Origin: Loxodes magnus
Lineage: Eukaryota > Ciliophora > Karyorelictea > Loxodida > Loxodidae
Length of the DNA: 64,000 nt
Direction: 5' to 3'
Assembly (NCBI GenBank): GCA_946699065.1
Contig: CAMPDV010000018.1
Span: 1,426,001-1,490,000, forward strand
Shown: one piece after another, positions 1 to 64,000 of the stretch
How the letters are laid out: each line of letters opens with the position of its first letter
How positions within the stretch are numbered: position 1 is the first letter of the stretch
Made by a program: the position numbers and the translations under genes
Notes under the pieces: generated by a model
What the model was told of the DNA's origin: nothing
What the model saw: only the letters and a program-made list of their open reading frames with translations
Databases searched by the model: none

Positions 1-2
1 AC

Positions 3-539
3 TTCATTAGCAATAAGTTGGAAGATAAATCTAGACATATACTGATTGAGAGAGAAAGTAGAAGACATAGCACAGATAAATTTCATAGATAGCAAATCTA
101 TAAGCGTGTTAAAGCAGATATTAAAGATGTGAATATAAATTGTCTATTGTTTGAATTGCCAAATAGTGAAGTGGTGGCTGTAGCAAAGCATATGTGTGGT
201 GCTGGTACAGATCTTTCTTTTACCTCTCTTATGAAATGTAAAAATATAAAAGCCATATTATTTGCTACTTGCTGCTATCATATAGTATCTACCAGTTGCT
301 ATATCAACAACGATTTCCTCCACAAACATTCTATCTACGACAAATTTCCTCTTTTTACAAAAGTGGCAGCTTGAAGTGTAGGACATCCTGATACAAGGTA
401 CTAGCATTTAGGTTGGAAAGCAAAGAGAATAATAGATATAGGAAGGTACTACAAGTTGAAATAAGTATACAAGAACGTAGAAATAATAAACTATTGCCTT
501 CCAAGTGTAACTCCTGAAAACTATGTTATTTTATGCACG
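3..539 (+). CDS. TRMT13: TRM13-family tRNA methyltransferase, 3' part
   Basis: The protein is the C-terminal part of a TRM13-type enzyme, which 2'-O-methylates position 4 of certain tRNAs. The frame is already open at the window edge, so the N-terminal zinc-finger part is missing. Visible family landmarks are LIEREsRR, then KADIKD, the motif AKHMCGAGTDL, a CCYH segment, AAWSVGHPD where relatives have a Trp-containing segment (here W is TGA), and AKRIIDIGRYYKL. The homology ends near VTPENYVILCT, about position 539. No in-frame TGA follows: the same frame runs on to the start codon of the next gene at 741. The true stop is therefore unresolved, and the end given marks where similarity ends. 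Family call is confident; the 3' end is not. Confidence 0.85.
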
Positions 540-740
540 TAGAACTAAAAACCTCTAAACTTTTAATTTAACGCTTCTCAATTCCATTATCATAGTCAAG
601 CTTCCTTAAAACATTCTATTGAACCTTTCTCTTTATACTTACTCTAGATTAAAGCGCTTAAGATTAATTGTCTTCATCTGGTGTATAATAAATGCTTATT
701 TTAGCTCTTTGCAAATAATTCAGTTTTCATTTATTTTAGA

Positions 741-1698
741 ATGAAAAAAAATAATTAAGCAATCTAGCCGAAAGGAAAGGATAAACCTAGTCCTGAGAGA
801 AACTAATAAGTAGAGAAGCAAAAATCGTTAGAAAACTCTCCCTAGAAGTAAGTAGAAAGACAGAAATCTTAAGAAAAGAAAGCATAAAGAGAGGAATTGC
901 TAAAGTAATCTGGAGTATTTGAGGCTTATGAGTGTAAAATTTTAATTTATAGATCTCTTAAAACAGTTAATAGTTTATGGCCTTCCTAAGGAGAATCTTT
1001 TCGAATTTGCTTCATTATAAGTACTTAAATATGAAAGACACTTGAAAAACATGCAGCTACAAACTAAGGTTAACACGCCAAAACTAAAAAGCTTAGGTAA
1101 TGTTAAGTCTTCATTTTAGTAAGCTGAAATTATTAAAAAGGAACTAGAATAATAAAATTACCTCAAATAACTGGAAGAGATAAAGAAGAATCTTGAGATT
1201 TAAACTTAACTTCAAAAGTAGAGATTTCTTATGGAAGAGGAAAGTAAAAAAGGAAATAAGGATAAAAAAGGAAAAACTAAAAATACAGACAAAAGTAAAC
1301 CTAGGAGCAAAAGTTAAGTCTAGAATGAAGATAAAAACACTTTAGATAAGAAAGGAAAAGAAAAATAAAAGCCTTCAGATAAATAGAAAGCATAGCCCTC
1401 TTCATAAAAACCTTAAGATTAATAAAAAGCTCAGCATCCTTCTTAAAAACCTCAGGATTAATAAAAAATGTAACCTCCTTCATCAAAACCTCTAAACTCT
1501 ATGAAAAGTCCACGTACTGAAAATATACGATTGAAAAATGAACAGAGTGGCTAGAACAAAGCTCCAACTAAAGAAGGTTAAAAAGAAACTTAAAAACCCT
1601 CACAACCGAGTGCCTTGGCAGGTAAATAAGAAAAACAAAGTGCTTAGGCTCCTTAGACTTCTGACAAATAGCCATATGCAAGAGGAAGGAAAAAATGA
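741..1698 (+). CDS. Lys/Gln/Pro-rich protein with short tandem repeats
   Basis: I do not recognise the family. The model starts at ATG 741, has a 19-nt GT-AG intron at 934-952 and stops at TGA 1696-1698, giving 312 residues. Exon 1 is a charged tail (MKKNNQAIQPKGKDKPSPER). The spliced middle, about residues 60-120, contains a small folded-looking helical segment (YLLKQLIVYGLPKENLFEF) and then a coiled coil. Residues about 200-240 carry imperfect repeats of the unit QKPQDQQKAQ, followed by a basic, Pro-rich tail ending RGRKK. Removing the intron is what joins the two open frames, so the splice is well supported. Composition suggests a structural or disordered protein. Confidence 0.7.
934..952 (+). 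other. 19-nt spliceosomal intron
   Basis: GT-AG segment gtaaaattttaatttatag inside the Lys/Gln-rich gene. Removing it joins frame 3 (exon 1) to frame 1 (exon 2), and both are open with coding-like composition. Confidence 0.7.
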
Positions 1699-2071
1699 AG
1701 CTTTAAATTAATTTAGTTTATACCATCTATACTCAAAATATCAACCTATTGATTTTAATATTTCTTATATATAATTTAATCAGCTTTAGTTCTATAATCT
1801 TGAAGACAGTTACAAATAGGATTATATTATAAGTTTAAGTATAATAAGTAAAAATTATAGAATCTTTTAAACTTAATAATTCGCATCAGATGAAGTGCAT
1901 ATAGTAGCTCAAGAGTAATTAACAACTGCTTGACATAGAAAGTATTCAAGCTCCAATAATAAACTACATAGTCAGAAGTAACAAAAAGTGCATAACTTTA
2001 AAAACGCTTTTATCATAAGCTTCTCCAATTTATTATATTAACAAAGATAGAGATTTAATTTAAGTTACTGA
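1676..2071 (+). CDS. possible small gene overlapping the previous 3' end
   Basis: An ATG at 1676 opens a frame beginning MQEEGKNEALNQFSLYHLYS, out of frame with and overlapping the last 23 bases of the preceding gene. The first in-frame TGA is at 1931-1933 and the next at 2069-2071, so the product is 85 or 131 residues. G is concentrated at codon position 1 in the first 85 codons, which is the only support. A 19-nt GT-AG segment in the preceding gene (from 1620) could also splice that gene into this frame, which would make this an alternative 3' exon. Unknown function. Confidence 0.3.
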
Positions 2072-2436
2072 AAGTAAAATTTTTTAATATAATATGAACA
2101 TCAATCTAATTATAATATTTGCTAGTATATCTAAGGGAAAATTTTTATAGAGTTAGTATCTATAAAGACATTTAATTAAGGTAGTAAGGTTCAAATAAGC
2201 AAGCTCAAAGATATATATATAATCCCCTTTGCTATTCTTATCTAGAAAGGTTAAATCACTCCTATTATATTTCTTTCACTATAATTACATAAAATTGCTT
2301 AAATTTAAATAAAAGAAAGACATTTTAAAGATACTAAGCAGTTCGTAATTTAATTAATTACATCCATTAACTATTATTAATCCCTTTGAGAATTTTAAAG
2401 CTACTTGAGAGGAAATAAAGTAAATAAAAAATAACA
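2072..2436. other. AT-rich intergenic stretch
   Basis: No convincing frame on either strand. It probably holds the promoter and 5' UTR of the cysteine protease gene; no specific element was recognised. Confidence 0.4.
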
Positions 2437-3486
2437 ATGGCTGTCTAGAAGAAAACACTCCTTTTAGTTGTTCCTACACTCTTATTGTTAGGAGTTGGAA
2501 TATTTTACTGGGTAGAAGTAAATTAAAGAATGTCTGAAGCGAATCTTCAATCTTACGTAAATATATTTGATAACTTTAAACATTAATATGGTAAAAAGTA
2601 TGAATCTGAAGATGAGCACGATCATAGGTTTAGGATTTTTGTGGATAATTATAATTATATTCAGAGACATAACGAGTAAGAATCTTCTTATTCCCTTGAT
2701 GTTAATAAATTTGCCGATTTGACATCTATGGAGTTCTATAATCGCTACTTATAAAAGGATCTTGCTAAGTAACTTAACTCTACCAAGAAATTTTTAATAA
2801 AACCAGCCAACTTGGTATAAGATTATTCAAATCTTCCAGATCATGTTGATTGGCAAGATAAGGGAGCTATCAATAAAGTTCTAGATTAGGGATCTTGCTC
2901 AAGTTGCTGGGCTTTTGCAACTACTGCAGTTGTAGAGGCTGCGGAGCATATTGCCAGAGGTAGCTAGTTGTAATAATACTCTTAACAATAATTAGTTGAT
3001 TGCGTTTATCATGAAAGTGGATGTTGGGGAGGACTTATGGATGATGCTTATCAATATTTAATGAGAAATGAAGCAGTTAAAGAAAAAGATTATCCATATT
3101 AAAATTAGTATCATGGTTGCAAATTATAGGATAAGGGTGGAGAACCTTTATTAAGTGGTTATGTTGATGTACCAGAAAATGAGTTGGATCTTAAAGCAGC
3201 TGTTTCCAAATAACCTGTCGCTATTGGATTAATGTCTAGAGTTTCTTCCTTCCAGTTTTATTAAAAAGGCATTTTAGATGATAGTAAATGTAAGGATGAT
3301 ATTGATCATGCAGTCGTTATAGTTGGATATGGAGAAGAATCAGGGAAAAAATATTGGAAAATAAAAAATTCTTGGGGTAAAGATTGGGGAGAAAAAGGCT
3401 TCGTAAGAATAATAAGAAGTGAAAATAAAAAGTCAAAAGGAATTTGTGGAATCACTAGATATGCAAATTATCCAGTTGTTAAGTGA
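2437..3486 (+). CDS. papain-family (cathepsin L-like) cysteine protease
   Basis: A secretory or lysosomal C1A protease precursor of 349 residues. A hydrophobic signal or anchor segment ([18 protein letters not shown], about residues 8-25) is followed by an I29-type inhibitory propeptide (NFKHQYGKKYES ... [12 protein letters not shown]). The mature domain starts near [11 protein letters not shown]. Catalytic residues are Cys157 in [10 protein letters not shown], His291 in [10 protein letters not shown] and Asn311 in KNSWGKDWG, with oxyanion Gln151. Gln151 is encoded by TAG, direct evidence that TAG is read as Gln. The frame from ATG 2437 to TGA 3484-3486 is unbroken and intronless. Length is normal for the family. 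Confidence 0.95.
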
Positions 3487-3883
3487 ACTTAAAATTAAAT
3501 TCATTATGATTAATAATAAAATATTCAAAGCATTTCATTGCTTAACAAGCTGATTAACTATACTAAAAAAATATCACTTAATTAAATATTTTTTACTTGA
3601 AGCTTTGATTATCAAAGCTAAATCAAGAATCCATTTAATTAATAAATTTTGTCTGGAGATTTTGTTAGAAAGTTCATTAATTCTCTAATCTCAATTTTTA
3701 AACTTTACCTTTATTTTACTTTTTAATAATGGAGTTAATTCCCACATAGATTCTGATAATTAAACTGCATCATAAATTACTCAAATTGGTATCAGAAGCA
3801 TCAAATTTTCTGACTCTTAATAACTATAAAACAATCCAATTTTCTTATTTATCTTTATCCTCTATTTCCAAAGTTCATTTTAT
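3487..3883. other. region 5' of a putative membrane-protein gene
   Basis: The frame of the next gene stays free of TGA back to 3554 but has no ATG before 3884. This stretch may be an N-terminal exon with an unrecognised intron, or simply leader sequence. An alternative ATG at 3730 opens a different frame. Nothing else was recognised. Confidence 0.3.
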
Positions 3884-4537
3884 ATGGTACTAAACTATTA
3901 TCCTATAGCACTATAATTAAAGTAGACAAAGCAATATAAATTATAATAATAAATACTAAAAGAAAGCTAGCAGGATATACTTATTTTGATTAGTAACTAT
4001 CCTTTTCATGTATTAGTCTCAAAATATTCTATAATTATAATTTTTCTTTTGCTATTTAAATATAGCCTATCAATATTGCTTAACCACATTCGCGCCTTTA
4101 TCTCTAACACTTTACTCTTATCATAAGTATTTTGCTATTAGTGGCTTTTTAAGCTATATGAATATCTTAAGCTACTTAGTACTGGCAGTTTATACCCAAA
4201 ATTTCTTTTAAACGCTTATCCTAATTAAATAATAGGAACATAGAATAAAATCTAATTACTAGCAATTTGGCTTTTCTATAAACTATCGTCTGCTTTTCTT
4301 CTGTAACTAGTAGTAATAGAGAACAGAGAGTAATTTAAAGATTATAAGGTGTTTAAAGTAAAATATTTGAGGTAGTTTAAGGAAATAAATCCTTTATAGT
4401 TCCCTATTTAAGTAATCAATACAAGAGAGTATCTTCAAGTGAAAACAGTTTAAAGGAGCTAAAAAGAAGTGAATCAATTACCACCTAAGCAGTACTTTAA
4501 ACATTATAAGTCTTAGAAACTTTAAAATCCATTTTGA
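3884..4537 (+). CDS. putative multi-pass membrane protein
   Basis: Not recognised. From ATG 3884 to TGA 4535-4537 the frame encodes 217 residues, with hydrophobic segments near SIIIIFLLLFKYSLSILL and LLAIWLFYKLSSAFLLQL and a polar Gln/Lys-rich C-terminus ending KSQKLQNPF. G is enriched at codon position 1 in the second half. The same frame would continue through the TGA (as Trp) into the next gene at 4622, but the composition changes and a new signal-anchor start follows, so I treat this TGA as the stop. The N-terminus is uncertain. Confidence 0.4.
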
Positions 4538-4621
4538 TTAAAACCAAGTAGAGCTTATCAGTAAAAAGACCAGTTAGATTAATTAACAAAACTAATTAAA
4601 GAATATAAAATAAAAATAAGC

Positions 4622-7297
4622 ATGATTAAATATACTATTACATTACTACTTAGTCAGCTAATTATTCCACTTCTACTGTTGTATTTAATATTCAGAAGGA
4701 AGAAATAGAAAGAAAAGTAGGATAAAGAATGGAATTTCTATGGATTAGAATAAATTAGGAGTCCAATCAATGACTTTGAAAATTGGGAGGGTAAAAAAGG
4801 AATGTCGGGGCAAGTAGAAATGGCATAAAGACTTACAGATAAGTCTTTAAATGGCAGCGAATAAGAAATGGTAGCAAAACAGACAAAGTAGTTAAGATAA
4901 TAATGGAGCATTCTGCTGATTATTTAGAATTAGCTTCGCCTGCTATCAGAATCTCCAGAGAATTTTTAGACTTAACATAATCAATTTAAATAGCTTTTAA
5001 ACCAATAATTCTAAAGTGCTTAAGGTGATTAAAATCCTGAGTTACAATAAAAAATTTAGAGTATTTGTAAAGACGATAAGCAGTAGTAAGAAGTAGTTTC
5101 TGAGTTATAAGCTATAGTGTATTCCATTTCTGAAACCTTACTGGATAAGATTAAGTAACAGAAATAAGTAGAGGAGGAAAGTAAAGTTAAGGTTGAATAG
5201 ATTGAGCTTTGCTTTAAATAAATAGAAGGATACTAAAAGGAAATTGAGGATTATAAAATCTTAATACAGAAGTTTGAATAAAAAATAGAGTCTGAGAGAA
5301 ATAAGAACTAAGAACTTCAAATTAATCTTCAGAAGAAAAAGGAAAAATTACTCTTGTTTTAAGACTTAAGTGTGTAGCTTGAAAATACAGAAGCTTAACT
5401 TGAAAAAGCTTATAGTTAATTAGAAAGAGCATAGTAGATAACTAAGAGAATGGAAGATTTAATTAAACAAAGTGGAAGCGAAATTGGATAGAAAGAGAAT
5501 CTAGTGAAAGAACTTGAAGTTTAATTAGATCTTCTAAGAAGCGAAGCACTGTAAATATAGAACGAGCTATATGATTAAGAATCAGCTACTACTAGACTTA
5601 ATGACTTTTTGTAAAGATAAAACTAGGAATATGAAGAGTAGATAAAGGATTTAAAAAGATAATTAAAAGCGTTACCAGAAGAAGAAGAAATCTAATAGTC
5701 TGAAGAGAGTTAAAATATAAAAACTAGCCAAATTTTCAAAATATAAGATAAGGAAAAAACTATAAAGAAGACAAAGCATTTAGGGCTACAGATTGATAAA
5801 ATTCAAGAGACTTAAGAAAGCCAAGAGACTTAGCAAAATTAAAGATTATCGTTATCATAAAGAAACGAAGAATCTTTATAAATTCCTATTGACTAAAATA
5901 ATGCAAGAAGGTATAGTGCTGAATGTTAAGATCCATAGGATATTAGACTTGATACTTAAGATTCAATGGAATTCTCTAGTTATAGTTAACAGAAATCACC
6001 TAAATCTGACTATGATTCAAGTGGTAAATTGCTTAACAAAAAGAAGAAGTTTAAAGAATTTGTTCTTGATGAAAATTTTGCAAAATAGGATAATTTTCTT
6101 TTGAAGATAGACTTTGAAAACGCGAAGCCAAAGACAGAAATGCAAATATTTATCTTATTTGAAGAATTCATGGATTAGAAGCTCAAATAAGACAGAGAAG
6201 ATATATCAGCAGGTATCTTACCAAAAAAAATGGGATTATTTTTTTATGAATTCATGAAGTAAAAATACGGAATTAAAACAGCCATTACTTCAAACATTGC
6301 TAGTGTTCTTAAAAGTCTCTAAATTTTAAATAGCTAGAAATAACCCTATGCAAAGCTTTTTTCAAGATTACTACAGATAAATGATCCGATTGATCATGAT
6401 CTTACTGTCTTCTTAACTCAATTCAGAAAAGAAATTTAGTAATGCATAGTAGACTGGAATAAAAAATCGAGGCAACAAAGAGATTCCTCGCAATCAGTCT
6501 TTGAAAATGCCTCTTGTGGAGGATATTTCCCCATATCAGATGCTTTCTAACTACTTTAGTAAATAATGATTGATGATTTGATTTGCAGTGAGGTAATGAA
6601 ACGTCTAAACCCTCCTTCAGAGAACGTAAATAATTATTGGGAATTTTTAATGTACATTATCTGCTGGAAAATATGCAAAACAGGAAAGCAACCTCAAGAA
6701 ATTTTCTCTATCCTTGATCCATAAGGAGAAGGAAGAATAACTCGTTAAGAGCTTCAAGAAGGAATTTTTTAGTTATTCAGAATAAAACTAGAGAACTGAG
6801 AAACTGAAGGGTTGATAAACTACCTTGACGTGAATAGAAATTCTGAAATTGACTTTAATGAATTTTCCAAAAAGATCAAAGAGGCTTTTGCAAGATCCTT
6901 GGATAAAAGTCAATGGATGGTATCTAAATGCTTACTTCTAAACAGTTTAGTAGAGTAGTATGAGTAATAAAAATAAGTTGACTAACAAAATTTATAGTAT
7001 TTATTCTAGCAATTCTAGTAATCGAGTTCGCTTAAAGAACTTTAAACTCTGCTTAGCAATTTCAACCCACCTATTACTGAAGAAGAAACGTAAGACATTT
7101 AGGAGTTATGAAATTAAAGCGATTGCGACTTTCATTTATTTTCTGAGAATCTTAAAAAGCTTGGAATCTGTAATGGTGTTTTGTTCAAAAATGCTGATAA
7201 AATCTAATATGTTCTTGAAAGAACATAAGAAGGTACTTCTGTATCTTCTAGGAAGAAAACAAAGAAGAAGTTCGATCAGTGGATGATGATGCAATGA
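4622..7297 (+). CDS. signal-anchored coiled-coil protein with paired EF-hands
   Basis: An 891-residue protein. It starts with a hydrophobic anchor (MIKYTITLLLSQLIIPLLLL), then a long Gln/Glu/Lys-rich coiled coil over roughly residues 90-400, a low-complexity polar stretch, a helical region from about 490, and two canonical EF-hand loops: DPQGEGRITRQE near residue 698 and DVNRNSEIDFNE near 736. Positions 1, 3, 5, 8 and 12 of both loops fit Ca2+ binding. Two internal TGA codons are read as Trp (LENWETE within the EF-hand pair, and IQELWNQ). A Ca2+-responsive scaffold or cortical structural role is inference. The family is not identified. The frame is unbroken and needs no intron. Confidence 0.8.
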
Positions 7298-7479
7298 AAA
7301 ACAACTACTTTCCTCTTTTAATTTCTATTCAGCATATATAAATGACTAAATATATCAAATATTAATTATGGATAAGTTCCTTAGATTAAGATCAGCATAA
7401 AGATAGTTTCTACACTAATCATTTTTTTAAATCATACTGAATTAAAATTTAAACTAAAGTATCGTATTTATTACTAGCT

Positions 7480-8325
7480 ATGAAAGCAGTTTATATATTT
7501 TAGACTATTAATCTATTTCTATGCACTATTCTATTTAATAATTACCAGATTTAAAGTTAGTATTACTTATTTAGATGCTCTTTATACTGTAAAAATAGTA
7601 TAATCTACTAACCATTTCAAGTACTATAATAAAGCTTGGCTCTATAGATATATAAATGACTCAATAGTTTTATATTAGATAGTCTACTTTTTGTTATTTA
7701 GTTGCTGTTTTTGCCTAACTTCCTTTAAAGTTAATGCATGATATTTAAAAGAAAATAATATAGTTACTTTAGATATTTGATAGAGACTATTATGGAACAT
7801 GAAGCATATTCTTTGTTTCAGTTTAAATGAACTATGAATATTGTTTTATATGTTTTTATATGTGAATAAGGAGCAATTTGCTATCTAAAGGAAAGCTATG
7901 CTGATATTTATTAGTATATTGAAATTAATACTTTCTTTTTTTTTGGTTTATGGTAGTGTAATTACTAATCCAATTTATAGACTTATTGCATATTTACAGA
8001 AGATATCTATGTTTATTAAAAAGAGCCTGATTTTACTAAGTGACTGATTGTAAGATTATATTATCAATTTTTTGGTTGATCAATTTTTTCCATATCAGTT
8101 TGTATTAGTCAGACATTCATTTCTGATAAATAGTTGATGAGATTTTCAATTCCTTTTATAACTTAAGCTTGCTAAGCTATTTTCTAAGTGTCACTATAAG
8201 GAAGCAATAAGTCCTGCATTGCTGTCTAGATATCTTTTCTTATTTACCTTTAATACCTACATTTAGCTTTGAAAGTTTCCATCGGTAAGAAGCCATTTTT
8301 TTAATTTAAAAAGGCAGCTCAATGA
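7480..8325 (+). CDS. putative multi-pass membrane protein, 281 aa
   Basis: Unrecognised. The frame from ATG 7480 to TGA 8323-8325 has strong G bias at codon position 1 from about residue 100 and four internal TGA codons as Trp (KWLNS, KWTMN, KWLIV, GWSIF). Hydrophobic stretches occur near YIFQTINLFLCTILF, FILDSLLFVIQLLFLP, MNIVLYVFICEQG and GWSIFSISVCISQ. The C-terminus is short and basic (GKKPFFQFKKAAQ). No signal for any function; a membrane location is inference from hydrophobicity. Confidence 0.5.
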
Positions 8326-8545
8326 AATAATTATAAAAAAGCAGCACTACAAGTACTTTTTTCAGTTGCTTTATGTACTAAGCAAGGAGCTAAAATAGTC
8401 TCATATTTTTATCAAATCAATTCTAGAATCTTAAAAAGCTAATGATGACAACACGACGGTCAACTTATAAATGATGAGGTGTTATCTTTCTGAAAATGCT
8501 TTTTATACTTAAATATTTTTAATTTTTTCTTTTTAATAAATCAAA

Positions 8546-9094
8546 ATGGATCCAAGAGCCATTCCATTCCGCATCTAGCCAGAAAAGTATACCCAAGCTG
8601 ATTAAGAAGAGTTTTTTAAGTACAATCCCTATATTCAGGAATTGCCTATAATTGCAAACTATAATCAAAAGTTGCCAGCATCATTTTAGTAAATGTTCTG
8701 AAATAAATGTCGAGAAGAAATTGCCATAAGATTTCTTTCAGGCTTCATTATGGGCTGATGGCCACTTTCTCACTATTTAGCAAAAGATCTTTGAGGCACC
8801 AGAATAACAGTTTATAAGTTTAACAGACTTAGAATTTTCTGCTGCTTTGCTAATGGAACTATATGTGGTCTCACAGCTTTAATCGCATGTCCCGTATGTT
8901 CTCTAGCAAACACTGGAAGATGAAGTCCTCAAGACCAGGATAACTAAGTAATAAATATGCTTTAGTCTAACTTCAATATGCAGGACAATTTGGAAAGAAT
9001 AATGTACAGTAAAGAGAAGATTTCCAAAGCGGAATTTTATTAGAGCTACATAGACTCTTTGCATAAAGTGCCTAAAAACTAGTGATTTCCTACG
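8546..9094 (+). CDS. conserved-looking hypothetical protein, 182 aa
   Basis: Starts MDPRAIPFRIQPEKYTQADQ. The middle has a hydrophobic stretch (FLSGFIMGWWPLSHYLAKDLW) and a Cys-containing hydrophobic segment (FCCFANGTICGLTALIACPVC, about residues 106-126), followed by a polar helical C-terminus ending HKVPKNQ. TGA is read as Trp several times (MFWNK, MGWWP, DLWGT, TGRWS). I place the stop at TGA 9092-9094 because sequence beyond it is UTR-like; the next in-frame TGA is at 9176. Probably membrane-associated. Family not recognised. Confidence 0.65.
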
Positions 9095-9266
9095 TTACAT
9101 TATCTACTAAATTTCTATATTTAATACCATTAAATATATTCACACTCTTATAACCATTAATTATGCTATCTTCTCTGATATAATATATCAGGCTATCTAG
9201 TATTAAGTAGAACCTAAATGTATCAAATAGGAAGTATTTAAATATATCGCTTAAAGGGAATAAAAA

Positions 9267-11858
9267 ATGAAGAGATAAGCGACTGCTAGTTTAATCATTC
9301 TTGGTATGATTTTCTGTTGTGTGTTTACGATCTACTTTGTATCTATGATATGAAAGGTATCGCCTAAGTCTGATACGAATAGACAAGAAAACTCTTTTCT
9401 AGTTTAAGATTTTTAGTAGAAAACCTTAAATGAAGAGTTAGATTCTTCTAAGAGCTAAAATTAAAATGGGAGTGAGTTGGGGATTATATTTGGTAGCTTA
9501 GAGTACAACCAAAAGGATAAACTTCCTTAGTATGGTTTGTTCTAGAAGTGTAATTGAACTAATTAATGGGGATTTTGGGAAACTTTTTTTGTACCCGTTC
9601 CTTTGAAGAAGATAAAGATAGAGTCTTCTTTGTTTTCTACTCTATTAACCTCTTAAATATAGTAGACCTATGCTAATGTTGAGAGAGTCCCTGTAGAGAT
9701 ATAATATGTTTTCCCTGTTGACTCTGAATCTGTCATCTATAATCTTACCATTCAAACTTCTGATAATAAAACGATTGTAGGAGAGATTATGGAAAATGAA
9801 AAAGCTAAAGAAGCATATGACAAAGCGATAAAGGAAGGAAATACTGCTTACATGGCCTATTATGACACTGACAAAGCTTAAGATAAGGTTGTCCTTATGA
9901 TCGGTAATTTACAACCTGAAATAACTGTCACTGTTGTTTTTACAGTTTCAACATAAGTAAAACCCTCTTTGACAGGAGATTGGAGAATTATCATCCCAGC
10001 TGCGTTAACTCCTAAATTTCCAACTGAATTAGCACATAATTAAGCAAAAAAGTACAATTTAACTTCTGCGACATACTTCAACGTAATGAGAAAAGTTCCT
10101 TATAGCATTGACTTTACTCTTAATATCACAAGCTTGAGTCCTTTAAAAAATATAAGAAGCTCTACACACGAAATAGTTTACACTCCTTAAGGAGATAAAG
10201 GAGCTTTTATAAGTCTAAACTCTTTAAAAGCATATTAGCCAGATAGAGACATGATCATTCTCTTCTAGAACGAAGATTAAAATAAGCCAAGAGTAATATT
10301 GGGAAAAGAGAGTTCTTTCTATTCGCTAATACTGTCTTTCTATCCATCAATCGCTTCAAATAGCAATATTTTATAAGAATTCATTCTGATTCTTGATAGA
10401 AGTGGAAGCATGTAAGGGTAGAGAATAGAGTTAGCAAAAAAAACTTGCATTTTGTTTGTGTAAAGCATTCCTCTTGGAAGCTATTTTAACATTATTAGCT
10501 TTGGTAGTACTTATTAAAAAGTATGGGATAGAAGTGTTTTGTATGGAGACTAAACTTAAAAACATGCAATAGAGCAAATTCAAGGATTTTAAGCAGATTT
10601 AGGAGGAACTGAAATCTTGTAGCCTTTATAGGAAATCTATTCATGGGGTATTGGAGAAGTACCTAAAACCATCTTTTTGATTACTGATGGCGCAGTTTCA
10701 AACCCTGATGCAGTAGTTTAATTAATTGCGCAGAACTAAGAATTAATGGGAATTAGAGTGCATGCTTTTGGAATAGGAGCAGGTGTTAGTACTTATTTAA
10801 TAAATAGCGCAGCAGAAGCAGGAAAAGGAACTGCTAATTTCGTATAGGAAAATGAGCCAGTAGATGATAAAGTAGTACAGGCTATGGAAATAGCTCTACA
10901 ACCTTACTTAACTAACTTTAATATTACATGGAACATTCAAACTTAAACAAACTAATCAGTCGAAAATTCCAAGCTAATCTAAGCGCCTAAATTCATAAAA
11001 TATTTACTTAACTAAGAAATAGCGTTTATTTACGGTCTGATAATGGATAATTCTTTTGATAAAGGTTGCATATCAATCTCATTTATGTAAGGGAAATTAT
11101 AGCAAACTTTTACTAGTGAGGTAACCTAATAGTAAGCTATAGATGCCCCTGACATATCCAAATTAACGGCAAGAAGCTTAATAAGAGAATTAGAGAAAAA
11201 TGTGACGTAAAACAGAGAAATGATAATATATCTCTCCACTAAATTCAATATTCTTTCATCCCTTACTTCATTCATAGCTGTGTAAGAAGTTTATGATTCT
11301 GTAAATTAAACTATGGTAAGAAGGAATATTCCTATTTCTGCTACTTATGATTATGGCAATTAAGAAAGTATGTTGGGTTCGAAATAATAGAATTTTGGAG
11401 GAAAGGGATAATAATATTCACCTGCTTCCGCATCAGGAATGGGAATGACGATGAACAACTTTGCTGATACTTCAAATTCTTATAATTCAGCCTCTAATTC
11501 AACTTAATAAAAGGGTTAATAGAACAACTAAGAATACATGATTTTGGTATAATTATAATAGGCAGATGGATCATTTTTACTTAATTAAGAATTAGCTTCT
11601 GCTCTAGAAATATAATTAACTACTTTATTTTAAGAAATTCCCCAGTTATTAAGTTCGAGATCTAATAAGAATGTTATCTGGGCTACTACTTTAGCACTTG
11701 CTCAGTTAGAAGCTAAATACTCTGATAAAGAATCTTCTTGGAAACTTGTGGCAAGGAAAGGATCAAGCTGGCTTGATAACAATGGTTTGAGTAGCGATGA
11801 ACTCAAACAGATTAAGGATTCAGCAAAGAGCATACTTAGTAATCACAAACGTAGCTGA
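9267..11858 (+). CDS. VIT and VWA domain protein (ITIH/VWA5-like)
   Basis: An 863-residue protein with an N-terminal membrane anchor or signal (SLIILGMIFCCVFTIYFV). A VIT domain follows at about residues 120-260 (YVFPVDSESVIYNL, EKAKEAYDKAIKEG, FTVSTQVKPSL), then a VWA domain with the MIDAS motif DRSGSM starting at Asp377 and downstream FLITDGAVSN and VHAFGIGAGV. A Ser/Gln/Gly-rich linker precedes a C-terminal helical domain (IWATTLALAQLEAKYS, SWLDNNGLSSDELKQ) of the kind found in VWA5A-type proteins. It probably mediates adhesion or protein-protein interaction at the surface or in the secretory path. Its last ~66 codons lie inside inverted repeat arm A and are copied at 46.4 kb. Confidence 0.9.
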
Positions 11859-12425
11859 GTATAAACATCTTAATTACAACTTTTTCTGAAAAATATCTAA
11901 TTTCTTAAATATAATTTAAACAACACATATTAAGTATCTGTCCTCAATTAGCTTAAACTTAGTAATATCTTTAAGATCTAACAATTAGATAGAAAAAACA
12001 TTTCAATAATGTTTCTAGGGAACTATAAGTATTGGCTAAAAAGTAGTTATTTAAGTATATATTAATTTAGATATTTTTACACAAAGAAGAGTTGCTATTA
12101 AATTTAAATAAATAACCTGGAAATATAAGAATTAATATAAGATTATAGCAATTTAAGAATATTGAGTATTAATTTAAGCTATCTAGTATCTAATTCTCTG
12201 TCTATGATAGATTAAACAAGTATATAAGTATATATATTTAAGCTAAATATAAGGATTTTGTAATTAGATTTAAAGAAACTTTCTCTCTTTTTTCTTATTT
12301 TTATTATTGCTTCTGTGTATTAATCTAATAAGAAAGTAGTTTGACATACATATAGAACTAAGACTATGTATGAAAACTAAAGAACATAGTTAAAGGAGAG
12401 TTAGTACATAGCTTTAGAAATAGAA
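11859..12425. other. AT-rich intergenic stretch within arm A
   Basis: No coding frame seen. It is the 3' flank of the VIT/VWA gene and the upstream region of the small gene at 12426, and is retained in arm B (45778-46331). Confidence 0.45.
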
Positions 12426-12874
12426 ATGAAAGTAACTTTTAGATAAGTAAATGATTTGAATCGATATCTATAACTTTAGAGTAAATATATAGTATTTAAT
12501 AAATGAGAAGGTACTAAAGGATTAATTACATGCAGCAATCAAGTATTTTATATTCAAATAGCTTTGCAGGTATCTTTAAGATGAAAATTGAGTATCTTTT
12601 ATTAAGAGTATTAAACGAATTTATTAGACAAGCTAATAGACTATCAAAAATTCTTGTTTTGTAACTATAAATTTAGTTGGATCTGAAAATTTGCATATGA
12701 AAGTCTTCTAAAACTAACATTTTCTCCCTTATAGAATATCTTAATCTATTATCATATAGTAATATTAAGCAGTTTAAAGCTGTAAAACTAGGAGTATAGA
12801 AATATGATATATCAGTAGTTATTGGTAAACAACAGAAAATATTAATAGCATTAGATACTAAAATAAATAGTTGA
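12426..12874 (+). CDS. small two-exon gene, copy A, 141 aa
   Basis: Starts MKVTFRQVNDLNRYLQLQS. A 23-nt GT-AG intron (12570-12592) after CAG joins exon 1 to exon 2 (YLLLRVLNEFIRQANRLS), and TGA 12872-12874 stops 11 nt before the next ATG. Arm B holds the same structure, intron length and stop, with conservative changes, so it is a retained gene. The C-terminal part (KYDISVVIGKQQKILIALDTK) looks like alternating beta strands. The N-terminus loosely recalls sliding-clamp-like proteins such as HUS1, too weak to name. Function unknown. Confidence 0.6.
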
Positions 12875-12885
12875 TTTAGCAAAAA

Positions 12886-14491
12886 ATGTGAATTTATGTA
12901 AAAACTCCCATCTAAAGAATAATTAAATTAAATGTTAAGGCATGAAATACTATTGAGAGTGTTAAGGATTGAATATAAAACTCTGAAGGAATTCCTAAAG
13001 ATTAGTAAGAATTAACGTTTTCTGAAATCTAGCTAGAAGATAAAAAAACTCTGTTGTTGTATAATATTAAAAATGAAGCTCATTTGGTGCTACGATTTAA
13101 GTAAAAGCTTCTTGTGTAAAATAATAAAGATTAAACGTTTCTAAAGTGACTAAAAATACTTTCATAAGCATTGGATTATACTGATAAGAATAAGGATGTA
13201 GAGCTAAAGTTAGAACGATTAAATGTTATATAGCAAATTAACTAATTTATTTAAAATTCTAGCAATGCTCTGAAGTTTTGTGAGCCTCACTTGGATCTTA
13301 TATTTGATATGATTGAGAAAAATATTTTTAGACCTCTTAAATTAAAGAATATTGGAGTTGAAAAAATTGATGAGATTGGAGTGAATGAAGTAAGTATAGT
13401 TGTAGACTCCGAATGACCATACTTATAAGGTATATATGAGTTTTTTTTAAATCTGATAGGAAGCGAAAGTATAAGTGTCAAGACATTTAGAATCTTCATT
13501 ACTCATACTTTTATATGAGATCTACTTCAACTCTTCGATAGTGAAGAAGAATAAGAAAGATTTAATCTTTGAATAATACTTTAAAGAATATACGCTAAGA
13601 TAGTTCCTAGAAGAAAAATGATTAGAAGTGTTATTAATGATTAACTCTTGTCTGTTATTCATGAAAAAGGGCATTTTAATGGAGTATTTGAAATATTGTG
13701 TATTCTATCTAAAATTATATCTGGCTTTGCTATTCCTTTAAGAGAAGAACATGTTGTTTTCTTCAAAACTATAATAATTCCTTTGCATAAGGTATAAAAT
13801 AGTCACTTATATCATTAATCACTTAAATGTTGCACTGTGTCATTTATAACTAAAGACAATTCGTTAGCTATTCCTCTTTTGGAAGGTTTACTTAGATATT
13901 GGCCTTTTACAAATTCAAAAAAATAAATATTATTTCTGGAAGAGATTCTAGAAGTACTAAATGTCTGTGAAATTACTGGAATTAAGTCATTAATTCCTAA
14001 ATTATTCAAACTTCTGATGAAGTGCATTTCTGGACTTCATCATGAAGTAGCTGAAAAAGCATTGAAATTATTAGAGAATGATAAATTAATCTCAATTATA
14101 AAAGTTTATACAAGCACTATTTTCCCTTTAATAGTGCCTACTATATACTAATTAGCTAACTCACATGAAAGTCTAACTTTTAAGTAATCTCTTAATGCTA
14201 TTAAAGAGGCTCTTCATTAAATAAATCCAAATGCATTTGAAGAAGCTGTTAAGTCACAGTATAAGGAAGGGGTTATAAATAGCTATTATAATATGTATGC
14301 TTTACCTTAATACTAAATATCCACATTACGCTGGAATGACCTTTTCCAATAATTGCAGAAACAAGATCCAAATTTTGTACCTCCAAGTGGTAAGATTTTA
14401 TATAGTTCCTTATGTAGATACACATGTAGTAGGACTCTATAATATGAATGGAATGCAATTAAACAGTGCAAATCTTATTCCTCCAATTTGA
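12886..14491 (+). CDS. ubiquitin-like domain fused to PP2A B56 regulatory subunit, copy A
   Basis: A 529-residue protein. Residues 1-75 are a ubiquitin-like domain (MWIYVKT, EGIPKDQQELTF, QLEDKKTLLLYNI, HLVLRFK), with Ile where ubiquitin has Lys48 and no terminal Gly-Gly, so it is not a conjugatable ubiquitin. The rest is the B'/B56 family subunit that gives protein phosphatase 2A its substrate choice: MIEKNIFRPL, EWPYLQGIYEFFLNL, LLQLFDSEEE, ISGFAIPLREEHV, LLRYWPFTNSKK and TSTIFPLIVPTIY match family landmarks in order. The family Trp in WPYLQ is TGA here; seven Trp codons are TGA. A 16-nt intron (14390-14405) precedes the last exon, which ends NSANLIPPI-TGA. The Ubl may direct the phosphatase to ubiquitin-binding proteins or the proteasome (inference). 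Confidence 0.88.
14390..14405 (+). other. 16-nt intron in Ubl-B56 copy A
   Basis: gtaagattttatatag. Unspliced, the frame runs on without TGA to about 15009. Splicing gives a compact C-terminus and a TGA at 14489. The intron is present unchanged in copy B (43798-43813). Confidence 0.85.
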
Positions 14492-14721
14492 TTAAACTTA
14501 TAGTTTATTTATATACAATCAAACTAGCTTGTCATCAAGTCTTTAGTAATATCAAAATAACATTTCGTTTAAAATATCAAAATTATATTGAAAGTGGATA
14601 GTTAGCAACTACCTTTCTTACTCTCTATTGTTTAACGAAAACTATTAAAGATATATAATTTAGTATGTCTCACTAAGATAGAATTACTAGTATACATTAG
14701 AGGCTAATAGACTGTAAGGAT

Positions 14722-15486
14722 AATACAAGTTATAGTGCTATGTTTTATAATAATACCTTTAATTATAGTCCATTTTAGTAAAAAGCTAGTTAGCAATAAA
14801 AAGATTAAGAACATTTACACTAAGTTAATTTTCTTTTTTGTTATAATATAAGAATCTTCAAAGGTATGAATAGTAACTTTATAATAAAATTTCATTGTTG
14901 TCTTGGAAAGCTTCATAAATATTTAGTTATTCTTCATAAAAATACTAAGCACCATACGATTATACTTATAAGAAACAGGCAGTTGATGAGAAGCAAACTA
15001 TATAAGTGATAAATAAAGCCATATTTAATGATCAGTTATATAGTAATCAGTGATATAAATAAATAAATAATAGTTAAACAATACATAAACATATAAACAT
15101 ACTTCTACTCTATTTGGATATAAGCAGAAAGTCCTTAGTATTATACTACTATTAGTATTTCATCTGCTCTTATTAGCAAATGTTTAACCCTTTAGTATTA
15201 CATTACTTCTTTCTTTAGCCTTTACTATTTAAATATTACCTACTTAAATAGTTCTCCAAACTGCTTCTGTTAGCTTTTTCTTATTTATCAAAGCTTTAAA
15301 TATATAACTAAAAGGTAGAGTAAACATGAAATACTTACATAAGCTTAGTAGGAAGAAAAGTTAAGCAGTAGTTTATTAGAAATATAGAGAAGAGTAGGAA
15401 AGAGAGGTTAGCTAAAAGAGTTAAAGAGAGGTAGAAATATTAGGCTTTAAAAAGTTAGTAAGGTATTTCTAGTACTTTAAATAAAA
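14722..15486. other. intergenic stretch after arm A
   Basis: Mostly structureless AT-rich sequence. An ATG near 15328 opens a short, G1-biased charged frame (MKYLHKLSRKKSQAVVYQKY) that runs past the start of the next gene out of frame; it may be a leader ORF or an upstream exon. Otherwise nothing recognised. Confidence 0.35.
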
Positions 15487-18057
15487 ATGGATATGCCTGT
15501 CAAACATGATCAAATTATTGATTTTAAATTTGATTATTCCAATCTGGAGAAGCTCTTATTATGAATCTAAGGAAAATTCGTATCAATTCAAAACCAATAA
15601 AAGGAGTTTAAAGAAATTCTTAAATCTCAAAACTAATCTATTGAAAATGTGAAGAATGAAGCTATTCGCTTGAATCAAACCTAGAAGAATTTAGAACTAG
15701 GATTGGATGAGATTAATAAAACCAAGGATTAGCTAATGAGTTGAAGTGAAAGATTTAGGCAGTTGGAGTAGAAGATTTTTGACAGTGATTAGAGAATTCT
15801 TTAGATGCAACACTTAGTTAACACGAACTAAGACCAAGTCCAATCTTATGTAAACCAAAGGGAGAAAAAAATAATGGAAGAAGTTGAAAAAATAATTGTA
15901 AGGAAGATTTCTTCGTTTGATAAGTCCCTACGAGATTAGGTGAGCATGATTAAACAAGAACTATAAACTGAAAACTCTTAGTAAGAAATTACCTTAATAC
16001 GTGAGTAATAAACACAGGAATAAACAGTAAATAACAACCTAATCAATGAAATCCTAAATCATCTAATTAAGCACTTTGCAGGATCAAGTTAAGCTGAAAT
16101 ATAAGAAGGGGAAGAAGATACTACAGTAAAGTTAAAGTAGCTTAACTATTTCCTCAAGCAGCAAAAAAATAAGGAAAGTTAATCAGAATAAAAGCTACAG
16201 GAACTAGATATCTGCATGAAAAGACTTGGCTATTACAAAGAAATTTTCAATAAAGAGGCTTAGTATAAGCTAGAGAATTACGATCTAAAAGACCAGCGTC
16301 AGTTAATGGATTTCATTCAAGAGATATAACTGAAGCACTTTTTACTTCTTAACAATGTGAATGAGTTAAAGAACTACTATAGTTAGATTTCTCCTCATAT
16401 TAGTATAGAATAACTACCAAGCGTTAACATACCTACATATATTCCTTATCATCATAGAATATCTGAACTAGAGAAGAAGTGAGAACTAGCTGCCAGTTCT
16501 TTGCAGGTTAGTAATATGGAGACTAGACTAAAGCTAACAGAATAGACGATGAATAAAAAGGTGAACTATAGTGAGATAAGCTAGATATAGAAAAACATTT
16601 TGCAGGAGCTTAAATAGGATTCTTCTTTATTGAAGCCTTCTGAAGATACAACTTAGTAAAACGTACGAAGAAACAGCTAAAGATAGAGCAAACCAGTTTC
16701 TAAATAAGTTGCAGAAGATTAGTAATAAGACTTAAACGAATTCCTAACTCAATAGATAGATTAAAAGATGGACTTAATTAATAATTCTAACATAATAGAG
16801 AGTACTAAATTTTAAGCAAAGCAAATAGATGAAACTAAAAATAAAATCAAGGATATTGAGTATAAAGTCCAAGGCTAGAAGTCTGATATTCATGTGATTC
16901 ATAATACTGTTGAGGATCTCAAAATTAAAAACAATTAGCAGTAAGAAATATAATAATCTATGCTTAAACAGCTAGATGAGTTCTAGTCTTTCAAGGCAGG
17001 TCTTGAAGAAATAGCAAAAATGTAACAGCATATGAAAGAATCTATGAAGGAACTGTTTTCAAAGTTAATTCTTCTAAACTAAAGATCAGAGTCATTCAAC
17101 TATGAGGATTAGTTACCTATCACGGCTTAATTGCTAAATTTTGAACAGATGTTACAAAATATGACAAACATGAACCCTCAAAATGAAGAGTATTTCAATA
17201 AATCTTAGCATCATGCAAAAAATACATAAGATACAGAAGAAGAAACTTAACCTTCGTTAAAGTTCAGAACAAAAAATATCGAAGAGGTAGTTAAGACATT
17301 TAACAAGAAGCTTCAAAGCTTCTAGTAGTAGATAACTCAAATAACTTGAACTATTGAGAATGTATTCAAAAAAAAACATTTAAAAGCAGAACTTCAGATG
17401 AAAGACTAAATCAACGAGCTTTCTGGAATGAAAAAATTGACTTAAGAATTAATGTCTAAACAGTAGCAAGGATTTAAACTATCTGAATTAGATCACTAAA
17501 GGCTTGAGGAAGTTAACGATATTCTTCAGAAGTATAACCATTTTGGAAATGAACTAGTTTAGAAGGTTGATAAGAGAGATGTAAGGAGAACCTATAAATC
17601 TCTTGAAAGCAAAATAGAGTAATTATAAAGATTACTTGCAGATCTCTAAGAAAATCGCAGTTAATATGTCGTTAATCCTACGCTTTTGCTTAATAGCCAA
17701 AATTGCTTAGCTTGCGGAACAAAGGTTGAAAATTAAGTGCAAGAAACTTAAAGCAAAACGAAACCTGTTCAAAGCTGAGGAGGAAATAAGGCTGGGTTTT
17801 CCAGGATAGTTTCTTCTTTGAAAAGAGAAGATACAGGCTAATTGAGTTTAAACTCCAATCATACTTAAACTTTCATTTTTCCATCTGATGTGTCAGTGAG
17901 AAACTTCTATATCAACAGTTCTAAAAGTACAAGGGATACTTGTAAAAGTGCAGGTAGAAATGCAAGATTGATATAGTAAACTAGTCTAGGGAAATTAAGC
18001 TTAAAACCAAAGAGCAGGCAAATTACAAGTGCTAATATGTTCAATGAAGATATTTGA
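15487..18057 (+). CDS. long coiled-coil protein, paralogue 1 (DUF4795/QRICH2-like?)
   Basis: An 856-residue, almost wholly helical protein rich in Gln, Glu and Lys, with coiled coils over about residues 30-250, 330-560 and 600-720. A short Cys pair follows: NCLACG with Cys740 and Cys743. The tail contains FPSDVSVRNFYIN and ends MFNEDI before TGA 18055-18057. The order coiled coil then a CxxC element recalls DUF4795/QRICH2-type axonemal proteins, which is a guess from pattern only. It is a paralogue of the next gene on the opposite strand: both share the N-terminal pattern F-K-F-D-Y-x-N-L, NxCLACG and the SPDVS/PSDVS tail motif. A ciliary or cytoskeletal role is inference. Confidence 0.8.
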
Positions 18058-18401
18058 TTAGTTTTAATCAACTTTTTTAACCCATATATTATGATTACCT
18101 CTATCTAATATTTAACGTCTTAAAAGAACTTTAGATATATAAACCTTATTTAATAAGCTATGATCAGCTCTAGAGGCATCTATGTACATTTCATTTATAC
18201 CACCAAAGCAGCATATCTACCATTCATTTACTATACTATCCTTTATGAAACTAATTACTAATCTACTAATTACTTCAATAATACAGTTATAATGTTAAAT
18301 AAATTTAAAGGTTCTTATCATTAATTTGATTTGTATAAAGAAAAGCTGATTAAAATTATTTTAAACTATCAAAATCATTTTATATTATTACAAATATTTG
18401 A
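18058..18401. other. convergent intergenic region
   Basis: AT-rich sequence between the stops of two tail-to-tail paralogues. Presumably both 3' UTRs; no element recognised. Confidence 0.5.
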
Positions 18402-20960
18402 TCAGACTACTTTAGGTAAGTTTGGCTATATTTCTATCAAATCTGAAATGGACTGTTTCTTTCTATCTTTACTACTCTTTCCTGCCTAATCTGAAATTAG
18501 ATTCTGTTTAGTATCTCTTGGAGATCCTCTTGTTTAAACTTTACTTCTTATCCCTTAATTAGAATAGAAATCACGAATTGACACATCTGGACTAAAAACA
18601 AATACATCTGAATTGCTTGACTATTCAAGCACGAGTTTACCTTCTTACTATTTGAGACCTGAAAGCATTTTACTAAAACCTGGTCCATATTTTCCTTGTC
18701 ATTTCTACTAATTAGGTAATTTGTTTCAATTCAAATGCTCGCTGCTTTCTTTCCTTTAGATAAATTATCCACAAGCTAAGCATTCGTTCAAATTTTTAAG
18801 TGCTATAGGATCATATTAAGCCCTAGAATCTAATAGTTCTATTAATTGCTTTTGCAAGCTCTCAATTTTTTTATCCAACTACCTTTAAGTTTTCCTTAGA
18901 TCTCTTTTGTTAGCCTTCTGAATCATTTCAGGATTTTACTGCTTTGATAGCAATAACTCTAATTCTTGAAGCTTTTTATGGTCCTCCTAACTTAGTTTCT
19001 AACCTTAGCTTTACTTATTCATAATATCAGATATTTTAACTTTGACACTTTATAATTCTTGCAGCTGATCCTTTATTTCGTTTTCTTGGATTTATAGAGC
19101 ACCAACGCGTAATGTACTTTTATGGTCTATTTACTAGACTATACTAGCTACCTGTTATTATACCTTATTCAAGTTTTTACTAAGAATTTTAATCAGCTCT
19201 TCACTCTTAAGAACTTTAAGTTTAAAACTTTTTGAATCTTCAGGGGATCCAAATCATACCTAAGATTCCTATTTAGTAATTCCTTTTATATCGAAAGATT
19301 TGAGGGATTCTTATTATTCAGAAGTCTCATTGCTTTAGTTCTAATTACTCTATTACTAAAGCATTAATTCCATTTCTTCATCACTTTCTGTTTCTTTTCT
19401 CAAAGTTTGCTGTTTCTAAGGAAAAGATTCAGCTTGCTCTATCTTTTTAGATTCCATTGAAATTCACTTAGTAAGTTCTATAACTTGTTCTCTCATATCT
19501 TGAATTATCGCTTCTTAGTTTTTAAAGCTCTACTTTATGGTTTGAACTGATTATAGATGATATTATAGTTCTGAAAGAGTTTATTGCACCATTTCTTTAT
19601 TATCCGCTATTTAAGCTTGTAGTAGTTATATTTTTTCACTTTAGATCTTGAAATTTCACTCTTATTGTTAGACCATTTCTTTGTCTAGTTATAAACCATC
19701 TAGTTTTTTATCAAATATCAGTTGTAATTTTTACTCAAAGGTCTATCATATACCTTCACTTAGTAGATTTGAAATTTGTTTAAGCTTTTAATACTAATTG
19801 CTTTATCTTTCTTTATTCTATATTGAATCAGTATTTTCTTGTGATTCTTAGGTTTGTTCTGCTTAACTTCCTATCATTTCAGTCATTTTTAAGAAATCGT
19901 CAAATCCCATTTTATCTTTATAAGATTCATCAAATTTTTTAACTTTTTCTTCTATTTCATATATTTAAGAATGCCCTGTTTTACTTAGCATTTCCTCTAT
20001 CTACTGAATTCGATAAGCATAGGGCATGTAAGATTTTAAATTAACGTTGGGTAATTCCTCAGTATTTATATCAGGAGATACAAGCTAGTAGAGTTTTTTC
20101 AGTTGATTAACCTCGTTATGTAGATTTAGATGCTTTATCTAGATTTCTTTGATTAAATCTTTTAGCTAGTTACTATCCTTAATGTCATAATCCTCTATCT
20201 AGATTTTATTTTCTACAGTTAGAATGTCTCTATAATCACCTAGCTTTTTAAACTATCCTTCTAACTACTGTATTCTCTGTTCTATTTAGAACTGTTTATT
20301 CTGCCTTGCTTATAAATGATATACCAGCTATTTAAATTTTCCTTCTATGGTATTTTCCTTTATGGTCTTCTAATCTGCAAAGTAGTTTAGCATTATATCC
20401 ATCAGTTATCCTAAGCTCTGTTTAGAATTGTTTTCAGATCTTATTTAAGCTTACTCTATTAGCTCTTTTACTTTAACCATTTCTTCTTTCGCTGATCGCT
20501 ACACATGTTCCTAGACTTGCTTATCGAACTCACTTATTTTTCTAATGATCATTCTTTCAGTTTCGTCTTTAACTTTTTTCTCCTTAGTCTGTAACGCCAA
20601 CTAAATCTAATTAGGCAAATCTTTCATCTTATCTTCAAATCCCTTTACCTATATAGACATTTCAAGATTCTTCTCCTCTATAACTCTGAATCTATCACTC
20701 CATGACATAAGTTTGTCTTTCATTCCTTATACTTCGCTAATGCCTTGTTCTAGTAGTCTTTTACTCTAAATAAAGGTATTTATTTACTTATTTTGCTTGC
20801 ATAGCTCTTCAGCTTATACTTGCTGCACTAGCTATAACTCCTTCTAGTCTACATAAGCTTATTTTACTTTTTGGATGATTCAAGATAATAAGTTCTATAG
20901 ATTTTAATAGTCAAACTTGAATTGTATTACGTTATCAGGTGTGATGGGAGGATTGTCCAT
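18402..20960 (-). CDS. long coiled-coil protein, paralogue 2
   Basis: An 852-residue protein from ATG 20960 to TGA 18402-18404, unbroken. It starts MDNPPITPDNVIQFKFDYQN, close in plan to paralogue 1 (HDQIIDFKFDYSN), then runs as Gln/Lys/Glu-rich coiled coil to a Cys pair in NECLACG (Cys727, Cys730) and a tail with FSPDVSIRDFYSN. Length and landmark spacing match paralogue 1 within a few residues, while sequence identity elsewhere is low, indicating an old inverted tandem duplication. Several TGA codons are read as Trp (NLLSWI, HLNWNK, QKWQGK). Function as for paralogue 1: probably structural. Confidence 0.8.
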
Positions 20961-21824
20961 TTTTAATAATCTAAGGATATCAAAGTTAAAACTGAAATAA
21001 TAGACTTAGCTATATCAAGTATACCTTTAGACTAATAACTAGCCTAAGGATCTAATAAGAAGGTAAGGATTTGTGTTAATTGGCTAGTTCTCAACTTCTA
21101 ATAAGATTCTAATAATCTAATCTGAAAGTGGCTAGATTTAATTAGGGTAGATGCTTCGAGAGTTAATCCATAGAAATAGTAGCTTAAATACTTACTATAG
21201 TATACTATAAAAAGCAATAAACTTCTTATACTTATCTACACTTATGCTCCCTTTATCCACTAACTACCAAAAAGCAAAGCGAAGTTATAACTCAAATCAG
21301 TTATTCTTATACTAGAGTTGTAAAGTTGAAAGCAATAGACTCTTAAAAATATACTAAATAAGTCTAGGATCGAGTTATTCATTAATATCCTTAGAATATT
21401 ACTATTTTATATAGATTGATAATACTTTGAATACTATAGCCCCTTTGATTAGGCTAAATAACATTATAATATATAATTTTTAATTTTTAATCAGATGTTC
21501 CTTTTTAATACCTCTGTTCAATCTTTAATTATCTGCTTAGCAATTAATCAATTCTATACTCAGATTTAGAATTTCTATCCTTTGAGACGATTAATTGTAT
21601 TTAGATGGACTCTTAACTATTTATGAAGGTTTCTTGTATGCAATCCATTACTAAAAAGCGTTTTTAAATTAGATAAAAAAGAGAGGAATATGTAAGCTTA
21701 TTAATCGGCAGTTTCAGTTTCAGTTTAGTTAAGTGATAGTCTTTAGAATAGTATAATGAAGGGTAGAAGGTATTAGTAGGATATGGATTTTCTATTCATA
21801 GATTAAAATTTAAAAATAATTAAA
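20961..21824. other. long intergenic stretch
   Basis: 864 nt between the start of the minus-strand coiled-coil gene and the stop of the cNMP-binding gene. I found no frame with coding bias on either strand. A short cagttt triplication sits near 21714. Likely promoter plus 3' UTR. Confidence 0.4.
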
Positions 21825-23763
21825 TCAAACTGCCGAAATGGCGTCATCAAGCAAGTCCATACCAGTTTTCTCTTTTTCTGCCTTCTTACCAAATAAGCTC
21901 AGATCTATTCCATATTTTCTTGCCCACATATCTGCAGGATTTGGGCTTGGAGGTCTTTTAAGTTTAACTTTCTATGCGTAAGTTAGCTTATTCATGTCTA
22001 GTGCTCTATAATCTGCCCATAATTATCTCTGTTCTTATTCTACTCTATTTCTCATCTTCAAATTTCAAAGAGCATTTTCTTAACTGGGTTTATTATTTGC
22101 TGTCTGAGGTCTTTTTGTCTTTTAAAATTTAGGGACTAAAGAACTACCAAAAGTACTGGCGTTGAATAAAGTAATTTTTTCTTGATTCTGTAAATCTTGG
22201 TTTAAGTGGTTATATTCCTATAGCATTAGCCTTGAACTAATGCCTATACCAGCTTAACTTGTTTATGGCCTTATATACTAATTCTAGAAATAAACTGACT
22301 GTTGCTGGATACTAGCTATTGGAACTCTTTGAGAGAAAATTTGCTATTAAGATTGTGAAACTCCAATTGATTAAGCAGTATGCAAATCTCTTCTTTTATG
22401 GCTTGACTATTGATTTTCACCATTATCTGTTTGCTTTCATTAATATTTGTCTAATGTCTGTTTAAAGTTATATCGCTTTTCATTAGAAACAGGCGGACTT
22501 ACCTAACCTTCATATGGATGAGTAAAAACCCCTGCTCCCGCTGTTTTTGGTCTTGCCATTAATGGAGCTGAAACTTAGAAGTTAATATTAGTAGGAGATT
22601 AAATTGGAGTTTATTTAACTTAGTTCATGACCTTTGCTGGATTTTCAATCATCATTACTTTATAGTTTGTCTAATTCTTTGATAGCTGGATCTTTCTTAT
22701 GTTTTCTTTAGCTTATTTTGTGGCTTGTGGAAAGTTTTTTACTACATGTGCAACTGTAGAATCAAACTTCTCTTGGTTACCATCCATTTTTTCTATTTTT
22801 TTGTTCGTTTTGTCAATGTTTGTTTTTCTCTCTTAGTGTCATACTTTTCTTTCCTATACTGCATTCTTTAATTGATTCTGTGTTTCTTTTGGAACTTTCA
22901 TTAGAAGATTATCCTTCGTAATTTCAAATGCTCTAACAAAAGTTGTCGTTCTTACTGTAAACTTCATTGGTTGATTGAAAAGTAAAGAATCTTCGCCTAC
23001 TCACTATTTAGAGACCAAGGTGCCTACATTATAAAACTATGTCGTTTTGCTAATAAATCCTCCTCTGAACCCTGCCAATTCCATATTAGAACTAGTAAGC
23101 CTACATTCCCCTTCTCTTATAATTAAAGCTCTTGCTGCTAAATCTCCTTCTTTGAACAGTACCTCACCAACTTTAAAGCTCTGAATAAAAAAATGACCTT
23201 TTCTTTAAAGTAATTGCATATTCTTTCCCTTGCATTAGTTCCCATAAATTTTAACCCTGGGATAGTTTACACCAGAAAGTTACTAGTTTGCTCATTTACA
23301 GCTGAATTAGCCATAGCCGATATAACCTTCTCCATTTCTTCCGCACTAATATATATCAAAACGGTTTCCTCCATAGCTATAGCTTCTGCTTGCTTTCACT
23401 CCTATTTAGACGAAGAATGTTTCAAATTTCCAAAGCAGTTACCTGCATTAACAATAAACGGCGAATCTTTCTTAGGTTTAACTTCGACTCTCCCCTGAAG
23501 AACAATATAAAAAGGGACTGCAACTTCACTAAGAGGAACAACAATTTCTTGAGGTTGGAAGAATTTCAGTTTCATAGCAAAAATAAGCTAAAATAGAATA
23601 AAATTACATCAGGTCTAGCAAAGTTAGGAAATTGCTTTAGTTCTCATACTTCTCTGAACAGAAGCTTTAAGAAATTGAGATCTTCTTCGCTTTTAGTTTC
23701 ATGAGAAAAGACTTCTATAAATTCCCTTGCACTACGCATCTTTAAATTAACACTAATTTTCAT
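21825..23763 (-). CDS. protein with two cyclic-nucleotide-binding-like domains
   Basis: A 633-residue protein read from ATG 23763 with two introns, 20 nt (23589-23608) and 17 nt (23181-23197), to TGA 21825-21827; total minus introns is an exact multiple of three. Domain 1, about residues 45-140, has the cNMP beta-roll signature FYIVLQGRVEV and GNCFGNL. Domain 2, about residues 175-290, has TIPGLKFMGTNARERICNYF, FKVGEVLFKEGD, ALIIREGECRL and VGEDSLLF. The canonical phosphate-binding FGE-RAA stretch is not preserved in either, so cyclic-nucleotide binding is doubtful. The C-terminal half is Gln/Pro-rich and disordered, ending LLDDAISAV. It resembles non-kinase, non-channel cNMP-domain proteins of cilia; partner unknown. 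Confidence 0.85.
23181..23197 (-). other. 17-nt intron in the cNMP-binding gene
   Basis: Reads gtcatttttttattcag on the minus strand. Splicing joins NYFKEK directly to SFKVGEVLFKEGD, restoring a continuous cNMP-binding fold. Confidence 0.85.
23589..23608 (-). other. 20-nt intron in the cNMP-binding gene
   Basis: Reads gtaattttattctattttag on the minus strand. Splicing joins FARPD to LIFAMKLKFF. Confidence 0.8.
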
Positions 23764-24069
23764 TAGGTTTCCTTTAATTAAATATGCATTACCTTCTAAC
23801 AATTCCTATACCTTTTACTATTTACTTTTACCTTTCAGAGATAGATCTTATAATCATACCTTTAAGGTTGTAATTAAGTATGAGGGAGATTATATGAAAG
23901 TGAGGAGAAGAGGAATTAACTTTGTCATTAGAAGTGTCTTAGAAGTTAAGTGGAGTAGTATTTAGAGTATCTCCATGTAAGGAGTTTGAAGGGTAGAGGT
24001 TTTGATTTTTTAAGCTTTTGCATTAATTTTAGTTGTTATAGTGAGCTATTTTTTTGCCGTTGATTAAAA
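23764..24069. other. divergent intergenic region
   Basis: 306 nt between divergent start codons; presumably a shared promoter region. No element recognised. Confidence 0.5.
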
Positions 24070-25164
24070 ATGACTAGTTTAATTCAGAAAAATAGGATTT
24101 AGAAAGAACTTGATGAACTGACTACCAATAAGTAGAAATATGGCTTTAGTTTTTAGTACTTAGAGAGTATTAATGGAAGCGTTATTAGTTTGAAGATTAA
24201 TCACGACTTTAAACCTAAACCTTGGAAATTGAAAGTGCCGGAGATAATTTTTGATATCTATCTTAATGGAAAATTCCCTTATGAACCACCCAAATTTATT
24301 TTAAAAACAACTTTTACTTAACCTTCGTTGGCAGATGGAAGAGATTATGTTAAAAGCATTCTAAAAGACGTTTAGTGGACTTCTAATATAACCATTATGG
24401 AAATTATTTTAATGCTGCCTGATTTTTTAGAAGAAGTAGAAGAGTATGATAACATTAAATTATAGCAGTTAGGTGAATATCATTTAGGAATGCCATTAGC
24501 GTATTCTACCTTAAATAGCGATACTTCTTAGACTTTTGAAGTAATAGAGTTAGATCCGCACAACTATAAGGTAGCTATAAAGAGAATTTTAGTGATTACT
24601 GAAATGTTTATTTTACAGTTCTAGCCAAGCAGTACTTTCAAAGATCATGGACATCTAATACTCTGGGCGACACTTTCAAGCCTCCAGAACTTCAAATTGC
24701 TTTAGCAAGCAAATAATGTTTTTTAGCTTCAATGGAAATAGATAAGCAGTGTAAGTCCTTGGATTTAGACTTTTAAATGCGAATACGCAAATGAGCTTCT
24801 ATAAGTTCTATGCGATAAAATGTAGAATCTTGGAATAGGAATCACATCAGGAACTTCTAACAACTTCTCTGAAATAAGAGAGGAAGAGGTGACAGTCTCC
24901 TCTTTAGATAAAATCAAAATAGCCAAAATTTTATAAGACATAGAAGTCTAAGAGCAAAGTATACTCTAAGGCTTAAATCTATAAAAGGTTGAAAAATTGA
25001 TGTCTTCTTACCAATAAGCTATTGAATACTATTCAGCTTAAGAAAACCCTAGATTCTAAGAATTTTTAAATAGGTTGCATGAATTTTTGAACAGAAAGGA
25101 TGTAATTTAGGCGATAAGTTAAGGATAGGAACGAGGTAAGGAAAAGCAGAAGAAAAAAACTTGA
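24070..25164 (+). CDS. catalytically dead E2-like (UBC/UEV fold) protein
   Basis: A 364-residue protein. Residues 1-125 have the ubiquitin-conjugating fold: EIIFDIYLNGKFPYEPPKFI matches the E2 PxxPP region and QPSLADGRDYVKSILKDVQW matches the active-site stretch, but the position of the catalytic Cys is occupied by Tyr93 or its neighbour, so it should act as a UEV-type adaptor rather than an enzyme. Residues about 165-265 look like a beta-rich, possibly PH-like domain ending in a helix (WIQTFKCEYANELLQVL). A Gln/Lys-rich helical tail ends EKQKKKT at TGA 25162-25164. Its neighbour is the giant HECT E3, tail to tail; a shared pathway is only suggested by position. The fold assignment is by motif. 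Confidence 0.7.
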
Positions 25165-25362
25165 GAGGTCGAACATTAACAAGTATTATTTTATTGATTT
25201 ATACTTTCCCTTTTTCTCTTAAATTTTAGATTAAGTTTAATACTTAAAAACTTTACTTAGCCAATCCTTTAACGTCAGATTGAGGATATGGTAAGGATAT
25301 AATTTTTTAATAGTGAAGGAAAATTTTAGATGATAGATAGATAAGTTTGATTAAAATTAAGT

Positions 25363-28300
25363 TCACCATTCTTCTTCTTCATATTCTTCTTCTTCATCCT
25401 AGCTATTATGATCTTGAATTTATGCTCCTTCCTACTACTCATTTGGAGGACTATCTCTATTCATTCCTTCATTATCCCACTGAATAGCAAACAAAAGCTG
25501 CTTTGCCAGAATTTCTTGGCTAGTGTAATTAGGCAGTTCGAAATGGAAAAAGCAAGTATCAGCTTCAGGAAGTGAATGATCTCCATGAGTTTCTTTGTTA
25601 CTTAATTTTACTTTGAACCAAATGTTGTTCTTTTCAAACTCTTCGTCAGTTGGTGGAAGACGCTCTTATCCCCAGCAAAATTTAATAAACTTAACTTTAT
25701 CTTCATCAGAAAAAGAGGCCAAAGCTTACCATAACCATGTAGCCAACTAACTTTCCTAAGTGATTCCATTAGAGTATTTAGTATGCCTCTTGAGCATTTC
25801 CAGATCAACAGTCGGAACACTACAAACTTACTCTTCTAATTCTTTCCAGCTAAGTAGATTTAAGACACCTTTAGGAACTAGTTTCGTAAGTCCATTTCTC
25901 ATACATTCAGACTATACAGCACTTTCATTTAATCTAATTTGAGTTACTTTCTCTACATAATCATCTTTCTAATCAAACTACAATGGCTCATATCTTCCTT
26001 GTGGAATCAAATCAATCACAGTCCCATCTGAAAGTGTAGTAGCCATATCGGCTACTTTTTCTTAAAATAGTTCAGCTGTTCCTGACTATATAAGTCTGAG
26101 CATTTCATATAAAGGATTATCGACGTAGTTAAGATCATATCTCTTCAAAATCATACCTACCAATGGTTTCCATACAAAGTTGGCGAGATTCAGACTAAAA
26201 TGAGTTCCTGTTCGAATACAGCAACCCATTAGGATTCCTAAGAACTCGAATAATTGCAAATGATAGCTAGTGTTCATTGATGGGTTGATTACGAATTTAT
26301 CAACATCATAGTCTTTAATGTTTCGCTATTGATTAACTGATGGTATTAATAGGTTTAAACTTTTCTTTTTCTCTTGGGTAATCTTTTCCTCGTTCTCTGG
26401 ATCAAATATTATATTTTACCCAATCAACTCCTTGGAAATATCAGCGAAGAATTATCTCCAAGGTCCTGCTAGACCTACAACTAACTCACCCTTAAAAACT
26501 ACCTCGAATGATATGAATGGATCAGTTCCCTATGGACGAGGAGGCCTTAATGCACTTGGAGGTATGTCTTTTAATTGCTCAAATGCCTTGACAAATGCGA
26601 ACTCTTCCTTCTTCTTGCTTTCAGTTAAATCTTATATTTTAAGTCTTTCCAATAGAACTTTCGGAGGGTGGTCTCTTGGAACTGCAGATTGATCAAAAAC
26701 TAAATTCTACAATTCAATTTTTATGGGCATTAGAATCAGCCCTCTGCAATGACTGAGAGCAGTACCTAAGCTGATGGGAACACTATTATCAGGTACAACA
26801 TCAATATTGCTAACATCTATAAAGCCAATAGCTTCTTGCAGGTATTTATTAAATACTCTTAGATAACTTCAATCTTATTTTATCCTGTATGCTGTTAGTT
26901 CTTTTAAGCTATGAAAAGATATAAGTGATGCATCATTTGGTATGTTTATTGATATTCCTTTAGGTAAAATCTACGGTTACTTTGAAGGCAAGAAGATATC
27001 TCTAGACTTTAAGGTTAGAGATCGCTTGCTTTGCTCACAATAGCGACTTTGTATGAATGACTTTACTTCTTTTAAAACTCATAAAGGAGAAATCTCATTA
27101 TCAAACTTACATGAATTAAGCCAAAAGTCATATCCAAGCTAGCTTAAATATTACCAAATGCCTAGATGAACAGGATCCGTTAAAGCTTATATTTGTTGTA
27201 ACTTATTGAGAAGCTAATTTTTATCTTAAATTTCAGTCTCAAGTATTAAATCTGATACAGCTAGCTTTTTCTAATCATGCAACTTACAGAGCATTTCCTT
27301 AATTTGTTCGAAGTTATCAATAAATCGTTTCTTAAGCATTTCATTTAGAATATCTTTTACTTCTTCCTATGTTTTTTATCCAATATATATCTTAATTTAC
27401 GATTTCAAGTCTTAAATTTTTTTCTCCTCGACATTAATTAGACTTTTAACTGGAAGTTTTGGCGCTTAAGGAATCTATTAGCTCTGTTCCTTAGGCTTAG
27501 CTTCTTATTCTTAAGATTTGTTAGCTTTATTTTCTTCACTCTTTTCTGGCTAAGCTTTATTTTCTTCCTTTTAAGCTTCTTATTCTTTCTCTATCTATTT
27601 TTTTTCTTTTTCTAATTCCTCTGCTTAAGCTTGCTAAAGTAAATCTAATTATTGCTTTTTATATATCTAGTGAATAGCATTATCAATATCCGATGCTAGT
27701 TTATTCCTATACTCTTGCAATTTCTCGCTTATTTTCCTTTCAATTTCCTATAAATCTGTTTTTTTGAATTTTTATACTTCTTATTAAGGCGCAGGACGAG
27801 GGTTTTAGCACATTTCACATTAGGCAAGGGATTAAGGATTTTCAAAAGTGCAAATTGAGCAAGACCAAATTTGAGGAACTACTGGTTCTTAAACTTTTTC
27901 CTCAATTTGCTTTTGTTCAATAACAACATCCCATCCTTTTATTATAATCCCTACATTATCTATATTTTCACCATACTGAACTATTATATCACTTTCAGTA
28001 TTAGCAATAAGCGCTTTGTGCTAAGCCAGTAAGCTATATATTTTTTATCTTAGGGCCTTTTCATTCTCTTCAGTGTATTTAATCTGAATATTCGTAAAAA
28101 TGAAGATATCATCCCATTAGTTAGCTGTAATCTCCTACTGTACTTCTTCTAGCAAATTTTTTGGTAAATTCTACTTGTTTCCCATCACAAAGAAGTCAGT
28201 AAATGCTTGGATTTTTTTAATATTAATGAGTCATTCAGGAAGATTATCCGTGCATAAAGTTGCAATTAGTATAGCAAAGTCCTGAATGTAGGAGCTGAAC

Positions 28301-31300
28301 AGCAATCCATTATTTTCGTTCATATACAATTTTTTTAGTTCTTCTTAGGCAGAATCTAACCAATTTTCATCTATCTCCAGTTCTTTCATGCTCTATATTT
28401 TATTCTGTAGAAAGAGACTTCTACATATTCTAGTTAGGAGCTTATACACTATTTGTCTCATAACACTTGGTGTTTTTTACTTTGGAGATATGAAATCCAA
28501 AATAGCTTTAATTATCATTTTAGTCTCCTAAATCTAAGCATGGTCACTTATATATTCTGTCATCCATAGAGTACTTGAGAACTCCATTGGAACTGGAATA
28601 ACTCTGCAGAACAAAGATGATTCAACATTTTCATGATGTTGATAGGGAGAAGCTGCTATATCTATATGACACTTAAAGCAAACCCAAACTTGACTTTGGT
28701 TGAATATTACAGGAGTTAAAGATCCCCATCCTTATGAGGATGCTCTTAGTTCTAGTATAACTTTAGTAGCAGTTGGATCTGAATAAAACTAAATAGAGGA
28801 GTTTGGACATAAATAAGCATCTCTCTTGAATATAACAATCAACCCTCCTATATTAATATTCAAATGGTTTTCATAAAGAGGGAAGCATCTTTTCTAGTGA
28901 CTCTAATCTGCCAAAATATTTTCTGGTGTCGAAGCTAGTATTTAGACATCAGCTATAAGCTTTGTTCTTTCAACAATATTAACCACCTGTGTTCCTTAAG
29001 AAATCATATCTCCAACTTTATACCATTACTCTACAATCCAGCTCGCCAGCTTTATAAAATCTTATTACTAGATTTTGTTTTCCAGATTGATTAAGTAACT
29101 TTGTTTGTTGCTTCTCATTACATGAGCGAAATATTTAGAGTCTCCTAAATGGTCTTTATGATTTAGTAGCCAGCCGTCAACAGGCTTATCCATCATTTCT
29201 TCCCATATGCTCCATTACATTACTTGAGGAATATCAAGTGGAGTTACTAGCTTAACTTTTGCAATCTATAATAAAGTTTGACGTGAGTATAATCCTACCA
29301 CTTTCTTAGTTATATCAAAGAATTGTTTATTCAATTGATCAAATTAGACATTAGATCCATCTTCAATTGGGTTTTGAATAGAAAGCAGGCAACTTACAGG
29401 TAGTCAGAAATACGTCATTTCTAGTCTATCTACATCATAGAATCTGACAAGTACAAGATTTCCCTTTAAGTCAATAGCCATTACTTTAACTGATATCTCG
29501 TTAACTCCAAGTTGCATTAGTCTCTTGATTGTCAAAACGTCTAAATTAGAAAGCTATTTATGCCTAAGTTTGGCCATTACATACTATGAAATTACTACCT
29601 CTTCAATAGTTATAGCATTCCAATCATAGTTAGCATCAGGAATTACAACACCATGAGGTAATTTTTGATCGCATAGAATTAAAGCATCTTAGAGAGCTTT
29701 ATTCTGATCTCCAATCCTGAGAGGAGCTCTAACTTATTCAATAGAGTATTCTCTTTCCCATTCAGGAAAAGCCTTCCAGATATATTCCTTAATTTTTGGA
29801 ATTATATAGCGTTCCCAGTATTTCAGCATTTTAAGAGGGATATCACTAGTATTTGCAGGCTTAGGCACAGGAAGACTTGATAAGTAGCTAGAAGTAGGTA
29901 GAGTGTATTAGGTAATTCCATCGTCACTTTCATCAGGAGATTTAACAATTTATTGTTAGGTTTGTTGGTTCTAGAAGGGAATAAAGAACATCTAATTAGC
30001 AGGCTCTAGATTATCGAATAATTTTTCCCATGCTAGTATAAACATCTTTTCAGAGCAATAGCTGTTATGCTCTAGTAAAAAGGTTATCAAAGAAGGTAAT
30101 TTTGGGGATTCTATGTAATTTTCCCATTCAGATTATGTAGCAATTTTGAGTAAGCAGCGTAAAATCAATGCGTTGATAAGAGTATTATCTTGCTTCAATT
30201 ATAAAATGGCATCTATAAGTAGTTCTAGATTAAGTTAAGGTGATAGCTTCAGCATTCCTTAATAAGGAAGTACTTCTTATAGCTTCATTGTGCTTACTTC
30301 GCCTAAAGTAGTTTATGTGTGAGTAAAGGAATCAAAGGATTAAGGAAACACAGATAAAACTTTATCTGAACCAGAGTACTCACCTCCTTATATAACTACA
30401 CCAGTTAGATGCTAATAATTATTATTCGTTATCTTGCTTCCAACTTTTATTATGTTAGTCCATCCACTTACAATTAAAAGAACTCCTATATGATAATGTT
30501 GTAGTTCCTGGCCTTGCTTAATGTTATTCAAAGCTTAATTAAGTAGCTCTAAGATTCAGTCTTTCCATTAATTACTAGTCTAGCAAATATCTTAGAATAA
30601 CTAGATAATAGTGATCATGTAAGAGCTATTAGCTTGACCAGATAGAACGGTTGTTGTCATTAAAGGATGACAATAAGGTCCTTAAATTTCTGCAAATAGC
30701 TTGTCAACTGATTTCATTTGGCTTGTATTAGAATCCATTACTTTTTCTAATTCCTTTGCAAGGGATTCTTCACAAAGCGATATATAAACAGGGTTTTTTA
30801 TAGTGAACGTTTCAATTTCTTCTGGTGTGTTATCTTTAAGCAAGAAAAATTCATTTTCTGGTAAGATTGGAATCTTGCTAGATACCTTTAGATCATTTTG
30901 ACACTCATTAAGAATTTAGCATAGTTTTAAAGCAGATTCATAGCTCATTGGTTTTAAGACAGAAGCTAATCCTTTAGAAAGCAAGTTGTTAGCTATTAAC
31001 TGACTTTCCTTGAAAATATTTGAAATTTTAGTGTTAAAAGTCTTCTCCTAAGTTTTTCTTTGCTTTTCCTACTCTGAATCACCTTCATATATTTCATGGA
31101 AATTCTAATTGACTCTGTCTTCCCATAAAGCTTCCATTTTAGTTAGCATAGCAGATTTATGAGAAACTTTTTTAGATGAAGCTTTAATGAGCTTTGCTTT
31201 ATGTATTCTCTTCTTTTTCATTCCTTCTTCTAAGAAGAAGGGCTCACTATCTTCATCTGAAGATTCTTTATGTGAGGAGGCTTCTAAAGCTTCCTAACCG

Positions 31301-34300
31301 TCCCATTTTAGTAGAGCATTAAAAAGAAATCCAAGATTATCTTCAGTATTAGCTGACTACAGGTAAACCTAAAATTTACGGATTTCTTTTTTTGAAGTTT
31401 TATTTACCTCAGTCACGCATTAGCCTAACTTGGTTACAATTTAAGTTGCTAATTGGATTGACTCTTGTTGCTTTTATGGCCATATGAGCTTAGCTACTTT
31501 AGAAGTTAGTCTAGCGAGTTCTGGGGATCTACTACAAGTAATTAATTCAGCTAGAGTACTAAAGTGATGAGTAATAGAGAGTTTGCATTTTGAGGATGGA
31601 CAGGTCAATACAATGTCTTATAGTATTAAAAGAAAAGAGGAAAGTCTTTCAATGCATTAAGTTTCCTTTTTTCGTAATTCTCCTTTTATCATTTTCAAAA
31701 TACTATCTAGCAGTACTTAAAAAACCTATTTTCGTCTTTCAATCTATATCTGATTGTTTTTGCAAGCTACGCTCAGCTTGTAGAATATTATCTTTACAGT
31801 TGATGCAAGAAGACTTGAAACCTTGGAAAGTTAAGGCTTATGTATTGAGGGTGAAGTGGCAATGTGGATTATTTTAACCGCAGCTTATAGAAATTACTAA
31901 AGAGGTAGGATTTCAGTTTATTAGATAACAAATTAGCAAGTCAAGTCATTGTCAAGAATTGTCTAAATATCGTTAAGAGCTAAAAGTAAAGTTTTAAGTT
32001 TAGATAGAATAAACTTTTCGGATGATACTTTAGAACTGAAAATGTTATTCTTTTACTTTCCTATGTTTTTAGAAGTGTATAAGATGTTTATAACGCATGT
32101 TTGTAACTCTCTAAATGCTTTGTAGACTTCTTAATTAAGTAATTTAGAAATGCTTTATCCACATGTTTCTATGTTTGTCATCAAATGCTTGGACACACTT
32201 TGGGTTATTATTCCGATTAGGAATTTGATAAAGGGAGTTTACCTAAGCATACTAATTGCTTTTGTTATAAACTGAATTCCAACTATTCTTTAACAAGCTC
32301 TTATATTTTGCTTTTGCATGCTAATCTCTAGATCATGAATATATAGTTATGAAGCAGTAAGAAAACCTACAACTGCTTTTAAAGGAGATACTGTAGAACA
32401 GCGAGCATCAGGCTCTGATTACTGGATCTGCCACTATTTTCACTTTTTTTATGATTCGATTCATTTTCTTAAATGTTCCAACTAGCTCTAGTCTCCTACC
32501 GGCTAAGCCACAGAAAACGATTTTTCAAAAGATGGAAGTTCCAGTGTTTAGTCATTTGGTACGATACTTTTTTACAATTACAAGGGAATTTATTTGATAG
32601 TAGCTTCAGATTCTAAGATTTCTTCTTCATAAGTTTGTAATTTAAGCAAAAATACAAGGCGTTCCATTACTATATTATATACTGTTTCGTAAGGATTTTT
32701 TATTTCCTTTATTTTTTATACTTCTTTGAACATTGCCAAAAGAGTCTATCTTTAGTTATTTTCTTCATAGTTACATAAGCAAACATTGCATAAATTCTTT
32801 ATTATAAAAGTATTTCCAGCTAAGCGACTTATGAACTTTTCTTAAATTTAATCCTCTATTTGCTTCAAGTCATTTTCAGTTAATTTGACCTCTTCCTTTT
32901 TTTCTTCTTTTTTTTCTTCCTTTTTTTCTTCCTTTTTTTTAACTTCTTATGCTTTCTTTACTGGTGGATTTTTCTTTGGTGGCTATAGTTTTTTATTTGA
33001 TGTCTGCTTTGCTGACTTTTAAACAGGAGCAGCTTCAACTTTAGGCTTTTCCTATTATTACTGCTAAACAAGTTGTTGCTCTTTTTCCTTTATAAGTTGC
33101 TATTTTTCTTCTTGATAATTGGAAATAATGTCAATCCATTCCTTTTCGTGTTATAATCTGTTGAGCATCCATGATAAAATTGAATTTACAGACTTTGCGA
33201 CAGTCAAAAGTTATTCTTCAATATAGCTCTTGCTCTTGAAAAGTTCTCCTTGCTAGGATTTCTCACTGAAATATGATTTCATATTAGGTAGCATGCCCGA
33301 GTGGTAAATAAGGCATATCGTTGAAAGTCTTTCAAGAGCTTTCCATTTTTTCTGAAGTTCTTGAGTGAAGGAGGGTCTTTTAGTTTCAGAAATGTATACC
33401 ATTGGAACCTTCATAATATTGCGCATTTCGTCAAAAATCATTTTAATAGTTCCTTTATCATTTAAAGCCTCTAACACTTCATTTTTTATTTTCATTTGCT
33501 TTATGTTCTATTCAAGAGAAACAGACGAAGGAGTTTCCACATTCTACTGAGCAAATTCTAATAAATTTCCTTTCTGTTAAATATGCTGAGGCTAGTTAAC
33601 TAAACCTGATGCTGTTATTGCTGAGACTAAGTAGGAAGTCACCTTAATCTCTTCTTCTGACTTTTAAATACCTTTGATAAACTTCTAGATCATTTAGCTT
33701 AGTAGAGATGTTGCAAAGTTGAATGTTTCTAGCCATTTCTTGAAATATGTTTCGTTGCCGAATTTTTGTTAGATTTTTTCTTGCTCTCCATTTATGAAAA
33801 ACTAAGAAAGTCCGTTGATTGGTCTTATTTTTACCTTAAAGCCCCAACGACTAGCAGGAATATCTTCCCTTGGCTAATTTCCAGCAGTGAAGTCAACGTT
33901 TATACATGATCCTAGCATTATTAAAGGCTTTTTCATATTCGGTTTTCCTGAAAACCTGTAGCAATATCCTAAAGGTTCGTTAGGTGAAAAGTAATGATTT
34001 TAGTCGAAATTTCCATTTTCTTTGGTTGTAAGTTACAAGTAATCAGAGTGATGATCAGTTTAGCATCTTGGATCAAGTTCGATAATAAGACCAAGAGCTC
34101 CAGGAAAGTTAATTGTTTCGTTAATTTGCTGTTTACCTCTTTAATAAGGATGACTAGTTTCGAAAGTTTTTTCATATCCACAGTTAGCTCCTTCAAAATC
34201 ACCATAATGCACTTAATCCAAAATAGATACTTAAGCAGACTGGAAGAGTTGCTTCATATTTTAGATAAGAGAGAGCAATGTAGTTATAAACTATTGCGTG

Positions 34301-37300
34301 TCTTCAATTCCTTTTGCATCACATTAAATTAAATGAAGTAAAGTATTCAACGTAATTCTTGTAGATTCCATCTGCTTAACTTTCACAGAGTCCTGTTTTG
34401 CTATTTGTATTATATTCTTTTCAAGTAGCTAAAATATCTTTAGCGACAGATCGTTAGGAAATACTTTTTGTTCCTAGCAACTTTCATAAAACGCTGAATA
34501 TACCATATGTTTGAATAAGTCGAAGATAATATTTTCTTACTTGTTTTATATAGCTTATTGCATTTATTTTTGGAGTAAGTCTAGTATTTCCTCCTTTTGT
34601 CTCAAAATATTGCCTAAAGGCTGCCAAGTCTCTTGGATTTAGTTAGTAACTTCCTCGAATACTATCACTGACGCATTTTCAACTGTAGATGCTTCACATT
34701 CCTTTCTTTAAATAACGAACTAAGATTACTAGATATCTGTCTATTAGTTAACAAGCACATTATATACAGTTAAATGGTATGGATTTCAAGCGTAGTTAGA
34801 ATAGATTGATCTTTGTCCAAATTAAAGTAAGAGCTGCTATATGAAGCCTTCATTGTTTTTATTGAGAATTTAAGTTAGCCATTTAGTCTATATGTTAATA
34901 TCTTCGCATATTAAATACCATCCAGCACATAAGATTTACCAGCATATATCACTATCAGTCTATTCATTTTAAATAATCTCCCATATTAATTTTTCAACCT
35001 CCTATATTTATTTATTAGTTCGTTTATCGTTAAACTAGAACCATTTTAGTATGTGCTTTAATATTTGTTTCCTTATTTGAGCATCATCTTAACTTATGTT
35101 ATATAGCTCAATTAATGCCTAGAGACTTTGATTATCTCCATCAATACAAAAGGCAAACATTTTTTTGTTTTGTACTGAAATTTTCTTCTTAGTGGGTACT
35201 AAAGTTTTATTCTTAAATGGCTTCTTGCCTTCTACGTATAAAAGTGGACTGCAGTTCTTAGAAAGCTAAGGCCCTTCTTCTTTCTTTACCTATTGCTTCT
35301 TTTTGGGCTGTTTCTTTACTATTTTTTAGTATCAAGAGGACCTTTTAAATTGAGCTCATTGAACCATTCCTAATACTCCTTCTCTTCAGCTTTTTTACAT
35401 CTTTATTGCAATTTTTCGATAATTTTTATTAAATGACTCTTTAGATCAGTTACTTCTTAGCTATCTCCTAACCCTTCTGTCTATTTAAGGAGGTGTTCAT
35501 ATTTAGTAAAGGCAGCTTTGTAGTTAGCAAGCCATCTTTTCCATCTCCAAGGACAAGCATAGCGAATAGATTCAATCTTACTTAATAAGTTTAAGTTATA
35601 TAACACGAAGTTATCACTTTACTCCAGGTCATACTTTTCATCAGACCAATCACGCCCTACTTGTATTTACATTGTTTAATGAGTGTTAAGGAGTAGAGAG
35701 AAAAAGTTCTTGCCGACTGGATCATAACAGACAACGCTCTCTATAAAGAAATTTTCTTCAGATTCGAAATTTCCTATATGAGTTCCTTTTAGTTAAGACT
35801 GGACATCTATATGTTCGGGTATTTCAATTTGGAAAACTGGGTTCAGTATGTTTTAATAATTGTTAGCTCCTCCTATTTAGTTTGGCAATATGAAATGTTA
35901 ATAGCCTAGGTTTTTTACATGATTAGAATCAGTTGAAAATACCTTTGCAATAGCTCCAATTCCTTCTGGGCTTATATAATGAAGCGATAGATAATTTCCA
36001 TCTAGAATTCAAACTCCTTTCATATGATCGGGGTTAAGAATGCTTTCAGGTTTAACTGCTACTTCCAATTTATTGTTCTTAGTATTTTCATGAGTCATTT
36101 CAGATTAACATATCAAAGTCTCTTAACTTGAAAACACTGTAATTCTTCCCTTCTCACGGTCTCCGTTTTATACTAGATATAAAGCTGCAAGTTCAATATC
36201 ATTTCCATTTATTTAGAGAGCTCTTTGACACTCTTGAATTGTAAAGTAATTAGAGAAGGATTAATATAGCTCGACAGCCAGTTCAGATGTTTGCTGTACT
36301 TCATTTTGCTAATTGCTTGCATTAGACACATCGAATTTATAAAGAACAAAGTCTAGATTTTTGTCTTGAACAGCTTTATTTTCTTGCTACTTTTTCTTTT
36401 CACTTTTCTAGCGGGATAGTTTCTATTATTCTTGTTCTATTTACTTCATTTTCTCGGATATTTGTCCATTACTCTTTTCTCCTTTTTTTTACAATTTTGG
36501 TTCAAATAGTTCTGAGAATTTGGCTTATTCTAGCTTTTCTTCTTGAGGTTACTTTAGAGATTACTGTTTTTTAAGTTCTTGTTTAGCCTTCTTTTCTTAA
36601 AGCTATTCTGGAGTAAGTTGAACTGTGCTTATTTTCATTCCTATTATATATATGAATTTTCCATCTGTCAAGAGAGGATATTACCTATTCATTTGAGCAA
36701 TACTTCCTTACTAAAAGATAGCTGGACAGAATAAGGTAATAAGACCACATTTTTAGAATGTATTAGGATCAATTATATCTAACTAGCTCAAGTCTCTGTG
36801 TACATTTTTAAAGTAAAGCTTTCCTTGACAGTAGACCCACTAGCCTTCTTCTGATCTTTCGATTTGTTTGTATAAGTAAACCTTTCCCAGTATAGAATTA
36901 TTGCCTGTTCCTATTTTATACATACCTGCTTTATGAACTCCAATGAAAATATAGAGATATTAACCGTCTGTGGTTATTGAAGTGTTTTATGGAGACATTC
37001 CTTTGAAAAACATTTGAATCGGGACTTTAAAGCTTCCATAGGTGCAGCTTGGTTTGATATAATGTAAGTTCTTGCAGTTAGCTGTTATTTATTCAAGTTT
37101 AGTGGTGAAATGGGAAAACTGTTGGCATATTCTTTGAAATTTTATCTTTTTTTCATATCTCTTTACTTCTACTAAGGCTTTTAAGTAATGTGTGTAAGAT
37201 CCTGACATTGCTGAAACTACAAGTAATGCGACTAAGGCATCACACAGTAAGTTAGTCAGATTTTTTCCTTGATTGATCTTTTTTGTGGTTTCTGATAAAA

Positions 37301-37874
37301 ATTATTTTGCTTGCTAATAGAACTTAAATTCTTGATCAAAGGGTTCAAGGAATAGGCTTAGCATTGGAAGTTATTTTAATCTCTCAGTCAGATTAATCAC
37401 ATTTTCGTTTCAATCTAAAGGAGACATTGAAGGAAGATTCTAATGGTTTCATTAGTTGAGTGATAGCGCTTTGATGTTAACGTTACATTCCTTAGTATCA
37501 ACTCTTGGATAATATTGAGTTTTCTTCATATTGGAGGCTAAGTTTATATTATGGTAGATTAAAGCATATCTATTATAGTAAGCTAGCATTGCCTAACGAC
37601 TCAAGCTTGACAACATACAAATTTTTCTACTCTCTGAAACGAGGCTCTTTTATCTTGCTTACGTATAATGCTCATCATTCAGTTCTAACAGCCCAAACAT
37701 TCTGTCAGTGATTTAAGTTTCAGAATCTTTAGGCTACGAATTTATGTAAGATAAGGGTATTCCCTAAAACTAGTCTTCAGGCGGCATAACATTTATTCTA
37801 AACGATTACATGAAAGCCCAATCAGGGCATTCCATACTTGCCTCTTCGGCAAAGAAGAATAGTTCTTCTCACAT
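25363..37874 (-). CDS. giant HECT-type E3 ubiquitin ligase, about 4,162 aa
   Basis: Read from ATG 37874 (second codon TGA=Trp, MWEELFFFAEEAS) to TGA 25363-25365, with one 23-nt intron at 35319-35341 that exactly reconciles start and stop frames. N-terminal ~500 residues include beta-rich repeats (TDGQYLYIFIGVH, LTDGKFIYIIGMK). Near residue 550 is a UBA-like helix set (TIQECQRALQINGNDIELAA). A Lys/Glu-rich linker lies around 1640. A RanBP2-type zinc finger starts at Trp3329 (WSCSICTFENP, then CEMCQN). The HECT domain fills the last ~430 residues (FEFLGILMGCCIRTG, DGTVIDLIPQGRYEP) with catalytic Cys4100 in ADTCFFHFELPNY, followed by an acidic tail. It transfers ubiquitin from E2 via Cys4100. 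Much of the central part is unassigned; that one gene spans all of it rests on continuous frame. Confidence 0.88.
35319..35341 (-). other. 23-nt intron in the HECT gene
   Basis: GT-AG on the minus strand with a tactaa element before the acceptor. It joins FNELNLK to VKKQPKKKQQ. Its length (2 mod 3) is exactly the correction needed between the start-codon and stop-codon frames. Confidence 0.85.
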
Positions 37875-38123
37875 TTATTATTAAAACCAAAATTAAAATC
37901 CTATTTATAACTTACTTTCTATATCCAAATCTTCTAGAACAAATCTTATCTGTCATCAACTTATCAGAATCAACCATTCTTCTCAAATTATTTTGCTATA
38001 TTTCAATCTCCTTGGATGCTTAATATTTTCTTACTAGTTTATAATCAATAGCTTTAAAGTCTTTTTTATCCCATAAGCTCATAGATATAATTTGATAAAT
38101 AGATCTTAAGAAAAGGACAAAAG

Positions 38124-39197
38124 ATGAAATAAGGATACAGTATCTTAAAATAAAGTACTTAGTCTATAGATAAAATGCTTATTACTCTCATATGAAAGTA
38201 AAGCTTTAAGCTTAATTTCTTTTAAATTAAGGGTTACTATAAGGAATTTAATAAGTAGCCTATCTTTTGATATGCTTTTAGTTTTCTTCTATAGAGTGAG
38301 TAAAAAGAATTTAACTAGAGCATATATCTGTGAAGTGTATAGCAGTATATTTTAGTTTCTTAAAATTAGTGCTTATAAGGCAAAATGTATAAATAGAATA
38401 TATTAAGTTTGGATATGTAAATTAAAAGGAAAACACTTAAATAGCTATATTCTAGTGCTTTATAGCAAAACAATTTTTCTAATTAATAACCTTTCTTTAA
38501 AAGTAAGAAATTAAATAAAAAGTGAGTAAAAGCTTTGATTAATAGCTTTCTTTATGTTAATTATTTAGTAAAATAGCCTTTAATTCATTGAATTTAGCTC
38601 AAAGATGAGACAATTAACTTAGCTTTAAACTGAAGATAATAAAAGTTATTGTTTCAGAATTATTCTTTTAACCTTTAATAAAGTAAAAGCAGAAAAACTA
38701 TTTTTACAGATAAAGTTAAAATAAAGACTAACTATTATGATGGTAAATCCTTTTTCTTCAATTAACCAAAGAAAATTTCTGAGCAAAGTGTTTTTATTAT
38801 ATTTATGTATCTTAACCATTTACAACATCTGGACTATGTTTTGCGGAAAATAAATTAAACTATATATTGTAGTTGCTAGCTACAAATGTATTATAGCGGT
38901 TTATTTAGATTTAATTAGCGAATTATTGTAAAGAAATGTGATTTATAATATTACTTTCTTAAACCAAATTTGCCATTATTTAAGTATATTCATTTTTAAG
39001 TAAAAAGTTGTTCATTTATGAATTCATCCTTTCTTCTTGGTAATAAATAAGCAAAGTTTCTTCATTTGATTTTATATATTTATCATTTTATAGTTGTAAG
39101 TTTGATTACTCTAGTTAAATGTATTATTTCTGCTTTTTATAAGTGTCATGTTGATAATAGAGTGTATAGGATAATATGTAAATTTCTTTACTAGTGA
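38124..39197 (+). CDS. putative membrane protein, weakly supported
   Basis: A frame from ATG 38124 to TGA 39195-39197 (357 codons). The 3' half, from about 38620, is free of TGA and has G bias at codon position 1 (TNYYDGKSFFF, ISEQSVFIIFMYLN, ILYIYHFIVVSLITLVKCII). The 5' half has six in-frame TGA and looks non-coding, so the true start may lie inside or be reached by an intron. Product unknown; hydrophobic C-terminal segments suggest a membrane protein. Confidence 0.33.
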
Positions 39198-39419
39198 AAG
39201 TACTAAAATTAAATAAAAGTTAGTTATAATACTAATTTGATTAATGATACTTTTCAGATGTCTTAAAGGTATTTATTAGTAGCTAAAGCTCACAGATTAA
39301 TGTAAACTAGTGAAAGCTAAAATATTTTTGGTAGACTTTCTTAGGGTTATTTTTAGTTATTTTTACTCTACTAAAAATCAATTTTTTAAAGGGTTTCGTC
39401 AATGGTCTAGGATTTAATT

Positions 39420-39832
39420 ATTTAAGTCTCTAAAATTTGAAAGTAAAAGAGATTTTTAAGGTGGTTTAGAGTGATATATAAGGGTTAAATGTAAGGTTAT
39501 ACTGAGATAGTTATCAAGGAGGTATACAATTAAATTTTATCACAGGCAGCTTAGTAAGACTGGGAATAGAAGATATCTATTTCATAAAAAAATACATAGT
39601 TCAAACATAAAGTTATAATATGAATACTCCCATGTATGTTGTGCTTGGTAATAGAATATTTACCTTAAAAAATTTTATTAATTTATTGCCAACAAGAAGG
39701 AATTTCTTTTGGAGTTTAGTTATAATATAAATTTGGACTTTACCTTGGGTTTTAATCAAATACATTATAAAAATATTGTTCATAGAGATTTAAAAAGTAA
39801 CAATATATAAAGGTAAATGTAGAAATGATGCT
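39420..39832 (+). pseudogene. protein kinase relic with a frameshift
   Basis: Two overlapping frames each give part of a kinase domain. The first gives a beta-4/5-like stretch (MNTPMYVVLGNRIFTLKNFI); the second gives the catalytic loop NIVHRDLKSNNI, preceded by LGFNQIHYK. The frame changes between INLLP and KEFLLEF where there is no GT-AG segment to splice. No glycine loop, VAIK lysine or DFG motif was found around it. I read it as a decayed fragment; an unrecognised intron or a base-calling error are alternatives. Confidence 0.5.
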
Positions 39833-39970
39833 TGGAAGGATGTATATTTAAATAGATAATGTTGTAACTATAATAAACTAATATACGAAATAGATTGATA
39901 ACTCAGTTAAAAATTATAATGATTAGGTATTTAAAGAAATATCTAATAGATTTCAGCTTTAATTCTTAGT

Positions 39971-42822
39971 ATGCTAAATCTACATATAGTAAATTCCACT
40001 AATTCACTTAATATACATAAGCGATTTAAGTTCCCCATTATAATCTGCTTTCTTTTTTACTATAAACAATTTCAGCTCTTTCAAATGTTATTTAATCCAT
40101 TCCAATCTTTTGATTAATAGTCTCATAATAGCTTTTTTATTTTGAAACTTATTAAATTATAGAGTCTTCCAAAAAGGATATTCGCCTCTATTAAAATTTA
40201 ATAAAGCAATTATAGATTATGACAATCTCTTGATTTATTATCTCTAAAGTGTGCAAATGCTTATTTCATTACATTAACGGAATAATATCTTAGTTGCTTA
40301 AAGCTAAATTATAAAGCGTTGAATATCTAAACTTGATTAAATTTATTTGATAATTTAAAATTACTTGAACTTCATAGTTGCTTACAGTTTACTAAATGAC
40401 TAAAATAATTAATCTTTGTTTTTAATTTAAGAGTTTAGCTCTATTTATTTCCGTTAGTTAGCTGCTAGAATTTATATTCCACAGTTTATTCATCTAACTA
40501 TGTTGAATCAACAAACCCTTGCTATTCCTATTTCTATCCATAAATAGCTTTTTAATAAAAAGATTCACTTTGAAGTTAATTAAATTAGTTCAAATACAGA
40601 GATTTAAGATTCGTAGTAGTTTGCAATAGGATAGTTAAGATTTCTTCACTGTATTTTTAGGAGTTGGATAGTTAGCTTATTAACACTTATAGTTACTATT
40701 ACCAATCATCCTTTTACTTCTAGATATTAGCAAGTGAAAATTTAATACTCCTAATTTTAATAACTTTCAAGGTTAATAAAATCTATTAAAAGCGTTCTTT
40801 TAATCCTTTTATATTTGGCGTTGAAGATTAAATGCATAATTAAAGTTATTTCAGTTTATCTAGTTTAAATTAAATCTATAACTACTTATCTATTAACTAT
40901 CCTTAATAGATTGATACTTAGAGAAAAAGTAACTTAGCTAAGTATTTAAATCTTTATTAGCTAGAGTCATTTTAAAGTTCCTAAATAAGGTTTAATCTAT
41001 CATTTGTATAACATAAATGATTATGAATAAGAGATTTGTAAAAGTATTTATGTTGTTCATTTCATAAACTTTAAGAAAAATCAATTAAGTCTTTCTTAAG
41101 CTTTTAATTTGTAATACTCTAATTATTTTAAGTTGCTAAAATCAAAGCTAAGTACATATGAAACTTCACCATTGATCCTTTCCTTTAATAAATTCTGTAT
41201 TTTAAATGAGTAAAGCATATATTAATTCTCTCTTTAGAGTCTATATTTCCTTTAGCTTTTATTTTAATTCTTTTACTATTTCTATTTCTTACCCCTTTTT
41301 AAATAACTTTTAAGAAAGCCTTCTAAGTTAATAACTTGATTTACTAAACTATTTTAGATAATCCTTTATTTTATATTTTTAGCCTCCCATTTCGAAACGA
41401 ACCATTTTAATATTTTTTAACTACCAAACTTAGTTTTTCTTATTAGTTTAGTCTATTTCTATCTACCTAATTCTATGATAAACTTTAAAGTTATTAAATT
41501 AAATTAATTTAGCCTTCTAAAATAAAAGAGCTTTAATAGTTTCTATCTAGTATTAGTTATAAGTTTTTGATTATCTTCAAAGTTGATAATTGATTACTAT
41601 AAGATTATTTAGATTTATAAACTGAGAGTTTACTCTTCTCATATCTAATATGCATTTAGTCACTTTAATTCCTAGTACTTATGTGACTAAGAGTTTAACG
41701 AACACATCTATAATTGCCTTCACTTTTGAGGCTTTTATTTGAGGGATTTTCTTATAACTAATAATTTTGGGTTAAGATTAGAAGAAGTTAATTTAATATA
41801 ATTAGACTCAAGAAGCTAACTTTCTTAAGTTAAGAAATTTGAATTTATAAGGAATTATTAAAGAGAAAGCTAGAAAAGCTAAAATTGAAAATTTAAGTTA
41901 AATAAATAGCTCAAATAGTAAAGAAGAGCAATTCAAGTTACTTTATAAGAAGATTTATAACAAAAAGCATGATTAAGAACTTTAAGAAAATTAAAACTTT
42001 ATTAAAGCACAACTTGTCTATTCCATTCAACTAGTAGAGTCTATTTATCTGTCTTACGAAAATAAAGTAAATACTATAATTAAGAATTTAAATATGCTAA
42101 TAAGATTAGCATTACAGTTCTTTTACTCTTATTAAAACTTAGATAAACTTTAAATCTTAAACAATTAATTTTTATTCAAAATTATTTAGATAATTCAAGT
42201 TTAAATTTTCAATCAGCAATTAGATAAGATTTATATATAAGTTGCAGTTTTAGAAATACAATCTTTCGCTTTCTTTTCAGATTTCTTCTTATGAAACTAG
42301 CAATTTTTACCAAATTTTTGATAAAATAAATTTTTATATTTTTAGAAGATATTAATATAGCTCTTAATCCTATATCTAATAACAGTAAAAATACGCTTAA
42401 AAAAATAATTTTTTTAGTTTTTCCAGATTTCTTTTTTCTTTTAAGCTTCTTTAAACTTTTTAAAAGAGTAAGCCCTTTGATTGATGACAGTCTTAGATAT
42501 AGTTATGAGCTTTATATTTGTAATGATATTTAATAATTAATAATTAACTATTTTATTACCTTACATCTAATTATCCTTTGGATAATACAAGTTCTTCCTT
42601 TCTTCGTTATAAGATTTATTTCATTACTAGGCAATTTAAAAGCTTTAAAACGCTACTTCCCAACTATTTTAGCCATTTCAATCTCTACTAAAATTTACAC
42701 TAATCTATATCTCTTAGTTACATATTTCCACTTATTCCTATCATTCTCTTTATCATTCAACATCAATTAAACTAAGTAGTATTCGCTTTCAAAACCTAAA
42801 ATAAAGAAATATTAAAAAGTGA
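39971..42822 (+). CDS. large multi-pass membrane protein, about 943 aa
   Basis: Model: ATG 39971, one 20-nt intron (gtttttgattatcttcaaag, 41562-41581), TGA 42820-42822; the length is an exact multiple of three. Residues 50-180 hold leucine-rich stretches (LSLKCANAYFITLT, LNLFDNLKLLELHSCLQF). The middle is polar (RSFNPFIFGVEDQMHNQS) and the rest has hydrophobic segments (IFPLAFILILLLFLFLTPF) alternating with Lys/Gln helices (SNSKEEQFKLLYKKIYN). G bias at codon position 1 follows the chosen frame on both sides of the intron. Many Trp are TGA. It resembles in general plan the large uncharacterised transmembrane proteins abundant in ciliates. The start is tentative; 40086 is an alternative ATG. 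Function unknown. Confidence 0.5.
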
Positions 42823-43124
42823 AGCAAAAAAGTAAGGGTAAATTAGATATTAGCAAACGGTTATCCAAGATAAAGCAGCATTAAGTTTAGTTAAATGGAT
42901 TAAAATGTTAGGTAGTAAATAAAAGTAAGGAAGTAGCTTAAACTTAATAGAAATAGAATAAAATAGATAACTTGTACTTAGTTTTCTTTATTTAGCTTTA
43001 TCTATTATACGCTTATTTTATTTCTGCTTAATAAGTTTGAAGCATCTTCTTGAACTTAATAACTTAAATTTTTAAAGTAAAGTAGTTAATTATATTATAA
43101 AGCAGTATAAAATATACTAAATAT
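42823..43124. other. intergenic stretch
   Basis: About 300 nt of AT-rich sequence with no coding bias seen. Confidence 0.4.
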
Positions 43125-43325
43125 ATGGAAGGAATACTCAAAAGTTATTTTGCTCATAAAAAGTGGAGGAAGCTAAATACTAGAATCTCTAGATTTAGGG
43201 AAGGCAGATTGAAAGTCTCCCACAAAATTGAAATTTCTGCCTATGAAGAGAAGCTTTGGAAATAAAATATATATATAGCAGCAGGAAGTAACGAAATTCA
43301 ACCTAATAAAGCAGTTGAGTTATGA
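43125..43325 (+). CDS. small ORF, 66 aa
   Basis: MEGILKSYFAHKKWRKLNTR at the start, ending QPNKAVEL before TGA 43323-43325. It is richer in G+C than its flanks and has mixed, protein-like composition without low complexity. It sits 157 nt outside the inner boundary of inverted repeat arm B. No family recognised; it could be a gene or a fragment of one. Confidence 0.35.
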
Positions 43326-43711
43326 TTTGTTAGTTAAAGTTGTACATAATCTCAAAAGAGGTAGGAACTGGAGAAAGATAATAAAAAATTTATATAAAGC
43401 TGTAATTATCTCAGTAAATTTAACCAACACTAATTAATTAGGAAAGAGACTTATAAATATACTGAAATATATAATAGAGTCATCCTTACAGTCTATTAGC
43501 CTCTAATGTATACTAGTAATTCTATCTTAGTGAGACATACTAAATTATATATCTTTAATAGTTTTCGTTAAACAATAGAGAGTAAGAAAGGTAGTTGTTA
43601 ACTATCCACTTTCAATATAATTTTGATATTTTAAACGAAATGTTATTTTGATATTACTAAAGACTTGATGACAAGCTAGTTTGATTGTATATAAATAAAC
43701 TATAAGTTTAA

Positions 43712-45317
43712 TCAAATTGGAGGAATAAGATTTGCACTGTTTAATTGCATTCCATTCATATTATAGAGTCCTACTACTTGTTTATCTACATAAGGAACTA
43801 TATAAAATCTTACCACTTGGAGGTACAAAATTTGGATCTTGTTTCTGCAATTATTGGAAAAGGTCATTCCAGCGTAATGTGGATATTTAGTATTAAGGTA
43901 AAGCATACATATTATAATAGCTATTTATAACCCCTTCCTTATACTATGACTTAACAGCTTCTTCAAATGCATTTGGGTTTATTTAATGAAGAGCCTCTTT
44001 AATAGCATTAAGAGATTACTTAAAAGTTAGACTTTCATGTGAGTTAGCTAATTAGTATATAGTAGGCACTATTAAAGGGAAAATAGTGCTTGTATAAACT
44101 TTTATAATTGAGATTAATTTATCATTCTCTAATAATTTCAATGCTTTTTCAGCTACTTCATGATGAAGTCCAGAAATGCACTTCATCAGAAGTTTGAATA
44201 ATTTAGGAATTAATGACTCGATTCCGGTAATTTCACAGACATTTAGTACTTCTAGAATCTCTTCCAGAAATAATATTTCTTTTTTTGAATTTGTAAAAGG
44301 CCAATATCTAAGTAAACCTTCCAAAAGAGGAATAGCTAACGAATTGTCTTTAGTTATAAATGACACAGTGCAATATTTAAGTGATTAGTGATATAAGTGA
44401 CTATTTTATACCTTATGCAAAGGAATTATTATAGTCCTGAAGAAAACAACATGTTCTTCTCTTAAAGGAATAGCAAAGCCAGATATAATTTTAGATAGAA
44501 TACACAATATTTCATCTACTCCATTAAAATGCCCTTTTTCATGAATAGCAGATAAAAGTAAATCATTAATAACACTTCTAATCATTTTTCTTCTAGGAAC
44601 TATCTTAACGTACGTTCTTTAAAGGATATAATAAAGAATTAATCTTTCTTATTTTTCTTCACTATCGAAGAGTTGAAGTAGATCTCATATAAAAGTATGA
44701 GTAATGAAGATTTTTAATGTCTTGACACTTATACTTTCGCTTGCTATCAAATTTAAAAAAAACTCATATAAATCTTATAGGTATGGTCATTGGGAGTCTA
44801 CAACTATACTTACTTCATTCACTCCAATCTCATCAATTTTTTCAGCTCCAATATTCTTTAATTTAAGAGGTCTAAAAATATTTTTCTCAATCATATCAAA
44901 TATAAGATCCAAGTGAGGCTCACAAAACTATAGAACATTGCTAGAATTTTCAATAAATTAGTTAATTTGCTATATAACATTTAATCGTTCTAACTTTAGC
45001 TCTACATCCTTATTCTTATCAGTATAATCCAATGTTTAGGAAAGTATTTCTAGTCATTTTAAAAACTTTTAATCTTTATTATTTTACACAAGAAGCTTTT
45101 ACTTAAATAGTAGAACCAAGAGAGCTTCATTTTTAATATTATACCACGACAGAGTTTTTTCATCTTCTAGCTAGATTTCAGAAAACGTTAATTCTTACTA
45201 ATCTTTAGGAATTCCTTCAGAGTTTTATATTTAATCCTTAACACTCTCAATAGTATTTCATGCCTTAACATTTAATTTAATTATTCTTTAGATGGGAGTT
45301 TTTACATAAATTCACAT
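43712..45317 (-). CDS. ubiquitin-like/PP2A B56 fusion, copy B
   Basis: Same 529-residue length, same 16-nt intron (43798-43813) and same stop as copy A. The frame is intact throughout, with mostly conservative changes. Notable differences: in the Ubl part, a Trp TGA codon of copy A (KDWIQ) is TAA=Gln here (KDQIQ); LLLYNI is LSWYNI, nearer to ubiquitin's LSDYNI at Ser; and HLVLRF is LLVLLF. In the B56 part GVNEVSIVVDSEWPYL reads GVNEVSIVVDSQWPYL, retaining the TGA-encoded family Trp. Both copies therefore look functional, and the fusion predates the duplication. Confidence 0.87.
43798..43813 (-). other. 16-nt intron in Ubl-B56 copy B
   Basis: gtaagattttatatag on the minus strand, identical to the intron of copy A. 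Confidence 0.85.
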
Positions 45318-45328
45318 TTTTTGCTAAA

Positions 45329-45777
45329 TCAACTATTTACTTTAGTATCTAAAGCTACTAATGCTTTCTGTTGTTTACCAATAACTACTGATATATCATA
45401 TTTCTAGATTCCTAGTTTTACAGCTTTAAACTGCTTAATATTACTATATGATAATAGATTAAGATATTCTATAAGGGAGAAAATGTTAGTTTTAGAAGAC
45501 TTTCATATGCAAATTTTCAGATTCAACTAAATTTATAGTTACAAAACAAGAATTTTTGATAGTCTATTAACTTGTCTAATAAATTCGTTTAATACTCTTA
45601 ATAAAAGATACTCAATTTACATCTTAAAGATACCTGCAAAGCTATTTGAATATAAAATACTTGATTGCTGCATGTAATTAATCCTTTAGTACCTTCTCAT
45701 TTATTAAATACTATATATTTACTCTAAAGTTATAGATATCGATTCAAATCATTTACTTATCTAAAAGATAATTTCAT
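45329..45777 (-). CDS. small two-exon gene, copy B, 141 aa
   Basis: Counterpart of 12426-12874, with the same length, a 23-nt intron in the same place and the same stop. Replacements are conservative (MKVTFRQ to MKLSFRQ; KILIALDTKINS to KALVALDTKVNS; LGVQKYD to LGIQKYD), and a TGA-encoded Trp (NKWEGTKG) is kept. This pattern indicates selection on protein sequence. Function unknown. Confidence 0.6.
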
Positions 45778-46331
45778 TTCTATTTCTAAAGCTAAGTACT
45801 AACTCTCCTTTAACTATGTTCTTTAGTTTTCATACATAGTCTTAGTTCTATATGTATGTCAAACTATTTTCTTATTAGATTAAAACACAGAAGCAATAAT
45901 AAAAATAAGAAAAAAGAGAGAAAGTTTCTTTAAATCTAATTACACAATCCTTATATTTAGCATAAATATATATACTTATATACTTGTTTAATCTATCATA
46001 GAAAGAAATTAGATACTAGATAGCTTAAATTAATACTCAATACTCTTAAATTGCTATAATCTTATATTTCCAGGTTATTTATTTAAATTTAATAGCAACT
46101 CTTCTTTGTGTAAAAATATCTAAATTAATATATACTTAAATAACTACTTTTTAGCTAATACTTATAGTTCCCTAGAAACATTATTGAAATGTTTTCTCTA
46201 TCTAATTGTTAGATCTTAAAGATATTACTAAATTTAAGCTAATTGAGGACAGATACTTAATATGTGTTGTCTAAATTATATTTAAGAAATTAGATATTTT
46301 TCAGAAAAGGTTGTAGTTAAGATGTTTATAC

Positions 46332-47027
46332 TCAGCTACGTTTGTGATTACTAAGTATGTTCTTTGCTGAATCCTTAGTCTGTTTGAGTTCATCGCTACT
46401 CAAGCCATTGTTATCAAGCCAGCTTGATCCTTTCCTTGCCACAAGTTTCCAAGAGGATTCTTTATCAGAGTATTTAACTTCTAACTGAGTAAGTGCTAAA
46501 GTAGTAGCCCAGATAACATTCTTATTAGAACTAATCTCTTTTATAATAGCTCTTTAACTAGTTAAATATAAAATAGCTTAATTATTTGAATTAGCTACTA
46601 TTGTATGTATAACTTTAAACTTAAGCAATAGCTATCTATAGTTATTTAATATTAATATGAAAGTCTCCTAATTACATTTGCTAATAATAATTAAGCTATT
46701 TTATATAAATTTAACTTTACTTTGCTAAGAAATAGGATTTTGAATCTCTAGCCATTAAGTACAATATATAGTATCTCCAAAAGAGTTTATGCTTGAAGAT
46801 TGATCTTCTCAATCTAATATTTAGACAATTCCCAGCAACTTTCGCCTCTAATTTTCCAATGCAGATAATGTGATAGTTTGGATACCAATCTTCCATATCG
46901 AATTCTCATCTTCCTGGCCTGATTAAATAGACATGTCGCCTTGCGAAACAATCCAAAGGGCGCGATTAATAAAAATACTTAAGAAAGTATAATAGAAAAT
47001 TGGACAAATAGTAAAAAGTTTAATCAT
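46332..47027 (-). CDS. chimeric gene: signal-peptide exon fused to VIT/VWA C-terminus
   Basis: From ATG 47027 a 231-codon frame runs unbroken to the TGA that ends the copied VIT/VWA tail (46332-46334). Residues 1-~25 are a signal or anchor (MIKLFTICPIFYYTFLSIFI). Residues ~26-110 are unlike the VIT/VWA protein (WIVSQGDMSIQSGQEDENSI, WKIGIQTITLSALENQRRK) and G+C-richer, with clear G bias at codon position 1. The next ~55 residues are AT-rich and may be former non-coding sequence. From residue ~166 (SSNKNVIWATTLALTQLEVK) it is the duplicated VIT/VWA C-terminal domain. The join coincides with the outer boundary of inverted repeat arm B. Whether it is expressed cannot be told from sequence. Confidence 0.6.
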
Positions 47028-47244
47028 CAACCAAAAGCATAAAATTAATCTAGAAATTTAAACTTAACGAGGTTTATTCTACTTACCTGTAAAAAGTTAT
47101 CTAAATAGCTTTATAAGGAGAACTATCTTTTGTGACTAAGAAAGTTAATATAATTGCTTAAAATCAAAAATATTTTAATTGACTCTGAAGATATTGAGAT
47201 ATCTAGAGATATGTTTTCAAATAATTGATAGAATTAAGTTTAAA

Positions 47245-48712
47245 ATGCCTATTAGGAATCGTAATTAAATACTTAAGCAGTATTAAGATTAACTAAACAT
47301 ATCTCTGATTAAAAAATAAATAGTAGAATCTAGTTAAAAAAGGAATTACTAGAGAACTACGTTATAGCAAATCTAACAACTGACTAAATAATACTAAGAT
47401 CTGTAAAATAATGTTCTATAATTAAGCTAAAAGATGATAAGAAAAGTTGCAAAGCTCTGATTATAGTTTATATCTATATAAAATAGTTAATAATTTAGAG
47501 TTTGTTAGAGTATAATTAATATATTTGTTTATTCCAGTTAAACATCAACTAAGAAAAATTTATTCAATTAGAGCTATTTTTGAAGAATAAAATTAAACAA
47601 AAGGGTTAGGTTTAGAAAAACAAATTTAAACTTAAATTTAGTGTTTGGATACAACAACTAACACAGTGAAAGAGTAATAGTTTGACTAATTTTGTTAAAG
47701 CATTTAAACATTTTATAATATAATGTAATTCTAACAGTAATTTCCTTTAAAGTATTTTAGGAACTTATAAAGAGATTAGAACTGTAAAGGAAATTATGTC
47801 TTGATATGTATTGCAATCATTCAAAAATTTAGTAGGAGTGCTTTCCAACTTTAGCATTGTATTTAGTTTCATTTTAATATTACCTTAAGTATTTTATTCA
47901 ACCTTTCTATGTATCTTTTGATCATTATTATCTTAATATTTTAAAAGTGAAAAGCAAAAATCAGATTTAAAGAGCAAGAGATTTTAATATTGCTTTCATC
48001 AAACACTAAAAAATGAACTCATAAAATTTAGTAGAGTGCAAGAGAAAATAAAGCGATTTTAATTGCGAATTTCAGCTTAAATTTGAATATTTCACACTTT
48101 CCCGTTTCATAAATCAAATAAAGAAGCTTTAAACATAGATTAATGCTTATGAGTAAAGTAATTTTACAAAAACTAAATATCTTAACTAAATAGTTACACA
48201 CTATTAAGCAACTTAGGTTCTAAAATTAATTAAAAGAGATTAACTTACTAAGAGTATTTATAAGGTTAAGTAGTAAAAGTTAAATAGGAATATATAAATA
48301 CACTAATGAATCTCGTTAAATAATTCCTAATTTTAGCTTATTATATGCTAGAAATAAGTTACTTACAAAATAGTAATTTAAGCAATTATATTGCTAATGT
48401 CTTTTAATTATCCATCAACTACCAAAATGCATGCGAAAGTATCTGATCAATGATATTGATTCAACTGATAAGAAATTCGAGAGCAACTTCAAAGATTATA
48501 CCTTTTTAAGTTTTATTTGCAAAATTTAAACACTAATTGAATAAAGGAAAGCTCAATTACAAGCTGACAATAAAGTTATGAGAAACTACAAAAATCCAAA
48601 TTATCTCAGAACAAACTAAAGAAACTATCATTATCTTCTTTAAAAAAGAAAAAGGAAAATAAGAACTAAATAATAATTAATTTCATTATAAACCTCAAAC
48701 ATTGGTGATTGA
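47245..48712 (+). CDS. putative protein with a central membrane segment, 479 aa
   Basis: Model: ATG 47245 (MPIRNRNQILKQYQDQLN), a 28-nt intron with a pyrimidine-rich end (47510-47537), TGA 48710-48712; length divisible by three. Residues 1-90 look like a Gln-rich coiled coil, 105-160 are helical (FEEQNQTKGLGLEKQIQTQ), a hydrophobic segment follows (LSILFNLSMYLLIIIILIF, about 205-223), and the rest is basic and Gln-rich, ending SLQTSNIGD. A TGA directly after the hydrophobic segment (47948) could be the real stop, which would make a 225-residue tail-anchored protein; coding bias continues beyond it, so I read it as Trp. No family recognised. Confidence 0.45.
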
Positions 48713-49294
48713 ATTAATAAGCAAAGAAAAGCTAATAAATTTTACTAAAATGAAAGGATGAAATAAAATATAAAAAAAAATAAATGTTAGTAATATAGTA
48801 AAAATTATCAACTAAGACTAAAGATTAGGTTAAAAAATCTAAAAGATAATCCAAAGTAAGCATCAAAAGGGGGTTATCACTCATTTAGATATTTATCCTG
48901 CATAATTTAAGTAAAAAATTAATTCTGTTTTTTATATTACACGGCGCTTCAGCAAAATTATTTATAAGAAGTCAATAAAAGTATTTTTTAACAAATTTTT
49001 TAATCTTTGACTGATAATATTTTTAAAAGAAAACGTTTATACTTAATAAAAATAGAATTTATTTCTGATTATTAAATAAACATATGTCTAGTTAATAGTT
49101 TCATAATTTTACATCAACTTTTGATCTTTATCATATTTTTTTGATTTTAACTCAATTCTAAGTTTATTAAAAGACCATAAAGCAAATGCTAATCCTAGAA
49201 CTTGATATATTCTACCTATGATTTTTAATTTTTATTATGCTATATTTTAGATAAATTTATTTAATTAAAGAACTTCTAAGTTGAAGAATTTATT
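48713..49294. other. intergenic stretch
   Basis: Extremely AT-rich. No coding frame that I trust on either strand. Confidence 0.35.
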
Positions 49295-50298
49295 ATGAGC
49301 AAATTAGGATTATTCTTATAAAGCATAGATATAACTAAAGAAACAATTAATAAAAGTTATTCAATCTGATAAAAATTAATAAGCAAAAAGGTCTTTTTAA
49401 GTAAAATAGAGTAAAATGTGTAAGTTATAAAAAAGCAAATAAAATCCACTCAAAATTAAGAAACAAGATTACGAAAAAAAAAAGGAATCAAAAAATAAGA
49501 AAGAACAAATAATATAAAATTTTCTATTTAAATAGATAAGAAAAACATAGATGCTAGTCTAAGTAAAAATTAACGTTAATATGGAAATATTTTAGAAAAT
49601 AATATGAATTAAAAAGGAAAAATGCTAAAATCTTAAATAAATATTATTAAAAAGACGGTTAAAAATTAAGCATCTGAGATAATAGATTTAGTAAATAAAT
49701 TTTTATAAATTTATTAAAGACCATGTATCATTAAAAAATAAATAAGTATCATTTAGTATTTGAATCAATATAAAATGTAAACTTAATTAATATATCTGGA
49801 AGAAAGATATAAACAAATCATTGAAATAATAAGGTTAAATTTTTAATTTTGTAACCAGAATTTATTATTGAATTAAAAGAGTTGATTTTAAGGGAAAATC
49901 AAAATTACTTTTTAAAAGGATAAACATATAAGGAAGTATTTAACAAAGATTGGAAATCTAAAGGAAATTTAAATATAAGTAGTTTTAAAATATATAATAG
50001 GCTAAAAGTCAGATAAATTTAAAATATATGAAAATAGTAAAATTATTATTAATCAAGTGAATATCAATTAAATATACTAATAGATCTGAAATAAAATTTA
50101 TGTGATGAATAATTTGAGATAGCTTTGTGCACTATTTACTAAATAATAGCAGGAGCATAGAATTTTAAATATAAAAGTAATCTAAAAATTATGAAAAATA
50201 TTAAATAAAAATAGATGTAAAAAGCTGAAAAAATATTGTAATCAGATGGAATAAATAAAAAATTCCAGAAATAGAGTAAAACTTAGTAAGTGATATGA
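49295..50298 (+). CDS. Lys/Asn/Gln-rich protein, 325 aa
   Basis: Model: ATG 49295 (MSKLGLFLQSIDITKETINK), a 26-nt GT-AG intron (49777-49802), TGA 50296-50298; length divisible by three. Strong G bias at codon position 1 before and after the intron. It is highly basic over residues 40-110 and helical later (FIIELKELILRENQ, QTYKEVFNKDWKS, DEQFEIALCTIYQIIAGAQN). The TGA at 50029 within the last exon is taken as Trp; if it is a stop, the protein has 236 residues. No family recognised. Confidence 0.4.
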
Positions 50299-50350
50299 AA
50301 GAAAATATAAATTAGTAAATTAATTTAAAGATTAATACTTCTTTGCAAAT

Positions 50351-52318
50351 ATGGATCAGCAAAACGTTTTTATAGAAGATACTTAAAATAAAGAAAATTA
50401 GCAGTCTCCTTAAGAGAATGGATTTCTTCCTTAGGTAAATAAGCAAACGTAAAAAATAATTATTAATATATCAGAAACTAAGTATGACGTTATCAGATGA
50501 GTTGCTAAACATAAACTTGAATGAAAAATTTCAAGAGTTGATATTGAGGAAGACTAGATTTAACCAGAATGAGATATTCTTTGAACAGATAATGGGGTAT
50601 AGTCTGACCGACTAACGAAAATGAAAAACTACTAAAAGATTAACCATTTTCCAGGGATGTATTCTCTTGCTCGTAAGGATTACTTGGCACGTAACTTGAT
50701 GAAGCTATAAAAGATATACCCTTTAGATTATAAATTCTTTCCTAAAACTTGACTTCTTCCTTAAGAATATCCAGACTTTAGAAATCACTTTAATAAAAAA
50801 CGAACTTTTATTATCAAACCAGAGGCTAATTGTTAGGGTAAAGGAATTTTTTTGACTTAAAAGATTGAGAATGTAAGTTCAAATGGCCATTATGTAGCTC
50901 AAAAATACATTAGAAAACCATATCTAATTGAAGGCTTAAAATTTGATCTTCGTATTTATGTGTTGATTACTGGCTGCGATCCTTTGAGGATTTTTATTCA
51001 TGAGGAAGGACTTTGTAGACTAGCTACTTCTCCGTACTAAACTCCTAGATAATCTAATCTCTAAGATCTCTGCATGCACCTTACTAATTACGCTATTAAT
51101 AAGAACTCCAAAAATTTTATTTTTAACAGTGACGCTACTCAAGACTATGTTGGACATAAAAGAAGTCTAGCTGCTTGCTTTGATTTCCTAAAGTAGAATG
51201 GACATTGTGTAACAGACCTTTGAAAATAGATACAAGATATGATAATTAAGACTCTATGCTCTGTATAACCTTCATTAGCTCATATCTATAAATCTTCTTA
51301 GCCTCATGATATAACTAATGCTATGTGTTTCGAACTGCTAGGATTTGATGTCATTCTTGATTACAAACTTCGGCCTTATATTTTAGAAGTAAATCACTCT
51401 CCATCATTCAGTACGGATTCTCCACTTGACAAAGCTGTAAAGAGGAAAGTAATAGAAGATGTATTTAATTTGCTTAACGTTAGTTTAGCTCAAAAAAAGA
51501 AGTTAATAGCTATAAAGAAAGCCTAAATAATGCAAAGATCAAAAGCTAGCAAGCTTAGTAAATAATATCAAGCTGATCTGTTTCAAAAATATCAGACATT
51601 AAGAGAAAAGTAGGAAGATGAAAGCTGTGGGGGTTTCTAAAGGATCTATCCAGACAACAACTAATAGACATACGAGAAGTATATATAAAGTGCCAAAGAT
51701 ATTTGAGAGGAGTGAACAGGATCTAAAAGAAATAAGAAGAAAGAAGAGTTGGAACTAAAATAGTAGCTATAATTAATATAACTTTAAGGTTAAGTTCTAT
51801 AAAGCAGTAGAATAACAAGAGCCAAGTAGGCTAAATTAGATGGATCTAATAAAGAGGAATCTAAAGTAAGCATTTCCAAAAACCTATAAAACTTGTAAGC
51901 TAGCCCTTATGCTAAGTCCTAAATACCTGCTAAACGTAGCTATTCTCCTAAAATTGAAGGGTTAAATATCAAAGAGCAAAATGGAGGTTTATAGCCAACT
52001 TAGAAAAAGGGTATAATACTTCCTAGTGTAAATAAAAGTACAGATTCCACAAAATCTAAGAAGATTCTATTTAAAAAAGTAATCAACTAAAGTTAAAGCT
52101 AAAGTTAGCGACCTTAACCAAGCTGGAAAGTAGAGAAGAGAAGTGACTTCACTGAGGAATAGAAGGGATAGTTCATAATGCCTCGCCTAATGGAATTTTC
52201 GCCTAAAATTGATTAGCAACAGAGTGATAAAAATAATACAAGATCCATTACTTCGAATGGTGGAAGGCTCTTTCATTATACTATCTTCAATGGCAATACA
52301 TAATTAACTATTAATTGA
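50351..52318 (+). CDS. tubulin-tyrosine-ligase-like (TTLL) glutamylase
   Basis: A 655-residue TTLL enzyme, which adds glutamates (or related residues) to tubulin tails in cilia and cortical microtubules. Landmarks in order: [24 protein letters not shown], the ATP-grasp [64 protein letters not shown] with the Mg-binding E-x-N, and [12 protein letters not shown]. This arrangement fits the TTLL4/6/13 polyglutamylase group. Residues about 395-655 are a basic Gln/Ser/Lys-rich tail, probably microtubule-binding. Trp is often TGA ([17 protein letters not shown] region). The stop at TGA 52316-52318 overlaps the next ORF's start by 29 nt in another frame. Confidence 0.93.
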
Positions 52319-52892
52319 TTTGAAATCCTTAGCTAATATTTATAAAGCTAAACAGTCACAATTATAAATTAAGGGTTATTTCATTATAAATATAAAATAA
52401 AAGAAATTTACATTAACTAATACCATCAGGTATTATAACCATTTAATTCAAGCAATAAAACTGCTAGAAAATTTAAAGGACCCAATGGATGCATAAAGAA
52501 TGGGAACTTAAATATAAAATAAGCAGTTAAAATGATAATTAACTCTTATAAAGGAACTAAATAATATCTTAAAATAAGCTGTAAATTATAAGATGCTGCT
52601 ATATACTAACTTCATAAATATTCCTTTAACTAAATCTTTATACTATCACTACGCTTGTTTATACTCTATCTACTTATAGTTATACTTATATAATCTTTTA
52701 ATAGCATACTTTATATATTTTATTAACTTATTGCAGAAATTAATCTATATAGGATAAGCTTTATCCTGGTATTTAGAAGAAGATATTATAGATATAAAGA
52801 TTCTCAAAAGACATGCTATTTCGTAAATAAACCACAAAGCAAAATCCAAAAATAAAAATCCAAAATTTAGTCTTAATGCATCACACTATTGA
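52290..52892 (+). CDS. helical protein overlapping the TTLL 3' end, 200 aa
   Basis: ATG 52290 opens a frame ([20 protein letters not shown]) to TGA 52890-52892, with one TGA read as Trp (QLKWQL) and strong G bias at codon position 1. It is helical, with an amphipathic stretch (LIQAIKLLENLKDPMDAQRM), a hydrophobic region (YSIYLQLYLYNLLIAYFIYF) and a basic tail. The 29-nt overlap with TTLL in a different frame is unusual for separate nuclear genes; a downstream start, or a splice from TTLL, is possible. Unknown family. Confidence 0.45.
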
Positions 52893-52995
52893 TAGACATT
52901 AACTATAGTAGCTTATTACTTAGAATATAATAGTTGTACTAATTGAAGGCTAACTTAATGCTATTTTAGTTTGATAGAATGGGATACAAAATTAA

Positions 52996-54090
52996 ATGGA
53001 TTTTAATAAAAGAGAAATTTGGAAATACATTAATAGAAATACTTCGAGAAACTATAACTAAAATTAAAACCAACCTAGTTTCATAAAGCTGCATAAGCCT
53101 AAATCTCCTGACTCTTAAAGGGATAATACTAAATATAATACTGTTAGAAAGATAAGGAATAGAAAGTACTAAGAGTAGTTAAATTTCAGAAATATCTAAA
53201 TAGTGGGTAGGAAAGTTATTCATATTAGTTAATAGTCTGAAGGCGATAAAAATTAGAATCTGACTTTGAATAATGAATAATAACCTGAAAAAGATATGAG
53301 TTTGAAAATTAACGAGTTCAAAATAACTTCAAAAAGTGGCTAAAATCGTTAGATTGAAATAAAGAAATGAATTCTTAATAATAAAAATGCACAAAAGCCA
53401 AATTAGGCACGTAAACATTAAGTTAAAGCCTAGAACTAAAACTTTTAAGCCTTATTCTAAAACGAAAGAATAAAAAGGAATCTAAATATTTTCCAAATTC
53501 CCATAAAAACCAATATGAAAAATGCTAAATAAAGGATGAAGGAAAAAAAATTCTATTTTAATCCCTTAATTTTTAGTAAATTCTATGAAATTGCGAAAAA
53601 TCAGAAAAAGATAAAAGAGTAGCAGCAAATAAATAAAGCCAAAAACGAAGAAAAAGAAAAAAAGGAAAAGTAAATTACAACTATTTATGGGGGTGGCAAG
53701 AAAGCTTATGTACCCTAAAAGAAAAATTATTTTACTCCATAAAGAAAAAGTATCAAAATAAAAATAGAGTAACCAGAAACTATGTATTAGCATTCTTAAG
53801 TTTAAGCAAACTACATGAAAAAATCCATGTCGTAGAATAGTTTGACTCCATATGATTAAGATACAATTGATATTTCTTATATCTAAAAAGAAGTATTGTA
53901 GGAGTAAGATTATCCTAGTGACTAGGAACCGAACATTCAGTTGACATAAATTTCGGTAGGAGATTATTAAGAGACAGAGCCTTCAAAACTGAGTGTGAAG
54001 GAAAAAATATAAACTCGTTGGGTTTTTGAGAGAATAAATAAAAAGGCAAAAACAAAACAAGTAGCAGATGGTTTTAAGTCATTGTTATGA
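52996..54090 (+). CDS. basic Gln/Lys/Asn-rich protein, 364 aa
   Basis: An unbroken frame from ATG 52996 (MDFNKREIWKYINRNTSRNY) to TGA 54088-54090. Very basic N-terminal half; a Lys/Glu coiled coil near residues 190-230 (IAKNQKKIKEQQQINKAKNE); then IYGGGKKAYVPQKKNYFTPQ and an acidic Ser/Gln-rich C-terminal third ending WVFERINKKAKTKQVADGF. One internal TGA is Trp (KKWILN). It follows the TTLL and small-helical genes on the same strand. Probably a structural or nucleic-acid-associated protein; no family recognised. Confidence 0.7.
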
Positions 54091-54646
54091 ATTCATCTAT
54101 TTAATTCATTTTTACATATACCTTCAAATTATGTCTACATATTATAATCAAAAGCTTCCTAATATATATACATCAATACAATTATAATTAATTAATTATT
54201 AACTTCCCTTTCATAATTTACTTTTCAAACTACTTCAGTCTTACAAATAGAACCTTAAATCTTATTAACTTGAAATACTAAGCTATTGATTTTAATTATT
54301 TAGATATAAAAATGTTGCTTTAGTGTCTAATTAAATTATACAGTTGAGTTTTAATCCTAAGCGCACATATTAAAATTATAGCTATATTTATATCTGAATC
54401 AAAAAGTACTTTAAATAAAAGGTATTTTAATAGATCTATATTAGCATAATACATAAAAAGGAATAATAAGAAGATATCATTATAATCTTGCCTAACTTAT
54501 ATAATTATTAAAGTTAGTTGCTTAATATCTTTAAAAAGGCATATTTAATTAATTAAAGCTATTTGTTATTTTAATCTGACTTAGTTAGAGGAATATTAAT
54601 TTCACATAGTGACTTAAATTATTTAAATTATATAAGCTTTTAAAAG
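54091..54646. other. intergenic stretch, possible leader ORF
   Basis: Mostly AT-rich. One frame from ATG 54312 stays open (one TGA) to a TGA at 54648 that overlaps the next start codon as ATGA. Coding bias in it is weak, so I do not call it a gene. Confidence 0.3.
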
Positions 54647-55360
54647 ATGACTATCTCTAAAGAATCTAAATTCCTTCTTTCTTATAGAAACTATATATAA
54701 TAGAATGCTTTTTATAGTTTACTATTTCGCTATATTTAGTATAGTTACTATTGTCATGGATAATTATAGCTTATCCTTTAGTATTTAGTAGTATACGTAT
54801 GTATCTAGTTAGAAAACATAGCCTTTAATTTATATTGCTTCATGTTTATTTTTATCTTCTTTATAATAATTAAATAATTATTCCTTATTTTCAAGAAATA
54901 TAAGCTCAATAAGCTAAAAATAAATAGTCAGAGCAATTATAATAGTTAGCAGCTTTACTTAAGATGCTGCTAATATGAAAGAGGAATAACATTATAGTAG
55001 TCTTTAGGATAATACATATCTAAAAGTAGCATGTTAATATACTTAAGCTTGTAGTAATTTAAATATCGATCAAAATGAATAGCAATATGCATTATTTCTA
55101 ATTATTAATAGATATTAGCAAACTTAAACTATTATGGAAGATTTTAATTTTATCCTGCTTATCATTAGAGAATTTAAAATGAAAACTGGGAAGGAATAGA
55201 AAGATCTAAAGAGCTTAATAGCTCACTTTCTAATAATTCTTCTTTGGATTTTTTAACAGTACTAATAAAGGGTATTAGATAAGGGTATGATAGATAATTA
55301 TTAATATAAAAATATTAAATTAACTAATATCTTAAATATAACAAAATACTCAATAGTTGA
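54647..55360 (+). CDS. putative membrane protein, 237 aa
   Basis: Frame from ATG 54647 (MTISKESKFLLSYRNYIQQN) to TGA 55358-55360 with a single internal TGA (RSKWIAICII). A strong hydrophobic segment lies at about residues 68-92 (YCFMFIFIFFIIIKQLFLIF), flanked by a basic helix (KKYKLNKLKINSQ). The C-terminal part is polar and protein-like (NENWEGIERSKELNSSLSNN). Unknown family. Confidence 0.55.
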
Positions 55361-55714
55361 CAGACTATAAAAATTATAGTATATGTAAATAAAGCAAAAT
55401 TGAGGAAGCAGAGTGAAGTAATAACAGATATAATTTTTGTTTTTATTAAGGAAATGCATCTCTAAGTCATTTTTATAAGAGCATTCAATTACTACTTTCT
55501 AATTATTTCTAAAATCTCTTAATACTTACTACTTTCTTTCATTCTGTTGCTTTAGTCTAGTCGCTATAATTATTTCTATTACTATTAGTCTTTGTTAATT
55601 TAAAAAGCATAGAAGTAGCCTGAAAGCAATATTAATTATTAATTATTGGTTAAGAGTAAATAGGTATAAATAAACTACTATAATCAAATAATCTCTTTAA
55701 TAGCTTTCACTAAA
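55361..55714. other. intergenic stretch
   Basis: 354 nt of AT-rich sequence, no coding bias seen. Confidence 0.4.
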
Positions 55715-56356
55715 ATGATTAAGCCAAAGAGTGTTTTATTTGAGGCATATTGGCTGCTTATTACTACATCACTGCCTCATTATTATATCTTTAATATTTA
55801 CAATACTTGCACTAGCTAATATAGCATATGTAAGTACTTAACTGTCTTAGAACTTTGAAAACTTTTTTCTTTGAAAAAAGAAATAAATCTAGCTTAATAG
55901 ATTTAAGTTTGATAGATTAGAAGTTAAAGATAAGAAATAGGAAATATTTAAATACCAAAAGTAATAAAAAAAGGAAAAAGAGTAAGTACTAAATTAAGTC
56001 ATTTGCTATTACTGAGCATACTAGAGTTAAATACAAAATGATAGGAAGTTAGAGTAATAAAGAGCATATTTATTATTATATTTGCTTATTGAGAAGCAGC
56101 TGTATTGTCAGTATTTAGATTTACCTCTTTATATTACTAAAGCTTGCAATAGTTGCCAAACAATATTTACCAACTATTGTAGAGATTTCTTATTTAAAGA
56201 GTAGATAATAGCGTAGTGATGCTAGTAGTTAAAGACTAAGTAAATCTAATAAAAGAGGAGAGTAATAAGATAGATAAGGCAGAGAAAATATAAGTAAGTA
56301 TTGGATAATGTGATACTTTAGTATATCTATAAAATATTAAAAATCAATAATATTGA
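55715..56356 (+). CDS. putative protein, 213 aa
   Basis: Frame from ATG 55715 (MIKPKSVLFEAYWLLITTSL) to TGA 56354-56356, 33 nt before the ankyrin gene. G bias at codon position 1 is strong in the last third (VDNSVVMLVVKDQVNLIKEE). Four internal TGA codons must be Trp (LELWKLF, VWQI, TKWQEV, AYWEAAV). It could instead be an N-terminal extension of the ankyrin gene, since the two share a frame and only a TGA separates them. Family unknown. Confidence 0.4.
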
Positions 56357-56389
56357 CATCACTTTGAATTGCTTAACTAATTCTATAAA

Positions 56390-57199
56390 ATGGAAGAACG
56401 AAAATAAAAAAAAGAACTTAGAGTAGATGCAGTTTTAACCAAATCTCCTGAACTAGCAGGACTTAAAAGATCTTCAATAAAAGGAATAGAGACTTTGATT
56501 TAGAGTCCAACAACTGCTCCTATAAAGAGACTTTCGACAATGTCACCTAATAAGAAAGGACAGTTTAAATTACAGCCTCAGCATATTAAAAAGTCTATGT
56601 CTATTTCACCTTCAAAAATACAGTCTGCTTTATTGGGCTAAGAAAATAGAGCATAGGCCAAAGGAATTGAATAATCAATTCTTAAAAAAATTTTAAGGTT
56701 TGTAATGAACTAAGAGATAGAAAAACTAGAGGGCGTGCTAAATGAAATGGCATTAGAAGGATGAGAAATAGATGACTCCTTGATTAACTCTATGGGAGAA
56801 GAAAGAAATTTATTACATGTAATTGTTGACTCTTTTGATCCTGGATTAAAAGTACTAAAATTTATCGTAGATACTTACTAACCACAATTAAACTTAGTTG
56901 ATAGGAATGGGAATACTCCCTTCCTACTTGCTTGTCGAAAAGGAGGACTTGATAAAGTTCAATTCCTAGAATAAAAAGAAGCTGATATTTACGCCAAAAA
57001 TAGCATTGGAGATAATGCTTTAATGATGGCAGCATAAGGAGGAAGTTTAGAAATAGTTTAATATCTACACTTGAAGGAAATCTATTCAATTGATGAAGTA
57101 AACTAGGAAAATTAAACAGCTTTAGATATATCATAGTAAAAGGGAAATATTGAGGTTGTAGAATATTTGATCAGTGTTTACGAGAAAATAGCTCACTGA
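56390..57199 (+). CDS. ankyrin-repeat protein, 269 aa
   Basis: Residues 1-90 are basic and Ser/Pro-rich with SP sites (TKSPEL, TMSPNK, SISPSK), probably phosphorylated. Then a helical segment (ILRFVMNQEIEKLEGVLNEM) leads into about three ankyrin repeats: DRNGNTPFLLACRKGGLDKV, IGDNALMMAAQGGSLEIVQY and NQTALDISQQKGNIEVVEYL. Trp in LEGWEIDD is TGA, and TGA 57197-57199 stops the frame. A scaffold or adaptor role is typical for the fold; the partner is unknown. The next gene is convergent, 163 nt away. Confidence 0.85.
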
Positions 57200-57362
57200 G
57201 GTATATGCAGTTTTATAATAATTAACATTTAAACAATTTAAGCAAAAAAAGTATTAACTTTATGTTTCTGAAGCTAGTGATTTAGTTTTAATCTACTATA
57301 AAAGATACTTTAATAATAATTAAGAACTGCTTATTTATAATAAGCTATTAAACATTTCTTAA

Positions 57363-59236
57363 TCATGATATACTAAATCCATTTCTATAGATTACCTCTA
57401 CTTTACTTTACTTTTCTTATGTTACTACAACTTTTATTTAAATAAAATAAGATGGATGGTATTTTAGTTAATTTATGGTAATATGTATTTTAATAGCGAA
57501 AATAAGAAAATTCATTAAAAGATTATTCTTATATACCCATTTTAGACTTATTTTATCCCTAAAAAACTGCTTATTTAACATTATACGTTTAACTGCTTTT
57601 TTGCTATCTCTTTTTATCTTAAAATTTAATAATATGTTTCGCTTGCTTTGAAGGTGAGTTAATTAAGTAGCTACTTTTATTCCATTTTATTAAATAATTC
57701 TTTATTTTAAAATACTTATAAATTATCTGAACTCAATTTCAGGCTCTTAAAAAGGATTAAGGCATAAAAAGGGGCAAAGAAAAGCATTAAAATATAGCCT
57801 GATGCTTAATAAATTATTGGACTTTTTCCGATAAGTTAATTATTTGTTTGATATAGTTTAAAAAATATAAAGAGTCTATCAATAATTTGCTTTCAAACTA
57901 TAACAAATATCTATTAAGATGTATTGAAACATCTAAAATGTCTTTGTCTAGTCTAAATTTTGTTATCTATCCATATAGTTAAAAAAGCTTTTAGGAATTG
58001 AAATTTGTTACTTCTTTAACTTTTAAGAAAGAATATTTACTTTCTTTCTTTTTAACCATGAAAATGGGATTAAATTTTATATACTATTTTCATATTTTAG
58101 AGTTGTTTAGTTATCATAATTCAAATTAGATATCTTCAAGTTCATGTAGTATTATATTTCTAAATTGAATTACTTCACTATTTCTATCTCATCTTGGTTT
58201 TTCTTTTAATACAATTATGCTAGTTGGATATATTTAAAGCCCCTTAAAATGTTATTATCATTATTCTATACAATTGTGATAATATCAAAAGAGAATAAAT
58301 ACTAAATCCACTTATCATTTGGACTTTCTTTCTTATTCTTTCTACTTTTTATATTTCTTTATTTAAAAATTTTTTTTAATTATTATTTAGTGATTTTTTT
58401 ACAGTTTACCCACCCTCTTAAGACAATAGTAATTTTTTGTTCTTTCAAAAGATGACAGCAGTCATATTGAGCTATACTAGACTCTTCCTGATATATTTTT
58501 AATACTTATACTTTAAAATTCAGTTTCATTTTAATTTCTTCACGATCTGCTTTTTCTATTTGCTCGCTCTTCCACTTTTATATATTATAATTTGGTCTCT
58601 TTATTAAATGGACAAGATATGTGTGCTTTTAGGCCTTCTCTCAAAGATGCTCTTCGTTTAATTAGTAATATCTTATTATTTTATTATAGTTTAATTTGAG
58701 TATTATTATCAAGATCATATGAAAACTTGGTTCTTCATTTTCTAAGAACATAAAGGCTACTATTTTACTCTTTAAAAGGCTTTTAACTTTATTTTATTCT
58801 TAGAAAGATCTAAAGACTCATTCATTATTTAATTTCATAATATACCTATAAAAAGTTATCTATGTATCTTCACTAGCTTTTTTTCTACTTATATAGTGTT
58901 TTATTTTTATTTTAATACTTCAATGATTTATAATTCAAACTTTACTCCTCATAGTTCAGTTCTTACTACTAATTTTATTATTTTTGTCTATAACTAAATT
59001 AAGCATATGCTAATTCTAATTTCGATCTCTTCATTTTCTTTTCTTTTTTACACTTTTTATAAAAATCTTTTATTCTCTTACTCTATAAAGTAACAGTCAC
59101 TTTTAGATTTATCCCTTATAGGAAGTGCTAATATTTGTTAAATTTAAGTTATCTTTTGCTTTAAAAGAAAAATCAAATCTGTGTATAATTTATAAAGAAG
59201 ACAGAAGGAATTATCATAGATTTTGATTTCAAACAT
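57363..59236 (-). CDS. hypothetical protein with weak cNMP-domain-like region, 618 aa
   Basis: Read from ATG 59236 (MFEIKIYDNSFCLLYKLYTD) with one 17-nt intron (58597-58613) to TGA 57363-57365; the intron length exactly reconciles start and stop frames. Splicing joins RRPKSTHIL to PNYNIQKWKSEQIEKADREE. The stretch IFERRPKS ... QYDCCHLLKEQKI, then IVLRGWVNCKKI recalls the N-terminal lead-in and the FYIVLRG strand of the many ciliate cNMP-binding proteins, but the intervening GEVIFxEGD motif is missing, so I do not name it. The remainder is Lys/Gln/Asn-rich and helical. Confidence 0.5.
58597..58613 (-). other. 17-nt intron
   Basis: gtccatttaataaagag on the minus strand. Its length, 2 mod 3, is exactly what the start-to-stop distance of the surrounding gene requires. 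Confidence 0.55.
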
Positions 59237-59656
59237 CTTGTTATTTTATTCTTATGAATTTTGCTTTTTTCCTTATTAAAACAATCTTAAGTTATAGATT
59301 TTAGTCTAGTTTTATGTTTTAAATAATTAAATGTTCGCCACCAACCAAGTTCATTTTAAACTAATGCTTATTAGTTATATCCTCTATATTTACTATTGTA
59401 GTATATCTAAAACTTTATATTTTAATTTCTTTTTTCCAAGTTTTTATTATTATCTATTTATCTTTAAAGTTGCTAATCCTTGTTCATAAACTAGCTATTC
59501 TAGATGTTTATTTATTAACTGAAATGATAATATCTTCTATTAGTTTAAGTAGTAAGTCTTAGCCTTGTGTAAAATTTCTAAAGATTTATTAATCCTAGTT
59601 ATTTAGCAATGCTTAGGAGATAATTTCTACTCTTTTATTAATATTTAAGTGTTAAT
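59237..59656. other. divergent intergenic region
   Basis: 420 nt between divergent start codons. T-rich on the + strand; no element recognised. Confidence 0.4.
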
Positions 59657-62204
59657 ATGATAAAGTTCTTATATAAATTAGCTAAAATTGTTCTTTATAT
59701 TTGCTTAATACTATTAATTATCTATCCGGTTAAGTTCAATGATGAGTACGTTATTACTCTTTCTTTAATAGCTTATCTAATAGCTATAACATTTATAACT
59801 GCTTATTTTGTTTCAATTCTTAATTAAAGATGTAAAACTTAATTCTTTTCTTTCATTATTAAAGGATATCGTACTAAGTCATACCAACCTCTCGTTCTTC
59901 ATCTAATTTTATTTTCCTATTTTATATACTGTTGCTTGTACTTCTTAAGTCTCTGTCAGTTATATATTAAAAGGAGTTTTATTAACAAATAAAGAGAAAT
60001 GATTTACAAACTGCTATTAATATACAGTATAGCAATCTATGCTTTTATCTATTTTTATCTTTAGCTTCAATCTCTTTTTAGTAATGATGATCCTTACTAA
60101 GAGACTAGTAAGATTGACTAGTACTAATAAGTTATATACTAGATAGGTATTTAAATATTAAGAAAGCATTATAATAGTGATATTAATAAACTGCCTTTAG
60201 CCTTTTATACCATCCATACACAATACTTAAATAATTCCTCTAATTATCTATTAATTAAAGGTTAATTTACTCTTTCCCTGGATTTATAGATGTTAGAATG
60301 CTAATAATTGTACCAACTATCGCTAATTATCAGAATAATAAATTTCTATGTAGATAAAAGCAGAAATTATAAGATTGACTAGCCTTCTAAATAATAATTA
60401 AGCTACTCCTACTATAAATGGTAAGATGTAAACAACAAAAGTTAATAATGCAAAAATCCAAAGCATATCAAAGTTTGGGAACATTAATCATAGACATACT
60501 TAGTGCAAAGGAATTTGGGTATTTTAAGAAGGTTAAGATGGTTAGTATTAATTATCTAGTAAACTTCTTATGATTTAAAATAAAAACTATATTACTAATA
60601 TTTTATGCTCACGGACAGATTTAAATGATGATAAACTAGAAAATATTGCTTGTAAAGTGGATATTTGAAGTTAGTGAAGTTTCTAAGTTAATTAAAGAAG
60701 AAAGAAATAAGTATAATAAAGTAGGTAAATAGGTTTGAGATAATTGAAAATCCACTTGGCAAGCAAACTAAGAGCAGATTCAATAGTTTAAGGAATTTCA
60801 ATTTTAAAACGTATAAATAATAAAGATTCCAACCAGTTATTTCAAATATAGTTCGATAGAATGTATAGATTGCTGGTTAACGATTCTCTTAATCACATAA
60901 AGAAAATTTTTATCTCTTTTTATAGTAATTTTTTGAACAATATAAGGAAAGCTTTACAAAACTTCTAATAGAAATTTTAATTTAATAAGAATATACACTG
61001 TCTTTCGATCTTTTGTTAATTAAGTAAAGTTTCGTGAGTAAAAAGACCAAAAGCTAAAATTAAAAAAATTTGATAACTCAGATATAAAACAATTGAAAAG
61101 GCTTGAAGTATAATTATAAAGGCTGGATATGATAAAAATTAAAATTAAGGAGGCTTTTTTAAGATCCAACTGTATGCAAAAGCAACTGGAATAGATTCTT
61201 AAATCATTATGTCTTTTTAAATTTAACAAATTGCAAATTAGATAAAAATCGGATGAAAAAGCCTTCCTTAGCAAAATGCAAAAATAGAATTTAAATTTAA
61301 TAATTAAGTAAAATACTTATCTTTGCTTTAACTAATTTTAAAATCAGCAATTTAAATAGTTTGAAACTAAAGGAAAAATCTAATTACATTGCCTTATAGC
61401 TTTACTATAAAATGCTAATAAAAACTTAATGTAAGAAGAATTTAAAATTCTTCTTTCATTAATTTAAATTAAAGTGATAGAATACAAATAAAAGAAAGCA
61501 TCATATTTTAACTTAAGAATAGTAAACTTTTTTAAATTTAGCTATTGATTAGTTTATTTAAAAAGCAAGTTCAGTATTATTATCATTATAGTCCTTTAAT
61601 TTTATTTTAGAATTTGGGGAAATTTTTAGTTTTTTTCTTTAGAAATCTAATTATAATGATTCTTTATGTTAGTTGCTAAAAGTCTAGTATTATAGATTTA
61701 ATAGTCCCTTCTACTATATTTTAACTCCAAATTATGCTTTTATTTTAAGTCTATTTGCAAATTTTTAGTATAGAAATTATATTATTCCCTTTAATTTCTG
61801 ATATAAGACTATAAAATTCTAACGTTAAAGGCTTTACTTACGAATTAAAAATTAATAGCCAGCGAGATAGCAAAGCTATCATAAATAAAGCGATAATATT
61901 ACCTAATTTAAAGCATAAGGCATGAGTATAGTATTACTTATTAAGAGCAATGCTGCTGGTATCTCTTACTTTACAAATTAATTGGAATCACTATACTAGT
62001 TGTAAGTACTTAGGATACCAATTTAAATTTTGTTACATGAAATAAAGCAAAAATTATGTATGATATCAATAATAAAATTACTTTAGTTATTAAATTTGTA
62101 TCTTTTTGGATAATTCTGGGAGGAAGATTAAGAGAGTTTAACTTTAGAGTCCAATTTTAAATCTTAAAGATGATAAATTTTAAACTAATTGTTTCCTTTG
62201 TGTG
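59657..62204 (+). CDS. large multi-pass membrane protein, 3' end unresolved
   Basis: Starts at ATG 59657 with at least two hydrophobic segments (KIVLYICLILLIIYPV, ITLSLIAYLIAITFITAYF). A 16-nt intron gtatttaaatattaag (60147-60162) joins QVIYQI to ESIIIVILIN, leading to a Cys-containing loop (CQNANNCTNYRQLSEQQ). A 19-nt intron gtaaagtggatatttgaag (60652-60670) joins DDKLENIA to FSEVSKLIKEE; ignoring it gives a TGA at 60666. The third exon stays coding-like for over 1.5 kb, with several TGA as Trp, Lys/Gln helices and more membrane segments (IIIIIVLQFYFRIWGNF, LYKLIGITILVV). I cannot place the stop: TGA at 61546, 61657 or about 62036 are candidates, and a possible intron near 62203 would run into the next gene. 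Family unknown. Confidence 0.45.
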
Positions 62205-62371
62205 TTAGTGTAACTAAATCAGCATCACTCTGTAAAAAAATTAAAGAATAGAAGCTATAAAAGTAATAAAGAGCAATTTTGTAAGTACTAATACGATAAT
62301 TTAAATAAGAAGTAAAAGCTTATTTATAGGCAGCTTTAGAATTAAAATAGCTTAGCTTCTTAATATTTAAA

Positions 62372-63097
62372 ATGGGAATCAAAGTGTTTAATTAAAACGG
62401 ATGAATAGTTCTAGTTGTATTAATGCTGAGCCAACTTTCAGTTGAGTTAATTTCCTTGGGTTTAGACTGGTGGTCTTTCTATGGGGACGACTAAATAGTT
62501 GTCAGAGGAGGGCTTTTCAAATCAAATTACGAGTACTTCCATAGTTCTTAGGAAAATTAGACCTCTATACAATGTGACTAGATTTAAAGTGCTTTTTGCG
62601 ATATTTTGCATAATGTTTAAGATAGCACTACTTACTACTTAACTTTCTAAATAGGTTGTATGACTTTGCTATTTATTTGAGCTATTTGTATAATCATGAT
62701 GTTCTTCTAAAAATGCTTAAATAGTCATTATCAACTGTTTCTTAAAGTAAACTAAGCTCTTCCTCTCTTAACTTGTCTTATGAAAATGTCATCTGTTATC
62801 TTATGAATGCTTTTACTTTTTCCCGTTGAGTAAAGCGGACAATAGCAAAAAATGATGAATTAGTAATTAAAAAGTGAGGAAGGCTTTTATATTTCTACAA
62901 TTAGCTCTGGCTTTTTACTTTTAGTGGGAGTTTATGGCTTTTGACTTGCGAGATACACTCTTTCAGAAATTACGAAAATAAAAAATCTAACTGAGAGATT
63001 TATTCCTTCAAGCGCTACTTACTAATCTCGCTTAGAACTATCAACTTTATCTGAACCTCCGAAATCATATATGTATTCACCTAAAACTGGATTTTGA
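62372..63097 (+). CDS. tetraspan-like membrane protein, 241 aa
   Basis: MGIKVFNQNGWIVLVVLMLS opens a first membrane helix directly at the N-terminus, followed by an extracellular-type loop with paired Cys (IQCDQ, AFCDILHN) and three further hydrophobic helices (IGCMTLLFIWAICIIMMFF, LPLLTCLMKMSSVILWMLLL, FYISTISSGFLLLVGVYGFW). The cytosolic tail is Ser/Pro-rich (LSTLSEPPKSYMYSPK). The four-helix plan with one large Cys-containing loop resembles claudin/tetraspanin-like proteins of protists, but no CCG motif is present. Four Trp are TGA; stop at TGA 63095-63097. Confidence 0.65.
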
Positions 63098-63243
63098 TAA
63101 TAAATTAATTTGTATTTTCAACTCAAATTTTCATAATCAATTCTATAATCTCTATAATACTGAAATACCTAATTACCTCTTTACTTTATTACTTATTTGG
63201 CTATCAGTCTTATAGCCTTTCTATATTTTCACTCCTTACTTTT

Positions 63244-63984
63244 ATGCTTATGAAGACAATATTCGACAATATCAGTTTCCCATTTATTGCTAATACTTAT
63301 ATTATGAATGAAGATAGCCAGAGTACTTTCTATCTTCTAGGATTAATAGTAAATGCAGTTATGTTTACCATAATATAGATGTTATTGTGATGATGCTCAT
63401 AATATGATGAGTTTAATACCTCAAAAGGTTAATTATAATAGTCTTATTAAGCATGATATATACATAGCCATATATCTTCATACTATTAACTTAATTTCTT
63501 TATTAATAGAAATTAAATCCATAAGCTTCTTCCTAAAGCTTTATAGAGCTTAGTTTGAAAAACATAAAACTAAATGTATTCAGCTTATGATATAAAAAGA
63601 GACACAATGAAGGAAATTAAAGCTTTTAATACTATTATTTAGTTTACATAGTGAGAATATTTAAACTTATAACAAAGCTAGAAAAGTTATCAGTAAGCTA
63701 AATTAGATTATCTTAGGACACTAAATTACAAATATAAGCAAAACTTTCTTTTCATTTTCTTAAGAGATAAAAAGAAAAATCTTTAAGCAAAATATTGAAA
63801 TAGCTTTGGATATAACTATTTATTATTAAATAATGCTTTTACTGAGAGGCTGTTCATTCTTTATAAGTTTCATAAATAGGTCAAACTTTTGAAAGAGCTT
63901 TAAGTAAAAGTTTTAAACAAGCTCTTAATAATTAAAGCTAATAAAAGAAATATAAAAGTAGTCATAGTAAAATAATAATAGTGA
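63244..63984 (+). CDS. putative membrane protein, C-terminal part, 246 aa
   Basis: Frame from ATG 63244 to TGA 63982-63984 with strong G bias at codon position 1. Early part: TIFDNISFPFIANTYIMNED, then a hydrophobic stretch (FYLLGLIVNAVMFTIIQMLL); later part Lys/Gln-rich and helical (AYDIKRDTMKEIKAF, QVKVLNKLLIIKANK). The same frame is open upstream of 63244 and also hydrophobic (SLSIFSLLTFMLM), so the true start is probably 5' of this or reached by an intron. This plan matches the C-terminal ends of large ciliate transmembrane proteins. Function unknown. Confidence 0.5.
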
Positions 63985-64000
63985 AGCTATTTTAGGAACA

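Follow-up and report, generated by a model that had tools for sequence, protein, structure and literature searches.

The macronuclear genome of Loxodes magnus encodes PP2A regulatory subunits of the B56 type that carry a ubiquitin-like domain (Ubl) at their N-terminus. One such gene was recognised in the window, the 64,000-nucleotide stretch of contig C18 analysed here (C18:1426001-1490000), and the same layout was found in four of the ten full-length B56 genes of the genome, which belong to three lineages. The parts of the window gene, referred to as copy 1 (c1), are as follows:

12886..14491, + strand: Ubl-B56 gene c1, 529 amino acids (reading frame with intron model, Pfam)
12886-14389, + strand: exon 1, 501 residues in a single frame under translation table 27
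12886..13104, + strand: Ubl, residues 1-73 (PF00240; PDB sequence matches)
13117..14268, + strand: B56 domain, residues 78-461 (PF01603; PDB sequence matches)
14390..14405, + strand: 16-bp intron GTAAGATTTTATATAG, predicted from its identical position in 10/10 full-length B56 genes
14406..14491, + strand: exon 2, conserved 28-residue C-terminal tail VPYVDTHVVGLYNMNGMQLNSANLIPPI and the stop codon TGA at 14489-14491

The Pfam analysis of the table-27 translation placed both domains of c1 in one frame. Residues 3-73 matched PF00240 'ubiquitin' (46.1 bits, E=4.2e-12; cut-off 25.4) and residues 78-461 matched PF01603 B56 (343 bits, E=2.8e-102; cut-off 25). The Ubl gave 308 matches to PDB sequences at E<=0.001, and the 60 listed of these were ubiquitin, its fusions and engineered variants, along with one 79-residue chain labelled Uba1. 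The B56 part had 14 PDB matches, every one a B56 chain (best E=1.6e-65). No PDB entry with both domains was present among the 60 listed of 319 matched (best stretch shown). The fusion of a Ubl to a B56 subunit, which an earlier note on this DNA had claimed, was thereby confirmed, as was its claim of ubiquitin likeness along the whole domain, with 39/73 aligned residues identical to human ubiquitin and PF00240 positions 1-71 of 72 covered. A chance match of the Ubl was also considered and ruled out by its E value of 4.2e-12 and by the recurrence of the layout in three lineages.

A second copy of the gene (c2) lies on the opposite strand of the window, within an inverted duplication of approximately 3.06 kb whose arms are 96.7% identical and approximately 29 kb apart:

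43712..45317, - strand: Ubl-B56 gene c2, 529 amino acids, intact frame, intron 43798-43813
45099..45317, - strand: Ubl of c2, 67/73 residues identical to the c1 Ubl
11661..14721, + strand: arm 1 of the duplication, comprising the entire Ubl-B56 gene, the intergenic stretch before it and the terminal part of the upstream gene
43482..46529, - strand: arm 2, matching arm 1

Both domains were also identified in c2 (PF00240, E=1.3e-14; PF01603, E=2.1e-101, 340 bits). The upstream neighbour of c1 (9789-11858, + strand) is a 689-residue frame, judged by eye to be of the von Willebrand factor A type, and the end of this gene is repeated beside c2.

The B56 profile search covered 705,730,643 bases in 7843 contigs and gave matches at 17 places, which were grouped into at least 13 loci (15 candidates scored; a lower bound), namely the ten full-length genes, two divergent loci on contig C413 and one fragment at C18:1415905. 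The earlier note had overlooked c2 and this wider family, which includes two more genes with a Ubl:

C18:1519311: Ubl-B56 gene L006 (PF00240, E=5.4e-13; PF01603, 401 bits)
C18:1393464: Ubl-B56 gene L001 (PF00240, E=3.2e-13; PF01603, 423 bits)

In each of c1, c2, L006 and L001 the match covered PF00240 profile positions 1-71 of 72. The PF01603 scores ranged from 340 to 423 bits in the six proteins scanned, and the B56 domain of L001 had the top score among those scored in the genome. All four Ubl-B56 genes are located within approximately 130 kb of contig C18, and approximately 170 kb of this contig contain six full-length B56 genes (L004, L001, c1, c2, L006 and L005) and the fragment. The fragment, found inside the cluster (L012, C18:1414500-1417600; 55 bits over 74 profile positions), is apparently a dead copy. 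The 16-bp intron is followed by the C-terminal tail at the identical position in 10/10 full-length genes, and the tail follows the consensus VPYxDxHVVGLNNMNGxxLxSANLIPPI in L001-L007, L009 and the window (14406-14491), with L007 deviating most. The front ends of the six Ubl-less full-length genes are of low complexity and rich in Gln, Ser, Thr and Lys. BLAST with the four Ubl queries detected no Ubl at E<0.1 in the upstream stretches searched for these six genes, the C413 loci and the fragment; L011 gave one 18-residue match at E=0.49. A scan of viral contigs with the L001 protein returned four stretches that fit a pattern, with no relative among them.

Translation followed NCBI table 27, with TAA and TAG read as Gln and TGA as Trp. 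PMC11441545 gives this table, in which UGA is Trp or stop, for the 706-Mbp Loxodes magnus macronuclear assembly, and gives introns with a mode of 17 bp and a mean of 19.3 bp, those below 16 bp being negligible. The c1 frame contains in-frame TGA at codons 2, 20, 29, 88, 177, 211 and 229, three of them among the first 73 codons. The earlier note had the Ubl running into the B56 domain with no stop or splice; no splice is indeed needed there, and the intron sits near the 3' end, but TGA has to be read as Trp for the frame to be open. This reading was supported for the genome by the occurrence of TGA at Trp positions conserved among paralogs, such as W177 of the WPxLQ motif in c1 and c2 and the Trp of THWHK in L003 and L004. 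With TGA as Trp, the c1 frame is also open upstream and includes an ATG some tens of codons 5' of 12886; the start was placed at 12886 because the ATG there coincides with Met1 of ubiquitin.

The Ubls were compared with ubiquitin and with one another outside the MAFFT alignment of the B56 proteins, in which the Ubls were misaligned. They share 34-39 identical residues with human ubiquitin over 73-75 aligned positions, and 26-28 of 72-74 with the Ubls of other lineages, so that each is closer to human ubiquitin than to its counterparts. The junctions to the B56 part read LRFKQK (c1), LLFKQK (c2), VLNLQEE (L006) and QLKQKQ (L001), and Gly-Gly is absent from the junction in 4/4 genes. The earlier note had correctly described c1 as lacking both Gly-Gly and Lys48, the latter being Ile48; L001, however, has Lys48. 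At Leu8, Ile44, His68 and Val70, which we take to define the Ile44 patch, the residues are P, T, H, V in c1 (from a gapped alignment), P, T, V, L in c2, F, A, S, V in L006 and Q, A, Q, Q in L001. His68 and Val70 are thus kept in c1 in the gapped alignment, and Val70 in L006, while Leu8 and Ile44 are changed in 4/4 Ubls, which is not the surface of a ligand for Ile44-patch receptors. The structure prediction that the earlier note had proposed for the Ubl was uninformative on the beta-grasp fold: the AlphaFold model of the Ubl alone, built from the two window sequences only, was all-helical at a pLDDT of 53. The equally uninformative whole-protein model (pLDDT 45; window sequences, two-sequence alignments) contained a strand-strand-helix succession at residues 2-6, 12-16 and 23-32 with a pLDDT under 50.

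These features bear on three other explanations of the layout. If the TGA codons of c1 (2, 20, 29, 88 and others) were not Trp they would stop translation, and the Ubl and B56 parts might then be two separate genes, or the protein might start downstream of the Ubl. The first in-frame ATG of c1 after Met1 is, however, residue 142, within the B56 domain, and c1, c2, L006 and L001 all have no in-frame ATG from Met1 of the Ubl to a point within the B56 domain. Moreover, before the intron the L001 frame contains no TGA and that of L006 only W485, the layout is identical in the four genes, and context-dependent UGA=Trp has been described for Loxodes (PMC11441545); we therefore reject this explanation as very unlikely. 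We likewise reject, as having next to no chance of being correct, a ubiquitin-fusion precursor from which ubiquitin is cleaved off as in ubiquitin-ribosomal protein fusions: the front position and the similarity to ubiquitin would suit it, yet it is contradicted by the missing Gly-Gly in all four genes and by the divergence of the domains to the 34-39 identical residues given above. The earlier note had proposed that the Ubl docks on ubiquitin receptors or the proteasome, which in that form is not supported, Leu8 and Ile44 being changed in all four Ubls. By analogy with UBLCP1, the Ubl might dock the holoenzyme on the proteasome, where the phosphatase would act on proteasome subunits or cargo. 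In UBLCP1, it is charged loop residues of the Ubl, and not the hydrophobic patch, that make the contact with Rpn1 (PMC3646893), which leaves room for such docking despite the altered patch. However, c1 has three derived residues in common with L006 and three with L001, against 1.62 and 1.33 expected for the two comparisons (p=0.207 and p=0.130), and this sharing at chance level reveals no common docking surface across the lineages. We found nothing in the c1, c2, L006 and L001 sequences that would point to the proteasome, and we consider docking of this kind improbable.

PP2A substrates are chosen by B56 subunits, in animals mostly through one short-motif pocket. The residues of this LxxIxE pocket were compared in B56gamma numbering (His187, Arg197, Glu226, Ile227, Ser230, Ile231, Lys240 and His243). 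In c1 and c2, H187Q, E226C, S230K and K240R were found together with T184I/Y beside them, and R197, I227, I231 and H243 were kept. L001 differs by E226D and K240R and L006 by E226G, I227M and K240R, the other residues, including His187 and Arg197, being kept in both; K240R is common to all ten full-length genes. In B56gamma, H187A abolished BubR1 binding (PMC4930772). The earlier note had regarded the B56 solenoid of c1 as complete; its length is right, but the LxxIxE pocket is changed and selection on c1 is possibly relaxed.

The c1/c2 pair comprises the most diverged and, as judged from the sequences, least conserved Ubl-B56 members. The two copies could be decaying or unconstrained duplicates. 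The fusion would then be genuine but drifting, and its Ubl would have no present role; in L001 and L006 the layout may be of importance all the same. For c1 against c2, dN/dS was 0.57 over the whole comparison and 0.78 for the Ubl (six nonsynonymous and two synonymous changes), and the gene, including its 16-bp intron, differs at 57/1606 sites, compared with 25/1014 in the upstream intergenic stretch. The pocket changes H187Q, E226C and S230K and the seven and five in-frame TGA codons of c1 and c2, versus 0-1 in the other eight full-length genes, agree with such decay, and the fragment at C18:1415905 is an example of a B56 copy that has decayed in this cluster. By contrast, dN/dS was 0.27 in the C-terminal half, no indel event occurred in the 1606 gene bases versus two in 1014 intergenic sites, the intron and tail were retained, and the c2 Ubl still matched PF00240 at E=1.3e-14. 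The divergence was in excess at synonymous sites as well (dS of 0.082 in the N half), and the 3' flank differs at 1/230 sites; homogenised flanks fit these two values equally as well as relaxed selection. Between the B56 bodies of other pairs, dN/dS indicated strong constraint (0.095, L001 vs L004) or moderate constraint (0.305, L006 vs L005).

The Ubls of c1, L006 and L001 were additionally compared with 2000 neutral runs, simulated without indels, in which one of the genome's own ubiquitin genes drifted to equal identity; a chosen set of core positions was scored. The core-hydrophobic score was reached by drift in 203/2000 runs for c1, 6/2000 for L006 and 19/2000 for L001, and the BLOSUM score in 1157/2000, 18/2000 and 571/2000 runs, respectively. 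The c1 Ubl is thus indistinguishable from neutral drift, as expected for a decaying duplicate. All 14 chosen core positions stay V, I, L, M or F in L006 and L001; few neutral runs reach their core scores, so the sequences support selection on the L006 Ubl and, the BLOSUM score of L001 being unremarkable, moderately support it on the L001 Ubl. No second copy of the L001 Ubl was present among the matches listed. We regard decay of the two window copies as a real though lesser possibility; for these two genes, an adaptor role of the Ubl is little more probable than relaxed selection or ongoing loss, and such decay is compatible with an adaptor role in the family as a whole.

The B56 bodies and the front ends of neighbouring genes have different degrees of similarity. 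In the comparison of L005 with L006, the B56 domain opens with two 30-codon blocks of 0.57 and 0.59 nucleotide identity; 12 of the next 14 blocks have 0.89-1.00, and the remaining two have 0.77 and, as the last block, 0.67. The step from 0.57-0.59 to 0.97 lies inside the B56 domain. L001 and L004 are alike from approximately 317 bases into L001. This mosaic suggests gene conversion of B56 bodies with distinct front modules. With the bodies kept alike by conversion and the fronts distinct, the isoforms would differ chiefly at their front ends. L006 and L001 share eight derived Ubl residues versus 3.19 expected (p=0.007). The tree of the whole B56 domain required three changes of the Ubl label, with 0% of 200 bootstrap trees requiring one, and the tree of the N-terminal third required two, with 3% of bootstrap trees requiring one; well-supported branches force just one change per tree. 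Because of gene conversion, the B56 trees are unreliable for the history of the Ubl, and both several origins, as the three changes on the B56-body tree would imply, and a single origin are possible.

Taken across the family, the sequences are best explained by clustered B56 subunits in which an N-terminal, non-cleavable Ubl most likely serves as an adaptor in cis, a reading that we regard as evenly poised. The Ubl would be derived from ubiquitin, having lost Gly-Gly and altered its Ile44 patch. If the proteins are expressed and folded, the B56 solenoid would join the PP2A core in a putative assembly with the A and C subunits, and the Ubl would add a second recognition surface through which the isoforms may differ in partner or location. 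Neighbouring B56 bodies would be homogenised by gene conversion, and the front modules, either a Ubl or, in paralogs, a Gln/Ser/Lys-rich tail, would stay distinct; the window pair may be on its way to a new specificity or to being lost. A bolder scheme, which we think unlikely, would have karyorelict PP2A use interchangeable fronts, with ubiquitin-derived domains recruited more than once onto gene-converted and almost identical B56 bodies, and would have the Ubl of the window lineage replace the LxxIxE pocket in substrate choice.

Under the adaptor reading, the Ubl would provide B56 with a second, genetically encoded targeting surface beside the short-motif pocket and would directly link phosphatase choice with ubiquitin-fold recognition. 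The cluster offers a natural comparison between genes that have a Ubl (L001 and L006) and genes that lack one but have a closely similar B56 body (L004 and L005, respectively), so the contribution of the Ubl is directly testable. Rad23, PLIC, parkin and USP14 likewise contain a non-conjugated Ubl within a larger protein. The proteins described here resemble such general Ubl proteins in this respect; however, hPLIC-2, hHR23a and parkin bind their partners through hydrophobic residues (PMC3646893), and here Leu8 and Ile44 are changed. They share the B56 domain with the PP2A B56 (B', PPP2R5) subunits, and L001 and L006 keep His187 and Arg197, but they differ in the N-terminal Ubl of 4/10 genes, the conserved C-terminal tail and the changed pocket of c1 and c2. 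UBLCP1 likewise combines a Ubl with a phosphatase and docks by means of it (PMC3646893), yet UBLCP1 belongs to the FCP/SCP family (PMC5451543), whereas the Ubl here is attached to a PP2A subunit that is not catalytic.

Lineage-specific ubiquitin fusions with unrelated partners, which can escape annotation, occur in algae (ubiquitin-actin, F-actin capping protein, NiSOD and others; PMC6332867); unlike these, the domain of the Ubl-B56 proteins is diverged and lacks Gly-Gly. The word phosphatase is absent from the main text of this algal survey, and the accessible part of a beta-grasp fold review (PMC1949818) has no occurrence of PP2A. No report of a Ubl-B56 protein was present among the papers listed by searches of the open part of PubMed Central, as judged from titles and abstract openings, in agreement with the earlier note, which knew of no PP2A regulatory subunit with a Ubl; as far as these searches reach, the architecture is undescribed and built from known parts. 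Many ubiquitin-coding repeats were also observed in the genome, on contigs C32, C537, C1577, C2553, C930 and C6377, with a spacing of approximately 1055-1061 bases on several contigs and approximately 833 bases on C6377. In two of these repeats (L022 and L017) the frame ends in ...LRLRG followed by TGA, which leaves a single Gly unless an intron adds the second.
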